Source: Streptomyces umbrinus (lineage in GTDB: Bacteria; Actinomycetota; Actinomycetes; Streptomycetales; Streptomycetaceae). Taken from it: a stretch of 64,000 nucleotides of DNA. Made by a program: the position numbers and the translations under genes. Location: the NCBI RefSeq assembly GCF_030817415.1, contig NZ_JAUSZI010000002.1:5890001-5954000 (forward strand). The letters run 5' to 3'. How positions within the stretch are numbered: the stretch's first letter is position 1; each line of letters opens with the position of its first letter. Shown here piece after piece: positions 1 to 64,000 of the stretch. The notes under the pieces are model-generated. The model worked only from the letters and a program-made list of their open reading frames with translations, did not search any database and had not been told where the DNA came from.

Positions 1-1
1 A

Positions 2-274
2 AGACTTTTTGACGACCTGATGGATATGTTTGCAAGGCATCGCAACGGTATTAGGAATCCGGATCATCCCGTTCCCACTCTCTTGGATGACATCTATGAC
101 GGCATGGAGAGTCATGAGAGGGTAAGTGGTTTTGCTCGAAGCGACGAAGAGCGTCGAGCGAGGGCGGTGTGTGACTATATTTGCGCTCTAACAGAAGATC
201 AGGCGATCAATTTGTATGAGCGACTATCAGGAACTAGCGTCTCGCAGGGCTCCATTTTCGGGACGTGGTTTTAG
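2..274 (+). CDS. dGTPase-like HD-domain protein, C-terminal fragment (start lies before the window)
   Basis: The frame is open to the left edge, so only the last ~90 residues are seen. They match the C-terminal end of deoxyguanosinetriphosphate triphosphohydrolase-like HD proteins: an RLFDDLMDMF helix and the near-terminal VCDYICALTEDQAINLYERLSG stretch, which corresponds to the family's VCDYIAGMTDR..A...YRRL signature. Known members hydrolyse dNTPs to nucleoside and triphosphate, some as phage defence. The catalytic HD residues would lie upstream and cannot be checked. Local GC is lower than in the core genes further right, in keeping with an accessory region. Function is inferred from the tail only. 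Confidence 0.6.
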   Translation, partial: RLFDDLMDMFARHRNGIRNPDHPVPTLLDDIYDGMESHERVSGFARSDEERRARAVCDYICALTEDQAINLYERLSGTSVSQGSIFGTWF

Positions 275-607
275 AGGCGCCGTGTTCTCGAAGCTATGGT
301 GCCAGCGCCATTGAACCTCTTTCATCCTCTGTATCCGCAGATCAGGAGGGTGTGGACGGCGGCGACGATGCGTCCGATGGAGCTGAGCACCCGCGTGCTT
401 GTGCTCCTTCACCCGCGTCGCTGATTCCGCTGGCCCCAATCGTGGTCGATCCGAGGCCTTTTGGCTGGCGGCTCGGCAGGTTTTGAATTTACGACATCCA
501 CTCTAGGAGTTCGATCGTGCTGATCGGTCGACCCAGCTCCACCGTCAGGGCAAGTGAGAAAAGGGTCTCCTCTGGAGAGAGGAGCAGCCTGTCAGTATCT
601 TCTTCAA
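275..607. other. intergenic stretch without a supported gene
   Basis: No reading frame here has convincing coding character. The gene on the left runs rightward and the one on the right runs leftward, so this is a convergent spacer. A small hairpin at 567-584 (7-bp arms CTCCTCT/AGAGGAG, GGAG loop) could terminate either gene. Confidence 0.5.
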
Positions 608-1954
608 TCAGGCTGGTACGGCATATATGATGCCGTCATGGTCACCCGCATATACGAAGCCGCATGCTACCAGCGGAGCCCACCAAATGTAGTCACTTAG
701 CTTGAACCGCCAAATCCCCTCGCCAGTAGCCGCGTCGATTGCCCAAAGTTCGTCACGAAATGCGAGATACACGACGCCGCCGAAAATTCTCGGAGTGCCA
801 CCAGGGCTGCGCGACACCCACTTCTCCTTGTAGCCATCCTTGACGTCCAGTGCAACGACCTGTTCGCTACCACCAAGATAGAGGATGTCGTTTTCGATAC
901 TGGGAGACCATGCGCCTTCAATAGTCCATTCTTCTTCCCCGGTCTCCGCGTTTAATGCATGTAGATGCTGACTCGTCGCAAATACCAAGTCGTCGGTAGC
1001 GACAATTTGGCTAAGTCCGGGGAGGTCTGTCTCGTAGGCCCACTTAGTAGATCCGTCTTCCGCATTTAGGGCATAGACCCCCACTCTGGCAACGTTGACA
1101 TACGTCGAGTCCTTGTGGACGGCCGGAGGTCGATAGATTCCACTGGTGAAGCGGCGGCCTCCACCCCAAAGCTCCTTACCAGTAGCGGCATCGAAAGCCA
1201 TTAGATACTTGTCCCTCGCTGCCAGGACCATTCCGTTGGGCCCTGCAGCGACGACCTCTGGGACATTTCGCGTTGGCGCTTTCCATATCACCTCTCCTGA
1301 GTCTGCGCGCAGGGCGTAGAGGTGGTGTTGGCTGCCCACGAAGACGGATTCATCAATCAATGCAGGGGACGATGAAACGTACCCGTGTCCGGAGAAATTT
1401 CCCCGCCACTCTTCCGCTCCTGTGCGAACATTCAGCGCCCACAGTCCTTCCTGGTTACTAACGAAAAGCGTCCTCTCAGTGGCTGCTAAAGTGCGAGCAA
1501 TCTCAGGGATTCGGCCGACATTAAAGGTCCATTGCGCTTCCATCCGCGTTTCCCGGAATGGCCGGACTCGCTTATCCGGTCGACGGGTTGTGAGCGTACC
1601 TGCCTGCGATTCTGAATTCGGCGTGTGGATAATCTTGCCGGGTTGGCGACGGCGTGCCGCTTGGTCCCTCAACTGGTTGAACTCAATGCACCTTATAACT
1701 TGAGGGTCGTGTTTCCGGCGCGGCTTTGTTCCGCCGTTTGTTTCCGGAAAGAGGGCTTCCAGGATTGCTTGAAGTGTCCCTGTGGATGGTGTGTGACGTT
1801 CACTGAGGGCGTCAGAGATCGTGCTTGGTTTCAGGGAGGATTCCTCGGCCAGCTTGGCAGGTGCCCACCCCTTACTAGCCATTGCGCGTCGTAGTGCGGC
1901 AGCGAGCTGGCTCCGCGCCGCTTCCGGAGTGATCTCTTCCGGATTTCCCTGCAT
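608..1954 (-). CDS. XRE-type HTH plus PQQ-like beta-propeller protein
   Basis: About 448 residues from the chosen ATG (MQGNPEEITPEAARSQ); an in-frame start at 2026 would add 24 poorly conserved residues. Residues ~12-66 form a lambda-repressor-like HTH (LAEESSLKPSTISDALSER). A basic linker follows, then ~300 residues of repeating PQQ/BamB-like propeller blades, each with a W-A-L-(D/N)-x-x-T/D-G core (for example WALNVRTGAEEW, YALRADSGEVIW, WAIDAATGEGIW). No signal peptide or membrane segment is visible, so a cytoplasmic DNA-binding or ligand-sensing role is inferred. Codon use is less GC-rich than in the core genes. HTH-propeller proteins of this kind are known in actinomycetes but have no established function that I can name. 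Confidence 0.7.
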   Translation of the reverse strand: MQGNPEEITPEAARSQLAAALRRAMASKGWAPAKLAEESSLKPSTISDALSERHTPSTGTLQAILEALFPETNGGTKPRRKHDPQVIRCIEFNQLRDQAARRRQPGKIIHTPNSESQAGTLTTRRPDKRVRPFRETRMEAQWTFNVGRIPEIARTLAATERTLFVSNQEGLWALNVRTGAEEWRGNFSGHGYVSSSPALIDESVFVGSQHHLYALRADSGEVIWKAPTRNVPEVVAAGPNGMVLAARDKYLMAFDAATGKELWGGGRRFTSGIYRPPAVHKDSTYVNVARVGVYALNAEDGSTKWAYETDLPGLSQIVATDDLVFATSQHLHALNAETGEEEWTIEGAWSPSIENDILYLGGSEQVVALDVKDGYKEKWVSRSPGGTPRIFGGVVYLAFRDELWAIDAATGEGIWRFKLSDYIWWAPLVACGFVYAGDHDGIIYAVPA

Positions 1955-2073
1955 CAGCGACCCCAACTTCGACGTCCTACGAGGTTGTTCGACGTTGAGT
2001 CCAGCCTTCCCTCGTCCAAGGCCCACTAGGCGTCACAAGTCGTGGAGGCGATCGATTCAGGAGGAGTGCACGC

Positions 2074-2364
2074 ATGTTCGGAGCGCATTTTAGGGCGAGG
2101 GTCTCGCGGATGGTGGGAACACTGGCCAGGCGGGAGAATAATCGGGCTCACCGAACCGGTTCTGCATCGCAGGGCAGTGAGACTCTGCACACCGAGTGTG
2201 CGTGTTCCGGAGAAGAGTCGCAGGTCGGGAAGGCGACTCTCCCGGAAAAGGATCACAAGGAGCAGTGCACGGGCAAGTGGCTCTCCCGCGTAGTTGGCGG
2301 ATCGATCTTGGGGACGGCCCTTCGTTGGGCACTGGAGGCGGCTCGCGAGCACGATGGTGCTTGA
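2074..2364 (+). CDS. small hypothetical protein
   Basis: A 96-codon frame preceded by a strong ribosome-binding site (AGGAGG, ~10 nt before the ATG). The product has a basic N-terminus, a central Cys/Glu/Lys-rich patch (ECACSGEE, KEQC) and a small-residue helix near the C-terminus. I recognise no family. It is divergent from the HTH-propeller gene. The good RBS is the main support; codon bias is intermediate, so it could be spurious. Confidence 0.4.
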   Translation: MFGAHFRARVSRMVGTLARRENNRAHRTGSASQGSETLHTECACSGEESQVGKATLPEKDHKEQCTGKWLSRVVGGSILGTALRWALEAAREHDGA

Positions 2365-2425
2365 CCGCGTGCCCCTCACCTCTGAGGGTCCTCTCAGGAG
2401 GTCGGCGTAGCGGCTTTGGGCTGGA

Positions 2426-2546
2426 GCTGCTTTGGCGCGAGTGATCATGGCCCCGTAAGCTTCCGGCGCGTCGGGCAGTCTGTGGACCTGTCCGCTAAAG
2501 CACGACGTTGGGGCCATGATCTTCGAGGCTCGCGCCAAAGTGGCTG
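2426..2546. repeat. long interrupted inverted repeat
   Basis: The arms are 2426-2454 and 2510-2546. The left arm reads TTTGGCGCGAG then GATCATGGCCCC; the right arm carries the reverse complement of both blocks, with 5 to 6 extra bases between them. The 55-nt centre is not symmetrical. It could be a MITE-like remnant, an operator pair or a transcript-end structure. No ORF is supported across it. Confidence 0.6.
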
Positions 2547-2619
2547 CCTAAAGCCGTGGAGCCGACCGCCCCAGCCACGACGTACCCCTTCTCTGACATC
2601 AGGTGGCTGACTGCTCTGA

Positions 2620-2694
2620 GCGCGGCACGGGCGCCGGCCGGGCTGGAGCGGGGCGCAGACAGGAGCGCAGGCACGGCCGGCGCCCGTGCCGCGC
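2620..2694. repeat. perfect 21-bp inverted repeat with 33-nt loop
   Basis: Bases 2620-2640 and 2674-2694 are exact reverse complements (core GGCACGGGCGCCGGCC). The stem is very GC-rich and would form a stable RNA hairpin or cruciform. There is no U-tract on either side. It lies ~120 bp beyond the stop of the leftward small gene ending at 2812, so it could end that transcript. The whole 2365-2811 gap holds only this and the preceding repeat. Confidence 0.7.
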
Positions 2695-2811
2695 GCGGGG
2701 AGCGGAGCGAGCCGCCTTGATGAAGTAGGGAAAGTTCTATCCCGCTGGGATGAGGCGCTTGTGTCTTGTCTCGGTTGATGCTTGACGCTGCGGCAACCAG
2801 AACGCCAGGGC

Positions 2812-3099
2812 TCAGCTGCTGTCAGAGTCAGTTGGTCGCTGGTGCCCGCACTCCAGCTTTTCGCCATTGGCGTCGACCACCTCGTAGTCGAGCATCACTT
2901 TGTGCGGGTTACCGTCCTCGTAGAGCCACACCGTGATGACACCCGTCGCGACGACCACCGTGAACTGTGCGTTGCCATCGCTCATCGGCACCACGGTGAA
3001 GGCTTCTCGGGGCCTCAGCCAGAAGTCCTCGCCATACGGCTCGATGGACAGGCAGACGTCTGTGTCACCCGCGTTCTCCACCGGCAGTCTGTTCTTCAC
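2812..3099 (-). CDS. small hypothetical protein of the integrative element
   Basis: A 95-residue protein starting at GTG 3099-3097, overlapping the Pif-like stop by GTGA, so the two are probably translationally coupled. It is rich in beta-strand-type sequence (QFTVVVATGVITVWLYEDG) and ends in an acidic Asp/Ser tail. No signal peptide, cysteine motif or known domain is recognised. Its position directly downstream of the immunity gene suggests an element-borne accessory function, but nothing more can be said. Confidence 0.65.
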   Translation of the reverse strand: MKNRLPVENAGDTDVCLSIEPYGEDFWLRPREAFTVVPMSDGNAQFTVVVATGVITVWLYEDGNPHKVMLDYEVVDANGEKLECGHQRPTDSDSS

Positions 3100-3554
3100 A
3101 TGCTCCCGCCGATGAGCTGCTTGCCGTCGTGGCTACGCACGTGCGGGCCGTTGCCGTCCAAGGCATCCAGGAGGCGGATCGCGAAAACCTCGGACATGCA
3201 CTCCGCGACCTCTTCGGGCGTGAGCCACGCAACCGCGGTCGATTCGCTCGACGTACGCTCCACCCCGCCGGACGGCTTGCAGCGGAAGACCAGGGCCACA
3301 ATCCCCCGGGTCGTGTTCTTGTAGACCCCGGTCAGCTCGTTCACCGCGACGTGGATGCCCGTCTCCTCGAAGACTTCGCGGGCCACGCCAGTCTCCGGGG
3401 CCTCGCTGAGTTCGAGTACTCCGCCCGGGAGCTCCCAAGTGCCGTTGTCGGCGCGGCGGATCGCCAGGAGGCGGCCATCTTCGCGCACTACCACTCCGGC
3501 CACGGACACCGAGTGCAGCGGTGGTGTGGAGATTGCTTCCCGTGATGTACTCAT
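3096..3554 (-). CDS. pif: Pif-like Nudix protein (conjugal immunity)
   Basis: About 152 residues with a complete Nudix box: a GGVLELSE segment followed by REVFEETGI, matching G-x5-E-x7-REUxEExGU. In pSAM2, Pif is a Nudix-motif protein that blocks redundant transfer between cells already carrying the element. The position here, divergent from a KorSA-like repressor gene, matches pSAM2. Two in-frame ATGs exist (3566 and 3554) and neither has a recognisable RBS, so a leaderless or very short leader is possible. A KorSA-type operator overlaps the start region. Family assignment is firm. The immunity role is inferred from context; an ordinary Nudix hydrolase is the alternative. Confidence 0.75.
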   Translation of the reverse strand: MSTSREAISTPPLHSVSVAGVVVREDGRLLAIRRADNGTWELPGGVLELSEAPETGVAREVFEETGIHVAVNELTGVYKNTTRGIVALVFRCKPSGGVERTSSESTAVAWLTPEEVAECMSEVFAIRLLDALDGNGPHVRSHDGKQLIGGSM

Positions 3555-3564
3555 GTACAGGAGC
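3549..3564. promoter_or_regulatory. KorSA-type operator (pif/korSA intergenic)
   Basis: ACTCATGTACAGGAGC, an imperfect palindrome matching the two sites upstream of the transfer operon. It covers the pif start and lies just before korSA, consistent with autoregulation and control of pif. Confidence 0.65.
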
Positions 3565-3584
3565 ATAGGAGGAAGATAAGGACC

Positions 3585-4364
3585 ATGGGAACTGCGGTAG
3601 GAGGGGAGAGGTCCGTACCTCGGTACGTGCAGATCGCCGAAGAGATCGTGCAACAGATCCGGGCAGGTGTCCTCAAGCCTGGTGAGATGGTGCCGAGCGA
3701 GTCTGAACTCGTCGACCGCTACAACGTCTCGGGCGGGACGATTCGCAAGGCCATGGTCGAAGTGCGCGCGAGCGGGCTCGTCGAGACCCGGCACGGCAAG
3801 GGCTCGATCGTGAAGGATCGGCCGCCTGTACGGCATCGCTCCTCCGATCGCTTCAGGCGCACGCTCCGGCAAGGCGGCCAAGCCGCGTACCTCGCCGAGT
3901 CCGCGCAGTCCGGCGCCACGGCCAAGGTGAGCGTCCTCTACATCGGCCCGATGGAAGCCCCCGAGGATGCGGCCCGGCGGTTGGGCGTATCCGCCGGCAC
4001 TCAGGTGCTCGCCCGGCGACGTCTCTACTTCCGCAACGGCACCCCGGTCGAGACCGCGTCCTCGTACCTCCCGTGGGACGTCGTGAAGGAGATCCCCGAG
4101 CTGTTCGCCGAGAACCCCGGTGGTGGTGGCATCTACGCCCGACTCGAAGACCATGGGCACGAGTTCGCGGAGTTCGTCGAGACGCTGCAAGCGCGCCCGG
4201 CCTCCAAGGCGGAGTCATCCGAGCTGGCGCTCAGCCCCGGTGCCCCGGTGGTTCACCTGGTCCGGGAAGCGCGTACGACCGAGGGCCGTGTCGTCGAGGT
4301 CTGCGACACACTCATGGCCGCTGACCAGTTCGTTTTCGAGTACCGGATCCCTGCCGCCGACTGA
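3585..4364 (+). CDS. korSA: GntR-family repressor, KorSA-like
   Basis: 259 residues. The N-terminal winged HTH of the GntR/HutC type spans ~10-75 (VPRYVQIAEEIVQQIRAG, VDRYNVSGGTIRKAM, RHGKGSIV). Residues ~95-255 form the UTRA ligand-binding domain (ARRRLYFRNGTPVETASSYLPWDV; the C-terminal half ends in YRIPAAD). KorSA of pSAM2 represses the replication/transfer activator region by binding a 17-nt operator. Here three copies of an ACTCATGTAC-type palindrome flank the gene. The start ATG has AGGAGG 12 nt upstream. A weak inverted repeat at ~4384-4415 after the stop could terminate it. The gene is divergent from pif. Confidence 0.85.
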   Translation: MGTAVGGERSVPRYVQIAEEIVQQIRAGVLKPGEMVPSESELVDRYNVSGGTIRKAMVEVRASGLVETRHGKGSIVKDRPPVRHRSSDRFRRTLRQGGQAAYLAESAQSGATAKVSVLYIGPMEAPEDAARRLGVSAGTQVLARRRLYFRNGTPVETASSYLPWDVVKEIPELFAENPGGGGIYARLEDHGHEFAEFVETLQARPASKAESSELALSPGAPVVHLVREARTTEGRVVEVCDTLMAADQFVFEYRIPAAD

Positions 4365-4415
4365 CGCGCACTCAACTCTCCGCAGCCCGTCGCGAGTTCT
4401 TCTTCGCGGCGGGTT

Positions 4416-4433
4416 GACTCATGTACAGGAGTC
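4416..4433. promoter_or_regulatory. KorSA-type operator 1 before the transfer operon
   Basis: Palindromic GACTC-ATGTACAG-GAGTC, which shares its core with the sites at 3549 and 4450. It lies 70-90 bp upstream of the first gene of the transfer/replication operon. Confidence 0.7.
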
Positions 4434-4449
4434 ATGCACTCTTCTTCAT

Positions 4450-4471
4450 GTCACTCATGTACATGAGTGAC
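4450..4471. promoter_or_regulatory. KorSA-type operator 2, perfect 22-bp palindrome
   Basis: A perfect palindrome centred on CATGTACATG, with arms running out to GTCA and TGAC. It is the best copy of the three and lies ~33 bp before the GTG of the SCO3933-like gene, where it could cover the promoter. Binding of the KorSA homologue is inferred from motif repetition and pSAM2 precedent. Confidence 0.8.
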
Positions 4472-4503
4472 GGAGTCCAGCCCCTATAGAGGAGTGAACT
4501 GCT

Positions 4504-4857
4504 GTGCGTCAGATTCCCGTCGACACCGCCAACGCCACCGTGATGGTCGCCAAGACCCCGCAGCCCAAGGTGAAGGACCGCCGTACCGGCGAGATCGCCC
4601 TCGACAAGGACGGCGTGACCCTGATGACGGTGGAGGTCATGTTCTCCACGCCCGAGGAGGTGGAGATCCTCAAGCTCACCGTTCCGCAGCCCGGCGTCTC
4701 CGAGGACCTGACCATGGGCACCCCGGTCGCGCTGACCGGCCTGGTCGCCTCGGCGTGGGAGAACGAGTTCAACGGGCAGAAGCGCCACGGCATCGCGTTC
4801 CGTGCGGTCGCTGTCACCTCCCTCGCCGCCGCTGCCTCGAACGCCAAGGCGGCCTGA
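4504..4857 (+). CDS. SCO3933-family regulatory protein
   Basis: 117 residues beginning at GTG, with a GAGGAG ribosome-binding site ~9 nt upstream. The sequence (RQIPVDTANATVMVAKTPQPKV..., MTVEVMFSTPEEVEILKLTVP, GTPVALTGLVASAWE) belongs to the small single-domain proteins that head the transfer operon in pSAM2/SLP1-like elements. It is predicted to be mostly beta-strand (OB-fold-like) with no HTH, so it might bind single-stranded DNA or partner with the translocase; that is inference. It is followed after 2 nt by the FtsK-like gene. Confidence 0.75.
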   Translation: MRQIPVDTANATVMVAKTPQPKVKDRRTGEIALDKDGVTLMTVEVMFSTPEEVEILKLTVPQPGVSEDLTMGTPVALTGLVASAWENEFNGQKRHGIAFRAVAVTSLAAAASNAKAA

Positions 4858-4859
4858 TC

Positions 4860-6215
4860 ATGACCGCCTTCACGGTCGCTCTGGTGCTGGTCGTCGCTGC
4901 CGCAGGTGTTCTGCGGTGGCGGCGCCCCGCCTGGTACTGGCTGACCTTCGGCGTCATCCTCGCCGCACTGCGGGTCGCCTTCCGCTACGCCTCCGTCATG
5001 GACGCCTGCGGACTGACCGTCCCGCCTTCGCGTTGGCGCCTCGCCCTCGCCCGGGTCGCCAACCGCCCGGTCCCCGAGTCCCGCGCACCGCGCATCCTGC
5101 GGTTACGGCCCACCCGGACCGGCCTGGTGCTGCGGCTCAAGCTCCGCCCCGGACAGGACGCCTTCGACGTCTCGGCCGCAACCGACCGGCTGCGCCACTC
5201 CTTCGCGATGTACGGCGTCACCTCGCGCGAACTGCGTTCCGGCGTCGTCGAGTTGAGGATGACCGGCTATGACGTCCTCCAGCGGGTGCAGATGCCCGCC
5301 AAGGCCAACCGTGCCCCGATGCGCATCCCGGTCGCGCTGCGCGAGGACGGTGCGATCCACTACCGCGACTACCGGACCGTTCCGCACGGGCTCACGCTCG
5401 GCGCCACCGAGTCGGGCAAGTCCGTGTATCAGCGCAACCTGGTCGCCGGACTCGCCGCGCAGGACGTCGCCCTGGTCGGCATCGACTGCAAGCAGGGCGT
5501 GGAACTCTTCCCGCTCGCCCGCCGCTTCTCCGCCCTCGCCGACAACCCCGACACAGCCCTCGAACTCCTCGACGCACTCGTCTCCCACATGCAGGACGTC
5601 TACCAGCTCATCCGCGCCCAGCAGCGCATCAGCGTCGACGTCCCGGACGCGGAGATCGCCGCCGACATCTGGGACCTGCCCGCCGACATGCGCCCGGTGC
5701 CGGTCGTCGTCCTGGTCGACGAGGTCGCCGAACTCGCCCTGTTCGCCACCAAGGACGAAGAGAAGCGCCGGGACCGCATCATCACAGCCCTGATCCGCCT
5801 CGCCCAGCTCGGCCGCGCTTCCGGGATCTACCTGGAGATCTGCGGGCAGCGCTTCGGCTCCGAACTCGGCAAGGGCATCACCATGCTCCGCGCTCAGCTC
5901 ACCGGCCGCACCGCCCACCGCGTCAACGACGAAGCCTCCGCGAACATGGCCTTCGGCGACATCGCCCCGGACGCCGTCCTCGCCGCCATCCAGATCCCCA
6001 CCGAGACCCCCGGCATCGCCGTCACCGGCGACTCCTCCGGCGGCTGGGCCCGCATCCGCGCCCCACACACCTCGCTGCGCCAGGCCGTGAACACCTGCAA
6101 CCGGCACGCCGACCGCACCCCGGACCTGCCCGCACTCGCAGCCTTCCGGCCCGCCGTCGCCCTGCTGCCCTCGGCCCGCGTGCCGCTGTCCAAGACAGCC
6201 CCCGCCACGGCCTGA
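4860..6215 (+). CDS. traSA: FtsK/SpoIIIE-like conjugative translocase (TraSA type)
   Basis: 451 residues. Two N-terminal hydrophobic segments (MTAFTVALVLVVAAAGVL and a WYWLTFGVILAAL stretch) anchor it in the membrane. The C-terminal FtsK-type ATPase has Walker A GATESGKS (181-188) and Walker B VVVLVDEVAEL (~283-293), followed by the family's RASGIYLEICGQRFGSELGKG region. In AICEs a single such protein moves double-stranded DNA between mycelia by recognising clt repeats. It starts 2 nt after the preceding gene and probably heads a long cotranscribed operon under KorSA control. The gene is complete and somewhat shorter than FtsK-type Tra proteins of large plasmids, as usual for integrative elements. 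Confidence 0.85.
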   Translation: MTAFTVALVLVVAAAGVLRWRRPAWYWLTFGVILAALRVAFRYASVMDACGLTVPPSRWRLALARVANRPVPESRAPRILRLRPTRTGLVLRLKLRPGQDAFDVSAATDRLRHSFAMYGVTSRELRSGVVELRMTGYDVLQRVQMPAKANRAPMRIPVALREDGAIHYRDYRTVPHGLTLGATESGKSVYQRNLVAGLAAQDVALVGIDCKQGVELFPLARRFSALADNPDTALELLDALVSHMQDVYQLIRAQQRISVDVPDAEIAADIWDLPADMRPVPVVVLVDEVAELALFATKDEEKRRDRIITALIRLAQLGRASGIYLEICGQRFGSELGKGITMLRAQLTGRTAHRVNDEASANMAFGDIAPDAVLAAIQIPTETPGIAVTGDSSGGWARIRAPHTSLRQAVNTCNRHADRTPDLPALAAFRPAVALLPSARVPLSKTAPATA

Positions 6216-6293
6216 CCTTCTCATCCCACGGTCGGCGTGACCTTCTCGCGCCGGGTCCCTACCCGCCCCATGCCCAAAACAGGAGGTGACTCC

Positions 6294-6965
6294 ATGACCC
6301 GCTCGATCCGCCCGGACGCCGTCCTCGTACAAGCCGTGATCGCCGGAGCGCTGTCCTTCGCCCACCTGCACGACCTCGCCGCCGCTGCCGGACAAGACGG
6401 ATGGAAAGCCTGGGCCTACCCGATCAGCGTTGACCTGCTCCTGGTCGCCGCGTGGTGTCGGCTGCGTACCGATGGTCCGTCGCGGCTGGCCTGGTGCTGG
6501 TTCCTGATCGCGCTCGTGGCCTCGCTCGGCGCCAACGTCGCCACAGCCGGACTCCTCGACCTGAACGACGTTCCGGACTGGCTGCGCATCCTGGTCGCCG
6601 CCTGGCCCGCGCTGGCCTTCATGGGCGGCACGCTCCTCGCCCACTCGCCCACGGCCGAAGACCGGATGCCGGATCCGCCGGCACCCGCAGCCCCCGAGTC
6701 CGCTCCGGAGCTCCCGGAACCTGCGGCCTCCGCCCTGGACCCGGAGCCCTCCGAGATTCCCGCGGCTGAAGCACCCCCAGCCCTGCCCGCCGCCGACCCA
6801 ACCCCGACGGCTCCGGCTGTCCCGGCCGCCCTGGTCGACCACGCCCGCAAGGTCGCCGACGACCACCAGGCCCGAACCGGGTCCCGGATCGACGTCGACA
6901 CCCTGCGCGCCCGTCTCGGCGTCCCGCCCCAGCTCGCCGACACTATCGCCGCCCAACTCACCTGA
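6294..6965 (+). CDS. DUF2637 membrane protein (Spd-type)
   Basis: 223 residues. The start is set by an unusually perfect Shine-Dalgarno (AGGAGGTGACTCC then ATG). Residues ~1-120 contain four hydrophobic segments of the DUF2637 domain (SFAHLHDLAAAAGQDGWKAW, PISVDLLLVAAWCRL, WFLIALVASLGANVATAGLL, ILVAAWPALAFMGGTLLAH). A long Pro/Ala/Glu-rich linker follows, then a C-terminal ~50-residue helical segment. DUF2637 proteins accompany FtsK-type Tra proteins in streptomycete elements and are thought to help intramycelial spread. Topology suggests a membrane partner with a cytoplasmic tail. Confidence 0.75.
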   Translation: MTRSIRPDAVLVQAVIAGALSFAHLHDLAAAAGQDGWKAWAYPISVDLLLVAAWCRLRTDGPSRLAWCWFLIALVASLGANVATAGLLDLNDVPDWLRILVAAWPALAFMGGTLLAHSPTAEDRMPDPPAPAAPESAPELPEPAASALDPEPSEIPAAEAPPALPAADPTPTAPAVPAALVDHARKVADDHQARTGSRIDVDTLRARLGVPPQLADTIAAQLT

Positions 6966-6982
6966 TCAGGAAGGAGACCGAC

Positions 6983-7174
6983 ATGCCTGCCCGCGACCAC
7001 TTCCACTCGCTGATGCAAATCGGCCCGGTGCAGATCGGCACCCACCGCGACCGGCACGGCCAGACCGAGCACGCCGCCGTGTGCACCGCCGACCGCTGCG
7101 GCTGGTCATCCGACTTCACGAGCCAGACCGCCGCCCAGCTCGCGGCCCGCACCCACCGCTGCAAGATCCGCTAG
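6983..7174 (+). CDS. small mobile-element transfer protein
   Basis: 63 residues with a good RBS (AAGGAGA). Sequence MPARDHFHSLMQIGPVQIG, then two Cys in a CTADRCGW motif and a third in HRCKIR, suggest a small metal-binding protein. Proteins of this type occur between the DUF2637 and Spd genes in pSAM2-like elements and are annotated as mobile-element transfer proteins. No biochemical role is known to me. Confidence 0.65.
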   Translation: MPARDHFHSLMQIGPVQIGTHRDRHGQTEHAAVCTADRCGWSSDFTSQTAAQLAARTHRCKIR

Positions 7175-7186
7175 GAGGCCATCGCC

Positions 7187-7501
7187 ATGGACGTCCCGCT
7201 CTGGCTCGCCCTCGCCGTCGTCGGCTACCTCGGCATCAAGCTCATCCGCCCGCCCTGGTGGCTCGTGGCCGTGCTCCTCCTCGGCGGCTACCTCCTCGCC
7301 GACAGCCTGCTCTCCCCGTCATCGACACCACCGTCAAGTAACCCGTCACAGAAGGGAGTTCGGCCATGTTCCGTCCCAAGGTCCCGACCATGCCTCAGCC
7401 GACCGGCCTCGTCACCCCGCCCGCTGTCGTCGAGCCGACCGCCGTCATCCAGCACACCCCGGCGGCCCCTGAACCCATGGCGCCCGCTCCGGCCAGGCTG
7501 A
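7187..7501 (+). CDS. SpdB-like small membrane protein, probable C-terminal frameshift
   Basis: The first ~46 residues (MDVPLWLALAVVGYLGIKLI, then WWLVAVLLLGGYLLADSLL) form two hydrophobic segments like Spd spread proteins. Related proteins, as I recall them, end soon after this. Adding one base in the CTCCCCG run near 7314-7320 would give ...LLSPVIDTTVK and a stop at ~7341, just before the RBS of the next gene. As written, the frame instead runs to 7501 through low-complexity Ser/Pro/Arg sequence that is a shadow of the next gene. A one-base deletion, sequencing error or recoding are all possible. Confidence 0.6.
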   Translation: MDVPLWLALAVVGYLGIKLIRPPWWLVAVLLLGGYLLADSLLSPSSTPPSSNPSQKGVRPCSVPRSRPCLSRPASSPRPLSSSRPPSSSTPRRPLNPWRPLRPG

Positions 7502-7680
7502 CCGTCCAGCTCACCCCCGGCGCCGTAGTCGCCCTCGTCGGCGGTGGCACGGCCGTGGTCCTGGTCGTCGGCGCCGTCCTCGTCTCGATGCTCCTCGCGG
7601 TCGCCATCACCGGCGCATCCGTCGCCATCTGCGCCCTGGTCATCCGCTCGCTCATCAACAGCGAGGCAAATCGACGCTGA
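7366..7680 (+). CDS. SpdD-like membrane protein
   Basis: 104 residues with RBS GAAGGGAG before the ATG. A Pro-rich N-terminal ~45 residues precede a ~40-residue hydrophobic stretch (VVALVGGGTAVVLVVGAVLVS and MLLAVAITGASVAICALVI) and a short polar tail. Proteins of this layout lie between the spread genes and repSA in pSAM2-like elements and are assigned to plasmid spreading. It overlaps the out-of-frame extension of the preceding gene, which supports an earlier true stop there. Confidence 0.65.
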   Translation: MFRPKVPTMPQPTGLVTPPAVVEPTAVIQHTPAAPEPMAPAPARLTVQLTPGAVVALVGGGTAVVLVVGAVLVSMLLAVAITGASVAICALVIRSLINSEANRR

Positions 7681-7768
7681 CCGGCCCCCGGGCGGCCTCA
7701 ACCGCCAAGTCTCCGTCGCCCGGGAGCCGTGCCCCTCTCCGATCTCGCAACCGGAAGGAACACCCAGC

Positions 7769-7954
7769 ATGACCCCCCGCACCCGACTTCCGTCCTGCAT
7801 CTGCCCGAACTGCAACGGCTTCGCCTCCGTCGCCGTCACCCTCGGCGGACGCGACCGGCACGGCCACCTGCGGACCATCACCGCCAACTGCCCGGCCTGC
7901 CACGGCACCGGCACCACCCGCCGTACGCCCGTCCGGAAGGGCGCCCGTGCCTGA
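7769..7954 (+). CDS. small zinc-ribbon-like protein
   Basis: 61 residues with two CxxC pairs (CICPNCNG and CPACHGTG), a DnaJ-like zinc knuckle, and a basic tail. GGAAGGAA lies 10-14 nt before the ATG. It overlaps the RepSA start by 8 nt and so is part of the same operon. Such CxxC proteins often precede repSA in AICEs; the role is unknown, possibly nucleic-acid binding. Confidence 0.6.
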   Translation: MTPRTRLPSCICPNCNGFASVAVTLGGRDRHGHLRTITANCPACHGTGTTRRTPVRKGARA

Positions 7955-9326
7955 CACCCTCCTCGACCCGACCACCCTCGGCGACCTGCTGAGGGTGGCC
8001 TCGGCCTCCGACTTCGACCGCTGGCAGGACCAGATCCGCCACACCGGCGGCTGCGCCGACCCCATCCACCTCACCGGCTGGACCCTCGCCAAGGACAAGA
8101 CCACCGGCGAGACCCTGCACCACTACTCCACCGAGAACGAGCCCGGCGGACGCCTCCGCCTCGCCTGCGGAAACCGCCGCGCCTCCCGCTGCCCCTCCTG
8201 CGCCTGGACGTACGCCGGAGACACCTACCACCTCATCCGCGCGGGCCTGGCCGGAGACGACCGCCGCGACATCCCCGCCACAGTCCGCGATCACCCCCGC
8301 GTCTTCGCCACCCTCACCGCCCCGTCCTTCGGCCCGGTCCACAACCGCCCCGACCGAGGCACCTGCCGCTGCGGCACCCGCCACCCCTCCGACGACCGGA
8401 TGCTCGGCACGGCACTCGATCCGGAGACGTACGACTACGCCGCCGCCGTCCTCTTCAACAACCACGCGGGCGACCTGTGGCAGCGCTTCACCACCCGCCT
8501 ACGCCGCGAGATCGCCGCCCGCGCCGGACTCACCCGCCGCGAACTCGCCAAACACGTCCGCCTCTCGTACGGCAAGGTCGCCGAGTTCCAGAAGCGCGGC
8601 GCCCTGCACTTCCACGCCGTGATCCGCATCGACGGCCCGGAAGGCCCCGACACCCCGCCCCCGTCCTGGGCAACGGTCGACCTGCTCGCCGACGCGATCC
8701 ACGCCACCGCCACGCACTCCTACACCTCGGTCTCCGTGCCCGCTGCCGACGACCAGCCCGCCCACACCTTCCGGTGGGGCACCCAGCTCGACGTCCGCCC
8801 GGTCAAGGCCTTCGGCGACGGCTCCGACATCACCGAACAGGCCGTCGCCTCCTACGTCGCCAAGTACGCCACCAAGGCCGCCGAGAACACCGGCACCCTC
8901 GACCGCCGCATCGGCGAACTCTCCGAACTCGACCGCCACCAGGTCCCCGACCACACCCGCCGACTCATCAGGGCCTGCAAGGACCTCGACCCCCTGTACC
9001 CGGACCGACGGCTCTGGGCCTGGGCGCACATGCTCGGCTTCCGCGGCCACTTCTCCTCCAAGTCCCGCCGCTACTCCACCACCCTCGGCGAACTCCGCCA
9101 GGCCCGCGCCGACTTCCGCGCCGCCCAGGAACGCGAAGCCCTCGGCCTGGAGGACCGCGAGCCGAACACCGTCCTCGTCCTCACCGACTGGCAGTACGCC
9201 GGACACGGCCACACCCCCGGCGAATCCGCCCTCGCCGCCACCATCGCCCGCGACCTCCAGCACAACCGCGAAACCGCCCGCGAAGCCGTACGCGACCAAC
9301 TGGCCATGGAAGGAGTGGCCGCATGA
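7947..9326 (+). CDS. repSA: replication initiator RepSA
   Basis: 459 residues from a GTG start, matching the RepSA family of pSAM2-like elements (rolling-circle replication). An N-terminal Cys-rich zinc-binding region (RLACGNRRASRCPSCAWTYAGD, and CRCGTRH) is followed by the HUH-type segment (FHAVIRIDGP; histidines in GALHFHAVIR). The conserved SYVAKYATKAAE segment, with a candidate catalytic Tyr, comes later. RepSA nicks the element's double-strand origin; that origin is usually inside or close to rep and is not identified here. The stop overlaps the xis start (ATGA). The gene looks full length. Confidence 0.85.
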   Translation: MPDTLLDPTTLGDLLRVASASDFDRWQDQIRHTGGCADPIHLTGWTLAKDKTTGETLHHYSTENEPGGRLRLACGNRRASRCPSCAWTYAGDTYHLIRAGLAGDDRRDIPATVRDHPRVFATLTAPSFGPVHNRPDRGTCRCGTRHPSDDRMLGTALDPETYDYAAAVLFNNHAGDLWQRFTTRLRREIAARAGLTRRELAKHVRLSYGKVAEFQKRGALHFHAVIRIDGPEGPDTPPPSWATVDLLADAIHATATHSYTSVSVPAADDQPAHTFRWGTQLDVRPVKAFGDGSDITEQAVASYVAKYATKAAENTGTLDRRIGELSELDRHQVPDHTRRLIRACKDLDPLYPDRRLWAWAHMLGFRGHFSSKSRRYSTTLGELRQARADFRAAQEREALGLEDREPNTVLVLTDWQYAGHGHTPGESALAATIARDLQHNRETAREAVRDQLAMEGVAA

Positions 9327-9529
9327 CGACCACCGTGATCGAGCGGAAGTGGCACACCACTACCGAGGTCGCCGACATGCTTGGTTTCGGCCTGTCCAAG
9401 ACCAAGATGCTGGTGCTCACCGGGGAGATCCGCTCCGTGAAGGTCGGCCGCAACCGGCGCATCCTCCCGGCCTGGGTGGACGAGTACGTCCAGCGTGTCA
9501 CCGCCGACGCCGAAAGGTGGGCGTCATGA
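9323..9529 (+). CDS. xis: excisionase (MerR-like HTH)
   Basis: 68 residues. The winged-HTH excisionase signature WHTTTEVADMLGFGLSKTKML, then VKVGRNRRIL and a WVDEYV helix are intact. It overlaps repSA by ATGA and int by ATGA, so the three are translationally coupled and excision is tied to replication, as in pSAM2. Confidence 0.85.
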   Translation: MTTTVIERKWHTTTEVADMLGFGLSKTKMLVLTGEIRSVKVGRNRRILPAWVDEYVQRVTADAERWAS

Positions 9530-10752
9530 GCGGCAAGCGTGGCAACGGCGAAGGCTCCATCTACCCGTACAAGAACGGGTACGCGGCCTACGTCTGGGTG
9601 ACCAAGCCGGACGGCAAGCGGGCTCGCAAGTACGCGTACGGCAAGACCCGCGAAGAGGTCCACGAGAAGTGGCTCGCGCTGCATGCGGAGGCGAAGAAGG
9701 GCCCGGTCGCCACCCGTCACCGGACGCTCTCCGCCTTCCTCGCGTACTGGCTCGACTCGATCGTGAAGCCCAATCTCGCCCCCTTGTCGTACGTCTCGTA
9801 CGAGGGGTACGTGCGCCTCTACATCGCCCCGCACCTGGGTTCGAAGCGGCTGGACAAGCTGACCGTGCGGGACGTGCGCGAGTGGCTTACCAAGCTGGCG
9901 ACCGTCTGTCAGTGCTGCGCGCAGGGGAAGGACGCCAAGCGGGAAGCTCCCCGCCGGAAGTGCTGCGCGGTCAGTGACTGCTGCGAGTCGTACCCGTCCC
10001 GGCGAGTGATCCAGGGTTCCCGCGACGCTCTGCGGGCCGCACTCACCCATGCGGTCACCGAAGAGGAGATCAGCAAGAACGTGGCGTCGTTCGTGAAGGT
10101 GCCCAAACCTCGTCGTCGCCGGATCAAGCCGTGGTCCGTTGCTGAGGCGGGCCGGTTCCTTGCCGATGCCGCCGCTCGGGACGATCGCCTCTTCGCGGCC
10201 TGGGTCCTCGTGCTGTGCCTCGGGCTCCGCCGTGGTGAGGTCCTGGGTCTGACGTGGAAGTCCGTCGACTTCGAGAGGGGAGAGCTGTACGTCGATCACC
10301 AGATTCAGCGTGCGGGGCGGCAGATCCTGCACCGTGAGACCAAGACCGAGGATTCCGACGACTTCTTGCCGCTGCCGGCGCTCTGCCTCAAGGCGTTGCG
10401 GATGCGTCGCGCCCAGCAGACCGGTGACAGGAAAGCCGCCGGGGAGGTCTGGCAGGACAGGCACGGGCTGATCTTCACCACGAAGTACGGAACGCCGATC
10501 GAGCCGGGCAACATGACCCGCATGTTCGCGCTGCGTGCTCGCCGTGCCGGGCTCCGGGCCATCCCGTTGCGGAACACCCGGCACACGTGCAGCTCGCTGC
10601 TGGTGGCGTTGAAGGTGCACCCGAAGGTGGCACAGCGCATCCTCCGGCACTCACAGATCGCCATGACGATGGAGGTCTACGCCGAAGCGAGCGAAGAGCA
10701 GGTGCGTGCCGCGATCGGCCAGCTGTCCGACGCCATGGGCGGTACCGGTTGA
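9526..10752 (+). CDS. int: tyrosine recombinase integrase
   Basis: 408 residues. An N-terminal AP2-like/arm-binding region (NGEGSIYPYKNGYAAYVWV) leads into the SAM-like core-binding domain (~60-190), then the catalytic domain. Visible catalytic elements are the box I arginine in LGLRRGEVLGL, Arg of RHTCSSLL, and the box II histidine and tyrosine in LRHSQIAMTMEVYAE. The usual first His of HxxR is replaced (LRNTRH). A Cys-rich insert at ~128-155 (CQCCAQGKD ... KCCAVSDCC) is typical of some streptomycete element integrases. The gene ends 78 bp from the tRNA-Arg 3' end, the expected attachment site. Confidence 0.9.
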   Translation: MSGKRGNGEGSIYPYKNGYAAYVWVTKPDGKRARKYAYGKTREEVHEKWLALHAEAKKGPVATRHRTLSAFLAYWLDSIVKPNLAPLSYVSYEGYVRLYIAPHLGSKRLDKLTVRDVREWLTKLATVCQCCAQGKDAKREAPRRKCCAVSDCCESYPSRRVIQGSRDALRAALTHAVTEEEISKNVASFVKVPKPRRRRIKPWSVAEAGRFLADAAARDDRLFAAWVLVLCLGLRRGEVLGLTWKSVDFERGELYVDHQIQRAGRQILHRETKTEDSDDFLPLPALCLKALRMRRAQQTGDRKAAGEVWQDRHGLIFTTKYGTPIEPGNMTRMFALRARRAGLRAIPLRNTRHTCSSLLVALKVHPKVAQRILRHSQIAMTMEVYAEASEEQVRAAIGQLSDAMGGTG

Positions 10753-10793
10753 CGCGGTTGCTGTACTTCGCTGCTGTACGCCCCTGAAACGCC

Positions 10794-10821
10794 AAAGGCC
10801 CCGGATCTCTCCGGGGCCTTT
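10794..10821. terminator. bidirectional-type terminator hairpin between int and tRNA-Arg
   Basis: Perfect 12-bp stem AAAGGCCCCGGA / TCCGGGGCCTTT with a TCTC loop. A-rich and T-rich ends give it terminator character in both directions, so it can end int and tRNA-Arg transcription. Confidence 0.8.
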
Positions 10822-10829
10822 GACCTGTG

Positions 10830-10902
10830 TGCACTCGGCAGGATTCGAACCTGCAACCTTCTGATCCGTAGTCAGATGCTCTATCCGTTAAGCTACGAGT
10901 GC
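10830..10902 (-). tRNA. tRNA-Arg(ACG), attachment site of the integrative element
   Basis: 73 nt folding into a standard cloverleaf: acceptor GCACTCG/CGAGTGC, D arm GCTTAACGGATAGAGC, anticodon loop CTACGGA (anticodon ACG), T arm GCAGGTTCGAATCCTGC, discriminator A; CCA is not encoded. The 3' half faces int, the usual attR configuration for AICEs that insert at the 3' end of a tRNA. No second copy of the 3' end is visible in the window, so attL lies to the left of base 1. Confidence 0.95.
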
Positions 10903-11093
10903 TTGTGTGTTCTGTTGTGTTCGCTCTTCCTTCCGGGCTTTTCTTCCCGGTCGGCGTTGCGGGAACAACATTACATGACTGGCGGCGTGAGGCGAAATCC
11001 GTTTGTCGGACCCGGCCTGACCTGCGCAAACAACCCTGAAGCGGCCCCCGGCGAGGCCCACGGGACGCACCGAAACGATCAAGGGACGACCGA

Positions 11094-11119
11094 AGCCCCG
11101 GTCAGTGATGACCGGGGCT
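11094..11119 (-). terminator. terminator hairpin of tRNA-Ser
   Basis: Perfect 11-bp stem AGCCCCGGTCA / TGACCGGGGCT with GTGA loop, just downstream of the leftward tRNA-Ser. Confidence 0.65.
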
Positions 11120-11133
11120 TTCGGGATCTTCGG

Positions 11134-11224
11134 CGGAGGCGGAGGGATTTGAACCCTCGATGGGATTTAAGTCCCAAACCGCATTAGCAGTGCGGCGCCA
11201 TAGACCGGACTAGGCGACGCCTCC
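11134..11224 (-). tRNA. tRNA-Ser(GCU), copy 1
   Basis: 91 nt with a class II long variable arm. Acceptor GGAGGCG/CGCCTCC, anticodon stem CCGCA/TGCGG with loop CTGCTAA (anticodon GCT), T arm GAGGGTTCAAATCCCTC, discriminator G. The sequence differs strongly from the other GCU serine tRNA at 52903. Confidence 0.95.
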
Positions 11225-11429
11225 AGCACAACCGTCCGCGCGAGCGCGAATGGTGCGTGCAGATGATGACACAGCCGAGCGGGCTGTCACCAATCGCCCC
11301 CCACGGTACTAGGCGGAAAGGTCAGAGGGCAAAGCCCATCCCGCGGCGCAACGTCACGGCACGGACGGCGTTAGAGGAGTGGGGCGCACGCCCCCGGCGA
11401 CGCCGACCGACGCCGTACGGCGAGACCTA

Positions 11430-11550
11430 CGAGACCTACGGGGCCTGCGAGACCTACGGGACCTGCGAGACACCGGAGCCAACGCGGAGGTCGTCCCTCG
11501 GGTCCCCACCGATCCGGCCCCCGCCGATCCGGTCCCCGCCGATCCGCCTC
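11430..11550. repeat. short tandem repeats upstream of the SSI gene
   Basis: Two 18-bp copies of CGAGACCTACGGGRCCTG (11430-11447 and 11448-11465) with a partial copy before them, then about three copies of a GCCGATCCGGYCCCC unit at ~11508-11550. The 11225-11566 gap holds no supported gene; the repeats fall where the promoter and leader of the next gene should be. Confidence 0.6.
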
Positions 11551-11566
11551 ACCCACTGGAGCCCTC

Positions 11567-12025
11567 ATGCTGCGCCGCCTCGCCCTCACCGTCGCCACCT
11601 CCGCCGCGGCGTCCCTCGCCGCGCTGTCCGCGGCGCCCCCGGCCGCGTACGCCGCGTCGCTTCCCGTCATGCCGCCGCCGGTGAACGGCGCGGACGACGG
11701 CGACCGGCTCACCGTGACCGTGAGCAAGGCGGGCGACGGCAAGGACGGGACGTTCGAACTGGACTGTCACCCGGTGGGCGGCAGCCACCCCGCCGCCCGG
11801 GCCGCCTGCGATCAGTTGGACCGGAGGACCACCTGGGGCAAGGACCCGTTCGCGCCGGCCGCGCCGGGCGGGATGTGCACGATGCAGTACGGCGGTCCGG
11901 CCACCGCGCACGTCACGGGGACCTGGGCCGGACGGCCCGTCGACGCGACGTACGCGCGTGCCGACGGGTGCGAGATCGCGCGCTGGGACGCGCTCGTGCC
12001 GGTGCTTCCGGGGTTCGGGGCGTAG
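11567..12025 (+). CDS. subtilisin-inhibitor-like (SSI) secreted protein
   Basis: 152 residues. Residues 1-30 form a Sec signal peptide (MLRRLALTVATSAAASLAAL, cleavage near AYAAS). The mature part matches the SSI family: LTVTVSKAGDG, then CHPVGGSHPAARAACDQL, a reactive-loop region MCTMQYGGP and GCEIARWDALVP, with the four Cys that form two disulfides. By alignment to SSI (CPMVYDP) the P1 residue is Met, followed by Gln. SSI proteins inhibit extracellular subtilisin-type proteases. The mature length (~120) is normal. No neighbours suggest an operon. Confidence 0.85.
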   Translation: MLRRLALTVATSAAASLAALSAAPPAAYAASLPVMPPPVNGADDGDRLTVTVSKAGDGKDGTFELDCHPVGGSHPAARAACDQLDRRTTWGKDPFAPAAPGGMCTMQYGGPATAHVTGTWAGRPVDATYARADGCEIARWDALVPVLPGFGA

Positions 12026-12335
12026 GAATCCGCCCTTCCAGGAGTCTTCGGAAGTCTTCAGGAGCTCGGTTCGTGGAGCATGAAGGGCGGAGCGGAGGAG
12101 CGGGGTGGACAGGAATCGCACAGCGGGCTCATGGGCCGAGGGGGCGAAACCCACGGTCACAGGTTCTCCGTGTCTTCTGCGTCCGTTCTGCGTCCCCTCT
12201 ACGTGCGACCTCCCTCTCATCCGGCGCCGCGAGCGCAACCACTGCCCGTAGACTCCCTCGCGTGACACGTCGCGGACCGGTTGGCAAGATGGCACCCGCG
12301 GTCGGCAAGGTGCGGTAACAGGGAGGAAGCGTCTC
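12026..12335. other. intergenic region, no gene seen
   Basis: 310 bp separating two rightward genes. It contains a close direct repeat TTCTGCGTCC (~12175-12195) but no convincing ORF. Promoter elements for the following large gene should lie here, but none can be named with confidence. Confidence 0.4.
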
Positions 12336-15300
12336 GTGAGCAGCAGGCCATCCCGAGGCGCTGCTCGCCTCGCAGCCATACTCGACGCGCTTCCCGATGC
12401 GTTGGTGCTGGTCAACGCCAATGGGACGGTCGTCAACGCCAACACCATCGCCCTGGAGGCCTTCGAGGCCCCGGGTACGGCTCTCGTCGGTCGCGGACTG
12501 CTCGATCTGCTGCCGCAGTTCGACTCCCGGCTCATCCCCGGCACGATGCGGCGGCCCGACACCGTCGACGAGAGCGGCCGCACCAGGCCCACCCGGATGA
12601 TCGCCCGCCGCACCGACGGCAGCGAGTTCCCGGTCGAGGTCACGAGCGCGAACCTGGAGAACGGCCAGCAGGCCTACGACGGTTACGGCTACACCAGCGA
12701 TGAGCTGCTGATGCTCGTCGTACGTGATCTCTCCGGCACCGTCGACACCGAGGCGGAGCTCGCCCGTTCGCAGCGGCAGACGGAGATGATCCTGCGGGCC
12801 GCCGCCGAGGGTGTCGTGGGAACGGACACCGAGGGACGGGTCGTTCTCGTCAATCCGGCCGCCGCGCAGATACTGGGTTTCCGGGCCAGCGACCTGGGCG
12901 GGCAGGAACTGCACCCGCTGATGCTGCACTCGCGCGCCGACGGCGAGCCCTTCCCGTACGAGGAGTCGCCGCTCGCCGACACCCTGCGCTCCGGGCGCAA
13001 GCACCGGGTGCGCGGGCAGGTCCTGTGGTCCAAGAGCGGTGACAAGGTGCCGGTCGACCTGACCACCGCGCCCGTACGGGACGGCGACCAGCTCGTCGGG
13101 GCCGTGATGACCTTCACGGACCGCCGGCCGTACGACTCGCTCGCCGAGGAGAAGGACGCCGAGGCCCAGCGGCACCAGGAAGAGCTCGAACGGGCCACCG
13201 AGGAGCACGCGAAGGAGCTCGCGGCGCTCCGGGAGGAGCACGGCACTCGGCTCGCCGAGCTGAGTGAGCGGCACGAGGAGGAGCTGGCCGCCGGCGACGA
13301 CCGGTACGCGGCACTCGCCGAGCGCGAGAAGGACCGGTACGAGGCGCTGTCCGCGCGGCACGAGCAACTGCTCGCCGTGCTGGGGCGCTCCCTGCGCGGG
13401 CCGCTGGACCAGCTGCGGACCGAGCTGTCGGTCCTCGCCGCGGACGACGCCGGGCAGTTGTGGCCCGAGGCCAACCAGGTGCTGCACCACCTCTCGGCCG
13501 GCTACTCGCGCATCACCACGCTCGTCGACAACGTCCTCGCCTACCAGCGCCTCGACTCCGGGACCGAAGAGGTCACCCGTACGAAAGTGATGCTGGACGC
13601 GGTCGTCGCGGCCGGTGTCAACGGGGCGGTCGAGCTGATCGGGCCCGGTCGGGTGCAGTTCGCCGTGCACGCGCCGCCCATCGAGGCCGAGGTCGACCCG
13701 CAGCGGCTCGCGACCGCGCTCGCGCATCTCGTCGCGGACGTCGCGGGCGTCGACTCCACGGGCAACGCACCGGTCTCGGCCGGCGGCTACATGGACAACA
13801 CGGTCGTCGTGGCGGCCGCGCAGCGCGGCGAGGTCGTACGGATCGAGGTACGCGGGCCGTACACCGGGGGAGACCCGGTGCACGAGCCGATCGTGCGGGG
13901 GATCGTGCGCGCGCACGGCGGAGTGCTGCAGACGCACGAGGTTCCCGGGATGAGCGGCAGCGCCTTCGTTCTCGAGGTGCCGATCGGGGGCGGAGCCGGG
14001 GCGGTTCCGGCTCCCGGTGCGGACGCCGGAACGGCTTTGGCCGTGAGCGCGGGTACGGGTACGGACACGGGTGTGGATCCGGGCTCGGCTCCGAACGGTG
14101 GCGGCGTCGGCTCCGCGGTCGCGCTGCCCGAGCAGGCCTCGCCGCAGGGCGGGGGACGACGGCGGGCCCGGCGGGCTTCCGTCGACGCCTTCCTGGAGAG
14201 CGAGGTCGGGCCCTCCACGGAGACGGCCGTGCCCACCGGGCGGCGCAGGCGCGCCGCCGGGGACGGGAGCGGCGGGGGCGGGGCTCAGCTTGCGCTTCCC
14301 GCTCAGGCTTCGGCCGACGAGGGCGGCGCCGAGGGTTCCGGTGGCACCGGACGTCGGCGAGGGCGGCCCAGTCCGGCCGAGGGCGACGGTGTCTCCGAGG
14401 GCGCGGTCGTGACCGCCGCCGAGCACGCCGCCGGTGCCGCTGCCACTGGGCTCGGGGAGACCGTGCCTCCGCAGGGCGTGCCCGTACCTGCCGGTGGACG
14501 GCGCGCGCGACGGGACGGCCAGCAGCAGGCGCTGCCGGCGGCACTGCCCGCGGCGCCTTCGCCCGCTCCGGACGCGAGTGCCGCCGCGGACGCCCGTGGT
14601 GGCGCGCCTCAGCCGACAGGACGGCGTCGGCGTGCGCTGGCCGCCGCGGCCGAGCGTGCGGCGGCGCAGGAGGCGGGGCCGCGCGCGGTGTTCGCGCTCC
14701 CGCCGGCCGAGGCGGACCGTTCTCCCGAGTACGCCGCCCAGCAGGCCGAGGCCCACGGCCAGGCAGCCCTCGCCCAAGCGCCCGCCGGTCAGCCGGCTCT
14801 CAGTCAGGCGGCTCTCGGGCACGCTCCCGCCCAGGCCGACGACGGGCGCCACGACGTGGCGTCGCACAACGCGGGCGACGATCACACCCCGCCTCAGCCT
14901 CATCCGTTGCAGGCGCCCAGCGGGCGTCGACGGGCCCGGCAGGCGGCGGGCGAACTCGACGCGGCCACCGCCACCGGGGCGCCGGGAGTTCCCGGGCAGA
15001 TGGCTCCGGCACAGGGCGCTCCCCAGGCTCCGGGTGTGCAGGGGGCGCCCGTCGCGCCCGGGCAGGCCGTGGCGCTTCCGGGGCAGGGAGTTCCTGGGCA
15101 GGCGGTTGCTGGGCAAGGGGTGCCTGGACAGGAGATGCCCGCGCAACTGGGCCCCGTACAAGGCGTTCCCGGGCAGGCAATGCCCCTGCCCGGACAACTG
15201 CCCCAGGCGCAGGGCGTACCGGGTGAGGGCATGGCGCCGCAGGCTGCTTCCGGGCAGCCCATGCCCGTAGCCGTACCCGCCCAGGGAAATCCCGGTCAGG

Positions 15301-16967
15301 GCGCCCCTGCCCAGGCCGGTCCGGTTCCCGGGCAGGCTGTTCCTCCGCAGGGCATGCCCCAACCGGGCGCCCCGGGACAGGCCCTTCCGCCGCAGGCCGT
15401 ACCAGGCCAGGTCACGCAGGCAGGTGCGGCTGGTCCCGCGGGAGCCGTCGGCACCGGTGGAGTGCCGGTGGCCGCTGCGCCCGCCCAAGCCCCCGCGCAG
15501 AACGCCCAGCAGCAGCCGCCCCAGACGCCCGCGGACGCCGCTTCGGCGCAGCAGCCCTGGAGCGGTGCGGCCGACACTTCCGGCGCCGGGGTCCCCGTAC
15601 AGCAGGAGGCCGATGCGGCGGCCCAGCCCTGGCCGGGTACGGCCGACGGCCCGGCGGAACCGGAGCCCGCGCCTGCGCCCGTCGCGGAGCAGCCCCGTGC
15701 CGCCCAGCCGCTCCCTGCCGAGGCCGCGGCGCCTTCGCCGCCCGTCGACCCCAACTCGACGCAGGGCCGCGCGTTCAGCGTCCGCACGCTGGGGCAGGGC
15801 GTTCCGTTCGGCCGCCGTATGACGGACGCGCAGCAGCCCCGGCAGAGCCGGCCCGCGTCGCCGACGCCCCAGCCGCTTCCTCAGCAGGCCCAGGCGCAGG
15901 CTCAAGCCCCGGTCCAAGCCCAGGCTCAGGCCCAGACCGCTCCACAGCCCCAGGCGCCCACGCCTCCCCCGCACGCGACCAACGGCTCCGGGCGGCGTCG
16001 TAAGCTCGGCACCCGCCCCGAGCCCGTTGCCGACGTCGCCGAGCAGACGGACACGGCGGCCCGCCCGCACCCGCAGGGCGGCGGCCCCCAGTCCCGGATG
16101 GCCAACACCACCGAGGGAACCGGCCGTTCGTACGCCATAGGAGCCCCCGACGAGAACGCCGACGAGGGCCCCGAGCCGCTCGACGGCCCCGGCGGTGCGG
16201 TCGAGGTCGCGAACCAGCCCCATCCGCAGCCGATGGACGACGAGCTGCCCCCGGAGCCGCTCGACAACCCGCGTCGGCTGCTGGTCTGGCCCGCGCCGGA
16301 CATCACCACCCAGCAGGCGCTGAGCGACCGCGGCTACCGGCCCGTCATCGTGCACTCGCGCGAGGAGGTCGACGCGCAGATCGCCGCCTTCCCGGCCGCG
16401 CTCTTCGTGGACCCGCTCACCGGCCCGATCACGCGCACGGCGCTCCAGTCGCTGCGTCAGGCCGCCGTCGCAGCCGAGGTCCCGGTCCTGGTGACGGCGG
16501 GACTCGGCCAGGCGACACGTGAGGCGGCGTACGGCGCCGACCCTGCCGTACTCCTCAAGGCCCTCGCCCCGCGCGACAGCGAACAGCACCCGCCGCGCGT
16601 CCTGCTCATCGAGGAGCACGCGGAGATCGCACTGGCGCTGACCTCGACGCTGGAACGGCGCGGCATGCAGGTCGCGCGGGCCACGTCGGACGAGGACGCC
16701 GTCACACTGGCCTCGCAGATGCGGCCGAACCTGGTCGTGATGGACCTGATGCAGGTACGCCGCCGACGTGCCGGAATCGTCGACTGGCTGCGGGCGAACG
16801 GCCAGCTCAACCGCACCCCGCTCGTCGTCTACACCGCCGCCGTCGACCCGACCGAACTGCCGCGCCTCGCGGCGGGGGAGACGGTGCTGTTCCTCGCGGA
16901 GCGGTCGACGAGTACCGAGGTACAGGGCCGGATCGTGGACCTGCTGGCGCGCATCGGCACGAACTGA
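12336..16967 (+). CDS. giant PAS/histidine-kinase-like/receiver protein with degenerate kinase core
   Basis: 1,543 residues from GTG (GGGAGGAAG upstream). Two PAS domains occupy ~8-135 (ILDALPDALVLVNANGTVVNAN) and ~150-262 (ILRAAAEGVVGTDTEGRVVLVN). A Glu/Arg-rich coiled coil covers ~265-350. The dimerisation helix at ~350-380 reads LGRSLRGPLDQL, where a kinase would have SHELRTPL, so no acceptor His is seen. The ATPase-like part keeps IVRAHGG but the N-box Asn is replaced (HLVADV). About 740 residues of Ala/Pro/Gln/Gly-rich disorder follow (GVPGQ-type repeats, with basic GRRRR motifs). Two receiver-like domains end it (~1315-1415; RVLLIEEH and VVMDL, ~1421-1543). It is cytoplasmic, with no membrane segment. 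A signalling scaffold is inferred. Confidence 0.8.
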   Translation: MSSRPSRGAARLAAILDALPDALVLVNANGTVVNANTIALEAFEAPGTALVGRGLLDLLPQFDSRLIPGTMRRPDTVDESGRTRPTRMIARRTDGSEFPVEVTSANLENGQQAYDGYGYTSDELLMLVVRDLSGTVDTEAELARSQRQTEMILRAAAEGVVGTDTEGRVVLVNPAAAQILGFRASDLGGQELHPLMLHSRADGEPFPYEESPLADTLRSGRKHRVRGQVLWSKSGDKVPVDLTTAPVRDGDQLVGAVMTFTDRRPYDSLAEEKDAEAQRHQEELERATEEHAKELAALREEHGTRLAELSERHEEELAAGDDRYAALAEREKDRYEALSARHEQLLAVLGRSLRGPLDQLRTELSVLAADDAGQLWPEANQVLHHLSAGYSRITTLVDNVLAYQRLDSGTEEVTRTKVMLDAVVAAGVNGAVELIGPGRVQFAVHAPPIEAEVDPQRLATALAHLVADVAGVDSTGNAPVSAGGYMDNTVVVAAAQRGEVVRIEVRGPYTGGDPVHEPIVRGIVRAHGGVLQTHEVPGMSGSAFVLEVPIGGGAGAVPAPGADAGTALAVSAGTGTDTGVDPGSAPNGGGVGSAVALPEQASPQGGGRRRARRASVDAFLESEVGPSTETAVPTGRRRRAAGDGSGGGGAQLALPAQASADEGGAEGSGGTGRRRGRPSPAEGDGVSEGAVVTAAEHAAGAAATGLGETVPPQGVPVPAGGRRARRDGQQQALPAALPAAPSPAPDASAAADARGGAPQPTGRRRRALAAAAERAAAQEAGPRAVFALPPAEADRSPEYAAQQAEAHGQAALAQAPAGQPALSQAALGHAPAQADDGRHDVASHNAGDDHTPPQPHPLQAPSGRRRARQAAGELDAATATGAPGVPGQMAPAQGAPQAPGVQGAPVAPGQAVALPGQGVPGQAVAGQGVPGQEMPAQLGPVQGVPGQAMPLPGQLPQAQGVPGEGMAPQAASGQPMPVAVPAQGNPGQGAPAQAGPVPGQAVPPQGMPQPGAPGQALPPQAVPGQVTQAGAAGPAGAVGTGGVPVAAAPAQAPAQNAQQQPPQTPADAASAQQPWSGAADTSGAGVPVQQEADAAAQPWPGTADGPAEPEPAPAPVAEQPRAAQPLPAEAAAPSPPVDPNSTQGRAFSVRTLGQGVPFGRRMTDAQQPRQSRPASPTPQPLPQQAQAQAQAPVQAQAQAQTAPQPQAPTPPPHATNGSGRRRKLGTRPEPVADVAEQTDTAARPHPQGGGPQSRMANTTEGTGRSYAIGAPDENADEGPEPLDGPGGAVEVANQPHPQPMDDELPPEPLDNPRRLLVWPAPDITTQQALSDRGYRPVIVHSREEVDAQIAAFPAALFVDPLTGPITRTALQSLRQAAVAAEVPVLVTAGLGQATREAAYGADPAVLLKALAPRDSEQHPPRVLLIEEHAEIALALTSTLERRGMQVARATSDEDAVTLASQMRPNLVVMDLMQVRRRRAGIVDWLRANGQLNRTPLVVYTAAVDPTELPRLAAGETVLFLAERSTSTEVQGRIVDLLARIGTN

Positions 16968-17067
16968 GCGCCCTTCGTACCGGCGGCCCGGGCAGCGCAG
17001 GCAGCACGGCAGCACAGGCAGAATCGGCAGCGCCGTCAGTTCCGTGAGAAGTGGACGTGCGCATACG

Positions 17068-17109
17068 TGAGTTGGGGCGTTGTTTCACGTGAAACAACGC
17101 CCCAACTCA
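17068..17109. promoter_or_regulatory. parS site inside a 42-nt perfect palindrome (also terminator-like)
   Basis: The centre, 17082-17095, is GTTTCACGTGAAAC, the canonical Streptomyces parS recognised by ParB during origin segregation. The palindrome continues without mismatch for another 14 bp on each side (TGAGTTGGGGCGTT outward), far beyond the ParB site. It lies between two convergent genes, so it could also act as a terminator for both. Confidence 0.9.
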
Positions 17110-17160
17110 TACATCGACCTAAATGCGGTCAGAAGGCTTTCGTCCGCCCTGCCATGACCG

Positions 17161-18816
<1,656 letters not shown>

Positions 18817-18875
18817 GGCGTCCTCCCGGGGGCGACATTGCCTACGCGGTAGTAAGGGTTGGGCTGATTCTGCTC

Positions 18876-18893
18876 ACATACCGCGCGGTATGT
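18876..18893. promoter_or_regulatory. 18-bp palindromic operator, TetR type
   Basis: ACATACCGCGCGGTATGT, a perfect palindrome 60 bp before the CoA ligase start. A related partial copy, CTACGCGGTAG, occurs at ~18842-18852, closer to the gene. Palindromes with this ATACCGCGCGGTAT core are typical of TetR-family repressors of fatty-acid genes; no such regulator is encoded next to it. Confidence 0.75.
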
Positions 18894-18970
18894 CACTACT
18901 CCGGGATGATCGATCACGTCACGACAGGATTCCTTGCCCCGGCGTGAACAGTGCGCTTGCCCAGCTCTGA

Positions 18971-19516
18971 TCAGCGCACGGGACCCAGCTCGGGGTCCTC
19001 ACGAAGCTTGCCCAGCGCACGCGACACGGCCGACTTGACCGTACCGATCGACACTCCCAGCACGTCCGCCGTCTGCGCCTCGCTGAGGTCCTCGTAGTAC
19101 CGCAGGACGACCATCGCCCGCTGCCGCGCAGGCAACTTCATGATCGCGCGCCACATCGCGTCGTGCAGCGCCTGCTGTTCCGCCGGGTCCCCGGCCGGCG
19201 GAGCCTCCGGCTCCGGCAGCTCGTCGCACGCGAACTCGTCGACCTTCCGCTTCCGCCACTGCGACGTCCGCGTGTTCAGCAGGGCGCGCCGTACATAGCC
19301 GTCGAGGGCCCGGTGGTCCTCGATCCGCTCCCACGCGACATACGTCTTCGTGAGTGCGGTCTGCAGCAGGTCCTCCGCGTCGCTCGGGTTCGCGGTCAGC
19401 GAGCGAGCAGTACGCAGCAGCACGGGTTGGCGGGCCTTGACGTACGAGGAGAACGACGGGTACGCAAGGGTCCGCGTCGCCGCATTCGAAGCGCTGGTGC
19501 AGACGGTTGTGGTCAT
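18971..19516 (-). CDS. SigE-family ECF sigma factor
   Basis: 181 residues. Region 2 is at ~30-95 (LLRTARSLTANPSDAEDLLQ, TYVAWERIEDHRALDGYVRRALLN) and region 4 at ~118-172 (LPARQRAMVVLRYYEDLSEAQ, VSIGTVKSAVSRAL). It is a minimal ECF factor without C-terminal extension, of the type NCBI names SigE-family. No adjacent anti-sigma gene is seen, although two stand-alone HATPase proteins lie elsewhere in the window. Its target regulon cannot be told from the sequence. Confidence 0.85.
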   Translation of the reverse strand: MTTTVCTSASNAATRTLAYPSFSSYVKARQPVLLRTARSLTANPSDAEDLLQTALTKTYVAWERIEDHRALDGYVRRALLNTRTSQWRKRKVDEFACDELPEPEAPPAGDPAEQQALHDAMWRAIMKLPARQRAMVVLRYYEDLSEAQTADVLGVSIGTVKSAVSRALGKLREDPELGPVR

Positions 19517-19881
19517 GGCTCCACGCTAGGAGCGCCCCCTACTCCAGCGGATCGGCCGCAGGTCCCGAAGCCGTGTCCGCCTCAGGTTGTAGGAGGGGGG
19601 CTGGCCCCACCTACTGAAGGTGGACGCCGGGCCCCGGCCCCCTGAGGGTTCACCCCTGAGGACCGCTCCCCTGGCAGTAGCCCGGACCCGGGAATCATGC
19701 GGGAGTAGTACGTCCGCACTCCGTGGGCTCTCCCGGAGGGTACGCCGGGCGCCCACCGAGCGCGAAAACGAGCGCCTTGGGCTGCGCTGGGCCTCGACCC
19801 GGACACGTACTCCGGCCCGGCCTGGACAGGCACCCCGCCCCGCCCGGACGCGCACCGCAGTCATCCACCCCGCCTCCGCCA
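19517..19881. other. intergenic region with short inverted repeats
   Basis: 365 bp between two leftward genes. It holds several GC-rich symmetric stretches (for example CCCGGACCCGGG near 19680 and CCTGAGGGTTCACCCCTGAGG near 19641-19662) that may terminate the upstream operon or sit in the sigma-factor promoter. No gene is supported. Confidence 0.4.
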
Positions 19882-21054
19882 TCAGCCCCGATCGTCCGAG
19901 CCCAGGATCAACCCCGAGGTGGGGACCCCCGTACCCGCCGTCACCAGCACCCGGCCGGCCCCGGGTATCTGGTTCACGGATGTGCCCCGGAGTTGTCGTA
20001 CGCCTTCGGCCACACCGTTCATCCCGTGCAGATACGCCTCCCCGAGCTGCCCTCCGTGCGTGTTCAACGGCAACCGCTCCTCGGCGACGAAGTCCGCGGC
20101 CTCGCCCGGCTTGCAGAAACCGAACTCCTCCAACTGCGTCAGCACGAACGGTGTGAAGTGGTCGTACAGGATCCCCACGTCTATTCCGGCCGGCGTCAGC
20201 CCGGACGTGCGCCACAGCTGCCGCGCCACCACGCCCATCTCCGGCAGCCCCGTCAGGTCGTCCCGGTAGTAGCTGGTCATCTGCTCCTGCGCGCGCCCCG
20301 CGCCCTGGGCGGCCGCGGTGATCACGGCGGGCGGATGCGGCAGGTCTCGCGCCCGCTCCACCGAGGTGACGACCAGGGCCTGGCCGCCGTCGGTCTCCTG
20401 ACAGCAGTCCAGCAGCCGCAACGGCTCGACGATCCACCGCGACGCTGCATGGTCGGCGAGTGTGATCGGTTTGCCGTGGAAGTACGCCGCCGGGTTGGTC
20501 GCCGCGTACTTCCGGTCGACGACCGCGACCTGGCCGAACGCCTCGGGTGTCAGTCCGTACGTGTGCAGATAGCGCTGGGCCGCCATCGCCACCCAGGACG
20601 CGGGCGTGAGCAGTCCGAACGGAAGCGACCAGCCGAGCGCGGCGCCCTCGGCCGACGGCTCACGCCGCTGCACCCCGGAACCGAATCTCCGGCCCGACCG
20701 CTCGTTGAACGCCCGGTAGCAGACCACCACCTCGGCCACGCCCGTGGCCACGGCGAGAGCCGCCTGCTGGACGGTCGCGCAGGCCGCGCCTCCGCCGTAG
20801 TGGATCCGCGAGAAGAAGGACAGCTCGCCCATGCCGACCGCCTGGGCGACGGTGATCTCCGGGCTGGTGTCCATCGTGAACGTCACCATCCCGTCCACGT
20901 CGGCCGGTGTGAGACCGGCGTCGTCGAGCGCGGCCCGCACCGCCTCGACGGCCAGCCGCAGTTCGCTGCGCCCAGAGTCCTTGGAGAACTCGGTGGCCCC
21001 GATCCCGACGATCGCCGCCCGCCCGCCGAGCGTGTCCTTCGTCCGCACGCTCAT
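19882..21054 (-). CDS. thiolase-like lipid-transfer protein (Ltp2-like aldolase)
   Basis: 390 residues of the SCP2-type thiolase fold: RAAIVGIGATEFSKDSGRS at the N-terminus, IHYGGGAACATVQQAALAVATG around the usual nucleophile segment, and GGQLGEAYLHGMNGVAEGVRQLRG near the end. In mycobacteria the equivalent Ltp2 works with a DUF35 partner as a retro-aldolase that removes the last C3 unit of the cholesterol side chain. Here it is the last gene of a five-gene, overlapping operon with the same composition. It overlaps the MaoC gene by 4 nt. Substrate (sterol, bile acid or other) is inferred from gene order only. Confidence 0.8.
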   Translation of the reverse strand: MSVRTKDTLGGRAAIVGIGATEFSKDSGRSELRLAVEAVRAALDDAGLTPADVDGMVTFTMDTSPEITVAQAVGMGELSFFSRIHYGGGAACATVQQAALAVATGVAEVVVCYRAFNERSGRRFGSGVQRREPSAEGAALGWSLPFGLLTPASWVAMAAQRYLHTYGLTPEAFGQVAVVDRKYAATNPAAYFHGKPITLADHAASRWIVEPLRLLDCCQETDGGQALVVTSVERARDLPHPPAVITAAAQGAGRAQEQMTSYYRDDLTGLPEMGVVARQLWRTSGLTPAGIDVGILYDHFTPFVLTQLEEFGFCKPGEAADFVAEERLPLNTHGGQLGEAYLHGMNGVAEGVRQLRGTSVNQIPGAGRVLVTAGTGVPTSGLILGSDDRG

Positions 21055-21539
21055 GGCCGACTCCCCGCCTCGTGGATCGCGGCACCCTCGGCTCCCTCAA
21101 TGCCCTCGGCGCCCTCAGCACCTTCGGCTCCGGCGGCTCCGGGGACCGTGACCGTGACCGTCCCGGTGACATGTCTGCCGATCCCGTTGGCCCCCACCAC
21201 CCTGACCGTCGCCGTGTCGCCCTCGACCGCCTCCACCGAGCCGGTCAACACCATCGTGTCGCCGGGGTAGTTGGGCGCACCCAGTCTGATCGCGACCCTC
21301 CGCAGCACGGACCGGGGTCCGAACCGGTCGGTGATGTAGCGCCCGACCAGCCCGTTCGTCGTCAGGATGTTCATGAAGATGTCCGGCGAACCCTTCTGCC
21401 GGGCGAGCTCCGCGTCGTGGTGCACGTCCTGGTAGTCCCTCGACGCGATCGCCCCGGCGACGATGAGCGTGCGGGTGATCTCGATCTCCAGCGGCGGCAG
21501 GACGTCCCCGACCCGCACCGCCCCGACCTCGGTGTTCAT
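21051..21539 (-). CDS. MaoC-like hydratase (ChsH2-like)
   Basis: 162 residues starting at ATG (MNTEVGAVRVGDVLPPLEIE). The hot-dog hydratase segment with the catalytic Asp/His pair is visible: IVAGAIASRDYQDVHHDAELARQ, then GSPDIFMNILTTNGLVGRYI. The C-terminal ~25 residues degenerate into an Ala-Glu-Gly repeat (GAEGAEGAEGIEGAEG) not needed for the fold. It overlaps genes on both sides (4 nt each). Its likely partner is the MaoC/DUF35 protein two genes upstream, as in the ChsH1-ChsH2 hydratase. Confidence 0.8.
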   Translation of the reverse strand: MNTEVGAVRVGDVLPPLEIEITRTLIVAGAIASRDYQDVHHDAELARQKGSPDIFMNILTTNGLVGRYITDRFGPRSVLRRVAIRLGAPNYPGDTMVLTGSVEAVEGDTATVRVVGANGIGRHVTGTVTVTVPGAAGAEGAEGAEGIEGAEGAAIHEAGSRP

Positions 21540-22597
21540 GCGTCCCCCTCTCCATGCACGATCAACGCCCCCAACTCCTGGAGCACTTCGCTTCCGCACC
21601 CCAGATACGCGTCCAGTTGCCGACCCCACAGAAAGTGCCGGTGCACGGGATGGTCGAGGTCGGCCCCCATACCGCCGTGCAGATGCTGTCCCGCGTGCAC
21701 CACGCGCTGCCCCGCCTCCGACGCCCACCAGGCCGCAGTCAGCGCGTGCGTCGCGTAGTCCAGCCCCTCGTCCCGCCGCCAGGCCGCTTCGTAGGCCGTG
21801 ACCCGTATCGCCTCGGTGTCCATGTACGCGTCGGCCGCCCGGAGTTGGACCCCCTGCTTGGTCGCGAGCGGTCTCCCGAACTGCTCGCGGGTGTTGGTGT
21901 GGTCGACCGCCCGGGCCACCGAACCCGCGCACACCCCGGCCTGCAGCCCCGCGAAGGCGGTACGCGCGGTGGCCAGCACGTCGTCGTACGCTTCCTGGCC
22001 CGCCACCTCCGCGCCGGAACCACCAACCCGCTCGCCCAGCCGCTCGCCCGGTGTCCCGTCCAGCGTCAGCCGTCCCGCCGACCAGGGCGCCGTCAGCTCG
22101 ACGGGCTCGCAGCGCGCGTCGACGGTCCGTACGAGCCACAGGCCGTGCTCGTCGTCGGCGACGAGGACATGCGTGGCGTCGCGGAGCCACGGCACCACGG
22201 GGACCGCACCGCTCAACTCCCCGGATCCGCCCACCCATACGGCCGCCTCGGGCAGGGCGCCGGTCACGACCACTGTGCCGTCCCCGATCGCGGGCAGCAG
22301 CCGCTCCCGCTGCTCCGCCGAGCCATGGGCCGACACTGCCAGCAGCCCGTACACACAGCTCGCCGCGAACGGCACCTGGGCCGTGGTCCGCCCCTGCTCC
22401 TCCAGCAGGAGCACCAGCCCGAGGAGCCCTATGTCCTCGACTGCGGCCGGCAACCCGGCCTCGCACAACGCCTTCCACAGCTCGGCGTCGCTGCCGGTGC
22501 CCGCCGCTGTCAGCCGCTCATGGGTGGACAGGTCGCCGAAGATCCGCGCGGCCAGATCGCGGGCCGCCGCCTGCTCCTCCGTGGGCGTGAAGTCCAT
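21536..22597 (-). CDS. acyl-CoA dehydrogenase, short type (ChsE1/FadE28-like)
   Basis: 353 residues. N-terminal helical domain MDFTPTEEQAAARDLAARIF; the central FAD/acyl-CoA region is poorly conserved; the C-terminal domain has REQFGRPLATKQGVQLRAADAYMD and WASEAGQRVVHAGQHLHGGMGADLDHPVHRHF. In mycobacteria two unlike ACADs (ChsE1 and ChsE2) form an alpha2beta2 heterotetramer acting on sterol side chains. This shorter subunit and the 410-residue one in the same operon fit that pattern. It overlaps the MaoC gene by 4 nt. Confidence 0.8.
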   Translation of the reverse strand: MDFTPTEEQAAARDLAARIFGDLSTHERLTAAGTGSDAELWKALCEAGLPAAVEDIGLLGLVLLLEEQGRTTAQVPFAASCVYGLLAVSAHGSAEQRERLLPAIGDGTVVVTGALPEAAVWVGGSGELSGAVPVVPWLRDATHVLVADDEHGLWLVRTVDARCEPVELTAPWSAGRLTLDGTPGERLGERVGGSGAEVAGQEAYDDVLATARTAFAGLQAGVCAGSVARAVDHTNTREQFGRPLATKQGVQLRAADAYMDTEAIRVTAYEAAWRRDEGLDYATHALTAAWWASEAGQRVVHAGQHLHGGMGADLDHPVHRHFLWGRQLDAYLGCGSEVLQELGALIVHGEGDA

Positions 22598-22598
22598 G

Positions 22599-23636
22599 TC
22601 AGCCCCCGCTCCTCTCGACGGCCCGGAAGACCGGCAGCTCCAACTCCTCGTCCACCTGCTCGAACTCCAGCCTGACCGGCATCCCGATCCGCACCCGGTC
22701 GTGCGGCACCCCTACCACGTTGCTGATCATCCGCACGCCCTCCGCGAGTTCGATCAGCCCCACCGCGTACGGCGGATCGAAGGCAGGGAAGGGCGGGTGG
22801 TGCATCACCACGTACGAGTAGACGGTCCCGTCGCCGCCCGCCTCGACCGTGTCCCAGTCCGGGCAACCGCACGCGTTGCACCCCGGCAGCCAGGGGAACC
22901 GCAGCGTCCTGCATCCGTCGCAGCGCTGTATGAGCAGACGGTGCCGGGAAACGCCCTCCCAGAAGCCGGCGTTGTCGCGATTGACGACGGGGCGGGGCCG
23001 CTTGGGCTGCTCGGACCGCTCGGGCCGTGAGACCTCGGCGGCCACCACGGTCTTCGCAACCACGCCTGCCCCCTCCGCCCTCGGAGCGCTCCTTCTCCGA
23101 GCCGCGGGCACGTACTTCAGGATCCGGAACCGATGTGTCCCCACCGGCCGGCCGGCCACCCGGACATCCATCCGCGTCGTGACGAAATACCCCGTGCCCA
23201 GCTTGGTCGTCTTGCGCTCGGAGACCGACTCGATCACCGCGTCGAAGGTGATCGCGTCCCCGGGCCGCAGCGGCCGCAGATACTCCTGCTCGCAGTCGGT
23301 GGCGACCACGGAGGTGTACCCGGCGTCGTCGAACAGCCCGAGCAGTTCGTCGTACGCCTCGGAACGCCCCGCGTGCCCGGAGAGACCTCCCATCGTCCAC
23401 GCCTGGAGCATGGTGGGCGGCGCTGTGGCGTCCGCCCCCGCGTACGCCGGATTCGTGTCTCCCATTGCCTCGCACCAGTGCCGGATCATCGGTTCGTTGA
23501 CCAGGTCCTTGCCCACCCCGCCGACCGCGGCGGCCTGCCCCTCGTACACCTTCACCCGCTCGAACACGTCCTCGTACCCGCCGCCCCCGCCCAAGGCCGC
23601 CGCCCCCTCTCCGCCCGGAGCCTCCCGCTCGCTCAC
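22599..23636 (-). CDS. MaoC N-terminal domain fused to DUF35/OB-fold (ChsH1-like)
   Basis: 345 residues from GTG 23636, chosen because it overlaps the upstream stop as GTGA. Residues ~20-180 form a MaoC-type hot-dog domain (NEPMIRHWCEAMGDTNPAYAG, APPTMLQAWTMGGLSG). Residues ~210-345 form a DUF35 protein: zinc ribbon CDGCRTLRFPWLPGCNACGC, then the OB-fold (YSYVVMHHPPFPAFDPPYAVGLIEL). In the igr system this is the ChsH1 architecture: the MaoC part pairs with ChsH2, and the DUF35 part supports the Ltp2 aldolase. The four Cys are intact. Confidence 0.85.
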   Translation of the reverse strand: MSEREAPGGEGAAALGGGGGYEDVFERVKVYEGQAAAVGGVGKDLVNEPMIRHWCEAMGDTNPAYAGADATAPPTMLQAWTMGGLSGHAGRSEAYDELLGLFDDAGYTSVVATDCEQEYLRPLRPGDAITFDAVIESVSERKTTKLGTGYFVTTRMDVRVAGRPVGTHRFRILKYVPAARRRSAPRAEGAGVVAKTVVAAEVSRPERSEQPKRPRPVVNRDNAGFWEGVSRHRLLIQRCDGCRTLRFPWLPGCNACGCPDWDTVEAGGDGTVYSYVVMHHPPFPAFDPPYAVGLIELAEGVRMISNVVGVPHDRVRIGMPVRLEFEQVDEELELPVFRAVERSGG

Positions 23637-24865
23637 CGCCGCCCCCTGGTCATCCCGAGCCGCATCGTCGCCACGATCTCCCGCTGCACCTCGCTCACCC
23701 CGCCCCCGAACGTGTTGATCTGTGCCGCCCTGTTCATCCGCTCCAGTTCGCCGTCCCCGAACACACCCGGCGAACCGGAACGGACCAGCGCATCCGATCC
23801 GACGATTTCCTGACACATTCGGTACACCGCGACCGCCGATTCGGTTCCCACGACTTTCACGCCGCTCGCATCGCCGGGTGCCAGCCGGCCGGCCCCCACA
23901 TCACCCACCAAACGCCAGTTGAGCAGGCGTGTTGCCGCCAGCCGGGCATGTACTTCGGCCAGCCTCGACCGCACCCACGGCTCGTCAACCCTGCGCCGCC
24001 CAGTCACCGGATCGGGGGTACGGGCGGCGGCCAGGGCGGCCGCGTAGAAGTCCTCTGCCTGCATGCCGATCGCCGCGAGCGCGACCCGCTCGTGGTTGAG
24101 CTGGTTGGTGATGAGCCCCCAGCCGCCGTTCTCCTCACCGACGAGGTTGGCCGCCGGGACCCGGATGCCGTCGTAGTACGTGGCTGTCGTGGTCAGCCCG
24201 CCCACCGTCGCGATCGGCGTCCACGAGAACCCGGGGGCGTCGGTGGGCACGAGCAGGATCGAGATCCCCTTGTGCTTCGGCGCGTCGGGGTCCGTACGGC
24301 AGGCGAGCCAGATCCAGTCGGCCTGCTGGGCGTTGGAGGTGAACACCTTCTGCCCGTCGACAAGCCACTCACCGCCGCTCCCGGCGCTCCCAGGGCCCTT
24401 CTCGCTGTCCTCGTGTCCGTCGCCGCCCACCCGCACGGCCCGGGTCCGCAGCGACGCCAGGTCCGTCCCCGCGGACGGCTCGCTGTACCCGATGGCGAAC
24501 ACGAGTTCCCCGCGCAGGATCCGCGGCAGAAAGTAGCCCTTCTGTTCCTCGGTCCCGTACTTCATGAGCGTCGGCCCGACCGTGTTGAGCGTGACCATGG
24601 AGACCGGAGCGCCCGCCCGGTATGCCTCGTCGAAAAAGACGAACTGCTCGTCGGCGCCGCGCCCCTGCCCCCCGTACGCGACGGGCCAGCCGAGCCCCAG
24701 CCACCCGTCGGCACCGATCCGGCGCAACAGCGCCCGCTGCTGTTCCGGGACACCCGGCGCAACAAGGTCCCCGGGCGGCGGCGGTCCGTCCGGCATCAGG
24801 TCCCGGAAGTACGTACGGAGTTCGGCGCGCAGTCGTCGCTGGCGCTCGGTGGTGGCGAGATGCAC
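23633..24865 (-). CDS. acyl-CoA dehydrogenase, long type (ChsE2/FadE29-like)
   Basis: 410 residues. Classic ACAD features: GWLGLGWPVAYGGQGRGADEQFVFFDEAYRAGAP at the N-terminus, the flavin segment FAIGYSEPSAGTDLASLRTRAV (~133-154), and a C-terminal QEIVGSDALVRSG ... NTFGGGVSEVQREIVATMRLG. A Gly/Glu-rich insert (GDGHEDSEKGPGSAGSGGEW) extends the middle beta domain beyond the family norm. It is the first gene of the operon; an inverted-repeat operator lies 38-54 bp upstream. Confidence 0.85.
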   Translation of the reverse strand: MHLATTERQRRLRAELRTYFRDLMPDGPPPPGDLVAPGVPEQQRALLRRIGADGWLGLGWPVAYGGQGRGADEQFVFFDEAYRAGAPVSMVTLNTVGPTLMKYGTEEQKGYFLPRILRGELVFAIGYSEPSAGTDLASLRTRAVRVGGDGHEDSEKGPGSAGSGGEWLVDGQKVFTSNAQQADWIWLACRTDPDAPKHKGISILLVPTDAPGFSWTPIATVGGLTTTATYYDGIRVPAANLVGEENGGWGLITNQLNHERVALAAIGMQAEDFYAAALAAARTPDPVTGRRRVDEPWVRSRLAEVHARLAATRLLNWRLVGDVGAGRLAPGDASGVKVVGTESAVAVYRMCQEIVGSDALVRSGSPGVFGDGELERMNRAAQINTFGGGVSEVQREIVATMRLGMTRGRR

Positions 24866-24902
24866 GACGACGGCCCTCCCGGACCTCGTACGAACAAGGG
24901 TT

Positions 24903-24919
24903 TCTGACTGTCCGTCAGA
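24903..24919. promoter_or_regulatory. inverted-repeat operator before the beta-oxidation operon
   Basis: TCTGAC-TGTCC-GTCAGA, 6-bp arms, ending 38 bp upstream of the first ACAD start; a further TGTCTGTCA lies just beyond. It is suited to a TetR-family repressor and different from the palindrome at 18876. Confidence 0.5.
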
Positions 24920-25106
24920 TATGTGTGTCTGTCAAGGTCACGGACCTCGACCGCCGGGGTCGCGATCGCCAGCCCGGCACACATGCGGGAAACGTCTGCG
25001 CGGCAGCACCCAAGTGCCGCCGCGCAGACGTGTTACCACCCCACAAAGCACCCCACTGAGGAGGTGTACGACCGCCGGGGGTCTCCAGTCCCCGACAGCC
25101 GCCGGC

Positions 25107-25418
25107 TCACCAGAGCTTGGTGAAGTTGACGGCGGTGTTCTCGTTCGACTGGTCGATGGCCGTGAACGCGGAACCGTTCACCTGGGCCGTGTTGCTCTGG
25201 TTCGAGGCACCGGAGCCGACGGCCTGCTGCTGCGTCGTGGACGAGGTCCCGTAGTTGTCGCCACCGACGCCGCTGCCGACGACGTTCGCCACGGCCGCGT
25301 TCGATCCGTTGTCCGCGAAGGCGCCGTTGTCGGCCGCCGCAACGCCCGTGAAGAGGGCGGCGGCGAGCGGCAGGGCTGCCGCGGCGGCGAGAAGGCGGAC
25401 GGTACGGATGCTTGCCAT
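25107..25418 (-). CDS. small secreted Asn/Gln/Ser-rich protein
   Basis: 103 residues with RBS GGAGGAAAAG before ATG 25418. A Sec signal peptide (ASIRTVRLLAAAAALPLAA, cleavage near VAAAD) is followed by ~75 residues rich in Asn, Gln, Ser, Thr and Gly, with repeated short motifs (NGSNAAVANVVGSG, SSTTQQQAVGSGASNQSN, VNGSAFTAIDQSN) ending in FTKLW. The repeats recall curli- or chaplin-like assembling proteins, but no chaplin domain or Cys is present. Related small secreted proteins are widespread in Streptomyces and uncharacterised. A surface-assembling role is speculation. Confidence 0.7.
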   Translation of the reverse strand: MASIRTVRLLAAAAALPLAAALFTGVAAADNGAFADNGSNAAVANVVGSGVGGDNYGTSSTTQQQAVGSGASNQSNTAQVNGSAFTAIDQSNENTAVNFTKLW

Positions 25419-25800
25419 GTCTTTTCCTCCAGAAGCGGAAGTTCGCACCGGCCAGGACCGGCTGAGTACGGCTTGTTCCAAGGCAGTTGGCCGACCGCCT
25501 CGATGTCTGTCACAACGTCGCGAGATCAGAATTGCCCTCCGAATCCCCGGCGAACCACCCCGGAAGGCACTATTCGCTCGCAAGCGTGAGGACATGTCGA
25601 TAAACCCCCTTCGCGCGACCAAAACCGCAGATCAGGGCGGTGCGGGCGACTCAATCCCATACGCCGCAAGGGACGAAGCGTTCCGGCACGTTTTCAGCCA
25701 ATCCCACGGGGCCGGTTTCCACCCCCCTGGCCCGGCGCTCCTTCGCCCAACCCCCGGAGCGCCTCTTCCTTTTTTCGAACACTCGTACGAGCATGGAGTC
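25419..25800. other. divergent intergenic region
   Basis: 382 bp between divergent genes, so it should hold two promoters. It is more AT-rich than its surroundings in places (around 25620 and 25770). I see no further gene and no clear operator. Confidence 0.4.
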
Positions 25801-26670
25801 ATGGCCACCATCGACCGGCAGGCCACGACGCTGGCCCTCGCACACGCCCTGTCAGCCGCCGAACGCGGACTGGCCGTCATCCCGCTGTCCCGAACCAAAC
25901 TTCCGGCACTGCGCTCCCCGCACCGCGACGACCCGACGGCACCGCTCTGTCACGGCGAGTGCGGCCGCTTCGGGCACGGTGTGTACGACGCCTCGATCGA
26001 CCCGCTGCGTATCCGAGAGCTCTTCGCCGCCGCCCCCTGGGCCACCGGCTACGGCATCGCCTGCGGGCTGGACCCCCATCGCCTGATCGGCATCGACCTC
26101 GACACCAAATCGGGTACGGACTCGTCCGCGGCACTCCGGGAACTGGCCCTGCGCCACCTGTTCACGATCCCCGAGACGGTCGTCGTGCTGACCCCCAGCG
26201 GCGGCCGCCACGTCTGGCTGAGCGGCCCGCCCGACGTCGTCGTCCCCAACTCGGCGGGCCGCCTGGCCCCGGGAATCGACATCCGCGGCGCGGGCGGCTA
26301 CCTCGTGGGCCCCGGCTCACGAACCGAACACGGCGCCTACAGCACGGCCCCGGGCACCGCCCACCTGGCACCCGCCGCCTGCCCGCCGTCCCTTCTGCAG
26401 CTCCTCCTGCCCCCGCCCCGCACCGGCCGCCACGCCGGACCCGCCTCGGCGGGCCAACACGGCCAGGGCCTCGTCCAGTTCGTCCTCGCCGCCCATGAGG
26501 GCCAGCGCAACACCCGCCTCTTCTGGGCCGCCTGCCGCGCCTACGAGAACGGCCTCGGCCCGGACCTCACCGAAGCCCTGGTCGACGCCGCCGTCCGGAC
26601 CGGCCTCACCGAACGCGAGGCCCGCTCCACCATCACCTCGGCATCCCGCATGACGAGGCACCGCCCGTAG
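25801..26670 (+). CDS. bifunctional primase/polymerase (prim-pol) domain protein
   Basis: 289 residues from the ATG preceded by GGAG (a further ATG at 25793 is out of frame). The prim-pol domain fills ~10-200: ALSAAERGLAVIPLSRTKLPA, ACGLDPHRLIGIDLDTKSG with the acidic metal ligands IDLD, TPSGGRHVWLSGP, and GIDIRGAGGYLVGPGSRTEHG. The C-terminal ~70 residues (EGQRNTRLFWAACRAYENGL) are helical and common in phage and plasmid primases. As a stand-alone chromosomal gene its role is unclear: either repair/primer synthesis or a relic of a mobile element. A second prim-pol-like gene lies at 32510. Confidence 0.85.
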   Translation: MATIDRQATTLALAHALSAAERGLAVIPLSRTKLPALRSPHRDDPTAPLCHGECGRFGHGVYDASIDPLRIRELFAAAPWATGYGIACGLDPHRLIGIDLDTKSGTDSSAALRELALRHLFTIPETVVVLTPSGGRHVWLSGPPDVVVPNSAGRLAPGIDIRGAGGYLVGPGSRTEHGAYSTAPGTAHLAPAACPPSLLQLLLPPPRTGRHAGPASAGQHGQGLVQFVLAAHEGQRNTRLFWAACRAYENGLGPDLTEALVDAAVRTGLTEREARSTITSASRMTRHRP

Positions 26671-26784
26671 CCCCGCCACAACCGAAAAAGTCCCCTCCAG
26701 GTGCCCAGAAAACCGAGACAAACCGAAAAACGACCACTCGCGCGCGCGTGCACACCAAAAACGCCTGCACACCACCAAGAACAA

Positions 26785-26824
26785 GCAGGGGCGTCCGGAA
26801 CCTCTCGGTTCCGGACGCCCCTGC
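26785..26824. terminator. strong hairpin between prim-pol gene and tRNA-Ser(UGA)
   Basis: Perfect 18-bp stem (GCAGGGGCGTCCGGAACC and complement) with a TCTC loop, placed where both the rightward prim-pol transcript and the leftward tRNA transcript should end. Confidence 0.85.
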
Positions 26825-26835
26825 TTCTCGCACTG

Positions 26836-26922
26836 CGGTGGGTGTGGGATTTGAACCCACGGTCACATCGCTGCGACGACGGTTTTCAAGACCGTTCCCT
26901 TAGGCCGCTCGGGCAACCCACC
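26836..26922 (-). tRNA. tRNA-Ser(UGA)
   Basis: 87 nt, class II. Acceptor GGTGGGT/ACCCACC, D arm with GCCCGAGCGGCC, anticodon stem ACGGT/ACCGT with loop CTTGAAA (anticodon TGA), a long variable arm, T arm GTGGGTTCAAATCCCAC, discriminator G. CCA is not encoded. Confidence 0.95.
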
Positions 26923-26963
26923 CCGCGCCGCTGAGAGATCGGCGCGGGGACAAGACTAACGGG

Positions 26964-28460
26964 TCAGCTGTCGCCCTCGCGCTGGCCCAGGGTGACTTCG
27001 GCCGTCTGCTGCTTGCCGTCGCGGGTGTAGGTGAGTTTGACGGTGTCGCCGGGCTTGTGGGTCCAGATCTCGCCGATGAGGGTGGGGCCGCTGTCGATCA
27101 CCCGGTCGTCGAGCTTGGTGATGACGTCGCCGGGCTTGAGGCCGGCCTTGGCGGCGGGGCCGTTCGGCGTGACCGCGTCCGAGCCGCTGGCGCCCTGCTC
27201 GGTGATCTTCGCGCCCGTGCCCTCCTCCAGGGAGACCGAGGCGCCGATCACCGGGTAGACGGGCTTGCCGGTCTTGATCAGCTGCTGGGCGACGGTCTTC
27301 GCCTGGTTGATCGGGATCGCGAAGCCCAGGCCGATGGAACCGGACTGGCTCGTGCCGCCCAGGCCGCCGCCGCTGGAGGACTGGATGGCGGAGTTGATGC
27401 CGATGACCGAGCCGTTCGCGTCCAGCAGCGGGCCGCCGGAGTTGCCCGGGTTGATCGAGGCATCAGTCTGCAGGGCGCTCATGTACGAGGCCTTGCTCTG
27501 GGCGCTGCCGTCGCTGGAGGCCACCGGGCGGTTCTTGGCGCTGATGATGCCCGTGGTCACCGTGTTCGACAGACCGAAGGGCGCGCCGATCGCGATCGTC
27601 GAGTCGCCGACTGCGATCTCGTCGGAGTTGCCCAGGTGCAGCGGCTTGAGGTCGCTCGGTGCGTTCTTGAGCTTGATGACCGCGACGTCGTAGCCCTGAG
27701 CGTGGCCGACCACCTCGGCGTCGTACTTCTTGCCGTTCGAGAAGGTCGCCGAGAGCTTGCCGCTGTCGACCGCCTCCGCCACCACGTGGTTGTTGGTGAG
27801 GATGTGGCCCTGGGTGTCGAAGACGAAGCCGGTGCCCGTGCCGCCCTCGCCGTTGCTCCCCTCGGCCTCGATGGTGACCGTACTCGGCAGCGCGGTGGCG
27901 GCCACGGTCGCGACCGTGCCCGGGTCACGCTTGAGGTCGCCGCCGCTCTGGGAGGCGGCAACCGTCGTCGAGCCCGTGGAGTCGTCGTTCCGGTCGGCCG
28001 CCCAGTAGCCGATGCCACCGCCCACGCCGCCCGCGACCAGCGCGGCCACCAGGACCGCGGCGACCAGACCGCCGCGCCCGCCCGACTTGGGCTTGGGCGC
28101 CGGCTGTTGGTACGAGGAGCCCCAGACATCGCCCGAACCGCCCTCGCCCCCGCTCGCGTACGACGGTGTGGCCGGCGGCGGAGGCGGCCAGGCGCCCGCT
28201 TCCGGTGCCGGGCCCGCGGCCTCGGGCGCCCCGGAGGGAACCGGGGGCAACGTGGCCGTCGGCGCGCCTTCCTGGGGAACGCCCGACTCCTGGGGGTAGG
28301 CCGGTCCCTGGGACGGAGCCGTGCCCCGATGGGGGTCCACGGGATCCGGTCCCGGCGACACCCCCTGCTCCGGCGGCACGGAAGCAGCAGGAGTGTCCAC
28401 CGGCACGGGAGGTGCAGACGGGGCCGGGGGTACCGCAGTGCCCTCGTTCTCGGTGCTCAC
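26964..28460 (-). CDS. HtrA/DegP-like membrane serine protease with PDZ domain
   Basis: 498 residues from GTG (GAGGAAGAG upstream). Layout: Pro-rich cytoplasmic tail (1-~125); one transmembrane helix at ~130-153 (LVAAVLVAALVAGGVGGGIG); trypsin-like protease with His (TNNHVVA), Asp (YDVAVIKL) and Ser (NPGNSGGPLL) all intact, over ~190-380; PDZ domain over ~395-490 (GPAAKAGLKPGDVITKLDD). It degrades or refolds damaged extracytoplasmic proteins. It is divergent from the GDPD gene. Length and order are standard for actinobacterial HtrA-like proteases. Confidence 0.9.
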   Translation of the reverse strand: MSTENEGTAVPPAPSAPPVPVDTPAASVPPEQGVSPGPDPVDPHRGTAPSQGPAYPQESGVPQEGAPTATLPPVPSGAPEAAGPAPEAGAWPPPPPATPSYASGGEGGSGDVWGSSYQQPAPKPKSGGRGGLVAAVLVAALVAGGVGGGIGYWAADRNDDSTGSTTVAASQSGGDLKRDPGTVATVAATALPSTVTIEAEGSNGEGGTGTGFVFDTQGHILTNNHVVAEAVDSGKLSATFSNGKKYDAEVVGHAQGYDVAVIKLKNAPSDLKPLHLGNSDEIAVGDSTIAIGAPFGLSNTVTTGIISAKNRPVASSDGSAQSKASYMSALQTDASINPGNSGGPLLDANGSVIGINSAIQSSSGGGLGGTSQSGSIGLGFAIPINQAKTVAQQLIKTGKPVYPVIGASVSLEEGTGAKITEQGASGSDAVTPNGPAAKAGLKPGDVITKLDDRVIDSGPTLIGEIWTHKPGDTVKLTYTRDGKQQTAEVTLGQREGDS

Positions 28461-28739
28461 AGCTCTTCCTCTCGATCCACGGCTGTTCAGTCAGGTCGCA
28501 CTCGGTCACGATCACTCACGTGTGTTCATGACTCCACCCGCATGTGTTCAGGAACCGGCGCGATTCAGCTGTGCATGTGCTTTTGTATGCCGTCAGCTTT
28601 TCCCATGGGCCGTCAGGGCACCATAAGCGGTGCCTGTGACTCCGGGATCTTCATTTATATCGGACAGGTCCGACAAAACCATCGCATGCACCACGCCATC
28701 GACCTCACGCCTACCCACTCGCGATGGCACCATGACGCG

Positions 28740-29552
28740 GTGACCCACGCACGACAGCACCTGAACCAGGTCGTCGCCCACCGCGGGGCCTCCGAAGAGG
28801 CCCCGGAGCACACCCTGGCCGCGTACGAGAAGGCGATCGAGGACGGGGCGGACGCCCTGGAGTGCGATGTACGGCTGACCGCGGACGGACATCTCGTCTG
28901 CGTCCACGACCGCCGCGTCAACCGCACTTCCAACGGCCGCGGCGCCGTCTCCGCCCTGGAGCTCGCCGACCTCGCCACCCTGGACTTCGGCTCCTGGAAG
29001 AACCGCGACGAAGCGCCCGACTGGGAACAGCAGCGGCCCCCGTCCTGGGAGCAGCAGTCCGTCCTCACCCTGGAGCGGCTGCTCGAACTCGTCGCCGACG
29101 CCGGCCGTCCCGTACAGCTCGCCATCGAGACGAAGCACCCCACGCGCTGGGCGGGCCAGGTCGAGGAGCGCCTGCTCGTACTGCTGAAGCGCTTCGGCCT
29201 GGACGCTCCGCCCTCGGCCGCCGAGTCGCCCGTACGCGTCATGAGTTTCTCGGCGCGCTCGCTGCACCGCGTCCGCGCCGCGTCCCCGACCCTGCCGACC
29301 GTCTATCTCATGCAGTTCGTCTCGCCCCGGCTGCGCGACGGTCGACTGCCCGCAGGGGTGCGGATCGCGGGTCCCTCGATGCGCATCGTCCGCAATCACC
29401 CGGCGTACATCGAGCGCCTGAAGCGTGCCGGACATCACGTTCACGTATGGACGGTGAACGAGCCCGAGGATGTCGATCTCTGTGTCGAGCTGGGCGTCGA
29501 CGCCATCATCACCAACCGCCCGCGCGCGGTGCTCCACCAGTTGGGCCGCTGA
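28740..29552 (+). CDS. glycerophosphodiester phosphodiesterase
   Basis: 270 residues from GTG 28740; an in-frame ATG at 28686 would add 18 residues. GDPD signature: QVVAHRGASEEAPEHTLAAYEKAIEDGADALECDVRLTADGHLVCVHD, carrying the HRGA and E-x-D metal ligands and catalytic His. Later elements VQLAIETKH and VHVWTVNEPEDVDLCVELGVDAIITNRP complete the TIM barrel. There is no signal peptide, so it is a cytoplasmic enzyme splitting glycerophosphodiesters to glycerol-3-phosphate and alcohol. An apparent insertion (EAPDWEQQRPPSWEQQS) in the middle is a duplicated WEQQ motif. Confidence 0.9.
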   Translation: MTHARQHLNQVVAHRGASEEAPEHTLAAYEKAIEDGADALECDVRLTADGHLVCVHDRRVNRTSNGRGAVSALELADLATLDFGSWKNRDEAPDWEQQRPPSWEQQSVLTLERLLELVADAGRPVQLAIETKHPTRWAGQVEERLLVLLKRFGLDAPPSAAESPVRVMSFSARSLHRVRAASPTLPTVYLMQFVSPRLRDGRLPAGVRIAGPSMRIVRNHPAYIERLKRAGHHVHVWTVNEPEDVDLCVELGVDAIITNRPRAVLHQLGR

Positions 29553-29759
29553 CCTGGGGCCCTGTGGGGCCCTCGCTCAGCCACCCCTCGCACCTCGGCC
29601 ACATCGTCGAATTCTGGCCACGCGATTACAGGGAGTGCACCGGCGCGTTCGATCCGTATTCGATCGTTACGAGTGCGTCACTGCACGTGCATTGGCCGGT
29701 TTCCGGTCCAGTCCAGAGGGGCATTCACACCGTGGCGTGGGGCAAAGGAGGTCTCGGGG

Positions 29760-30302
29760 GTGGCGTTGGTGGTGGCACAGGAGGTGCCCACGTCGTCGAG
29801 CATGGCCGTACCCCATGGCCCTGCGGGCGTGGGGGAAGCAAGACACCGGATGCGGGCTCAGCTGCGCACCGGCGGTGTGGCGGAAACGGTCATCGACGAT
29901 GCCGTATTGATCCTTTCCGAACTATTGAGCAACGCCTGCCGACACGGCAGGCCGTTGGGTGACGCACTGGCAGGGGATGGCGACGTCCGGGCCGCGTGGC
30001 GCGTCGAACCGACCGGCAGGCTCACCGTCGAGGTGACGGACGGCGGCGGTCCGACCCGTCCGGTTCCGGCCACACCCTCGGTCACCGCGCGCGGCGGCCG
30101 CGGGCTCAACATCATCACGGCGCTGGCCGACGACTGGGGCGTCCGGGACGACGCCCGCGGTGAGGTCACGGTGTGGGTGGTCGTGCACAAGGACGCACAC
30201 GCCGGACATCGCCGCGACGACTTCGCCGCGCGGGTCACGGCCCCGTCGGTGTCCGCGATACCCGACCTCGACTTCGGGAACGCTTTCGACAGCCTGGACT
30301 GA
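29760..30302 (+). CDS. HATPase domain protein (anti-sigma-factor/SpoIIAB-like)
   Basis: 180 residues. The GTG start at 29760 is favoured by an AAAGGAGGT RBS 7 nt upstream. The GHKL ATPase N-box DDAVLILSELLSNACRHG (~58-75), G1 VEVTDGGG and G2 TARGGRGLNIITALADDWGV are present. No dimerisation His or sensor is present, so it is one of the many stand-alone serine-kinase/anti-sigma proteins of Streptomyces. Its sigma or anti-sigma-antagonist partner is unknown. A SigE-family sigma factor and a SpoIIE-type phosphatase elsewhere in the window are possible partners by type only. Confidence 0.8.
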   Translation: MALVVAQEVPTSSSMAVPHGPAGVGEARHRMRAQLRTGGVAETVIDDAVLILSELLSNACRHGRPLGDALAGDGDVRAAWRVEPTGRLTVEVTDGGGPTRPVPATPSVTARGGRGLNIITALADDWGVRDDARGEVTVWVVVHKDAHAGHRRDDFAARVTAPSVSAIPDLDFGNAFDSLD

Positions 30303-30603
30303 GAACGACCCGGGCCGACGGCGGCCCGAGCCGGGGAACGCCTGAACCGACAGCGGCCCGAGCCGAGGGCGACCCGAGCCGAGAATCACCTCACCCCCAG
30401 GACGACCCGAAGCCCGGACGGCCCGAACCCAGGACGACCTGGGCCGAAGCAACCCGAAGCAGACGGAAGCACTGGTTCGAGGACGAACCGAATCACCGCT
30501 TCCGGGACGACTCGGCACGTTGGCCACAGGGTCCCGTGGCTCCCCGTACGAGCGGCTAGGCTCGCGCCCGTACGAGTCGAGCCGTAACCGGGAGACATCC
30601 ACG
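30303..30603. repeat. degenerate GACCCGAGCCGA-type repeats
   Basis: About 170 bp after the HATPase stop consists of imperfect units such as GACCCGAGCCGA, GGCCCGAGCCG and GACGACCCGAA repeated at 12-25 nt spacing. No gene is supported. The following gene's promoter probably lies near 30500-30590. Confidence 0.5.
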
Positions 30604-31569
30604 ATGGCCAAGAAGCGACCCCAGACGAAGGCCAAGCAGCCTCAGCTGACGGATGGAGAGATCCCGGTCGTCGGGGCGCGCGAGCCCTGCCCATGCAACA
30701 GCGGCCGCCGTTACAAGGCCTGTCACGGACGGGCCGCCGCGCACGCCGTGACCGAGCTGGTGCACCGCCCCTTCGAAGCACTGGCGGGCGAAGCGGACTG
30801 GATCGCGCTGCGCGAGCTGGTGCCCGCGGCCACCGTCGAGCTGCATCTGAAGGAGGCGCTCCCGGAGGGCGTCCCGTCGGTCACACTCGCGACGGTGCTG
30901 CCGATGGCGTGGCCCGCGCTGCGCCGCGAAGACGGCTCGGTCCTGATCGGCCTGCAGAACGACACGGCGTCCGGTGACATCAGCCGCGACCTGGCCGACA
31001 CGCTCCAGCGCGCGCTCACCGCGGAGCCCGGCACTCCGGTCCAGGGCCGCCGCGCCCCGGCCGACGGACCGCGGCTGCAGGACCTCCTCGACCCCGAAGG
31101 CGCGTTCGAGCCAGTTGTGCACCCGGGGTTCGAATTCTGGGTTCCGGACGCTCAGAACGCGACCACGGAGGTGACCGCCTCCCTGGAGCGGGCCAACGCC
31201 GCCGCCATCCCGACCGTGAAGCTCGCGGGTGTCGACGCCGCGTACTGGTGCGAGACGCCCGACAAGAACCACCTGCGCTGGGTCATGCCGCACCCGGAGG
31301 AGCAGCTTCTGGACGCGCTCGCCCGGCTGCACGCCGCGGGCCGGTCGAGCCTCGGCGACGGCACCCGTCTCGTGGGCTCCTTCCGTGCCCACGGCCTCAC
31401 GGTGCCGGTCTGGGACCTGCCGACCGGCGTCACGTCGGAGGATGTCGAGAAGCCGGCGGCCGAGTTCGCCGAGCGGCTCGCCGGCGCGCTGGCCTCGGAC
31501 GCACCGCTGACCGCGGACGAGCGCCGGGCGCGCGGCGGTCTCACCAACCGGCAGGTCACGCTCAGCTGA
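30604..31569 (+). CDS. DUF5926 family protein with SEC-C-like motif
   Basis: 321 residues. A basic N-terminus (AKKRPQTKAKQPQLTDGE) leads to a SEC-C-type zinc motif, PCPCNSGRRYKACHGR (~30-45), like the C-terminus of SecA. The remaining ~270 residues (WIALRELVPAATVELHLKEALPEG, FWVPDAQNATTEVTASLERANAA) are the conserved DUF5926 region, found mainly in actinobacteria. No enzyme motif is evident. The SEC-C motif suggests zinc-dependent interaction with ribosomes or SecB-like partners, by analogy only. Confidence 0.8.
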   Translation: MAKKRPQTKAKQPQLTDGEIPVVGAREPCPCNSGRRYKACHGRAAAHAVTELVHRPFEALAGEADWIALRELVPAATVELHLKEALPEGVPSVTLATVLPMAWPALRREDGSVLIGLQNDTASGDISRDLADTLQRALTAEPGTPVQGRRAPADGPRLQDLLDPEGAFEPVVHPGFEFWVPDAQNATTEVTASLERANAAAIPTVKLAGVDAAYWCETPDKNHLRWVMPHPEEQLLDALARLHAAGRSSLGDGTRLVGSFRAHGLTVPVWDLPTGVTSEDVEKPAAEFAERLAGALASDAPLTADERRARGGLTNRQVTLS

Positions 31570-31733
31570 GACACAGCCGACACCCAGCTGGGACTGGCCG
31601 ACCGGTCAGTCGGCCGACAGGGTCGTCGACCGGGTGACTCCTGTCACAACTCCCCGTTGTGGCAGGGAAGTCGGTGTCCGAATAGCCGAGATCGAATTTG
31701 CGAACCGCCGATCTCTTGTTACCGTTCCATTAG

Positions 31734-31771
31734 CCCGGTTGCTGGTGCATCCCCCGTCGCCAGCAACCGGG
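31734..31771 (+). terminator. 12-bp stem-loop terminator, possibly of a small RNA
   Basis: CCCGGTTGCTGG / CCAGCAACCGGG with a 14-nt loop, followed by TCTTCTCATTC. It ends the 31570-31812 gap between convergent genes. The AT-richer stretch before it (31680-31730) differs from the surrounding composition and could be a small transcript. Confidence 0.65.
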
Positions 31772-31812
31772 TCTTCTCATTCCCGGATTCGGGCCCCCTG
31801 TCGGCAGAAGCC

Positions 31813-32454
31813 TCAACGCGCAGTCTGCGCAGGTGAGTTGCTCCCCGAGCGCAACAACAGCGGCCCCTCGGCCCCCTTCGCGAACTCCACGACCGCCGTG
31901 TACGCACCCGCGCCCCCCGCCGTGCGCTCCCGCGGTGTCTCGCACACCCCCGGCTCGTCGTCCGCGCCCACGGCGCAGTGCATCCGTACGGTGCGGTCCG
32001 CGGGCCCCATGAGGGTCAGTACGGACGTGAGATCGTCGCCGGTCGCGTTGCGGTAGTACGTACGCGCCCAGGTGTCCTGCCCCTGGGTCAGCACGCAGGT
32101 CTGTGCCTCGATGCCGTCGGGGGAGGCGAGTTCGGGACCGCAGCGGGCGGCGGTGGCAAGGCCCAGGCCGAGCGTCAGGGAGCTCTCGGAGGGCGCGGAG
32201 CGGGGTTCGGGCGCCTGTGGTGCGCCGGCGCGACCGGCGGCGGCAGCGGGGGCGTCGTCGGAGACACGGGCGCCCGAGGCACGTACGGAGCCGTCGTCGG
32301 AGGTCCGTGTGGTCGCGGAATCCATGTCACCCACAGGTCCCGCGGAGGCCACGGCCAGTGGCAGCGCGGCCATGAGCGCTACCACGCCCGCCAGCGCGAT
32401 CGGGCGGACTCTTCGAGGGCCTGGGGCTCGTCGTCCCCGGGAGTGACGCAGCAT
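31813..32454 (-). CDS. secreted protein of unknown function
   Basis: 213 residues. A basic N-terminus then a hydrophobic signal core (IALAGVVALMAALPLAVASA) indicate export. The next ~55 residues are Ser/Ala/Asp-rich and likely disordered. The C-terminal ~110 residues hold four Cys (RCGPEL, QTCVLT, MHCAVG, GVCETP) and beta-rich sequence (DTWARTYYRNATGDDLTSVL). The even Cys number suggests two disulfides. No family is recognised. Confidence 0.65.
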   Translation of the reverse strand: MLRHSRGRRAPGPRRVRPIALAGVVALMAALPLAVASAGPVGDMDSATTRTSDDGSVRASGARVSDDAPAAAAGRAGAPQAPEPRSAPSESSLTLGLGLATAARCGPELASPDGIEAQTCVLTQGQDTWARTYYRNATGDDLTSVLTLMGPADRTVRMHCAVGADDEPGVCETPRERTAGGAGAYTAVVEFAKGAEGPLLLRSGSNSPAQTAR

Positions 32455-32509
32455 GAAAGGAACATAACGAGCGAGGGCGGGCGCGCGGCTCGCCGCGCGC
32501 CCGGTTTCC

Positions 32510-33175
32510 CTACAACTCGGGGGCGCTCACACCCGTACGGGTGAGGGCCTCCACCACGGCGTCCACGACCGCCTCGACATCGGGCACCCAGGGGGCGGCC
32601 GAACCGGGGAGCGGAGCCCGCTCCCAGCGGAGCTGGCCCTGGCCGGTCTCGGACGGGGGCAGCGCCACATAGCCGCCCTCACCGTGGAAGCGCAGCGAGC
32701 CCGGAACGTGGTCCTGGGCGTAGAGCAACTCGCCGAGCTGCTCCAGGGAGTACGGCTTCACGAGCAGCGCCCAGCGCGTCGGGGACGCGATCACGGGGCC
32801 GAGGCGCATCCCCATGTGGTCGAGCGCGAGGAGCGCGCGGGACGCGGCGAGCGCCGGCAGGCTCACCGCGCACGGGGCCTTGTCCCCGGTGGCCAGGATG
32901 ATCGGCGCCGCAGGACGGTTCGTCCACCACCAGCGCACCATCCGCTCATCGGTGGTGGCCGCAAGAAGGCCGGGGTCGAAGGGATGGGCACCGGGCACTG
33001 TGCATTCCGGGTCGGGGCACGCGCATCGGGCCCGCCCCTGCGGGTCCGCCGCCACTCCCGGGAGTACGGGCCACTGCCATGCGGTCGCGAAGGTCAGGGC
33101 CGCGCCGAGCATCTCAGGCTGTCCGCCGTTTCGCTTGGACAGGAGCCTGCGTCGCTTTCCGAGGATCTCGCGCAT
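32510..33175 (-). CDS. small prim-pol-like protein
   Basis: 221 residues. The sequence resembles streptomycete bifunctional DNA primase/polymerase N-terminal domains: ALTFATAWQWPVLPGVAADPQGRARCACPDPECTVPGAHPFDP, then RWWWTNRPAAPIILATGDKAPCAVSLPALAA and GPVIASPTRWALLVKPYSLEQL. The acidic metal-binding IDLD-type motif seen in the other prim-pol gene is not evident here, so catalysis is doubtful. A conserved Cys cluster may bind zinc. Widespread small homologues sit outside mobile elements. Confidence 0.7.
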   Translation of the reverse strand: MREILGKRRRLLSKRNGGQPEMLGAALTFATAWQWPVLPGVAADPQGRARCACPDPECTVPGAHPFDPGLLAATTDERMVRWWWTNRPAAPIILATGDKAPCAVSLPALAASRALLALDHMGMRLGPVIASPTRWALLVKPYSLEQLGELLYAQDHVPGSLRFHGEGGYVALPPSETGQGQLRWERAPLPGSAAPWVPDVEAVVDAVVEALTRTGVSAPEL

Positions 33176-33647
33176 GAGCGCTCGTTCCTTTCCGTTGCAC
33201 GCCTGGCAACACCGAGGACCACATCACACCATGTGTCGATCACTTCACTGTGCGTACCTACTGGCGCATCACACCCCCGTCAGAGACAAGGGGAACCCCT
33301 ATGGGCCGAGCGTTGGGCTGCGTCCGCGTCCATACTGCGTCTGGCAAAAGCACGGGCATGGCGTGGGGTGGCGGCGCCTGGCGTTTGCCGTCGCGCGTAT
33401 TTCTCGCCGCCTCCGCCACGGGAGGATGGGGCACGGTCGTCGGTGGTTAAGACGCCCGGGTCCGTCGCCAGGTTCCGGGACGATCCCAACCACCCCTGGC
33501 CTTCACCGAGTACGTACCCATCACGACCGCTGTGACGCTCCGTCGAACAAGGCCAGTCGACCTCAATACGCCGAGACTCGAGTCAGTTTTAAGCCAACTT
33601 TGCATTTCCGCAACGGTCCCACGGACACCAGGAATCCCGGCAGGACA
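33176..33647. other. divergent intergenic region of ~470 bp
   Basis: No supported gene. The stretch at 33575-33615 (CAGTTTTAAGCCAACTTTG) is AT-rich for this genome and a plausible promoter for the phosphatase gene. The CACACCATGTGTCG area near 33225 is partly palindromic. Nothing else stands out. Confidence 0.4.
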
Positions 33648-35159
33648 ATGCTGGACATCCCCTCACGAGTGCGTGTACATGTGGAGACACTGCTAGCGGC
33701 GCAGAATGACATGGGGGTTTGCGATGCTATTGAGCAATACGCACCGGTCGGAAAGCCGGACGCCATGAACGCCCCTCACCTCCCGAAAGTGGCCGGAATC
33801 GATTCAACGGTTCCATCGCCCACACACACTGTCGCGCCCGCGCCTGCCGCCCCGGGTACCTCTTCGACCACTTCTCCACACGCCCCCGGGGCCGTTCTTC
33901 AGGACAGACTCGCAGGTTGGGTCTCTGATCTCACCACTCTGCACGAACTGACCGAGCGCCTGGCGCGCACCGCCGCACTGCCGGACGCGCTGCAGGAGCT
34001 GCTGCGCGCCGGAGCCGCCCTCGTGGGCGCCCGGCGCGGTCTCGTGGTCCTGGAACCGGGCGACGGACTCGGCCCCGACACCACGATCGGCCTGGGTCTC
34101 GCCCGCGCCGATCTCGGCCACATCGAGACCGTCCCGCGCAGCGCCATGTCGTACGGCAAGATCCTCGACGGTCTTCCCGGGGGCGAGGGCGAGATCGCCC
34201 AGCCCGACCTCCTCTCCGAGGACGGCCTCGACCCCCGCCACCGCGAGGTCGCCGCCCGCCTCGGCTACGCCGCGAGCTACGCGCTCCCGCTGTCCACGGA
34301 GGAGGCGGGCCGACTGGGCGCAGCCGTGTGGCTGTACGACGAGCCCGCCGAGCCCATGGAGCGCCAGCGGCACCTGGTGGGCCTGTACGCGCGCTACGCG
34401 GCCGAGCACCTGGCCCGGCTGGTGGAACTGGACCGCACGCGCGCGTGCATGGCGACCATCTCCGAGGAGCTGCTCCCCTCGCGGCTGCCCCGGGTCTCCG
34501 GCGTCCAGCTCGCCGCCCGGCACCGCACGGGACCACGCGGCGGCGGCGACTGGTACGACGCACTGCCGCTGCCCGACGCCGCGCTCGGCCTCGCGGTCGG
34601 GTCGGTCACCGGGTCGGGGCCCAGCGCGGTCGCCGCGATGGGCCGGCTGAGGGCCTCCCTGAGGGCGTACGCGGTGATGGAGGGCGAGGACCCGGTCGCC
34701 GTCCTGTCCGACCTCGAACTGCTGCTGCGGCTGACCGAGCCCGCCCGTTCCGCCACCGCCCTGTTCGCGTACTGCGAGCCCGCGCTGCGCAGGATCACGC
34801 TCGCCGGGGCCGGGCACAGCCCGCCGCTGGTGATCAGCGAGCGGCGCACGGAGTACGTGGAGACGTCCCTGTCGGCGCCCCTGGGGATGCTCGCCTGCTG
34901 GGAGGCGCCGAGCGTGGAGTTCCAGGCCGAGGCCGGAGAGACGGTTCTGCTCTACACGGACGGGCTGCTGCACCGCACCGGCGACCCCATGGACCGTGCC
35001 TTCTCGCGGCTGCACGCGGCCGCCGCGTCCGTGCCCAGGGCGCTGCGCACCGACCCGGGCGCGGTCGCCGATCACGTCCTTCGGAGTGTGCTGCCGGACG
35101 GACTCGACGTCGCCGACAGCGACGAGGACGTGGTGCTCCTGGCGGCATGCTTCGAGTGA
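33648..35159 (+). CDS. GAF-SpoIIE type protein serine phosphatase
   Basis: 503 residues from ATG 33648 (MLDIPSRVRVHVETLLAA). Residues ~90-250 are GAF-like (LHELTERLARTAALPDALQELLRAGAALVGARRGLVVLE). Residues ~270-500 are the PP2C/SpoIIE domain: ISEELLPSRLPRVSGVQLAARHRTGPRGGGDWYDALPLPD with GGDW, FAYCEPALRRITLAGAGHSPPLVI, GETVLLYTDGLLHRTGDPMDRAF, and the closing DEDVVLLAACFE. The metal-binding GD in the second strand is changed (LAVGSVTGSGP instead of GDVVGHG), so metal binding may be weakened. These enzymes dephosphorylate anti-sigma-factor antagonists. Confidence 0.85.
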   Translation: MLDIPSRVRVHVETLLAAQNDMGVCDAIEQYAPVGKPDAMNAPHLPKVAGIDSTVPSPTHTVAPAPAAPGTSSTTSPHAPGAVLQDRLAGWVSDLTTLHELTERLARTAALPDALQELLRAGAALVGARRGLVVLEPGDGLGPDTTIGLGLARADLGHIETVPRSAMSYGKILDGLPGGEGEIAQPDLLSEDGLDPRHREVAARLGYAASYALPLSTEEAGRLGAAVWLYDEPAEPMERQRHLVGLYARYAAEHLARLVELDRTRACMATISEELLPSRLPRVSGVQLAARHRTGPRGGGDWYDALPLPDAALGLAVGSVTGSGPSAVAAMGRLRASLRAYAVMEGEDPVAVLSDLELLLRLTEPARSATALFAYCEPALRRITLAGAGHSPPLVISERRTEYVETSLSAPLGMLACWEAPSVEFQAEAGETVLLYTDGLLHRTGDPMDRAFSRLHAAAASVPRALRTDPGAVADHVLRSVLPDGLDVADSDEDVVLLAACFE

Positions 35160-35269
35160 GCGTCCGATCCCTTCGGGCGAGCCCCGCGTGACAGGTCTTC
35201 CGGCCCTGGGCGTCCTTCCGTACGACCGTACGATGGAGGGCGTCCAGAGTCGTATCGAGGAGGCAGACC

Positions 35270-36757
35270 GTGTCGGAGGCGCTCAACCCGGAGACCCCGG
35301 AAGCTGTGCTTGACGATGACGCCGACCAGGCGGATGAAGAGAAGCCGCTCAAGCAGCGCAAGAACGGCCTGTACCCGGGCGTGTCCGACGAGCTGGCCGA
35401 GAGCATGAAGTCCGGCTGGGCCGACACCGAGCTGCACGGCCTGGAGCCGATCCCGCAGGCCGCGTACACCGCCGCCCGCCGTGCCGCGCTCTCCGCGCGC
35501 TTCCCGGGCGAGCGCCTGGTGATCCCGGCGGGCAACCTGAAGACCCGCTCGAACGACACGGAGTACCCCTTCCGTGCCTCGGTCGAGTACGCGTACCTGA
35601 CCGGCAACCTGACCGAGGACGGCGTCCTGGTCCTGGAGCCGACGTCGGGCGGCCACAAGGCCACGATCTACCTGCTGCCGCGCTCCGACCGCGAGAACGG
35701 CGAGTTCTGGCTCTCCGGCCAGGGCGAGCTGTGGGTCGGCCGCCGCCACTCCCTGGCCGAGGCCGAGCAGCTGCACGGCATCCCTGCCTCCGATGTCCGT
35801 GAGCTCGCCGACGCGCTGCGCGAGTCGACCGGCCCGGTGCGGGTCGTGCGCGGCTACGACGTCGGCGTCGAGGCGGCTCTCACCGACAAGGTGACCGCCG
35901 AGCGCGACGAGGAGCTGCGCGTCTTCCTCTCCGAGGCACGGCTGGTCAAGGACGAGTTCGAGGCCGGCGAGCTGCAGAAGGCCGTCGACTCGACGGTCCG
36001 CGGTTTCGAGGACGTGGTGAAGGTCCTCGACAAGGCGGAGGCCACGTCCGAGCGCTACATCGAGGGCACGTTCTTCCTGCGCGCGCGGGTCGAGGGCAAC
36101 GACGTCGGGTACGGCTCCATCTGCGCCGCCGGGCCGCACGCGTGCACGCTGCACTGGGTGCGCAACGACGGCCCCGTGCGCTCGGGGGATCTGCTCCTGC
36201 TCGACGCGGGCGTGGAGACCCACACGCTCTACACCGCCGACGTCACGCGCACGCTGCCGATCAACGGCACGTACAGCGAGATCCAGAAGAAGATCTACGA
36301 CGCCGTGTACGAGGCCCAGGAGGCCGGTATCGCGGCCGTGCAGCCGGGCGGCAAGTACCGCGACTTCCACGACGCCTCGCAGCGGGTGCTGGCCCAGAAG
36401 CTGGTCGAGTGGGGGCTCGTCGAGGGCCCCGTGGAGCGCGTTCTGGAGCTGGGGCTGCAGCGTCGCTGGACGCTGCACGGCACCGGTCACATGCTCGGCA
36501 TGGACGTCCACGACTGCGCGGCCGCGCGGACGGAGACATACGTGGACGGCACGCTGGAGCCGGGCATGTGCCTGACCGTCGAGCCGGGCCTGTACTTCCA
36601 GGCGGACGACCTGACCGTGCCCGAGGAGTACCGGGGCATCGGCGTCCGCATCGAGGACGACATCCTCGTCACGGAGGATGGGAACCGGAACCTGTCCGCC
36701 GGGCTGCCTCGCCGGTCGGACGAGGTCGAGGCGTGGATGGCATCCCTCAAGGGCTGA
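35270..36757 (+). CDS. pepP: Xaa-Pro aminopeptidase (aminopeptidase P)
   Basis: 495 residues from GTG 35270. The N-terminal creatinase-like domain covers ~60-210 and the M24 pita-bread domain ~230-480. The five metal ligands are visible: Asp in LLLLDAGVET, Asp in TADVTRTLP, His in HGTGHMLGMDVHD, Glu in TVEPGLYF and Glu in GVRIEDDILV. It removes the N-terminal residue from peptides with penultimate proline. An acidic N-terminal extension (DDDADQADEEKPLKQRK) precedes the fold. A second M24 protein lies at 57548. Confidence 0.95.
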   Translation: MSEALNPETPEAVLDDDADQADEEKPLKQRKNGLYPGVSDELAESMKSGWADTELHGLEPIPQAAYTAARRAALSARFPGERLVIPAGNLKTRSNDTEYPFRASVEYAYLTGNLTEDGVLVLEPTSGGHKATIYLLPRSDRENGEFWLSGQGELWVGRRHSLAEAEQLHGIPASDVRELADALRESTGPVRVVRGYDVGVEAALTDKVTAERDEELRVFLSEARLVKDEFEAGELQKAVDSTVRGFEDVVKVLDKAEATSERYIEGTFFLRARVEGNDVGYGSICAAGPHACTLHWVRNDGPVRSGDLLLLDAGVETHTLYTADVTRTLPINGTYSEIQKKIYDAVYEAQEAGIAAVQPGGKYRDFHDASQRVLAQKLVEWGLVEGPVERVLELGLQRRWTLHGTGHMLGMDVHDCAAARTETYVDGTLEPGMCLTVEPGLYFQADDLTVPEEYRGIGVRIEDDILVTEDGNRNLSAGLPRRSDEVEAWMASLKG

Positions 36758-36946
36758 CACGACATGGGCTGACATGACATGAATGGCCGGGTACCAGTGT
36801 GGTGCCCGGCCATACGTCTGCGCGCGGTCGGTGGCTGGCCGTGCCCCGGCGGCCGGTGGTCGCTCGGGCCCCGCGGCGCAGCCGCACCATGTCACGGCCC
36901 CGCGCCCCTGAAAGAAGGGACGCGTTTCACTGAGGAGGACTTGTCT

Positions 36947-38326
36947 GTGGACGCGTTCTGGTCCGGCGTCGGTGTCGATCTGCACCTCGAACCCGATGCC
37001 GCCGACGGGCGCCGGGCCGGGCTCGAACGGGCGTTGCGCGATGCCGTACGGGACGGGCGGCTGGCACCCGGGACACGGTTGCCCGCGACGCGCCGGCTCG
37101 CGGCCGAGCTCGGGATCTCGCGCGGCACGGCCAAGTCGGCGTACGACCAGCTGATCGCCGAGGGATATCTGACCGCGCGGCAGGGGTCCGGCACACAGGT
37201 CGCCCCGCTGCAATCCCCGGCCGCGGACGCGCCGGAGGCGACGGCAGGCGCGCGTGCACCCCGTTTCGATCTGCGGCCCGGCAGTCCCGACGTCGGTACG
37301 TTCCCGGCGGCGGCCTGGCTGCGCGCGCTGCGCAGGGCCATCGCGAGCGCGCCCTCCCTGGCCTACGACTACGGGGACCCGCGCGGCCGGATCGAACTGC
37401 GGACGGCGTTGTCGGGGTACCTGGGGCGGGCGCGCGGGGTGATCGCGCCGCCCGAGCGGATCGTCGTGACCTCCGGGTACGTGCAGGGGCTCGCGCTCCT
37501 CACGCGCGTGCTGGACGCCGGAGTGATCGCCATGGAGGACCCCGGCCTCCCCTTCCACCGGGACGTGGTGCGGCACAACGGCGGAACCGTGGCCCCTGTG
37601 GAGGTCGATGAACGGGGCGCTTCGGTAAGGGGGTTGGACGATGCGGCGGCCGTCGTCCTCACGCCCGCGCACCAGTACCCGACCGGGGTGACCCTGCACC
37701 CGGAGCGGCGGCGGGCCCTCACCGACTGGGCACGCGCGCGTGGAGGGCTGATCGTCGAGGACGACTACGACGGGGAGTTCCGCTACGACCGGCAGCCCGT
37801 GGGCGCCCTTCAGGGGATGGCGCCCGGACATGTCGTCTACCTGGGGACGGCGTCCAAGACGCTCGGGCCCGCGCTGCGGCTCGGCTGGATGGTGCTGCCG
37901 CCGCACCTCGTGGACGCGATCGCCGACGCCAAGCTGCACACCGACCACCACACGGAGTCGATCGGCCAGCTGGCCCTCGCCGAAATGATCAACAGCCACG
38001 CCTACGACCGGCACGTACGCGCGGGCCGCCTGCGGTACCGGCGGCGACGGGACCAGTTGCTGGACCGGGTGGGGACGCGGCGCGGGGTCCGGGGCATCGC
38101 GGCGGGTCTGCACGCGCTGATCGACGTGAGCGACGAGGCCGCGGTGCTGGCGCGGGCCGCCGAGGAGGGGCTCGCGGTGGGACACCTCGGGGAACACTGG
38201 CACACGGCGGACGACGGACGGCCGCAGGGGCTCGTGGTGGGGTACGGGACGCCTCGGGAGCGGGTCTATCCGAAGGCGCTGGAGGTGCTGGGGCGGGTGC
38301 TGGAGGGGCCTGAGGGCCGGAGCTGA
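36947..38326 (+). CDS. MocR/PdxR-type regulator (GntR HTH fused to aminotransferase)
   Basis: 459 residues from GTG 36947, set by GAGGAGGA 7 nt upstream. A GntR winged HTH at ~15-85 (LERALRDAVRDGRLAPGTRLPATRRLAAELGISRGTAKSAY) is joined to a fold-type I aminotransferase domain (~115-459). The PLP lysine is in LGTASKTLGPALRLGWM and the Asp in IVEDDYDGEFRYDR. MocR proteins sense PLP or its adducts rather than transaminate. It lies 100 bp before an MFS gene in the same direction, whose upstream region has TTGGGCC direct repeats of MocR-operator style. Confidence 0.9.
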   Translation: MDAFWSGVGVDLHLEPDAADGRRAGLERALRDAVRDGRLAPGTRLPATRRLAAELGISRGTAKSAYDQLIAEGYLTARQGSGTQVAPLQSPAADAPEATAGARAPRFDLRPGSPDVGTFPAAAWLRALRRAIASAPSLAYDYGDPRGRIELRTALSGYLGRARGVIAPPERIVVTSGYVQGLALLTRVLDAGVIAMEDPGLPFHRDVVRHNGGTVAPVEVDERGASVRGLDDAAAVVLTPAHQYPTGVTLHPERRRALTDWARARGGLIVEDDYDGEFRYDRQPVGALQGMAPGHVVYLGTASKTLGPALRLGWMVLPPHLVDAIADAKLHTDHHTESIGQLALAEMINSHAYDRHVRAGRLRYRRRRDQLLDRVGTRRGVRGIAAGLHALIDVSDEAAVLARAAEEGLAVGHLGEHWHTADDGRPQGLVVGYGTPRERVYPKALEVLGRVLEGPEGRS

Positions 38327-38359
38327 GCGCGCCGGGCGGTGGCTCGGGAGCCGGTTGGA

Positions 38360-38390
38360 TTGGGCCAAGAAAGCACATGAATTTTGGGCC
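38360..38390. promoter_or_regulatory. TTGGGCC direct repeats before the MFS gene
   Basis: TTGGGCC occurs at 38360-38366 and 38384-38390, in a locally AT-rich segment (AAGAAAGCACATGAATTTT) 37 bp upstream of the MFS start. Spaced direct repeats next to a MocR gene are a plausible operator. Confidence 0.4.
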
Positions 38391-38426
38391 TATTTAGAGC
38401 CCCATTCCATCCGTAGCGTCGTAGTC

Positions 38427-39716
38427 ATGACGAACCGAGTCGCACCCGCCGGAGCCCCCGCGAAGACGAGCCGCGTGATCCCGCCCGCGGGTCCGCAGCG
38501 CGTTCTGGCCCTGGCCCAGTTGAGCAACTCCGTCGGGGACGGTGCCTACTACGTCACGTCCGCCCTCTACTTCACCCACGTCGTCGGGCTCGCCCCCGCG
38601 CGCGTGGGGCTCGGACTCACGGTCGCGTGGGCGGTCGGTTCGCTGGTGGGCGTGCCCCTTGGGCGGCTCACCGACCGGCGCGGGCCGCGCGGCACGGCGG
38701 TACTGCTGGCGCTCGCGACGAGCGTCGCGGTGGCGTCCTTCCTCGTCGTACGCGGCTTCGTGCCGTTCGTGCTGGCGGCGTGCGTGTACGCCTCCGCGCA
38801 GTCGGGGCTCGCGGCGGCCCGGCAGGCGCTGCTGGCCGGGCTGGTGTCCCGGGAGGAGCGGACGGGGCTGCTCGCGCACCTCCAGTCGACGCTCAACGCC
38901 GGTCTCGCGGTGGGGGCGGGGCTCGGCGGACTCGCGCTGCACCTGGGCACGCGGGAGGCCTACCTCGGGGTGTTCGCGCTGGACTCGGTGAGCTTCCTGC
39001 TGTGCGCGGCGGTGCTGCTGCGGCTGCCCGTCGTGAAGGCGGTGTCCGCGCGCGTGGCCGACGAAAAGGGGCGCGGCGACGCCCTCGGAGTGCTGCGCGA
39101 TCGCCCGTACGCCCTGGTGACGCTCCTCAACACCGTGCTGTTGCTGCGGATGCCGCTGCTGAGCCTGGGCATCCCGCTGTGGATCTCCGAGCGGACCGAA
39201 GCCCCGACCTGGCTGGTGTCCGCGCTGTTCGTGCTCAACACCGGTGCGGTGATGCTCTTCCAGGTACGGATGGCACGCGGGGTTCGGGGGCCGGCGTCGG
39301 CCACGCGCGCGGTGCGGCGTTCGGGGCTCGTGATGCTGGCGTCGTGCGCGGTGTTCGCGCTGTCGGCGGGGGTCTCGCCCTGGATGGCGGTGGGCGTGCT
39401 GACGGTCGGCGCGGTGCTCCAGGTCGTCGCCGAGATGCAGCAGTCGGCGGGTTCCTGGCAGCTGTCGTTCGACCTCGCCCCCGCCGACCGGGTGGGCGAG
39501 TACCAGGGCTTCTTCGGTACGGGCGTGACGGTGGCGCGGACCGCGGGGCCGCTGGTCCTGACGTCGCTGCTCGTGGGGTGGGGGACGCCCGGGTGGCTGC
39601 TCCTCGGCGGCCTGATGCTGGCGGCCTCGTACGCGATGGGTCCTGCCGTGCGGTGGGCGACGGACAGCCGGCCCGCCGCCGCACCGATGGTCAGGCGGCC
39701 AGTACCGGTGAACTGA
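38427..39716 (+). CDS. MFS transporter
   Basis: 429 residues with about 12 hydrophobic segments. The first half carries the MFS loop motif GRLTDRRGPRGTAVLLALAT (~75-95). A polar N-terminal tail precedes TM1, and a cytoplasmic loop near 230 (DEKGRGDALGVLRDRPYAL) separates the halves. It is probably a drug or metabolite exporter. Its MocR neighbour suggests control by a PLP-related or amine signal; substrate unknown. The stop overlaps the convergent CitG-like gene by 26 bp. Confidence 0.85.
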   Translation: MTNRVAPAGAPAKTSRVIPPAGPQRVLALAQLSNSVGDGAYYVTSALYFTHVVGLAPARVGLGLTVAWAVGSLVGVPLGRLTDRRGPRGTAVLLALATSVAVASFLVVRGFVPFVLAACVYASAQSGLAAARQALLAGLVSREERTGLLAHLQSTLNAGLAVGAGLGGLALHLGTREAYLGVFALDSVSFLLCAAVLLRLPVVKAVSARVADEKGRGDALGVLRDRPYALVTLLNTVLLLRMPLLSLGIPLWISERTEAPTWLVSALFVLNTGAVMLFQVRMARGVRGPASATRAVRRSGLVMLASCAVFALSAGVSPWMAVGVLTVGAVLQVVAEMQQSAGSWQLSFDLAPADRVGEYQGFFGTGVTVARTAGPLVLTSLLVGWGTPGWLLLGGLMLAASYAMGPAVRWATDSRPAAAPMVRRPVPVN

Positions 39717-40530
39717 CCGTCACCGGCAGCGAGTCCACGAACAGGGCCCCCGCGAGCAGCCCGCTGCTTCCGCGGGGGCTCCACGCGCGCGCGTGGAGGT
39801 CGTCGTCGAAGGCGGCCAGCGCCGCGCGGCCCGCCTCCGTGGACGTGCTCCCCGCAGCCAGGACCCCGCGGGCGCCCGCCTGGACGTGCCGCAGGCCGTG
39901 CGGGCCCGCTGTGTAGAGCAACTCCGTGTCCTGGAGCGTCGACATCACGGTCATCAGGGCGTCGAGCCGGGCGTACGGCTCGGGGACGCCGGCCGAGCGG
40001 GCCGTGGCCAGTGCGTCCAACGCCCGCCTTACGTGCGGGAATCCGGCCCTGGCCTCGCCCCTCGCGCCGGCCGCGCCGTACTGGGCGGAGACCGACGAGC
40101 CGCGGGAGGGGCGGCGCGGCGCCCGCCGGTCGGGGTGCGCCGCGATCCGCTTGGCGGTCGCGGCCAGGTCGCGCCCGGTGGCGCGGGGTTCCAGGGCCGC
40201 CGCGGCGACCAGCAGGCCGAGCACCCACAGGGCTCCGCGGTGGCCACCGCCCGCCAGGGTCACCGAGTGCTCGGTGGAGCGCCCTATCGCGCCGAGCTCC
40301 GCCCTCAGTTCCGGTGTCGCCGAGCCGGTGCGGCGGGCGGCCGCCGCCATGGCCGCGAGGCCCGGGGCCAGCGCCTTGGCCGACCAGCGCAGCGAGCAGT
40401 GGTCCTCGCCGGTCGCGCGGGCGGCGAGGTCACGCGGGTCGGGCAGTCCGGGCTTGGGGGCCAGCGCCAGGTGCCCGGTCAGGGCGGTCACGGCGGCGTG
40501 GGCCAGCGTCTCGTCCTCACGGCTGCTCAT
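39691..40530 (-). CDS. CitG/MdcB-like triphosphoribosyl-dephospho-CoA synthase family protein
   Basis: 279 residues from ATG 40530 (GTGAGG upstream). Family landmarks: ALTGHLALAPKPGLPDPRDLAA (cf. PKPGLVD), HSVTLAGGGHRGALWVLGLL (cf. THKGxxFxLGLL), and SVSAQYGAAGARGEARAGFPHVRRAL (cf. YGLxGARGEAxxGF). CitG makes the prosthetic-group precursor for citrate or malonate decarboxylase. No decarboxylase genes are in the window, so another nucleotide transfer is possible. The His and Asp of DHCSLRWSAKAL are present. Confidence 0.75.
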   Translation of the reverse strand: MSSREDETLAHAAVTALTGHLALAPKPGLPDPRDLAARATGEDHCSLRWSAKALAPGLAAMAAAARRTGSATPELRAELGAIGRSTEHSVTLAGGGHRGALWVLGLLVAAAALEPRATGRDLAATAKRIAAHPDRRAPRRPSRGSSVSAQYGAAGARGEARAGFPHVRRALDALATARSAGVPEPYARLDALMTVMSTLQDTELLYTAGPHGLRHVQAGARGVLAAGSTSTEAGRAALAAFDDDLHARAWSPRGSSGLLAGALFVDSLPVTVSSPVLAA

Positions 40531-40563
40531 CGAAACCTCACGGCCTCTCATCGACGTAAACGC

Positions 40564-41523
40564 TTACGAGGAGGATTCGGTGGAGGAGGCCGACGCGCTC
40601 GGGGCGTCGCTCGGCGCATCGCCGGGCGCGCCGCTCGGGGGCGTCCCGCCACCACCACCGCTGCCCGCGCCCGTGTTCTCGGTGTCCGGGTCGATGCCGA
40701 GGGTGATGGATCCCTTGTAGCCCTTGGAGGGGTCCTTCTTGTGGACGGGCTTCAGGGTGAGCAGGCCGCTGGAGGCGCCTCCGCCGTCGTAGACCATGTC
40801 GTCGTCGAGCTTGGTCCAGGTGCCGGTGTGCCGCGAGTACGGCTCCAGCTCGAAGATCTGCTCGGCGACGGCGTCGTCGAAGAAGAGCTGGCCGGTGAAG
40901 TTGACCTTGCCGCCCTCGTAGGTGCCGTCCTCCTTCTCGCCGCCGGTGTGCACCTTCACGTGGATGTGGCAGGTCCGCGGCGTGTACCAGCCGGGGACGA
41001 TCGTCTCGAACTTGACGACCCCGTTGGCGTTGGCGACCTGGTAGCCGCGCAGGTACGTCTTGTCGTCGGCTGTCGAGCCGTCCTCGCTCTCGGCGGGCGC
41101 CGAGCCGCCGGGGTTGGCGGTCGTGTAGCCGGAGTAGTAGCCCCAGGCGTCGCAGTGCCAGATCTCCACGGCCGCGCCGGCCACCGGGGCGCACGACTCG
41201 GTGGTGTCCTGCACGGTGATGCGCAGCGTCAGCGGGACACCGCTCTTGCCCTCGGTGATGTCCTTCCGCACGAGAGCGCCGTCCAGGTAGTACGGGCCCT
41301 CCGTGACACTGGACATGAGGACACAGGTGCCGCTGCTCGAACCGGCGGACGCGCTCGCGGCGACCGTCTCCGTGGCCGTCGTCTCCGTGGCCGTGGCGGT
41401 CGTCTCGTCGGCGAAGGCGGACTGGTATCCCGCGATCGCGAGCCCGCCGGCCGCGACCGTGCCACCGGTGACCGCGATCGCGCGGCGCCGGGTGATCGTC
41501 GTGTCTTTGTGTGTTCCCGTCAT
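40564..41523 (-). CDS. Tat-exported intradiol ring-cleavage dioxygenase family protein
   Basis: 319 residues from ATG 41523. Twin-arginine signal TITRRRAIAVTGGTVAAGG, then an Ala/Thr/Ser linker. The dioxygenase core contains SVTEGPYYLDGALVRKDITEG (first Tyr ligand), VEIWHCDAWGYYSGY, TYLRGYQVANANGVVKFETIVPGWYTPRTCHIHVKVH (second Tyr and the HxH His ligands) and GQLFFDDAVAEQIF. The C-terminus is Gly/Pro/Ser-rich and disordered. Secreted members of this family are widespread in Streptomyces. They bind Fe(III) and may act on catecholic lignin-type compounds; substrate unknown. Confidence 0.85.
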   Translation of the reverse strand: MTGTHKDTTITRRRAIAVTGGTVAAGGLAIAGYQSAFADETTATATETTATETVAASASAGSSSGTCVLMSSVTEGPYYLDGALVRKDITEGKSGVPLTLRITVQDTTESCAPVAGAAVEIWHCDAWGYYSGYTTANPGGSAPAESEDGSTADDKTYLRGYQVANANGVVKFETIVPGWYTPRTCHIHVKVHTGGEKEDGTYEGGKVNFTGQLFFDDAVAEQIFELEPYSRHTGTWTKLDDDMVYDGGGASSGLLTLKPVHKKDPSKGYKGSITLGIDPDTENTGAGSGGGGGTPPSGAPGDAPSDAPSASASSTESSS

Positions 41524-41624
41524 GCCGGGAAAGCTAGGGACGCCGTCCGTCAGGAACATGGGGGGCGGCTGTGAGGACGCTGAGAATGCCGGGGAGGCCG
41601 AAGTCGGCGGGAAAACAACCCTCC

Positions 41625-42083
41625 CTAGGGGGTGGCCATCAGCGGCGTGTCCTCGCGCCACTTGAGCATCTTGTCGAAGCTGACCACCGCGCCGCCCCGG
41701 CCCGGCTTGTTGCCGATGTGGACGTGGTCGGCGAGCTCCTGGATCAGACAGAGGCCCCGGCCGTTCTCGGCGTCGCTGTGGGCGGGGCGGACCGGGGCGC
41801 GTCCCCGTCCCGAGGGGAACCCCGGTCCGGAGTCGGCCACTTCGATGCGGCACGTCTCGCCGTCCAGGTAGGCCGTGACCCGGTAGGCCTCGCCGGACTC
41901 CCCGTGGACGGACTCGCCCCCGTGCTCGACGGCGTTGGCGCAGGCCTCGCTCAGCGCGACGGAGAGGTCGTAGGAGATGTCGGGATCCACCCCTGCCGAC
42001 TCCATCGTGCCGAGCAGCAGGCGCCGGGCGAGCGGCACGCTCGCCGCTTCACGCCGGAGATGGAGGGACCACCAGATGCTCAT
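41625..42083 (-). CDS. HATPase domain anti-sigma-like protein
   Basis: 152 residues from ATG 42083 (MSIWWSLHLRREAASVPLARRLL). N-box DLSVALSEACANAVEHGG (~38-55), G1 IEVADSGPGFP and G2 ENGRGLCLIQELADHV are intact. RsbW/SpoIIAB-like, without sensor or His phosphoacceptor. Divergent from the membrane-protein gene of the copper operon. Partner unknown. Confidence 0.8.
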   Translation of the reverse strand: MSIWWSLHLRREAASVPLARRLLLGTMESAGVDPDISYDLSVALSEACANAVEHGGESVHGESGEAYRVTAYLDGETCRIEVADSGPGFPSGRGRAPVRPAHSDAENGRGLCLIQELADHVHIGNKPGRGGAVVSFDKMLKWREDTPLMATP

Positions 42084-42307
42084 GCTCCAGCCTCCTGGCC
42101 GCGGCTCGACATACCGATACGTATTGCCGCACAGGGCCGGGTGTAAGCGTGCCGTTGACGTGATGCCGCCCATTCGGGGGATGTGCCGGCGCCATCCGCC
42201 GGTGTACGTGCGTACTACCGGTGTCAGAACGTGACCTTCCGGAACGTACGTCACCTTGTGGACCTGCCGTGTGGCGCGGGTGAGCCCAGTGCGATGATGA
42301 GCCCGCC

Positions 42308-43138
42308 ATGACTGCCCCCCACCAGCGCGCGTGCACCGGAGGTGAACTCCGGGTCCTGAGGGCCGCGGTGTTCACCGCGGTCTGTGTCGTGCTGGCCGCG
42401 GCCGGTCATGCGATCGTCTCCTGCGCCACGGTTCCCCTGTGGTCGCTGGGCGCCGGATTCCTCGCCGTCTTCGCCGTCGCGGCGCCGCTCGCCGGGCGTG
42501 AGCGCTCCCTGCCGGGCATCGTCGTGCTGCTGGCGGTCGGCCAGGCCGTACTGCACACGCTCTTCGGGCTCGGCCAGCACGGCACGGCGGCGATGGCGTC
42601 AGCGGGTGTGGACGCCTCGCTCGTGGCCCGGGCCGCCCGGCTGGTGTGCGGGGCGTCCGTCGCGACGCTCAGCCCCGCCCAGGCGCAACGGATCCTCGCC
42701 AACGCCCGGCTGGACGCGATCGGTACGGGCGGGGCGGGCGGCACGGGCACGGCTCACGCGGCCCACGAACAGGCGGGCGCCATGGCGTCGGCCGCCGCCG
42801 GGACCCCGATGTCGGCGCTGCCGTCGCTGTCCATGTTGCTCGGCCACGTTCTCGCGGCCGCCGCCACCGGATGGCTGCTGCGCCGCGGGGACGTCGCGCT
42901 GCGGCGCCTCCTGCGCCTCTCGGCGCACGGAGTGGCCGAAGGGGCGCTCGTCTCCCTGCGCGGGGCCCTGGCGCTCGTACGCGCCCTGCTGGCGGGTCTC
43001 CCGGGCACGTCCCCCGAGGCGCCGCGCGTACCGCGGGCCACGGAGTACGTGCCACCGGCCGTACCAGCGACCGCTCTTCAGCACTCGGTCGTCCGGCGCG
43101 GTCCGCCGGCCCACAGGGTTCTCACCCTCGCCGCCTGA
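42308..43138 (+). CDS. membrane protein heading the copper operon
   Basis: 276 residues. Four or so hydrophobic segments (VFTAVCVVLAAAGHAIVSC, WSLGAGFLAVFAVAAPLAG, LPGIVVLLAVGQAVLHTLFG and LSMLLGHVLAAAATGWLL). Several His lie in or near membrane segments (AAGHAIV, LHTLFGLGQHGTAAM, AHAAHEQAGAM), which with Met residues could bind copper. A loop rich in Gly/Ala/Thr separates the halves. It precedes YcnI by ~130 bp. No named family is recognised; a role in copper handling is inferred from context. Confidence 0.65.
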   Translation: MTAPHQRACTGGELRVLRAAVFTAVCVVLAAAGHAIVSCATVPLWSLGAGFLAVFAVAAPLAGRERSLPGIVVLLAVGQAVLHTLFGLGQHGTAAMASAGVDASLVARAARLVCGASVATLSPAQAQRILANARLDAIGTGGAGGTGTAHAAHEQAGAMASAAAGTPMSALPSLSMLLGHVLAAAATGWLLRRGDVALRRLLRLSAHGVAEGALVSLRGALALVRALLAGLPGTSPEAPRVPRATEYVPPAVPATALQHSVVRRGPPAHRVLTLAA

Positions 43139-43186
43139 CGCGACGCACCACTTCTGGACGTATCACTCCCGGGGGACCGTCGTGCG

Positions 43187-43200
43187 GCACGCGCGCGTGC
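43187..43200. repeat. 14-bp perfect palindrome before ycnI
   Basis: GCACGCGCGCGTGC, 67 bp upstream of the YcnI start. It could be an operator or chance in GC-rich DNA. Confidence 0.35.
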
Positions 43201-43266
43201 CCGCTCTTTCGCACGCGCAACCCCGTTCTGCCACCGAACCAGTGCTGAAAGTGGAGTGTCCCTGCC

Positions 43267-44013
43267 ATGAAGGCTTCCCGTATCGCCGCGACCGGTGCCG
43301 TCGCCGCCTCCGCCGTCCTAGTCCTGTCCGGCCCCGCGTTCGCGCACGTCAGCGTGCAGCCCGAGGGCACGGCCGCCAAGGGTGGCTACGCGACCGTCAA
43401 CTTCAAGGTGCCGAACGAGCGCGACAAGGCCTCGACCACCAAGCTCGAAGTGAACTTCCCGGCCGACCACCCGCTCGCCTCGGTGATGCCGCAGGCCGTC
43501 GACGGCTGGACCGTCAAGGTCACCAAGTCCAAGCTCGACAAGCCGCTCGAACTGCACGGCGAGAAGATCAACGAGGCCGTCACCAAGGTCACCTGGACCG
43601 CCGACGGCAAGGGCATCCAGCCCGGCTACTTCCAGAAGTTCCCGCTCTCCATCGGCGCGCTGCCCGAGGACACCGACGAGCTGGTGTTCAAGGCGATCCA
43701 GACGTACTCCAACAAGGAGGTCGTGCGCTGGATCGAGACCTCGACGAAGGGCGCGGAGGAGCCCGAGTCGCCGGCTCCGGTGCTCGCCCTGTCCGCCGCC
43801 GAGGGCGACCACCACGGATCCGCCTCCTCCGCCTCCGACGACTCTGCGGAGGCCGACGACGCGAAGGCCGCCGCCAACACCTCGACCACCGAGGCCGCCT
43901 CCTCCGACAGCAGCGACACCACGGCCCGTGTACTGGGCGTCGTGGGCATCGTCGTCGGCGTGGCGGGCGTGGCGTTCGGCGTGCTCGCCGGTCGTCGGCG
44001 TACCACCGCGTAA
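43267..44013 (+). CDS. ycnI: YcnI family copper-binding protein (DUF1775)
   Basis: 248 residues. Sec signal (ASRIAATGAVAASAVLVLSG, cleavage at AFA|H) exposes an N-terminal His (HVSVQPEGT), which in YcnI forms the mono-histidine copper brace with Glu and Trp. The DUF1775 domain covers ~28-165 with VRWIET containing the expected Trp. A Ser/Asp/Ala-rich linker then leads to a single C-terminal membrane helix (VLGVVGIVVGVAGVAFGVLAG) and an RRR stop. It probably passes Cu(II) to downstream chaperones in the operon. Confidence 0.9.
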   Translation: MKASRIAATGAVAASAVLVLSGPAFAHVSVQPEGTAAKGGYATVNFKVPNERDKASTTKLEVNFPADHPLASVMPQAVDGWTVKVTKSKLDKPLELHGEKINEAVTKVTWTADGKGIQPGYFQKFPLSIGALPEDTDELVFKAIQTYSNKEVVRWIETSTKGAEEPESPAPVLALSAAEGDHHGSASSASDDSAEADDAKAAANTSTTEAASSDSSDTTARVLGVVGIVVGVAGVAFGVLAGRRRTTA

Positions 44014-44055
44014 GCCAAGTCCCACCCATCGAAACCTCGGACGCCCCACCGGGAT

Positions 44056-44084
44056 CCCCGGCCGAATCCGTTTTCCGGCCGGGG
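44056..44084. terminator. stem-loop between ycnI and sco1
   Basis: 9-bp stem CCCCGGCCG / CGGCCGGGG with an 11-nt loop, in the 126-bp ycnI-sco1 gap. It may attenuate read-through rather than end the operon. Confidence 0.45.
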
Positions 44085-44139
44085 GTCCGGCCCGCCGCAC
44101 AGCGGCGATCGGCGGTGGCGTCCCCCCGGAGAATGCACT

Positions 44140-44811
44140 ATGCGCAAGAAGACGTACGCCGCGGCCGCGCTGTTCGCCGCGGCCGCCCTGACCCTTTCCG
44201 CCTGCGGCAGCGGTGACGACGCCGACAACGCGGTCGCCGAGGTCTCCGAGGAGGCAGGCTCCGACAAGGCCGCGACGGTCCTCGACAAACCGTTCGAAAA
44301 GCCGGACCTCGTCCTCACCGACACCCACGGCAAGCAGTACGACCTCCGCAAGGAGACCAAGGGCAAGCCGACACTGATCTACTTCGGCTACACCAACTGC
44401 CCCGACGTCTGCCCGCTGACGATGAACAACATCGCCGTCGCCGAGAAGCAGCTCGCCCAGAACAAACAGGTGACGCAGGCCGAGAAGGACTCGCTCCGCA
44501 TCGTGTTCGTCACCACCGACCCCGAGCGGGACACCTCCGCCGCGCTCGGCAAGTGGCTCAAGGGCATCGACCCCGATGTCGTCGGCCTGACCGGCTCCTT
44601 CGCCACGATCCAGGGCGGCGCCCGGACGCTCGGCATCTCCATCGAGGCGCCGAAGAAGGACAAGACCGGCAAGGTCGTCTCGATGCACGGCACCCAGGTC
44701 ATCGCCTTCTCCCCGAAGACCGACGGCGGTTACGTGCTGTACGGCGAGGACGCCACCGTCGACGACTACACCAAGGACCTCCCCAAGCTGATCAAGGGCG
44801 AGAAGCCGTGA
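44140..44811 (+). CDS. SCO1/SenC copper chaperone lipoprotein
   Basis: 223 residues. Lipoprotein signal with lipobox LSAC (Cys ~23). Thioredoxin-fold Sco domain: FGYTNCPDVCPLTMNNIA carries CxxxC (~88-92), and the distal His is in VVSMHGTQVIAF. It delivers Cu(I) to the CuA site of cytochrome c oxidase. It overlaps the next gene (GTGA), so the pair is translationally coupled. Length and motifs are normal. Confidence 0.95.
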   Translation: MRKKTYAAAALFAAAALTLSACGSGDDADNAVAEVSEEAGSDKAATVLDKPFEKPDLVLTDTHGKQYDLRKETKGKPTLIYFGYTNCPDVCPLTMNNIAVAEKQLAQNKQVTQAEKDSLRIVFVTTDPERDTSAALGKWLKGIDPDVVGLTGSFATIQGGARTLGISIEAPKKDKTGKVVSMHGTQVIAFSPKTDGGYVLYGEDATVDDYTKDLPKLIKGEKP

Positions 44812-45338
44812 CGCGTCGTACGGCGGCCAGGAGGGTGTCCACGTCCACGGGGGCCTCGGCGGCTGCCCTCGTCGTGGCCGCCGCCCTGGCCCTGGCGGGC
44901 TGCGGCGACTCGGACTCGGACTCCTCGGAACCCGAACTGTCCGTCGCCGCGATCTACATGCCGCAGCCGGTCTCGGACTCCATGGCGGCCGGTTTCCTGA
45001 TCGTCGCCAACGCCGGCGGAGCCGACGACAGGCTGTCCTCCGTCACCAGCGACGTCGCCGGCGAGGTCACCCTCCACACGACGTCCGGGCAGTCGATGAC
45101 CGAGGTCAAGAACCTCGACGTCCCCGGTCACGGGAAGCTCGTCCTGGAGAGCGGCGGCAACCACCTCATGTTCGAGAAGCTGAAGCGCAAGCCGAAGGAG
45201 GGCGACAAGGTGTCCCTGGAGCTGCACTTCACCAAGTCCGGGCCGATGAAGGTCGAGATGCCGGTGAAGTCCCCCACCTACCGGCCCACGGCGACCACCA
45301 AATCGTCCATGCAGTCGTCCTCGACGTCTCACCACTGA
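44808..45338 (+). CDS. PCuAC-type periplasmic copper chaperone
   Basis: 176 residues from GTG 44808, overlapping the Sco1 stop. Lipobox LAGC. The PCuAC domain has the H(M)x-n-HxM copper site: MPQPVSDSMAAGFLIVANAGGADD, TLHTTSGQSM and GGNHLMFEKL. A Thr/Ser-rich tail ends in HH. With Sco1 it loads copper into cytochrome oxidase. Confidence 0.9.
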   Translation: MTRRTAARRVSTSTGASAAALVVAAALALAGCGDSDSDSSEPELSVAAIYMPQPVSDSMAAGFLIVANAGGADDRLSSVTSDVAGEVTLHTTSGQSMTEVKNLDVPGHGKLVLESGGNHLMFEKLKRKPKEGDKVSLELHFTKSGPMKVEMPVKSPTYRPTATTKSSMQSSSTSHH

Positions 45339-45352
45339 GGGAGGGACCAACC

Positions 45353-47359
45353 GTGAGCCAGACCATCGCTCCCCGAGTCCGGACGCTGCTGTTGCTGCTC
45401 CTCGCCGTCACCGGCGCGCTCCTCGCCGGGTCCGCGCCCGTCTCCGCGCACGCCGCCCTGACGGCGAGCGACCCCCAGCAGGGATCGGTGGTCAAGGAGG
45501 CGCCGGCCCAGGTGTCGCTCACCTTCTCCGAGGGTGTCGCGATGTCCGACGGATCGGTGCGCGTGCTCGACCCCAAGGGCAAGCGCGTCGACACCGGGAA
45601 GACCAGCGAGCAGGGCACGAACACGTACTCCGTGAAGCTGCACTCGGGCCTGCCGGACGGCACGTTCACCGTCACCTACCAGGTGGTGTCGGCGGACAGC
45701 CACCCCGTCTCCGGCGCCTTCACCTTCTCCATCGGGGCCCCCTCGACGACCTCCGTCTCCGTGTCCGACCAGGAGGCCGGCGGCGGAGTGGTGGGCGGGC
45801 TCTACGGCTTCGCGCGCTATCTCTCGTACGCGGGCTTCATCCTCCTCGTCGGCGGCGCGGCCTTCGTGCTGGCCTGCTGGCAGCGGGGCACCGGGGAGCG
45901 GTCGGTGCAGCGGCTGGTCGTCTCCGGGTGGCTCGCGCTGACCGGGGCCACGCTCGCCATGCTGCTGCTGCGCGGCTCGTACACCGGCTCCGGGAAGGTC
46001 GGGGACATCTTCGACCTGAGCCTGCTCAGCGATGTGCTGCAGACCAAGACGGGCGCGGCGCTGGTCTCGCGCCTGCTGCTGCTCGCGGCGGGCGCCCTGT
46101 TCATCGCCGTGCTCTTCGGAGCGTACGAAAAGCGCGAGGACGACGAGGAGAAGGGCGATCTGACCTTCGGGCTCGCCATCGGCGGGTTCGTCGTGGCGGC
46201 GGGTCTGGCCGCGACCTGGGCCATGGCCGAGCACGCCTCGACCGGTATCCAGACCGGGATCTCGATGCCCGTCGACGTGCTGCACCTGCTTGCCGCCGCC
46301 GTCTGGCTGGGCGGCCTGTCGACGCTGCTCGTGGCGCTCTACCGCGCGCCGTCCATCGAGCCGGCCGTAGTACGCCGCTTCTCCCGCATCGCGTTCGGCA
46401 GCGTGGCCGTGCTGGCCGCGACGGGCATCTACCAGTCGTGGCGGCAGCTCGGCTCCTGGTCCGCGTTCACCGGGACCTCGTACGGGCAGCTGCTGCTCGT
46501 CAAGATCGGCCTGGTGGTCGTCCTCGTCGGCATCGCGTGGATATCGCGGCGCTGGACGGCGCAGCTGTCGCAGGCACCGGCCGCGAAGGCTGTGAAGAGC
46601 TCGGCGGCCACGCCGGCGAAGGCCACCGCGAAGACGCCTGCCAAGGTCTCGGCCAAGACTTCGGCAAAGGCTGCAGCGAAGACATCGGCGAAGACCTCCG
46701 CCCCGACCTCGGAGCGGTCGGAGGACGAGAACCGCGAGACCGAGGACGAGAAGGAGTCGGCCGCCACGCCCGCGGGCAGCGGCGACGGCAAGCGGGCCAC
46801 CCAACTGGCCCGGCAGCGGGCAGCGGTGGCCACCGCGCGCGAGAAGCGCCGGCGTGACGCCGATCCGCTCCGCTCGGGTCTGCGCCGCTCGGTGCTCGCC
46901 GAGGCGGGCGTCGCGGTGGTCCTGCTGGCCGTCACCACCGTGCTGACGTCCACCGAACCCGGACGCACGGTGGAGGAGGCCGAGGCCGCCACCGCCGCCA
47001 GCTCGCAGGAGGCCACCGGAGCACTGGCCGTGGACATCCCGTTCGACACCGGAGGCAAGGACGGCAAGGGCCTCGCGCGCGTCGAGATCGACCCGGCCCG
47101 CGTCGGCGGCAACGACATGCACGTCTACGTACAGCGGCCGAACGGCAAGGCCTTCGACATCCCCGAGGTCAAGGTCTCCTTCACCCTGAAGGCGAAGGAC
47201 ATCGGGCCGCTGCCCGTGGTCCCCGACCGGATCGCCACCGGACACTGGACGGCGACCGGGGTACAGATCCCGATGGCGGGCAACTGGGCGATCGCGGTGA
47301 CGGTGCGGACCTCCGACATCGACCAGGTGACCGTGGACAAGAACGCGCAGATCGGCTGA
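45353..47359 (+). CDS. CopC-CopD fusion with YtkA-like tail (copper resistance/uptake)
   Basis: 668 residues from GTG 45353. Signal peptide (1-33) exposes the CopC N-terminal His (HAALTASDPQQGSVV); the second CopC His is in SADSHPVSGAFTFSIG. A CopD membrane part with eight hydrophobic segments spans ~140-400. Residues ~405-450 are a Lys/Ala/Thr/Ser repeat (KATAKTPAKVSAKTSAKAAA), resembling histone-H1-like tails, then an acidic stretch. One more helix (VLAEAGVAVVLLAVTTVLTS) and a YtkA-like beta domain close the protein. It moves copper across the membrane in the same operon as Sco1. Confidence 0.9.
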   Translation: MSQTIAPRVRTLLLLLLAVTGALLAGSAPVSAHAALTASDPQQGSVVKEAPAQVSLTFSEGVAMSDGSVRVLDPKGKRVDTGKTSEQGTNTYSVKLHSGLPDGTFTVTYQVVSADSHPVSGAFTFSIGAPSTTSVSVSDQEAGGGVVGGLYGFARYLSYAGFILLVGGAAFVLACWQRGTGERSVQRLVVSGWLALTGATLAMLLLRGSYTGSGKVGDIFDLSLLSDVLQTKTGAALVSRLLLLAAGALFIAVLFGAYEKREDDEEKGDLTFGLAIGGFVVAAGLAATWAMAEHASTGIQTGISMPVDVLHLLAAAVWLGGLSTLLVALYRAPSIEPAVVRRFSRIAFGSVAVLAATGIYQSWRQLGSWSAFTGTSYGQLLLVKIGLVVVLVGIAWISRRWTAQLSQAPAAKAVKSSAATPAKATAKTPAKVSAKTSAKAAAKTSAKTSAPTSERSEDENRETEDEKESAATPAGSGDGKRATQLARQRAAVATAREKRRRDADPLRSGLRRSVLAEAGVAVVLLAVTTVLTSTEPGRTVEEAEAATAASSQEATGALAVDIPFDTGGKDGKGLARVEIDPARVGGNDMHVYVQRPNGKAFDIPEVKVSFTLKAKDIGPLPVVPDRIATGHWTATGVQIPMAGNWAIAVTVRTSDIDQVTVDKNAQIG

Positions 47360-47367
47360 ACGACACC

Positions 47368-48756
47368 ATGGCTGAACAGTCCACTCCGGAGACGTCCTCC
47401 CCGGGTGCCCCCGCCGAAGGGGCACCCGGTCAGGGAGGCGTCCCCCAGAAGGCCACTGCCCCGAAGGCCGCTCCCAAGGGGGCCTCTTCCGAAAATGCCC
47501 CTCCTAGGGAGGCCGATTCCCAAAAGGCCCCCTCCAAGGGCGTCATTTCGCGGCGCCGCCTGCTCGGTACCGCCGGTGCCACCGGCCTCGCGCTCGGCGC
47601 CGCGGGCGGGGCCGCCGGATACGCCGCCGCGCCCTCCGCCGACCAGACCGCGCTCCTCAACTCGCTCGGCGCGGACGAGGTGATGTTTCACGGGAAACAT
47701 CAGCCCGGCATCACGACCGCCCTGCAGGCCCGCGGCCACCTCGTCGCGTTCGATCTCGCGGCGGGCGCGGGCCGCAAGGAGGCGGCCGCCCTGCTGCGGC
47801 GCTGGTCGACGACGACCCAGCGGCTGATGGCGGGCGAAGCGTCCGCGAGCGCCGACACGGACGTGGCGCGCGACGCCGGACCCTCGTCCCTCACGGTCAC
47901 CTTCGGCTTCGGCCACAGCTTCTTCGCCCGTACGGGACTGGAGAAGCAGCGGCCGATCGCCCTCGACCCGCTGCCCGACTTCTCCTCGGACCACCTGGAC
48001 AAGGCGCGCAGCAACGGCGACCTGTGGGTGCAGATCGGCTCGAACGACGCCCTCGTCGCCTTCCATGCCCTGCGCGCGATCCAGAAGGACGCGGGACAGG
48101 CGGCGAAGGTGCGCTGGCAGATGAACGGCTTCAACCGCTCGCCGGGAGCCACCTCCCAGCCCATGACGGCCCGCAACCTGATGGGGCAGATCGACGGCAC
48201 ACGCAATCCCAAGCCGTCGGAGTCCGACTTCGACCGGCGGATCTTCGTGCCCGACGCGGGCGACCCGTCGTGGATGGCAGGCGGCTCGTACGCTGTCGTA
48301 CGCCGTATCCGCATGCTCCTCGACGACTGGGAGCAGCTCTCGGTCAAGGCGCAGGAGGACGTGATCGGGCGGCGGAAGACCACCGGGGCGCCGCTCTCCG
48401 GCGGCACCGAGACGTCCGAGATGGACCTGGAGAAGACCGACGCCGCTGGCGGGCTCGTCGTCCCCATCAACGCCCATTCCCGTATCACCCGGCCCGACGA
48501 GAACGGCGGTGCCGCGATGCTGCGCAGGCCGTTCTCCTTCCACGACGGCATCGACGCGGACGGGGTCCCGGACGCGGGCCTGCTCTTCGTCTGCTGGCAG
48601 GCCGACCCGCTGCGCGGCTTCGTACCGGTGCAGCGCAAGCTCGACCGCGGTGACGCGCTGTCCACGTTCATCCGGCACGAGTCGAGCGGCCTGTTCGCGG
48701 TGCCGGGCGGGGCGGCGGAAGGGGAGTACGTGGGGCAGAAGTTGCTGGAGGGGTGA
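47368..48756 (+). CDS. Tat-exported Dyp-type peroxidase (EfeB-like)
   Basis: 462 residues starting 6 nt after CopCD. The N-terminal ~55 residues are Pro/Ala/Lys-rich with decapeptide-like repeats (QKATAPKAAPKGASSE, QKAPSKG). Twin-arginine signal SRRRLLGTAGATGLALG. The heme-peroxidase motif (GxxDG) is in MGQIDGTRNPKPSE; the proximal His and distal Arg regions are seen in the C-terminal half (GGSYAVVRRIRMLLDDW, RPFSFHDGIDADGVPDAGLLFVCWQ). It oxidises substrates with H2O2 outside the cell; in this operon it may support iron/copper handling. A parS-like sequence lies within codons 106-110. Confidence 0.9.
   Translation: MAEQSTPETSSPGAPAEGAPGQGGVPQKATAPKAAPKGASSENAPPREADSQKAPSKGVISRRRLLGTAGATGLALGAAGGAAGYAAAPSADQTALLNSLGADEVMFHGKHQPGITTALQARGHLVAFDLAAGAGRKEAAALLRRWSTTTQRLMAGEASASADTDVARDAGPSSLTVTFGFGHSFFARTGLEKQRPIALDPLPDFSSDHLDKARSNGDLWVQIGSNDALVAFHALRAIQKDAGQAAKVRWQMNGFNRSPGATSQPMTARNLMGQIDGTRNPKPSESDFDRRIFVPDAGDPSWMAGGSYAVVRRIRMLLDDWEQLSVKAQEDVIGRRKTTGAPLSGGTETSEMDLEKTDAAGGLVVPINAHSRITRPDENGGAAMLRRPFSFHDGIDADGVPDAGLLFVCWQADPLRGFVPVQRKLDRGDALSTFIRHESSGLFAVPGGAAEGEYVGQKLLEG
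47685..47698. promoter_or_regulatory. parS-like site (one mismatch) inside the Dyp peroxidase gene
   Basis: GTTTCACGGGAAAC differs from parS GTTTCACGTGAAAC at one central position. The outer bases also continue the symmetry (ATGTTTC...GAAACAT). Confidence 0.65.
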
Positions 48757-48844
48757 GATCAGCTCGCTGAGGCGGCTGGGACGGCTGAGGTGGCAGAGGC
48801 CGGAAGCGGGGGCCCTGCCGCGCAAGGCCCATTAGGGTGAGGCC

Positions 48845-49777
48845 ATGCCAGCCAGCTACGCGTATCTCGGCCCCGAGGGCACCTTCACCGAAGTCGCCCT
48901 GCGGACTCTTCCGGAGTCGGCCACCCGGCAGCTCATCCCGATGGTGTCCGTGCCCGCCGCGCTCGACGCGGTCCGGGCCGGCGAGGCCGAGGCCGCGTTC
49001 GTACCGATCGAGAACTCCGTCGAGGGCGGCATCACCACCACCGTCGACGAACTGGCCGTCGGCGAACCGCTGATGATCTACCGCGAGGTCCTTCTCTCGA
49101 TCACCTTCGCGCTGCTGGTCCGCCCGGGCACGAAGCTCTCGGAGATCAAGACGGTCAGCGCACATCCGGCCGCGCAGCCGCAGGTCCGCAACTGGATGAA
49201 GAACAACCTCCCGGACGTCATCTGGGAGTCGGCGGCCTCCAACGCGGACGGCGCCCGCCTGGTGCAGGAGGGGCGCTACGACGCGGCCTTCGCGGGCGAG
49301 TTCGCGGCGGAACGGTACGGCCTCAAGGCCCTGGAGACCGGGATCCACGACGCGGAGAACGCGCAGACCCGGTTCGTCCTGGTGGGCAGGCCCGCCCGGC
49401 CCGCGGCGCCGACCGGCGCGGACAAGACCTCCGTGGTCATCTGGCAGCGCGACGACCACCCGGGTGCGCTGCTCGAACTCCTCCAGGAGTTCGCCGTCCG
49501 CGGGGTCAACCTGATGCTGCTGCAGTCCCGGCCGACCGGCGAGGGCATCGGCAACTACTGCTTCGCCATCGACGCCGAGGGACACATCGCGGACCGCCGC
49601 GTCGGCGAGGCGCTGATGGGCCTCAAGCGGATCTGTCCGCAGGTACGGTTCCTCGGTTCCTATCCGCAGGCCGACGTCGACCCCAAGGACGTACGTGCGC
49701 CGCGGGCCGGTACGTCCGACACCGAGTTCGCGGCGGCCTCGGACTGGCTGGCGCGCTGCCAGGACGGCCGGTTCTAG
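48845..49777 (+). CDS. pheA: prephenate dehydratase
   Basis: 310 residues. PDT domain 1-~185: YAYLGPEGTFTEVAL, EAAFVPIENSVEGGITTTVD, and the catalytic Thr in NAQTRFVLVG. The ACT regulatory domain follows (~190-280: VVIWQRDDHPGALLELLQEFAVRGVNLMLLQSRPTGEGIGNYCFAIDAEGH); the usual ESRP Phe-binding motif reads QSRP here. It makes phenylpyruvate in phenylalanine synthesis, probably feedback-controlled by Phe. It is monofunctional, with no chorismate mutase domain. Confidence 0.95.
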   Translation: MPASYAYLGPEGTFTEVALRTLPESATRQLIPMVSVPAALDAVRAGEAEAAFVPIENSVEGGITTTVDELAVGEPLMIYREVLLSITFALLVRPGTKLSEIKTVSAHPAAQPQVRNWMKNNLPDVIWESAASNADGARLVQEGRYDAAFAGEFAAERYGLKALETGIHDAENAQTRFVLVGRPARPAAPTGADKTSVVIWQRDDHPGALLELLQEFAVRGVNLMLLQSRPTGEGIGNYCFAIDAEGHIADRRVGEALMGLKRICPQVRFLGSYPQADVDPKDVRAPRAGTSDTEFAAASDWLARCQDGRF

Positions 49778-49799
49778 GCGGGCTGTGCCCAGCGGGTTA

Positions 49800-49985
49800 C
49801 CGGGCGGAGCTTGCTCTGCTCGGCTTACTGAACGGGCTTTGCCGAGCAGGCCTTGCTGAGCGGGCTCGCCGAGCAGGGCTTGCTGGGCGAGCTTTGCCAA
49901 GCGCGACTTTCTGGGCGGAGTTCGCTGAACGGGGTTCGCTGGCCGCGGCTTTCTGGCCGCGGCTTGCTGAGCGGGCTTCTCTCAC
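49800..49985. repeat. imperfect 15-20-nt repeats after pheA
   Basis: Units such as GGGCTTTGCCGAGCAGG, GGGCTCGCCGAGCAGG and GGCCGCGGCTTTCTG recur across ~190 bp. No ORF is supported. It begins the 834-bp gap before serS. Confidence 0.5.
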
Positions 49986-50105
49986 GGCCGCCGAGCGGAC
50001 ACCCGTTGGCAACCCGGCAGCCACTGGCCGTCTTCCGTGCGGTTTCCCGGGCGGAGCCGTCGGCTCCGCCCGCCCGTTTCGGCCAGTCCTACCTGCAGAT
50101 TGTCT

Positions 50106-50417
50106 CTGTCCACAGAAGTTATCCACAGGCACGCTTCTCGACCTGGGGACAAGTCGACAACGAAGCGCGACTCAGTCGACAAATCGGCCTACAGCCCACA
50201 AGTCCGTCCACAGCCCCATCGGTCACCCTTCGTCCACCCGTTTCTGTTGACCAATCCCATAGAGCGAACCATTTCCACTCGAAAGTGCGTGTAGGGAGGG
50301 TTTGGTCCGGGAATTCTTGGCTCTGCACACAGCTTTGGGAACGATCACTTCCGATGTCCACAGATCTTTCGCACAGCCTGTGGATAACTTTTCCGGGGTG
50401 TGGATTTCTGTGGACAA
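50106..50417. promoter_or_regulatory. cluster of DnaA boxes upstream of serS
   Basis: Nine-mers matching the streptomycete DnaA box (YYVTCCACA) on the plus strand: 50106 CTGTCCACA, 50119 TTATCCACA, 50204 CCGTCCACA, and 50354 ATGTCCACA (one mismatch). On the minus strand: 50379 TTATCCACA, 50399 AAATCCACA (weak) and 50409 TTGTCCACA (consensus). The surrounding 400 bp is AT-richer than the genome average and non-coding. It is not oriC: no dnaA or dnaN is adjacent. Confidence 0.8.
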
Positions 50418-50611
50418 CCCAGCTCTCAAGTCCCGCTCCCCACAAGGGAATCGAGTCAACCGACCGAATCCCACCTGCCCCGTTCCAGGGATCGACTCCC
50501 CTTTCATTGACGTCTATTGAAGCGCCTCACCAATTCCCGCAAAACGTGACAGAAGCGACAGAACGGAATACCGGGTCGTGAGTCGGAACCCCGCACCGGT
50601 AGCCTTGTGGG

Positions 50612-51889
50612 GTGATTGACCTTCGCCTGCTTCGTGAGGACCCCGACCGTGTTCGCGCCTCCCAGCGCGCCCGTGGAGAGGACGTCGCCCTTGTCGACGC
50701 CCTCCTCTCCGCCGACGAGCGGCGCAGGTCGTCCGGCGTCCGCTTCGACGAGCTGCGTTCCGAGCAGAAGAGCATCGGCAAGCTCATCTCCAAGGCCTCC
50801 GCCGACGAGAAGGCCGAGCTGCTCAAGAAGACGGGCCGGCTCGCCGCCGACGTCAAAGCGGCCGACGCCGAGCAGCACGAGGCGGACGAGGAGACCAAGC
50901 GCCTCCTCCTCCAGCTCGGCAACCTCGTGCACCCCGACGTCCCGGTCGGCGGCGAGGAGGACTTCGTCGTCCTGGAGACGCACGGGACCATCCGCGACTT
51001 CGGCGCCGAGGGCTTCGAGCCCAAGGACCACCTGGAGCTCGGCGAGGCACTGGGGGCCATCGACGTCGAGCGCGGCGCCAAGGTGTCCGGCTCGCGCTTC
51101 TACTACCTGACGGGTGTCGGCGCGCTGCTCGAGCTCGCCCTCGTCAACGCGGCGATCGCGCAGGCCACCGAGGCCGGCTTCATCCCCATGCTGACCCCGG
51201 CGCTGGTCCGCCCGCGGGCCATGGAGGGCACCGGCTTCCTCGGCCAGGCCGCGGAGAACGTGTACCACCTGGAGAAGGACGACTACTACCTGGTCGGCAC
51301 CTCCGAGGTCCCGCTCGCGGCGTACCACATGGACGAGATCCTCGACGCCGACAAGCTGCCCCTGCGCTACGCGGGCTTCTCGCCGTGCTTCCGACGCGAG
51401 GCCGGCACGTACGGCAAGGACACGCGGGGCATCTTCCGCGTGCACCAGTTCGACAAGGTAGAGATGTTCTCGTACGTCAACCCCGAGGACGCCGAGAACG
51501 AGCACCAGCGGCTCCTGGAGTGGGAGAAGCAGTGGCTCACCGGGCTTGAGCTGCCCTTCCAGGTCATCGACGTGGCGTCGGGCGACCTGGGCTCGTCCGC
51601 CTCGCGCAAGTTCGACTGCGAGGCGTGGATCCCGACCCAGGGCAAGTACCGCGAGCTGACGTCGGCCTCGAACTGCGACGGTTTCCAGGCCCGCCGTCTG
51701 TCGGTGCGTATGCGTGACGGCAAGAAGGTGCAGCCGCTCGCGACGCTGAACGGCACGCTGTGCGCCGTACCGCGCACGATCGTGGCGATCCTGGAGAACC
51801 ACCAGCTGGCCGACGGTTCCGTACGGGTGCCCGAGGTGCTGCGTCCGTATCTGGGCGGCCGTGAGGTGCTGGAGCCGATCTCCAAGTGA
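50612..51889 (+). CDS. serS: seryl-tRNA synthetase
   Basis: 425 residues from GTG 50612. The N-terminal coiled-coil tRNA-binding arm spans ~30-100 ([26 protein letters not shown]). Class II core: [18 protein letters not shown], motif 2 [27 protein letters not shown], and motif 3 [20 protein letters not shown]. It charges the three serine tRNAs seen in this window, among others. It overlaps the HAD gene by GTGA. Confidence 0.97.
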
Positions 51890-52743
51890 CCGGCGCCACT
51901 GGGTCTACGGCCTCGACCGGCTCGACCTCTTCGACCGAGGAGGCCGGGGCGTTCCCCTACAAGCTCGTCGCGACCGATCTCGACGGAACGTTGCTGCGTT
52001 CCGACGACACGGTCTCGGAGCGCACGCGTGAGGCGCTCGCCGCGACCACCGTGGCGGGCGCCGCACACCTCGTCGTCACCGGCCGCGCGGTGCCCTGGAC
52101 ACGCCACATCCTCGACGAACTCGGATACGAGGGACTCGCGGTGTGCGGTCAGGGCGCGCAGCTGTACGACGCCGGGGCGCACCGCCTGCTCACATCGGTG
52201 ACCCTCGACCGGCAGGTGGCCGGCCTCGCGCTCGCCAAGATCGAGGCGGAGGTCGGCCCGCTGGCCGTCGCCGCAAGCCGCGACGGCATCGACGGGGATG
52301 TCCTGATCGGCCCCGGCTACCGGGTGCTGGGCAAGCTGGAGGCCGTCCCGTTCACCGATGTCGCGGAGCTCTGGGCCGCGCCCCTGACCAAGATGTACAT
52401 CCAGCATCCCGAGCTCACCGACGACGAGCTGGCGGCCGCGGCACGAGCGGCGGCCGGCGGTCTGGTGAGCGTCGTGATGGCGGGCGAGGGCATCGTCGAG
52501 ATCCTCCCCCTGGGCCTGTCCAAGGCCACGGGCCTCTCCCTGGCGGCCCGCCGCCTGGGCGTGAAGGCCGCCGACACGATCGCCTTCGGCGACATGCCGA
52601 ACGACATCCCGATGTTCACGTGGTCGGCCCATGGCGTGGCAATGGCCAACGCCCATGAGGAGCTCAAGGCCGTGGCGGACGAGATGACGTCGTCGAACGA
52701 TGAGGACGGCATCGCGGTGGTGCTGGAGAGGTTGCTGGGCTAG
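51886..52743 (+). CDS. HAD-superfamily (Cof-type) phosphatase
   Basis: 285 residues. After a Thr/Ser-rich N-terminal ~25 residues comes the HAD motif [17 protein letters not shown], motif II VVTGRAV, and motifs [37 protein letters not shown] with GDxxND. A Cof-type C2 cap is inserted (~90-195). Substrate is probably a sugar phosphate or nucleotide. It is translationally coupled to serS. Confidence 0.9.
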
Positions 52744-52902
52744 CGCCACCGCCCACCCACCGGCGCTGCCGAAGAAGCTGCCGGAGAAGTCGACGGCAGC
52801 ACGCGATCAGCCCCAAAAGAAATAGAAGGGGGGGCGGGCGGCGGGGAATCTCGCCGCGAAGCGGCGTCTCGAACTCCGCCGAGTCACAGCGACAGCGTCT
52901 CG

Positions 52903-52989
52903 CGGAGGATGCGTGGATCGAACACGCGCGGGGGGTCAACCCCGACCACGGCTTAGCAAGCCGGTGCCTTACCGCTCGGCCAATCCTCC
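52903..52989 (-). tRNA. tRNA-Ser(GCU), copy 2
   Basis: 87 nt, class II. Acceptor GGAGGAT/ATCCTCC, D region GCCGAGCGGTAAGGC, anticodon stem CCGGC/GCCGT with loop TTGCTAA (anticodon GCT), long variable arm, T arm GCGTGTTCGATCCACGC, discriminator G. It is less like the usual streptomycete Ser tRNAs than the copy at 11134. Confidence 0.9.
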
Positions 52990-53286
52990 GGGTGGGCGGC
53001 CCGCGCCAATGTGCGCGCTCGAAGCGGCCGCCCCGGGCAGCTCCCCGTGTGGGACGGACTCGACGGAGGGGTAACTACTCCGGAGCCCGTCGGCTGCCCT
53101 GCTGGGAGCTCGACGAACTGCTACTGACGGGCATCGTCGTGCTCCTCTCCCAGATCGTGGCACCGGAGGAACCCGGCGACTTGGACATAACCACTGTGCC
53201 CGTACGCCGAGTTGGACGCCACCGAATAAATCACCGGCCGAGCATGCCGTTCGGCGAACGGCAGCCGGGGGCGACCGGGAGGCGGG
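52990..53286. other. intergenic region, no gene seen
   Basis: 297 bp upstream of tRNA-Ser and downstream of a small leftward gene. A short plus-strand reading frame exists, but it lacks an RBS and coding character. The AT-rich AATAAATCACC near 53223-53235 may belong to the tRNA promoter. Confidence 0.4.
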
Positions 53287-53550
53287 CTACCGGCGACGCC
53301 ACCTGCGGCGCCGTGCCTTGCTGAAGAACCAGCCCGCGGGCGGCTCGTCGGAACGCCACGGCTGCGGGTCGGGTCCGCCGTCGCGCCAGCGGGCCGCGAG
53401 CATCCGGGCGCGCGCGGACGGCTCCGCCGTGTCGGCGGACCGTATGAAGTCGTCGTCCAGGACCAGCTCGTCCCAGACGTCCTCGGACGCCCCCGGGCCC
53501 TGGCCGTCGCCCGGGCCCTGTCCTTCGCTCCGCGGTGCCTGCGCTGCCAT
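53287..53550 (-). CDS. small conserved acidic/basic protein
   Basis: 87 residues from ATG 53550 with a strong RBS (GAGGAGGA). Gly/Asp-rich start, then EDVWDELVLDDDFIRSADTAEPSARARMLAARW, RSDEPPAGWFFSK and an extremely basic end (RRRRWRRR). It resembles short actinobacterial proteins of unknown function with the DDDFI motif. It is a likely real gene with no predicted membrane segment. Confidence 0.65.
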   Translation of the reverse strand: MAAQAPRSEGQGPGDGQGPGASEDVWDELVLDDDFIRSADTAEPSARARMLAARWRDGGPDPQPWRSDEPPAGWFFSKARRRRWRRR

Positions 53551-53642
53551 CCCCGTTCCTCCTCGCTGTGCATCCCCTTGAGCAAGTGTGCCGTTCTGCG
53601 TGTAAAGCCGATCTCAAGATCAAAAGAGGCTCCACGGAGCGG

Positions 53643-54362
53643 TTACTCCTCGCCGGCCAGCGTCAGCGTCCGCAGCTTCTGTCCGGCGAACCAGGTGGCG
53701 GCGACGGTCACCACGACCAGCAGCACCGTCCCCGTGGTCAGCCCCACGTCCGACGTGACGAGGTCGCCGCCGGACACCTTCTGGGCCACGGCGAGGGACC
53801 ACTGCTGGACGCTCAGCGTGCGTGCCCCGGAGACCAGCGACCCGAAGAGGGTCTCCCACACGAGGGCGTAGACGAGTCCGAAGACGACCGCGTGCCGCGT
53901 GATGGTGCCCAGGAGCAGGAACATCGCGGCGTACGCGATGGAGGCGACCAGCGCGGCGACCGTGTAGGCGACGGCGATCTGCTGGCCGTTGCCGTTGAGG
54001 ATCATTCCCGCGAGGAACGTCGGGATTGCCGAGAACGCCATGGTGACGGCGATGGCGACGATCAACTTGGTGAAGATGATCGTGGGGCGTTTGACCGGCT
54101 TGGCGAGCAGGTAGACGACCGATCCGTCGTCGATCTCGGGGCCGATCGCGCCGGTGCCCGCGATGACGCCGATGATGGGCACCATCGTGGCGAGCGCGAA
54201 CCCGCCGAGGACGTCCGAGGCCACCTGGTCGTCGGTGCCCGTGAAGGCGCGTACGGCCACGGAGATGACGATCAGCAGGGCGGGCAGGGCGCCCAGGATG
54301 AGGGCCCGGCGGCGGCCGAGCAGGCCGCGGTAGGTGAGCCGGGCGACTGTGGGGTCGTACAT
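53643..54362 (-). CDS. ABC-2 type permease
   Basis: 239 residues with about six membrane segments (ALILGALPALLIVISVAV, ATMVPIIGVIAGTGAIGPEI, FTKLIVAIAVTMAFSAIPTF, VAALVASIAYAAMFLLLGT and others). The ABC-2 signature IGPEIDDGSVVYLLAKPVKRPTIIFTKL is present. It lies 9 bp downstream of its ATPase gene. Last gene of a four-gene leftward run of two ATPase/permease pairs. Confidence 0.85.
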   Translation of the reverse strand: MYDPTVARLTYRGLLGRRRALILGALPALLIVISVAVRAFTGTDDQVASDVLGGFALATMVPIIGVIAGTGAIGPEIDDGSVVYLLAKPVKRPTIIFTKLIVAIAVTMAFSAIPTFLAGMILNGNGQQIAVAYTVAALVASIAYAAMFLLLGTITRHAVVFGLVYALVWETLFGSLVSGARTLSVQQWSLAVAQKVSGGDLVTSDVGLTTGTVLLVVVTVAATWFAGQKLRTLTLAGEE

Positions 54363-54371
54363 CTTGGCCTC

Positions 54372-55283
54372 CTACGCCGCGACGAGATACGAGAAGACGG
54401 ACTCGAGGGACTCGTCGGACGGCGAGACCGTGAGCAGCCGGATGCCGTGGTCACGGGCCACCCGCGGCAGCAGTGCCGTGAAGCGTGGGAAGTCGACCGC
54501 CTGGATGCGCAACGCGCCCTCCTGGAGGTCCACTTCGATGCCGGACGTCGACGGGTCGGCGATGAGCGCGGCCGCGAGGGCACGGTCGTCGCTGGAACGC
54601 ACCAGGTAGCGGTGCGGCCGGTCGGTCATCAGGCGGCGGATCCGGCGGAAGTCGCCGCTCGCCGCGTGCCGTCCGGCGACGATCACCTCGATGTGCGAGG
54701 CGAGTTGCTCGACCTCTTCGAGGATGTGGGACGAGAAGAGGACCGTACGGCCCTCGTCGCCCATGCGCCGCAGCAGGTCCATGAGCTGCATGCGCTGGCG
54801 CGGGTCCATGCCGTTGAAGGGCTCGTCGAGGAGCAGCAGGGACGGGTTGTGGACGAGCGCCGAGGCCATCTTCACGCGCTGGCGCATGCCCTTGGAGTAC
54901 GTGGAGATCTTGCGGTCCTGCGCGTACTCCATCTGGACCGTGGCGAGGGCCCGCTGGGCGGCCTTGTCGCCGAGGCCGTGCAACTCGGCGTTGGCGACGA
55001 CGAATTCGCGGCCCGTGAGGAAGTCGTACATCGCCTCGCGCTCGGGGACGATGCCGATCTGCTTGTAGATCTGTTCGTTCCGCCAGGTCGCCTGGCCGTC
55101 GAGCGTGACGCTGCCCGTGGAGGGGGCCAGGAAGCCGCCCATCATGTTGATGAGGGTCGACTTTCCCGCGCCGTTCGGACCGAGCAGGCCGGTGACGCCG
55201 GGGCCGATCGTCATGGTGACGTCGTTGACGGCCACCACGTTGCCGAACCAGCGCGACACGTGGTCGATGGTGAGCGTGGTCAC
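54372..55283 (-). CDS. ABC transporter ATPase
   Basis: 303 residues from GTG 55283 (GTGA overlap with the upstream permease). Walker A GLLGPNGAGKSTLINMM, signature YSKGMRQRVKMASALVHNP, Walker B LLLLDEPFNGMDP, switch SSHILEEVEQL. The C-terminal ~80 residues (PSDESLESVFSYL) are the usual ABC-2 extension. Probable exporter; substrate unknown. Confidence 0.92.
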   Translation of the reverse strand: MTTLTIDHVSRWFGNVVAVNDVTMTIGPGVTGLLGPNGAGKSTLINMMGGFLAPSTGSVTLDGQATWRNEQIYKQIGIVPEREAMYDFLTGREFVVANAELHGLGDKAAQRALATVQMEYAQDRKISTYSKGMRQRVKMASALVHNPSLLLLDEPFNGMDPRQRMQLMDLLRRMGDEGRTVLFSSHILEEVEQLASHIEVIVAGRHAASGDFRRIRRLMTDRPHRYLVRSSDDRALAAALIADPSTSGIEVDLQEGALRIQAVDFPRFTALLPRVARDHGIRLLTVSPSDESLESVFSYLVAA

Positions 55284-56221
55284 AGTCCGACCTTTCGGTA
55301 GCGGCGCATCAGCAGGCCGTAGCAACCGGCGATGAGTCCCAGGGTGACGAGGAGGAAGACGACGCCCTGTCCGGACGAGGGCCCCACCTCGCCGGGGTAC
55401 GCGGACGACGCGCCGAGGAAGGCGGTCTGTACGCCGTCGATGAGCGTGATGGGTGAGAAGAGGCCGAGCCAGGGGACCGCCGAGGCGCTGCCCTGCTCGT
55501 GGGCGATGGCCTGGACGGTGGAGACGGCTCCGTAGGAGATGGTCAGTACGGCGATGACGGCGGCGATGCCGAAGCCGCGCCGGGGCGTGACCGCCGAGAT
55601 CACCAGGCCGATGCCGGCGAAGAGGAGAGAGAGCAGTGCCACGGAGACGAGCCCTTGTGCGAGACCCTTGGTCTGGTCGGAGAAGTCGAGCTTGGCCAGC
55701 AGCGCGCCCACGTACAGCACGAGCAGCGGTGCGGCGGTGAGCATGAACAGCGCCGAGGCCAGCGCCGCGTACTTGGCGCGGACGTAGTCGGCGGTCTCGA
55801 TGGGGCGGGAGAAGTACAGCGGAACGGTCTTGAAGCGCAGGTCCCGGGAGACGGACTGCGGTCCCTGGGAGGCGACGTACAGGCCGATGACGGCCTGCAT
55901 GATGACCGCGTAACTCGTGTAGTCGACGGGCAGGTCCTTCGCCTTGGTGGCGACGGCGACCGCGACCATGATCAGCGCGGGGACGCACATCACCACGAAG
56001 AGCAGCATCGGCAGCACCTTGGACTTCACCGAGCGGCCGAGGCCGTAGGCGCCGCGCAGGGACTGCGAGTAGAGCGACCGGCGGGCGTACGCGCGGCCCA
56101 GGCGCGGGCCGTCGTAGTTGCGGTAGCCGATGTTGTGGATCCGGGTCTGCTCGCCCGGGCGGGCCGGGGCCGGGGCCGTGGCCTGGGCCGAGGTCTGTGC
56201 CGGGGGCTGCTCAACCGCCAT
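55280..56221 (-). CDS. ABC-2 type permease
   Basis: 313 residues. A Pro/Ala-rich cytoplasmic N-terminus (~1-25), then RIHNIGYRNYDGPRLGRAYARRSLYSQSLRGAYGL, typical of this permease group, and six membrane segments (LPMLLFVVMCVPALIMVAVAVA, ALFMLTAAPLLVLYVGALL, VSVALLSLLFAGIGLVISAV and others). It pairs with one of the two ATPases. It overlaps both neighbours (4 and 11 nt). Confidence 0.85.
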   Translation of the reverse strand: MAVEQPPAQTSAQATAPAPARPGEQTRIHNIGYRNYDGPRLGRAYARRSLYSQSLRGAYGLGRSVKSKVLPMLLFVVMCVPALIMVAVAVATKAKDLPVDYTSYAVIMQAVIGLYVASQGPQSVSRDLRFKTVPLYFSRPIETADYVRAKYAALASALFMLTAAPLLVLYVGALLAKLDFSDQTKGLAQGLVSVALLSLLFAGIGLVISAVTPRRGFGIAAVIAVLTISYGAVSTVQAIAHEQGSASAVPWLGLFSPITLIDGVQTAFLGASSAYPGEVGPSSGQGVVFLLVTLGLIAGCYGLLMRRYRKVGL

Positions 56222-57203
56222 GGCCGACCGCCTCCTTCCGCTGTTCGTCGCCGCCTTGGAGAGCCTGCTCGTCGCTGTCCTTGAAGACCTCCGAGATGTG
56301 GTGCCTGCGCTGCTCCATGCGCACCAGACCGAGGCCCAGGTCGGCGACGACGTCCCGTACGACGTCGTACGTCTCCTCGCCCTCCGCCGTGAGCAGGAGG
56401 ATGTGGCCCGCGCCGGGCAGTCCGCTGCCGTCGTGGGTGTCGATCCCGCGCGCGTGGAGCACGTCGCGCACCGCGCGGGTGCCGTCCGGATGCTCGTCGG
56501 TGTCGGTGACCTCGATCGCGAGGATCGCCGTGCTCTGCGTGAAGTCCGTGGTGGAGCTGGACCGCAGGAGCTTGCCGCCGTCGACGACCACGACGTGGTC
56601 GCAGGTGCGCTCCAGCTCGCCCAGGAGGTGCGAGGTGACCAGGACGGAGATGCCGAAGTCGGTGTAAATACGGCGGATCAGGCCGAGCATCTCGTCACGG
56701 CCGACCGGGTCCAGGCCGTTGGTCGGCTCGTCCAGGAAGACCAGCTGCGGGTCGTGGACCAGCGCCTGGGCGAGCTTCACGCGCTGCTTCATGCCCGTCG
56801 AGTAACCCCCGATGGGGCGGTAGCGCTCCTCGTAGAGGCCGACGTGGCGCAGCGTGTCCGCGGTGCGCTCGCGGGCCGCCGTCGGGGGCAGGCCGGACAT
56901 GCGCGCCATGTGGACGACGAACTCGGTGGCCGAGACGTCGGGCGGCAGACAGTCGTGCTCCGGCATGTACCCGACGCGCTCACGGATGTCGCCGCCCTTG
57001 GTGGCGACATCGAGTCCGAGCACTTCGGCCCGGCCCTCGGTGGCGGGGGACAGACCCAGCAGGATCTTGATCAGTGTGGACTTGCCGGCTCCGTTGGCTC
57101 CGACGAGTCCGGTCACACCGGGTCCGACGTCCACGGAGAGCCGGTCAAGAGCGGTCACCCTCGGGAACCGCTTGCTCAGGCTTTCGGTCGCGATCACAGT
57201 CAC
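56211..57203 (-). CDS. ABC transporter ATPase
   Basis: 330 residues from GTG 57203. Walker A GLVGANGAGKSTLIKIL, signature YSTGMKQRVKLAQALVHDP, Walker B LVFLDEPTNGLDP, switch TSHLLGELERT. C-terminal extension ~90 residues ending in MEQRRHHISEVFKD. First gene of the leftward four-gene exporter operon, divergent from the M24 peptidase gene. Confidence 0.92.
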   Translation of the reverse strand: MTVIATESLSKRFPRVTALDRLSVDVGPGVTGLVGANGAGKSTLIKILLGLSPATEGRAEVLGLDVATKGGDIRERVGYMPEHDCLPPDVSATEFVVHMARMSGLPPTAARERTADTLRHVGLYEERYRPIGGYSTGMKQRVKLAQALVHDPQLVFLDEPTNGLDPVGRDEMLGLIRRIYTDFGISVLVTSHLLGELERTCDHVVVVDGGKLLRSSSTTDFTQSTAILAIEVTDTDEHPDGTRAVRDVLHARGIDTHDGSGLPGAGHILLLTAEGEETYDVVRDVVADLGLGLVRMEQRRHHISEVFKDSDEQALQGGDEQRKEAVGHGG

Positions 57204-57547
57204 ATTTCGAAGGTAGTGGCGCAGACCACACCGGTCGTCAACCCTGGGAGCTGTATCGGCGTCCCTCTCGGGTATTACGGGCCCGTAGGGGTCCCCCTGA
57301 GGTCGAACAACCGGCGGCGGACGGACGGCATCGCGCGAGGCCCGTCTCGGCCCGATTGTCCGCATAGGGCCGATCATCCGGCCGGCTGTCAGGCGTCATC
57401 AGGTTGGCCATCTGGGCCGGTTGTCCACATCGGCCCGGTTGCCCACAGGTCGCGTGCACGCCTATTGACGCAGCCTCCAACAATTGTCACATTCATCAGT
57501 GTCAAGTTGCGGGCGGGTACGGCAGTCGGCTTGGGACGGACGGTGGC
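57204..57547. other. divergent intergenic region with DnaA box
   Basis: 344 bp, no gene. TTGTCCACA (57421-57429), an exact consensus DnaA box, lies in a direct repeat CCGGTTGYCCACA, whose second copy reads TTGCCCACA at 57439-57447. CAATTGTCACATTC near 57480 is a promoter-like AT-rich patch for the M24 gene. Confidence 0.55.
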
Positions 57548-58417
57548 ATGACCTCGGCAGCGGCTTCACCAGGGACTTCTTCGGGGAAGGGCGGCGGACT
57601 CGGCGCGGAACTGCGAGGGTTCAGAGAGGTACAGCGGCTCGCGTACGAGTGCGCGGAGGCGGTAGCGGCGCAGCTGAAGCCGGGCGTGACCGAGCGCGAG
57701 GCGGCGCGGATGCAGCGCGAGTGGCTGCGCGAGCGCGGCGTGCGGGACTGGTTCCATCTGCCCTTCGCCTGGTTCGGGGACCGTACGGCGTTCGTCGACT
57801 TCCGGATCCCGCTGCAGTTCTTCCCCACCAACCGGCGCCTGGAGGCGGGGATGCCGTTCATCCTCGACCTGGCACCCGTCCACAAGGGCTTCACCGCGGA
57901 CATCGGGTACTCCGGTTCGCTGGGGCCCAACCCGCTGCAGGACAAGCTCCTCGCCGACCTGGAGGCGCACCGCGAGCTGATCCTGCGCGAGGTGCGCGAG
58001 CGGCGCCCGCTGCGCGAGATCTACCAGGACGTGGACCGGCTCATGGTCCGCCAGGGCTACGCGAACCGGCACCGGGCGTATCCCTTCGGGGTGATCGCGC
58101 ACAAGGTCGACCGGGTCAGGGAGCGGCGCTGGTCACCGAAGCTGTTCGGGTTCGGCACGCAGTCGCTCAAGGGCCTGGCGAGCGACGCGATCCACGGCCA
58201 CCGTGACGGCTGGTCCCCGCTGTGGTCGCCGTACAGGTTCTCCGACCACCCTCCCCGGCCCGGTCTGTGGGCGGTCGAGCCGCACCTCGGATTCCGGGGC
58301 ACGGGCGCGAAGTTCGAGGAGATCCTGGTGGTCACCGACTCCGAGGATCCCGAGCAGAGCGCCTCCTGGCTGGACGACGATCTGCCGCACGTGCGGCGCT
58401 GGGCGGAGGGCAAGTGA
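57548..58417 (+). CDS. M24 family metallopeptidase
   Basis: 289 residues. M24 fold: FREVQRLAYECAEAVAAQLKPGVTEREAARMQ, then the metal-ligand region FILDLAPVHKGFTADIGYSGSLGPN (two Asp), HRAYPFGVIAHKV in place of the usual HGxGH, and late acidic residue VEPHLGF. The EDDxxVT element seen in aminopeptidase P is replaced by KFEEILVVTD. Substitutions suggest an atypical or creatinase-like hydrolase. It is coupled (GTGA) to the next gene. Confidence 0.8.
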   Translation: MTSAAASPGTSSGKGGGLGAELRGFREVQRLAYECAEAVAAQLKPGVTEREAARMQREWLRERGVRDWFHLPFAWFGDRTAFVDFRIPLQFFPTNRRLEAGMPFILDLAPVHKGFTADIGYSGSLGPNPLQDKLLADLEAHRELILREVRERRPLREIYQDVDRLMVRQGYANRHRAYPFGVIAHKVDRVRERRWSPKLFGFGTQSLKGLASDAIHGHRDGWSPLWSPYRFSDHPPRPGLWAVEPHLGFRGTGAKFEEILVVTDSEDPEQSASWLDDDLPHVRRWAEGK

Positions 58418-60168
58418 CGCTTGAGGGTGCGCGCGAGCGCTGGGTGCGTACGGGCGGGGTCGAGCTGTGTGTCGCCGAACTGGGCGACCCGGCACAGCCC
58501 ACGGTGATGCTCGTACACGGTTATCCGGACTCCAAGGAGGTGTGGTCCGAGGTCGCCGCGCGCCTGGCAGGGCGCTTCCATGTCGTGCTGTACGACGTGC
58601 GCGGCCACGGCCGGTCGACGGCACCGCAGCCGCTGCGCGGCGGGTTCACGCTGGAGAAGCTGACGGACGACTTCCTGGCCGTCGCGGACGCGGTCAGCCC
58701 GGACCGTCCGGTCCACCTGGTGGGCCACGACTGGGGCTCGGTCCAGGCCTGGGAGTTCACCACGGTCAAGCGCACCGAGGGGCGGATCGCCTCCTTCACG
58801 TCGATGTCGGGGCCGTCCCTCGACCACTTCGGGCACTGGATCAAGAAGCGCGTGTCCCGCCCGACGCCCCGCAGGGTCGGTCAACTGCTCGGCCAGGGCG
58901 CCAAGTCCTGGTACGTGTACCTGCTGCACACCCCGGTGCTGCCCGAGCTCGCCTGGCGCGGCCCCCTCGGCAAGCAGTGGCCCAAGATCCTGCGGCGCCT
59001 GGAGAAGGTCCCCGGGAGCGACTATCCGACCCCCTCACTGCCCACGGACGCCGCGCACGGCGCCTGGCTGTACCGGGACAACGTACGGGCCCGGCTGCGT
59101 AGGCCACGCGCCGACGCGTACGCACACGCGCCCGTGCAGCTCATCACGCCGCTCGGGGACGTGTTCCTCTCGGAGAAGCTCTACGACGAGCTGGAGCTGT
59201 GGGCCCCGCAGTTGACGCGCCGCACGCTCCCGGCGAAGCACTGGATCCCGCGCACCCGGCCGGACCAACTGGCCGCCTGGATCACCGAGTTCGTGACGAC
59301 CACCGAGGGCGGGAGGACCGCATCCGCGGCGACCGGCCCGTACGCCGACCGCTTCGGCGGGCAGTTGGTGCTGGTCACCGGTGCGGGCAGCGGTATCGGG
59401 CGGGCCACCGCCTTCGCGTTCGCCGAGGCCTGCGCGCGCGTGGTGGCCGTCGACCGGGACGCGGAGAGCGCGGCCCGCACCGCGGAGCTGTCCCGGCTCA
59501 TCGGCGCCCCTCAGGCCTGGGCCGAGACGGTCGACGTCTCCGACGAGCAGGCCATGGAGAAGCTCGCCGAGAAGGTCGCCGCCGAGTACGGGGTGGTCGA
59601 CGTCCTGGTCAACAACGCCGGGATCGGGCTGTCCGGCTCGTTCCTCGACACCACCGCGGAGGACTGGCGCAACGTCCTCGGCGTCAACCTGTGGGGCGTT
59701 ATCCACGGCTGCCGGCTCTTCGGGAAGCAGATGGCCGAGCGCGGACAGGGCGGCCACATCGTCAACACCGCGTCCGCGGCCGCGTATCTGCCCTCCAGGA
59801 CACTGCCCGCCTACAGCACCTCGAAGGCGGCGGTGCTGATGCTCAGCGAGTGCCTGCGCGCCGAGCTGGCCGGGCAGGGCATCGGGGTCTCGGCGATCTG
59901 CCCGGGCTTCATCAACACGAACATCACGTCGACCGCGCGTTTCACGGGGGTCGACGCCGACGAGGAGAAGCGGCGCCAGAAGAAGTCCGCGCGGCTGTAC
60001 GGGCTGCGCAACTACCCGCCGGAGAAGGTCGCCGAGGCCGTACTTCGCGCGGTCGTCCGCAACCAGGCCGTGGTCCCCGTGACCGCGGAGGCGCGCGGCG
60101 GCCGCCTCATGTCCCGCTTCACGCCGAGAGCGCTGCGCGCGATCGCACGAATGGAGCCACCCCTGTGA
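58414..60168 (+). CDS. fusion of alpha/beta hydrolase and short-chain dehydrogenase
   Basis: 584 residues from GTG 58414. Residues ~15-295 are an epoxide-hydrolase-like alpha/beta domain: VMLVHGYPDSKEVW, HLVGHDWGSVQAWEF (nucleophile Asp in HDWG) and a late His in KHWIP. Residues ~310-560 are an SDR: QLVLVTGAGSGIGRATAFAFAEACARVVAVDRD (NAD(P) site), NNAG, the Ser in VNTASAAAYLP and YxxxK in AYSTSKAAVL. Both catalytic sets look intact. Such fusions occur in actinobacteria; the joint reaction is unknown. It overlaps the following pseudogene by 4 nt. Confidence 0.9.
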   Translation: MTLEGARERWVRTGGVELCVAELGDPAQPTVMLVHGYPDSKEVWSEVAARLAGRFHVVLYDVRGHGRSTAPQPLRGGFTLEKLTDDFLAVADAVSPDRPVHLVGHDWGSVQAWEFTTVKRTEGRIASFTSMSGPSLDHFGHWIKKRVSRPTPRRVGQLLGQGAKSWYVYLLHTPVLPELAWRGPLGKQWPKILRRLEKVPGSDYPTPSLPTDAAHGAWLYRDNVRARLRRPRADAYAHAPVQLITPLGDVFLSEKLYDELELWAPQLTRRTLPAKHWIPRTRPDQLAAWITEFVTTTEGGRTASAATGPYADRFGGQLVLVTGAGSGIGRATAFAFAEACARVVAVDRDAESAARTAELSRLIGAPQAWAETVDVSDEQAMEKLAEKVAAEYGVVDVLVNNAGIGLSGSFLDTTAEDWRNVLGVNLWGVIHGCRLFGKQMAERGQGGHIVNTASAAAYLPSRTLPAYSTSKAAVLMLSECLRAELAGQGIGVSAICPGFINTNITSTARFTGVDADEEKRRQKKSARLYGLRNYPPEKVAEAVLRAVVRNQAVVPVTAEARGGRLMSRFTPRALRAIARMEPPL

Positions 60169-61053
60169 CCGATGAAGGCACCACCGTGAGCGACCACTAC
60201 CCGATCACACCGCGGCGGGTGTCCTTCGACTGGGAGGAGACCCCGCTCCACTGGATACCGGACGAGCCGACCGCGACCCACGTCATCAATGTGCTGCATC
60301 TGCTGCTGCCGGCGGGGGAGCGGTGGTTCGTGAAGGTCTTCAAGGAGGGCCTGCCGCTGCTAGCGAACCGCGCCGTCCCCCGATCGGGTGATGATCGGAC
60401 CATCGGCTTGCAAGGGACGAGCCCTCCCCCGGTAACGTCGCTCGTGCGATCTGGTCAGCCGAACGGGGCGTCAGCGCGCGGGCCCCTGCTCCACCGGAGA
60501 GATGGTTCAGGGCTTCCCAAGCGCCGCTTGCCGCATTCACCGGGCCGGGTCGTGAGGGACCCCGCCCGGCCGAGACCGGAGCACGGACAGGATCCGTGTC
60601 GCCGCTCGACTGCGAAAGCGGGCGACCAGTGCACCCAAGACCGTTCGGGGTGCGCCAGAGGTCAGGTTCTCGCCAGCCACTGCCCAGGAACGGTTCATGG
60701 GCCAGGAGGCCCCAACAGGGTAGAGATGCCCCCGTACGCCCGGCGGAACACGGGCACGGCGGTCCCCGCGTCCTTCAGGCTATGCCTACGGGCGCGGGGG
60801 CGCCGCCTACCTCATACGACACGACCCGCCGCCGGCCGGGCGGCCGCGCTACTCGCTCGGGGAGCACAACCGGGCGGTGCGCAAGGGGCTGTTGCCCAGG
60901 TGGAAGGAGCTCGGCTCCGCCGTGCCGCGCTATCTGCGGCGCTCGTACCATCCCTCGCAGGAGGGCTCGATGCGCAGGGCGGTCGAGTATCTGGCGCAGT
61001 CACCCGCGGCCCGGACGGCGGCGGGGGCGATCGGCAGAGCCGCGATCGGGTAG
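60165..61053 (+). pseudogene. metal-dependent hydrolase pseudogene, interrupted in the middle
   Basis: Starts at GTG overlapping the SDR stop. The first ~66 codons (YPITPRRVSFDWEETPLHWI, THVINVLHLLLPAGERWFVK) are a good match to PF10118/COG3687 metal-dependent hydrolases. From ~60363 to ~60789 the sequence is unrelated. The gene's C-terminal ~87 codons then resume in a different frame (GAAYLIRHDP..., RYSLGEHNRAVRKGLLPRW, YLRRSYHPSQEGSMRRAVEYL, stop 61053). The family's middle ~135 residues, including its metal ligands, are missing. A single-base error cannot explain this: both ends are conserved and the middle is foreign. Confidence 0.75.
60363..60789. ncRNA. structured non-coding segment, possible HEARO/IscB omega-RNA-like relic
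   Basis: About 427 bp with no protein similarity, packed with nested stems: 60417-60422/60440-60445 (ACGAGC/GCTCGT); 60465-60469/60482-60486; 60540-60550/60559-60569 (CCGGGCCGGGT/ACCCCGCCCGG, one bulge); 60582-60587/60593-60598 (CACGGA/TCCGTG); 60598-60606/60617-60626; and 60631-60636/60648-60653 (GCACCC/GGGTGC). The order GCGAAAGCGGG, GCACCC, GGAAC, GGCCAGG, GCGGAACA recalls IscB omega-RNAs as I remember them (Ogeu-type: CGAAAG, GCACCC, GGAAC, GCCAG, GGGGAACA). The nuclease gene is absent. Assignment is by motif order only, unverified. Confidence 0.35.
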
Positions 61054-61106
61054 TGGCCCCGGGTAGCGGCATCGGGTAGCGACGAGGACTCGGGAAGGCA
61101 GGGACC

Positions 61107-62051
61107 GTGGACGACGAGCCGGCCGGCGTCGCGTACCGGATCGAGGACCTGGCACACCACAGCGGTGCCACGGTCCGGACGATCCGTGCCTACCAGGACC
61201 GCGGGCTGCTCCCCCGGCCCGAAAGGCGCGGCCGCGCCAATGTGTACTCGGACGCCCATCTGGCCCGGCTGCGGCAGATCGCCGACCTCCTGGACCGCGG
61301 CTACACGCTGGCCTCGATCAAGGAGCTCCTGGAGGCCTGGGACGCGGGCCGGGGCCTCGGCGGTGTGCTCGGGCTGGTCGCGGAGGTGGACGGGCCGTGG
61401 ACGGACGAGGAGGCGGTCCGTATCTCCCGGGCCGAGCTCGACGAGCGGTTCGGCGGTCACCCGGACGACACGGCGGTGGCCGACGCCGTCGAGCTCGGGG
61501 TGCTCGAACGCGTTCCGGGAGACGAGGACACGTTCCTCGTACCGAGCCCCCAAGAGCTGGCCGTGGCCGCCGAGTTGTACGAGGCGGGCGTTCCGCTGTC
61601 CGCGATCTCGGCCCATCTGCGGGAGTTGAGGGGCCAGGTGGAGCACATCGCCTCGCGCTTCCTGGAGTTCACGAGCGAGCACGTCTTCGCCCGGTATCTC
61701 GGCGAGCACCCGCCGACCGACGCGGACGCCGCCGAAGCGGCCGCTCTCGTACGACGGCTAAGGCCGCTCGCACGCCAGACGGTGGACGCCGAACTCGCCC
61801 GGGCCATGCGGCTGTTCGCCAACCGGCATCTGCGCCGACACCTCGGCGCTGAGCAGCCCGCGGCCCCTTCGGACGAGGCGCGTTCCGTGGCCGTGCCCGC
61901 AGAGACAATGGCCGCTGTGGAGCGGCTCGTCGGCGCGGAGAAGGCGGCCGAGTTCATCGCCGTGGCGGCCGAACGGGAGGTCAGAGCCCGTGCCTTGGAC
62001 GCGCTCGCCGCAAATCATGCCGACCTCAGTAAAGTTGACGAACCGTCGTAA
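61107..62051 (+). CDS. MerR family transcriptional regulator
   Basis: 314 residues from GTG 61107. MerR winged HTH ~8-75: YRIEDLAHHSGATVRTIRAYQDRGLLPRPERRGRANVYSDAHLARLRQI. The long C-terminal part (~240 residues) is helical and without Cys or other recognised ligand motif; ADLLDRGYTLASIKELLEAW is the linking helix. Target unknown; it lies downstream of the broken hydrolase gene. Confidence 0.85.
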   Translation: MDDEPAGVAYRIEDLAHHSGATVRTIRAYQDRGLLPRPERRGRANVYSDAHLARLRQIADLLDRGYTLASIKELLEAWDAGRGLGGVLGLVAEVDGPWTDEEAVRISRAELDERFGGHPDDTAVADAVELGVLERVPGDEDTFLVPSPQELAVAAELYEAGVPLSAISAHLRELRGQVEHIASRFLEFTSEHVFARYLGEHPPTDADAAEAAALVRRLRPLARQTVDAELARAMRLFANRHLRRHLGAEQPAAPSDEARSVAVPAETMAAVERLVGAEKAAEFIAVAAEREVRARALDALAANHADLSKVDEPS

Positions 62052-62063
62052 AGTGTCGGCGAG

Positions 62064-62117
62064 TTGTCCACAGATTCTCCAACTGGCCCTGTGGATAACG
62101 CATTTGGCTGTGGATCA
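62064..62117. promoter_or_regulatory. three DnaA boxes upstream of kptA
   Basis: Plus strand 62064-62072 TTGTCCACA (consensus); minus strand 62090-62098 TTATCCACA; minus strand 62109-62117 TGATCCACA (one mismatch). All three lie in the 122-bp gap between the MerR gene and kptA. Confidence 0.7.
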
Positions 62118-62173
62118 AACCTCCGGGTCAAAATCAAATGCGTGACGAGCGTCTCGCCAGGCACTCTGGCGGG

Positions 62174-62722
62174 ATGGACGAAAGACGCACCGTGAAGGTG
62201 TCGAAGTACCTCTCGAAGCATCTGCGGCATCAGCCCGAGCGGATCGGGCTGACGCTCGACGAGGGCGGCTGGGTCGAGATCGAAACGCTGATGGCCGCGG
62301 CGGAGGCGCACGGCTTCCGGTTCACCCGGGACGAGCTCGACCACGTGGTCGCGAACAACGACAAGCGGCGCTTCGCGATCGAGGGCTCGCGGATCCGCGC
62401 CAGCCAGGGCCACTCCGTCGAGGTCGACCTGGGCCTGGCGGCGGCGACCCCGCCCGCGCACCTCTACCACGGGACCGTCGACCACAGCCTGGACGCGATC
62501 CGCGCCGAGGGACTGCGTCCGATGAACCGGCACGACGTGCACCTCTCGCCCGACCGCGAGACCGCGACCCGCGTCGCCGCCCGCCGCGGCCGTCCCGTCG
62601 TGCTCTCCGTGGACGCGGCCGCCATGCACCGCGACGGCCACGAGTTCAGGGTGAGCGCCAACGGGGTCTGGCTCACGGCCGCCGTGCCCCCGCGCTACCT
62701 GAGGTTTCCCGCCCCGCACTGA
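62174..62722 (+). CDS. kptA: RNA 2'-phosphotransferase (Tpt1/KptA)
   Basis: 182 residues from ATG 62174; an ATG at 62138 would add 12 residues with no better RBS. KptA motifs: [94 protein letters not shown] and [14 protein letters not shown], including the RASQGHS and H-x-T residues that bind NAD. It transfers an RNA 2'-phosphate to NAD. Bacteria lack the tRNA splicing that makes such ends, so its natural role is unclear. Confidence 0.92.
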
Positions 62723-62725
62723 CGG

Positions 62726-62847
62726 CCCGGTCCCGTTCTGCGGGCTTGCCCGGTCCCGTTCTGCGGGCTTGCCCAGACCCATCGCAGCGGGCTTGCCGGG
62801 GCCATCGCCACGGGCTTGTCCGGGGCCCGTCCCCGTGGGCTTGCATG
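62726..62847. repeat. tandem repeat array after kptA
   Basis: About five head-to-tail units of 23-25 bp ending in GGGCTTG. The first two are near identical (GGTCCCGTTCTGCGGGCTTG); later ones diverge. Each unit could form a small hairpin. Confidence 0.7.
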
Positions 62848-62904
62848 GGTCCCGCCCACCGGACGTTTGGGGTGTGCCGCGCGGCTCCGCTTAGGCTCTG
62901 AGGC

Positions 62905-63819
62905 ATGAGTCTGCGCCTGAGCACCGTGATCCTGCCGTACCTCCGCTGGCACGAGGGAGGGCGTTCCGCATGGCAGCGCGCCGAGCAGCTCGGGTTCCAC
63001 ACCGCTTTCACCTACGACCATCTGTCGTGGCGGACGTTCCGCGAGGGGCCCTGGTACGGGGCCGTACCGACGCTCACCGCCGCCGCGGGAGCGACCGACC
63101 GGCTGCGCTTGGGCACGTTGGTGACCTCCCCGAACTTCCGGCATCCGGTGACGCTCGCCAAGGAACTGATCGCGCTGGACGACATCTCCGGTGGCCGGAT
63201 CACGCTGGGCATCGGCGCGGGCGGCTCCGGCTTCGACGCCACGACACTGCTGAAGAGCGGCGAGGAGCCGTGGACGCCGCGCGAGCGGGCCGACCGCTTC
63301 GGCGAGTTCGTACCGCTGCTCGACCGGCTGCTCACCGAGGACTCCGTCTCGTACGACGGGACCTTCTACTCGGCGCGCGAGGCGTACAACATCCCCGGGT
63401 GCGTCCAGCGCCCCCGGCTGCCCTTCGCGGTGGCCGCCACCGGGCCGCGCGGGCTGAAGCTCGCCGCCGGGTACGGGCAGGCGTGGGTGACGACGGGCGA
63501 CCCGAAGCTGTTCGAGACGGGCACGCCCGAGCAGTCGGTTCAGGCCCTTCGCGGACAGGTCGAGAAGCTGGCCACCGCGTGCGAGACGGTCGGCCGTGAC
63601 GTGAACGAGCTCGACAAGGTCCTGCTCACCGGCTTCACCCCGGACCGCGCGCGTCCGCTGGAGTCCCTCGACGCGTTCGTCGACTTCGCGGGCCGGCACA
63701 TGGAGCTGGGCTTCACCGACATCGTGATCCACTGGCCCGTCGCCGACTACCCGGACTTCGCCGCGGACGAGAAGGTCTTCGAGCACATCGCGATGGAGGC
63801 GGTCGGGCAACTCGGCTGA
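62905..63819 (+). CDS. LLM-class F420-dependent oxidoreductase
   Basis: 304 residues. Bacterial-luciferase-like TIM barrel: [102 protein letters not shown] and the late [15 protein letters not shown]. These match deazaflavin (F420)-using LLM enzymes common in actinomycetes. Substrate unknown. Confidence 0.88.
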
Positions 63820-63839
63820 GGCTCTGTCCGGCGCCTGGC

Positions 63840-64000
63840 TCCAGCTCCTGGCTCGGGCACCTGGCTGCAGCTCGCTCGGGCACCTGGCTCGGCGCGGTTC
63901 GCTCCGGTGCCCGGGTTTCGGCCGCCGGCTCCGGCGGACGTACTCCGATGGGCGGGCTCCCGGCGGACGGACGCTGGTGGGCCGGCTCCGGCGCGCGGAC
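63840..64000. repeat. repetitive intergenic sequence at the right edge
   Basis: CTCGGGCACCTGGCT occurs twice at ~63853-63892, then GGCTCC(C)GGCGGACG-type units at ~63928-64000. No gene is seen before the edge. Confidence 0.5.

Follow-up and report, generated by a model that had tools for sequence, protein, structure and literature searches.

In the window, that is, the whole analysed stretch of 64,000 nucleotides from Streptomyces umbrinus, a predicted metal-dependent hydrolase gene, which is uninterrupted in intact orthologues such as locus L054, is present as two remnants with a non-coding, structured element between them at approximately 60375–60694 (Table 1). The first 67 amino acids, belonging to the 5′ remnant, match PF10118 (Metal_hydrol) over residues 15–65 with an E value of 1.1e-16, and the DNA alignment with orthologues reaches 60359, the remnant probably ending at ~60374. 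For the 3′ remnant no Pfam match was obtained at 1e-3, and its DNA is up to 89% identical to genus genomes; the sequence-only reading, which had placed hydrolase sequence at both ends, was thus borne out by a protein domain at the 5′ end and by DNA similarity at the 3′ end. By DNA alignment, positions 793–1031 of L054 correspond to window positions 60100–60359 and positions 1432–1752 to 60727–61048. The sequence from 60695 onward is hydrolase-derived, less certainly so for 60711–60726. The alien non-coding middle proposed by the same reading is indeed a structured insert, with the extent given above and not the suggested 427 bp, and of the motif order reported there CGAAAGCGGG, GCACCC and GGAAC lie in the conserved scaffold, whereas GGCCAGG and GCGGAACA belong to the hydrolase flank.

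Compared with L054, ~37 bp of hydrolase DNA are gone to the left of the insert and a net 331 bp to the right, in agreement with the earlier claim that part of the gene was lost and that this was no simple insertion; in the orthologues checked, the middle consists of other, hydrolase-coding DNA and not of insert sequence. The flank loss is partly matched in two other species, and locus L082 of genome G235 carries the same insertion with a further internal deletion; related species share the insertion by descent, at least in part. Locus L064 (genome G253) was considered as a plain empty site and dropped: it lacks the same right hydrolase stretch and the left one as well and yet holds part of the guide, which makes a later loss more likely. 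In the window, the left-flank loss followed the insertion, and the right-flank loss could predate it.

Table 1. Features of the interrupted hydrolase locus (window coordinates)
Feature	Position	Strand	Basis
5′ remnant, predicted metal-dependent hydrolase pseudogene	60165–60374	+	PF10118, E 1.1e-16; DNA alignment with orthologues
Predicted ORF-less IS607/TnpB-type element	60375–60694	+	31-copy alignment; junctions versus L082 and intact orthologues
-35-like box TTGCAA, the element's own promoter-like sequence	60408–60413	+	sequence; TTG in relatives
-10-like box TAACGT, 19 nt past the -35-like box	60433–60438	+	sequence; box in relatives
Predicted reRNA (omega-RNA) scaffold, 3′ domain	60544–60694	+	covariance model R1; independent blastn matches
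Hairpin GTGCACCC / GGGTGCGC with pseudoknot arm in loop	60629–60655	+	helix 5: 96.0% paired, 4 double-change pairs
Pseudoknot 5′ arm ACCGTTC	60640–60646	+	helix 6: 99.4% paired
Pseudoknot 3′ arm GAACGGT, scaffold end	60688–60694	+	pair counts; IS607 rule in PMC10711439
Predicted guide TCATGGGCCAGGAGGC	60695–60710	+	same bases as in the hydrolase gene (GFMGQEA-like motif)
3′ remnant of hydrolase gene	60727–61053	+	alignment with orthologues

Promoter-like box, scaffold and guide

The left edge of the element is uncertain by ~15 bp and the right edge is sharp (GGAACGG plus a fixed T), the last T of the 3′ pseudoknot arm being this fixed right-flanking nucleotide. Relative to the usual copies of ~360 bp the window copy is 5′-truncated, with promoter-like box, scaffold and guide all kept. 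As its left end is gone it is probably immobile now; its RNA could still be made and would start at ~60445–60448. The promoter-like box occupies the same place in 60 of 72 relatives against a shuffle expectation of 0.94, as counted with a pattern that had been picked after inspection of the copies, and TTG stands at the -35-like place in 60/60 of the relatives having the -10-like box.

The 3′ 150 nt of the element correspond to the reRNA scaffold found at IS607-type tnpB 3′ ends, and pair counts in alignment A1 reveal a conserved fold common to both. For 40 pairs, including the pseudoknot, 94.6% pairing was obtained over 44 sequences, with double changes at 19 pairs; none of 500 shuffles reached this degree of pairing. 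Helix 6, the pseudoknot, lacks covariation support because it is nearly invariant. Across 30 ORF-less copies, compensatory changes occur at 11 of the 40 pairs. The window copy itself has 36 pairs intact, three broken and one gap, and its scaffold scores 132.5 bits with R1, a model of which this copy was part. The search for covariance-model matches in Rfam suggested by the sequence-only reading returned none within the insert, HEARO included: at this locus only four matches appeared (E 3.5–9.2), well under the cut-offs and outside the insert, and a search of 16 related loci with E up to 1 gave one tRNA and two weak matches, none within the element. RAGATH, if represented in the library, likewise gave zero matches at this locus (E up to 10) and at the related ones (E up to 1). 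The presence of GTGCGATC in the element had suggested a group II intron, a reading that was rejected since no intron model matched here or at the 16 loci.

The putative guide lies directly 3′ of the scaffold, and its target adjoins a target-adjacent motif, as is expected of a reRNA. Of the 29 best hydrolase loci, 26 contain it with up to two mismatches (16 exactly), following GGG(G/C/A)T or AGGGT, the kind of motif that IS607 guides need; in 19 of these 26 intact targets the motif is GGGGT. Since intact loci hold the guide bases after the G-rich motif, the element was evidently inserted at that site. Among ORF-less copies, 67 of 68 guides are distinct. No second target for the window guide was detected in its own genome, so that, if it is used at present, this would be against DNA entering from outside, and no target copies for guides of other elements were found among the loci compared.

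Relatives and candidate protein partners in Streptomyces

The second copy that had been sought was found both in the same genome (78% identity over 265 bp, E 3.3e-51) and across the genus, where 104 of 295 genomes, the own one included, gave matches, some to ORF-less copies and others to tnpB-linked ends. Scattered ORF-less copies of ~360 bp occur across dozens of Streptomyces species, and one strict pattern picks out 97 stretches. The aligned copies share the same internal layout, and 80 named ORF-less loci of up to 8 kb, searched at E 1e-5, yielded no match to TnpB. In a scaffold tree that also included 14 of the 22 available tnpB-linked scaffolds, 30 ORF-less scaffolds form a single branch (support 100/99), all copies having been sampled by likeness to the window copy; the ORF-less copies are apparently a lineage of their own. 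With the scaffold model, five copies were located in the genome, namely two orphans, two at the TnpBs and one unassigned. Element matches were present in 10 plasmid records and absent from viral contigs and phage records. Among the matches listed in searches of largely open-access literature, no description of ORF-less IS607 guide-RNA elements in Streptomyces was found.

The right end GGAACGGT is common to most tnpB elements and ORF-less copies, 30 of 31 copies ending in GGT. A left-end motif, present in full ORF-less copies and missing from the window copy, occurs upstream of tnpB: of 22 elements, 5 have it with at most three mismatches, and 11 with at most four at a distance of 1.1–2.3 kb from the right end; among 22 shuffled sequences one reached four mismatches and none fewer. 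Insertion at GG with a fixed right-flanking nucleotide is indicated by the left boundary, where G occupies each of four positions in 43–47 of 48 copies, a count that leans toward G because the anchor motif itself held GGGG. After joining of the flanks, Pfam found CoA_trans and NADAR domains across the junctions of L124 and L149, the only two tested, which were picked from 10 inspected copies and both fit a four-G join. Several other inspected copies gave their long frame when two Gs were used for the join, and by visual inspection only L101 is compatible with four. An empty-site test by open frames did not discriminate: for 37 copies, frames of at least 150 aa numbered 10, 13, 10, 11 and 14 at join offsets from -2 to +2, the counts at the alternative offsets being equal or higher. 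L011, which had looked like a clean insertion into a permease gene, was dropped once its flanks had been inspected.

A serine-recombinase TnpA is present in the genome and absent from the element itself; beside a related tnpB, the TnpA at L084:1005–1580 scores 169.4 bits with NF033518 (cut-off 110). The genome encodes two TnpBs with open frames, one of them adjoining an IS607 TnpA; TnpB genes of this genome lie at G000:C2:8918017–8919678 and 7108402–7110117. With guided_TnpB (NF040570) the TnpB gave a local match at 396–462 (45.2 bits, E 7.7e-12), below the 100-bit cut-off, the L037 protein had no Pfam match at 1e-3 and only weak ones under the cut-off, and a poor AlphaFold model (pLDDT 53.7) showed a weak Cas12f fold match. 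This candidate partner is divergent, and we call it TnpB-related, a name that NCBI uses for many listed homologues. In 48 homologues the candidate active-site residues D322 and E383, assigned by eye, are invariant and D460, assigned likewise, nearly so. TnpB was found in 30/30 genomes chosen for element matches versus 4/30 chosen without; in 4 of the 30 positive genomes the TnpB matches are partial or weak (best E 4.9e-76 to 5.4e-7).

Proposed mechanism and alternatives

The right end and the scaffold, together with the left end in full copies, are shared with IS607-type tnpB elements. We conclude, with a probability of about 0.87, that the block is, also by origin, an ORF-less, MITE-like IS607-family element with a TnpB guide-RNA gene as cargo, which upholds the earlier notion of an orphan ORF-less guide-RNA-like mobile element in a chromosomal gene and assigns its scaffold to the IS607-type TnpB reRNAs. 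IS607 TnpA would move such an element in trans via GG-GG recombination, and the promoter near the left end would drive an RNA through the scaffold into ~16–20 nt of flank. A TnpB encoded elsewhere in the genome would bind this RNA and cut alleles without the element, and the repair that follows would copy the element in, resulting in homing and retention. In the window, the element landed in the hydrolase gene between GGGGT and TCATGGGCCAGGAGGC. RNA production and cleavage by TnpB are predictions from sequence features, and we regard guidance of TnpB in trans by the ORF-less RNA as more likely than not. At slightly below even odds we further envisage an old, self-standing Streptomyces lineage of protein-free mobile guide-RNA genes (~360 bp, own promoter) that rely on IS607 TnpA for movement and on TnpB for homing, one TnpB serving several dispersed guides that are rewritten at each insertion; on this view, cutting of that kind may also account for lost target sequence in the flanks, as in this hydrolase gene.

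A substantial though lesser chance is given to the same identity without function, i.e. an internally deleted IS607 element that hitchhikes on TnpA, keeps the scaffold only as its right end for transposition and makes no trans-acting RNA. The truncation and three broken pairs of the window copy, the still more deleted version in L082 and the lack of a remaining target in the genome are consistent with this, but the compensatory changes among ORF-less copies and the fixed-place promoter-like box exceed the needs of recombination ends. That many tnpB elements were deleted independently is unlikely in view of the single well-supported branch, the shared internal layout and the 97 stretches with one ORF-less pattern, even though other deletion derivatives would be missed by a sample collected by likeness to the window copy and the tree took in only part of the tnpB-linked scaffolds. 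TldR is a precedent for an exapted regulatory RNA, here one that would guide a bound, non-cutting TnpB; the insertion having been passed on, at least partly, across related species would suit such a role, which we nevertheless consider very improbable as guides differ in nearly every copy, the candidate catalytic residues (by eye) are kept in the genome's TnpBs and the genome holds no second target. The assignment to an IscB-associated omega-RNA (HEARO) relic made by the sequence-only reading has next to no probability left: HEARO/IscB omega-RNAs are mobile, structured and often ORF-less, a general likeness only, and IscB omega-RNAs carry the guide on the opposite side of the RNA from TnpB reRNAs, whereas here it lies 3′ of a scaffold continuous with tnpB 3′ ends, and RF02033 remained unmatched at E up to 10.

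Comparison with known systems

TnpB, the ancestor of CRISPR-Cas12, and its guide RNA are usually viewed as one selfish unit. Nuclease-free guides with their own promoter and a covarying fold would, if true, make the guide a parasite of the nuclease and form a scattered natural array of trans-acting guides. With each insertion site as its own target, many natural guide-target pairs would become available, guide locations would be revealed for a large, little-studied family of Streptomyces TnpB-related proteins, and some puzzling interrupted genes in Streptomyces genomes would be accounted for. Guiding in trans is directly testable in genomes with both ORF-less copies and TnpB. Meers et al. reportedly described in 2023 PATEs, non-autonomous IS200/IS605 elements with omega-RNA in their ends; like these, the present elements encode no protein and have ends and a guide RNA in common with their relatives, and they differ in the IS607 serine recombinase, as opposed to the HUH TnpA of IS200/IS605, and in their occurrence in Streptomyces.

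IS607 tnpA-tnpB elements, according to PMC10711439, have GG-rich boundaries and a fixed right-flanking nucleotide that serves as last scaffold base before the guide, with GGG as target motif of ISXfa1. The window element resembles them in boundaries, fixed nucleotide, G-rich target motif and a scaffold as at the tnpB 3′ end, and differs in its lack of tnpA and tnpB, its own promoter-like box and a scaffold unmatched by an Rfam family. According to PMC11061315, 64% (10,258/16,029) of RAGATH-18-derived reRNAs adjoin a TnpB, so that this group, too, includes RNAs with no TnpB next to them. Both are conserved RNAs adjoining IS607 TnpBs; the TnpBs differ in size (~550 aa here, 390 on average for RAGATH-18), as do the hosts, which are high-G+C actinobacteria here and 97.8% Firmicutes strains for RAGATH-18 in that paper.

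An ORF-less insert in a decayed hydrolase gene

The predicted metal-dependent hydrolase gene in the window is broken. Its first 67 codons match PF10118 (E 1.1e-16), and comparison with the intact orthologue L054 revealed that ~37 bp of gene sequence were lost to the left of an insert and net 331 bp to its right. Rfam gave no match inside the insert, and the few weak matches (E 3.5-9.2) were all located outside it.

Features of the window at the interrupted hydrolase gene
Feature	Position	Description
648-aa ORF	58222-60168	directly upstream of the broken hydrolase gene; alpha/beta-hydrolase and short-chain dehydrogenase in a single chain (by eye)
Hydrolase gene, left part	60100-60359	alignable to L054
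Insert	~60375-60694	protein-free, without Rfam match
Promoter-like sequence of the window copy	60408-60438	TTGCAA-19-TAACGT
Hydrolase gene, right part	60727-61048	alignable to L054

The related locus L082 (genome G235) carries the same insertion with the same left junction, internally deleted; the insertion therefore predates the split from G235, and the left-hand loss is later than the insertion. In L064 (G253) the same right-hand stretch is absent, part of the guide is kept and there is no element, while L073 (G211) has its own separate deletion. The right-hand loss may be either older or younger than the insertion. Decay of this hydrolase gene is thus seen in three related species, in one case through a deletion without any element.

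An ORF-less family and its IS607 tnpB relatives

A second copy of the insert was found in the same genome (78% identity across 265 bp), together with a third match, less strong, where a tnpB gene ends. Matches to the insert occur in 104 of 295 genus genomes, with ORF-less copies and tnpB-linked ends mixed. A pattern specific for the ORF-less copies yielded 97 stretches in the GTDB genome set; 80 were given as loci, 79 from Streptomyces and one from Kitasatospora, and many of the genomes hold several. The right end was identified in 68 of the 80 and both ends in 40, of which 26 are 357-362 bp long. As eight guides are common to GTDB-set and genus-genome copies, the two sets overlap. No TnpB match at E 1e-5 was obtained in the 80 loci (up to 8 kb each, some shorter), and the search of the window and 30 further loci gave a single match, in L030, which is the scaffold's own translation. 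Just upstream of GATCTGG a promoter-like TA[AGC][CG][GA]T, a pattern devised after inspection of the copies, is present in 60 of the 72 copies with enough sequence (0.94 in shuffles), and all 60 carry TTG at the -35 place. In the scaffold tree 30/30 ORF-less copies form a single branch (support 100/99) beside 14 tnpB-linked sequences; the set was gathered by similarity to the window copy, so further ORF-less lineages may exist.

Two clean insertions were found, L124 and L149: joining their flanks at GGGG|T yields coding sequence for a CoA transferase and a NADAR domain that spans the junction; an open-frame test on the joined flanks of 37 copies was uninformative. One plasmid record of Streptomyces sp. 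NBC_01724 (NZ_CP109170.1) holds 11 places matching the ORF-less element, and the one inspected sits between annotated genes.

In most of 20 fetched loci, a match to the 3' core alone coincides with the 3' terminus of a long ORF (~550 aa), and some of these ORFs are preceded by a Resolvase-domain gene (PF00239; L037). The Resolvase-type gene of the own genome scores as an IS607 transposase (NF033518, 169.4 bits, cut-off 110). For the long ORF, the guided_TnpB model (NF040570) gave E 7.7e-12 and 45 bits, under its cut-off of 100 bits, and Pfam gave no match at 1e-3; its homologues number at least 4301 proteins, many named TnpB-related by NCBI, and among the matches listed almost every relative with a species name comes from Streptomyces. 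Candidate RuvC-like D, E and D residues were located by eye in both TnpBs of the genome. A poor AlphaFold model (pLDDT 53.7) gave Cas12f as top Foldseek match (E 1.1e-4, TM-scores <0.25). ORF-less copies and tnpB elements share the right end GGAACGGT as well as the left end GGGGTTG..AACTGCT, which is present with up to 3 mismatches in 5 and up to 4 in 11 of 22 tnpB elements, 1.1-2.3 kb away from the right end (22 shuffles: one at 4 mismatches, none with fewer).

Over their final 75-100 residues, these TnpBs consist mostly of translated guide-RNA scaffold, a dual-use stretch (L083:1405-3135, residues ~480-577) with very low AlphaFold confidence (~30). On a plasmid of Mycolicibacterium sp. TY66 (NZ_AP023334.1, 1025-2641 of the fetched locus) the gene of a 538-aa 'hypothetical protein' ends in a scaffold match, so that an unrecognised TnpB of the same kind may exist outside Streptomyces.

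TnpB was detected in 30/30 genomes chosen from the 104 with insert matches (E <=1e-100 in 26) and in 4/30 chosen from the 191 without (E <=1e-100 in 2), a contrast that is partly built in because the match-less genomes were selected by absence of a DNA match that tnpB ends also can give. Of the former 30, 28 contributed a fetched copy to an alignment and 2 did not; one genome, G012, has TnpB without an insert-type DNA match. The covariance model of the scaffold, trained on sequences including the window copy, found five scaffolds in the own genome. Two are orphans and two adjoin intact TnpBs; at the fifth, C2:3932417, the TnpB match is confined to residues 448-549, largely translated scaffold.

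Scaffold fold and guide

Forty-four scaffolds were aligned, 30 of them ORF-less and 14 tnpB-linked; the decayed ORF-less copy L027, the weak hit L003 and 8 of 22 tnpB-linked loci were omitted. The alignment supports a fold of 40 pairs in 8 helices including one pseudoknot. This fold is 94.6% paired across the 44 sequences, a value biased towards structure since three hairpins and the pseudoknot were drawn from L006 and the others from RNAalifold. Both-sided changes occur at 19 of the 40 pairs (11/40 among ORF-less copies alone), 0/500 shuffles reach any of five measures, and slid partners give 31-42%. Unprompted, RNAalifold returned several of the same helices, the third hairpin not among them; the pseudoknot is near-invariant and without covariation support. 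The window copy keeps 36 pairs, with 3 broken and one gap.

PMC10711439 describes a fixed nucleotide after the right end of IS607 elements as part of the scaffold, and GGG as target motif of ISXfa1. GGT stands at the end of 30/31 copies. In the window the bases that follow it, TCATGGGCCAGGAGGC, are the hydrolase gene's own sequence; they recur with up to 2 mismatches in 26 of the 29 best hydrolase loci (own locus excluded; exact in 16). The bases just before them are GGGGT in 19 of these 26 loci and GGGCT, GGGAT or AGGGT in the other 7; the remaining three of the 29 are the decayed L082, L064 and L073. Guides are distinct in 67 of 68 copies; the sole shared one belongs to L141 (S. samsunensis) and L142 (S. 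niphimycinicus), probably one and the same insertion. In the own genome no second target of the window guide was found: the 11 matches at <=3 mismatches equal the control level and, own junction aside, none has fewer than 2.

Proposed mechanism and comparison with known systems

Most likely, an IS607 TnpA moved the element in trans, and a TnpB encoded elsewhere received, or still receives, its guide RNA from it; expression and cleavage are inferred. If the window guide still has a use, it would be directed at incoming alleles.

That TnpB elements can have protein-free relatives is already known in principle, PATEs reportedly being an example. From numbers in PMC11061315 we compute that 36% of RAGATH-18 RNAs are not adjacent to TnpB. 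What seems to be new here is that ORF-less guide genes of IS607 type, having a promoter-like box of their own and a covarying scaffold without Rfam match, make up a lineage in actinobacteria; a description of this lineage was not found in the open literature searched.
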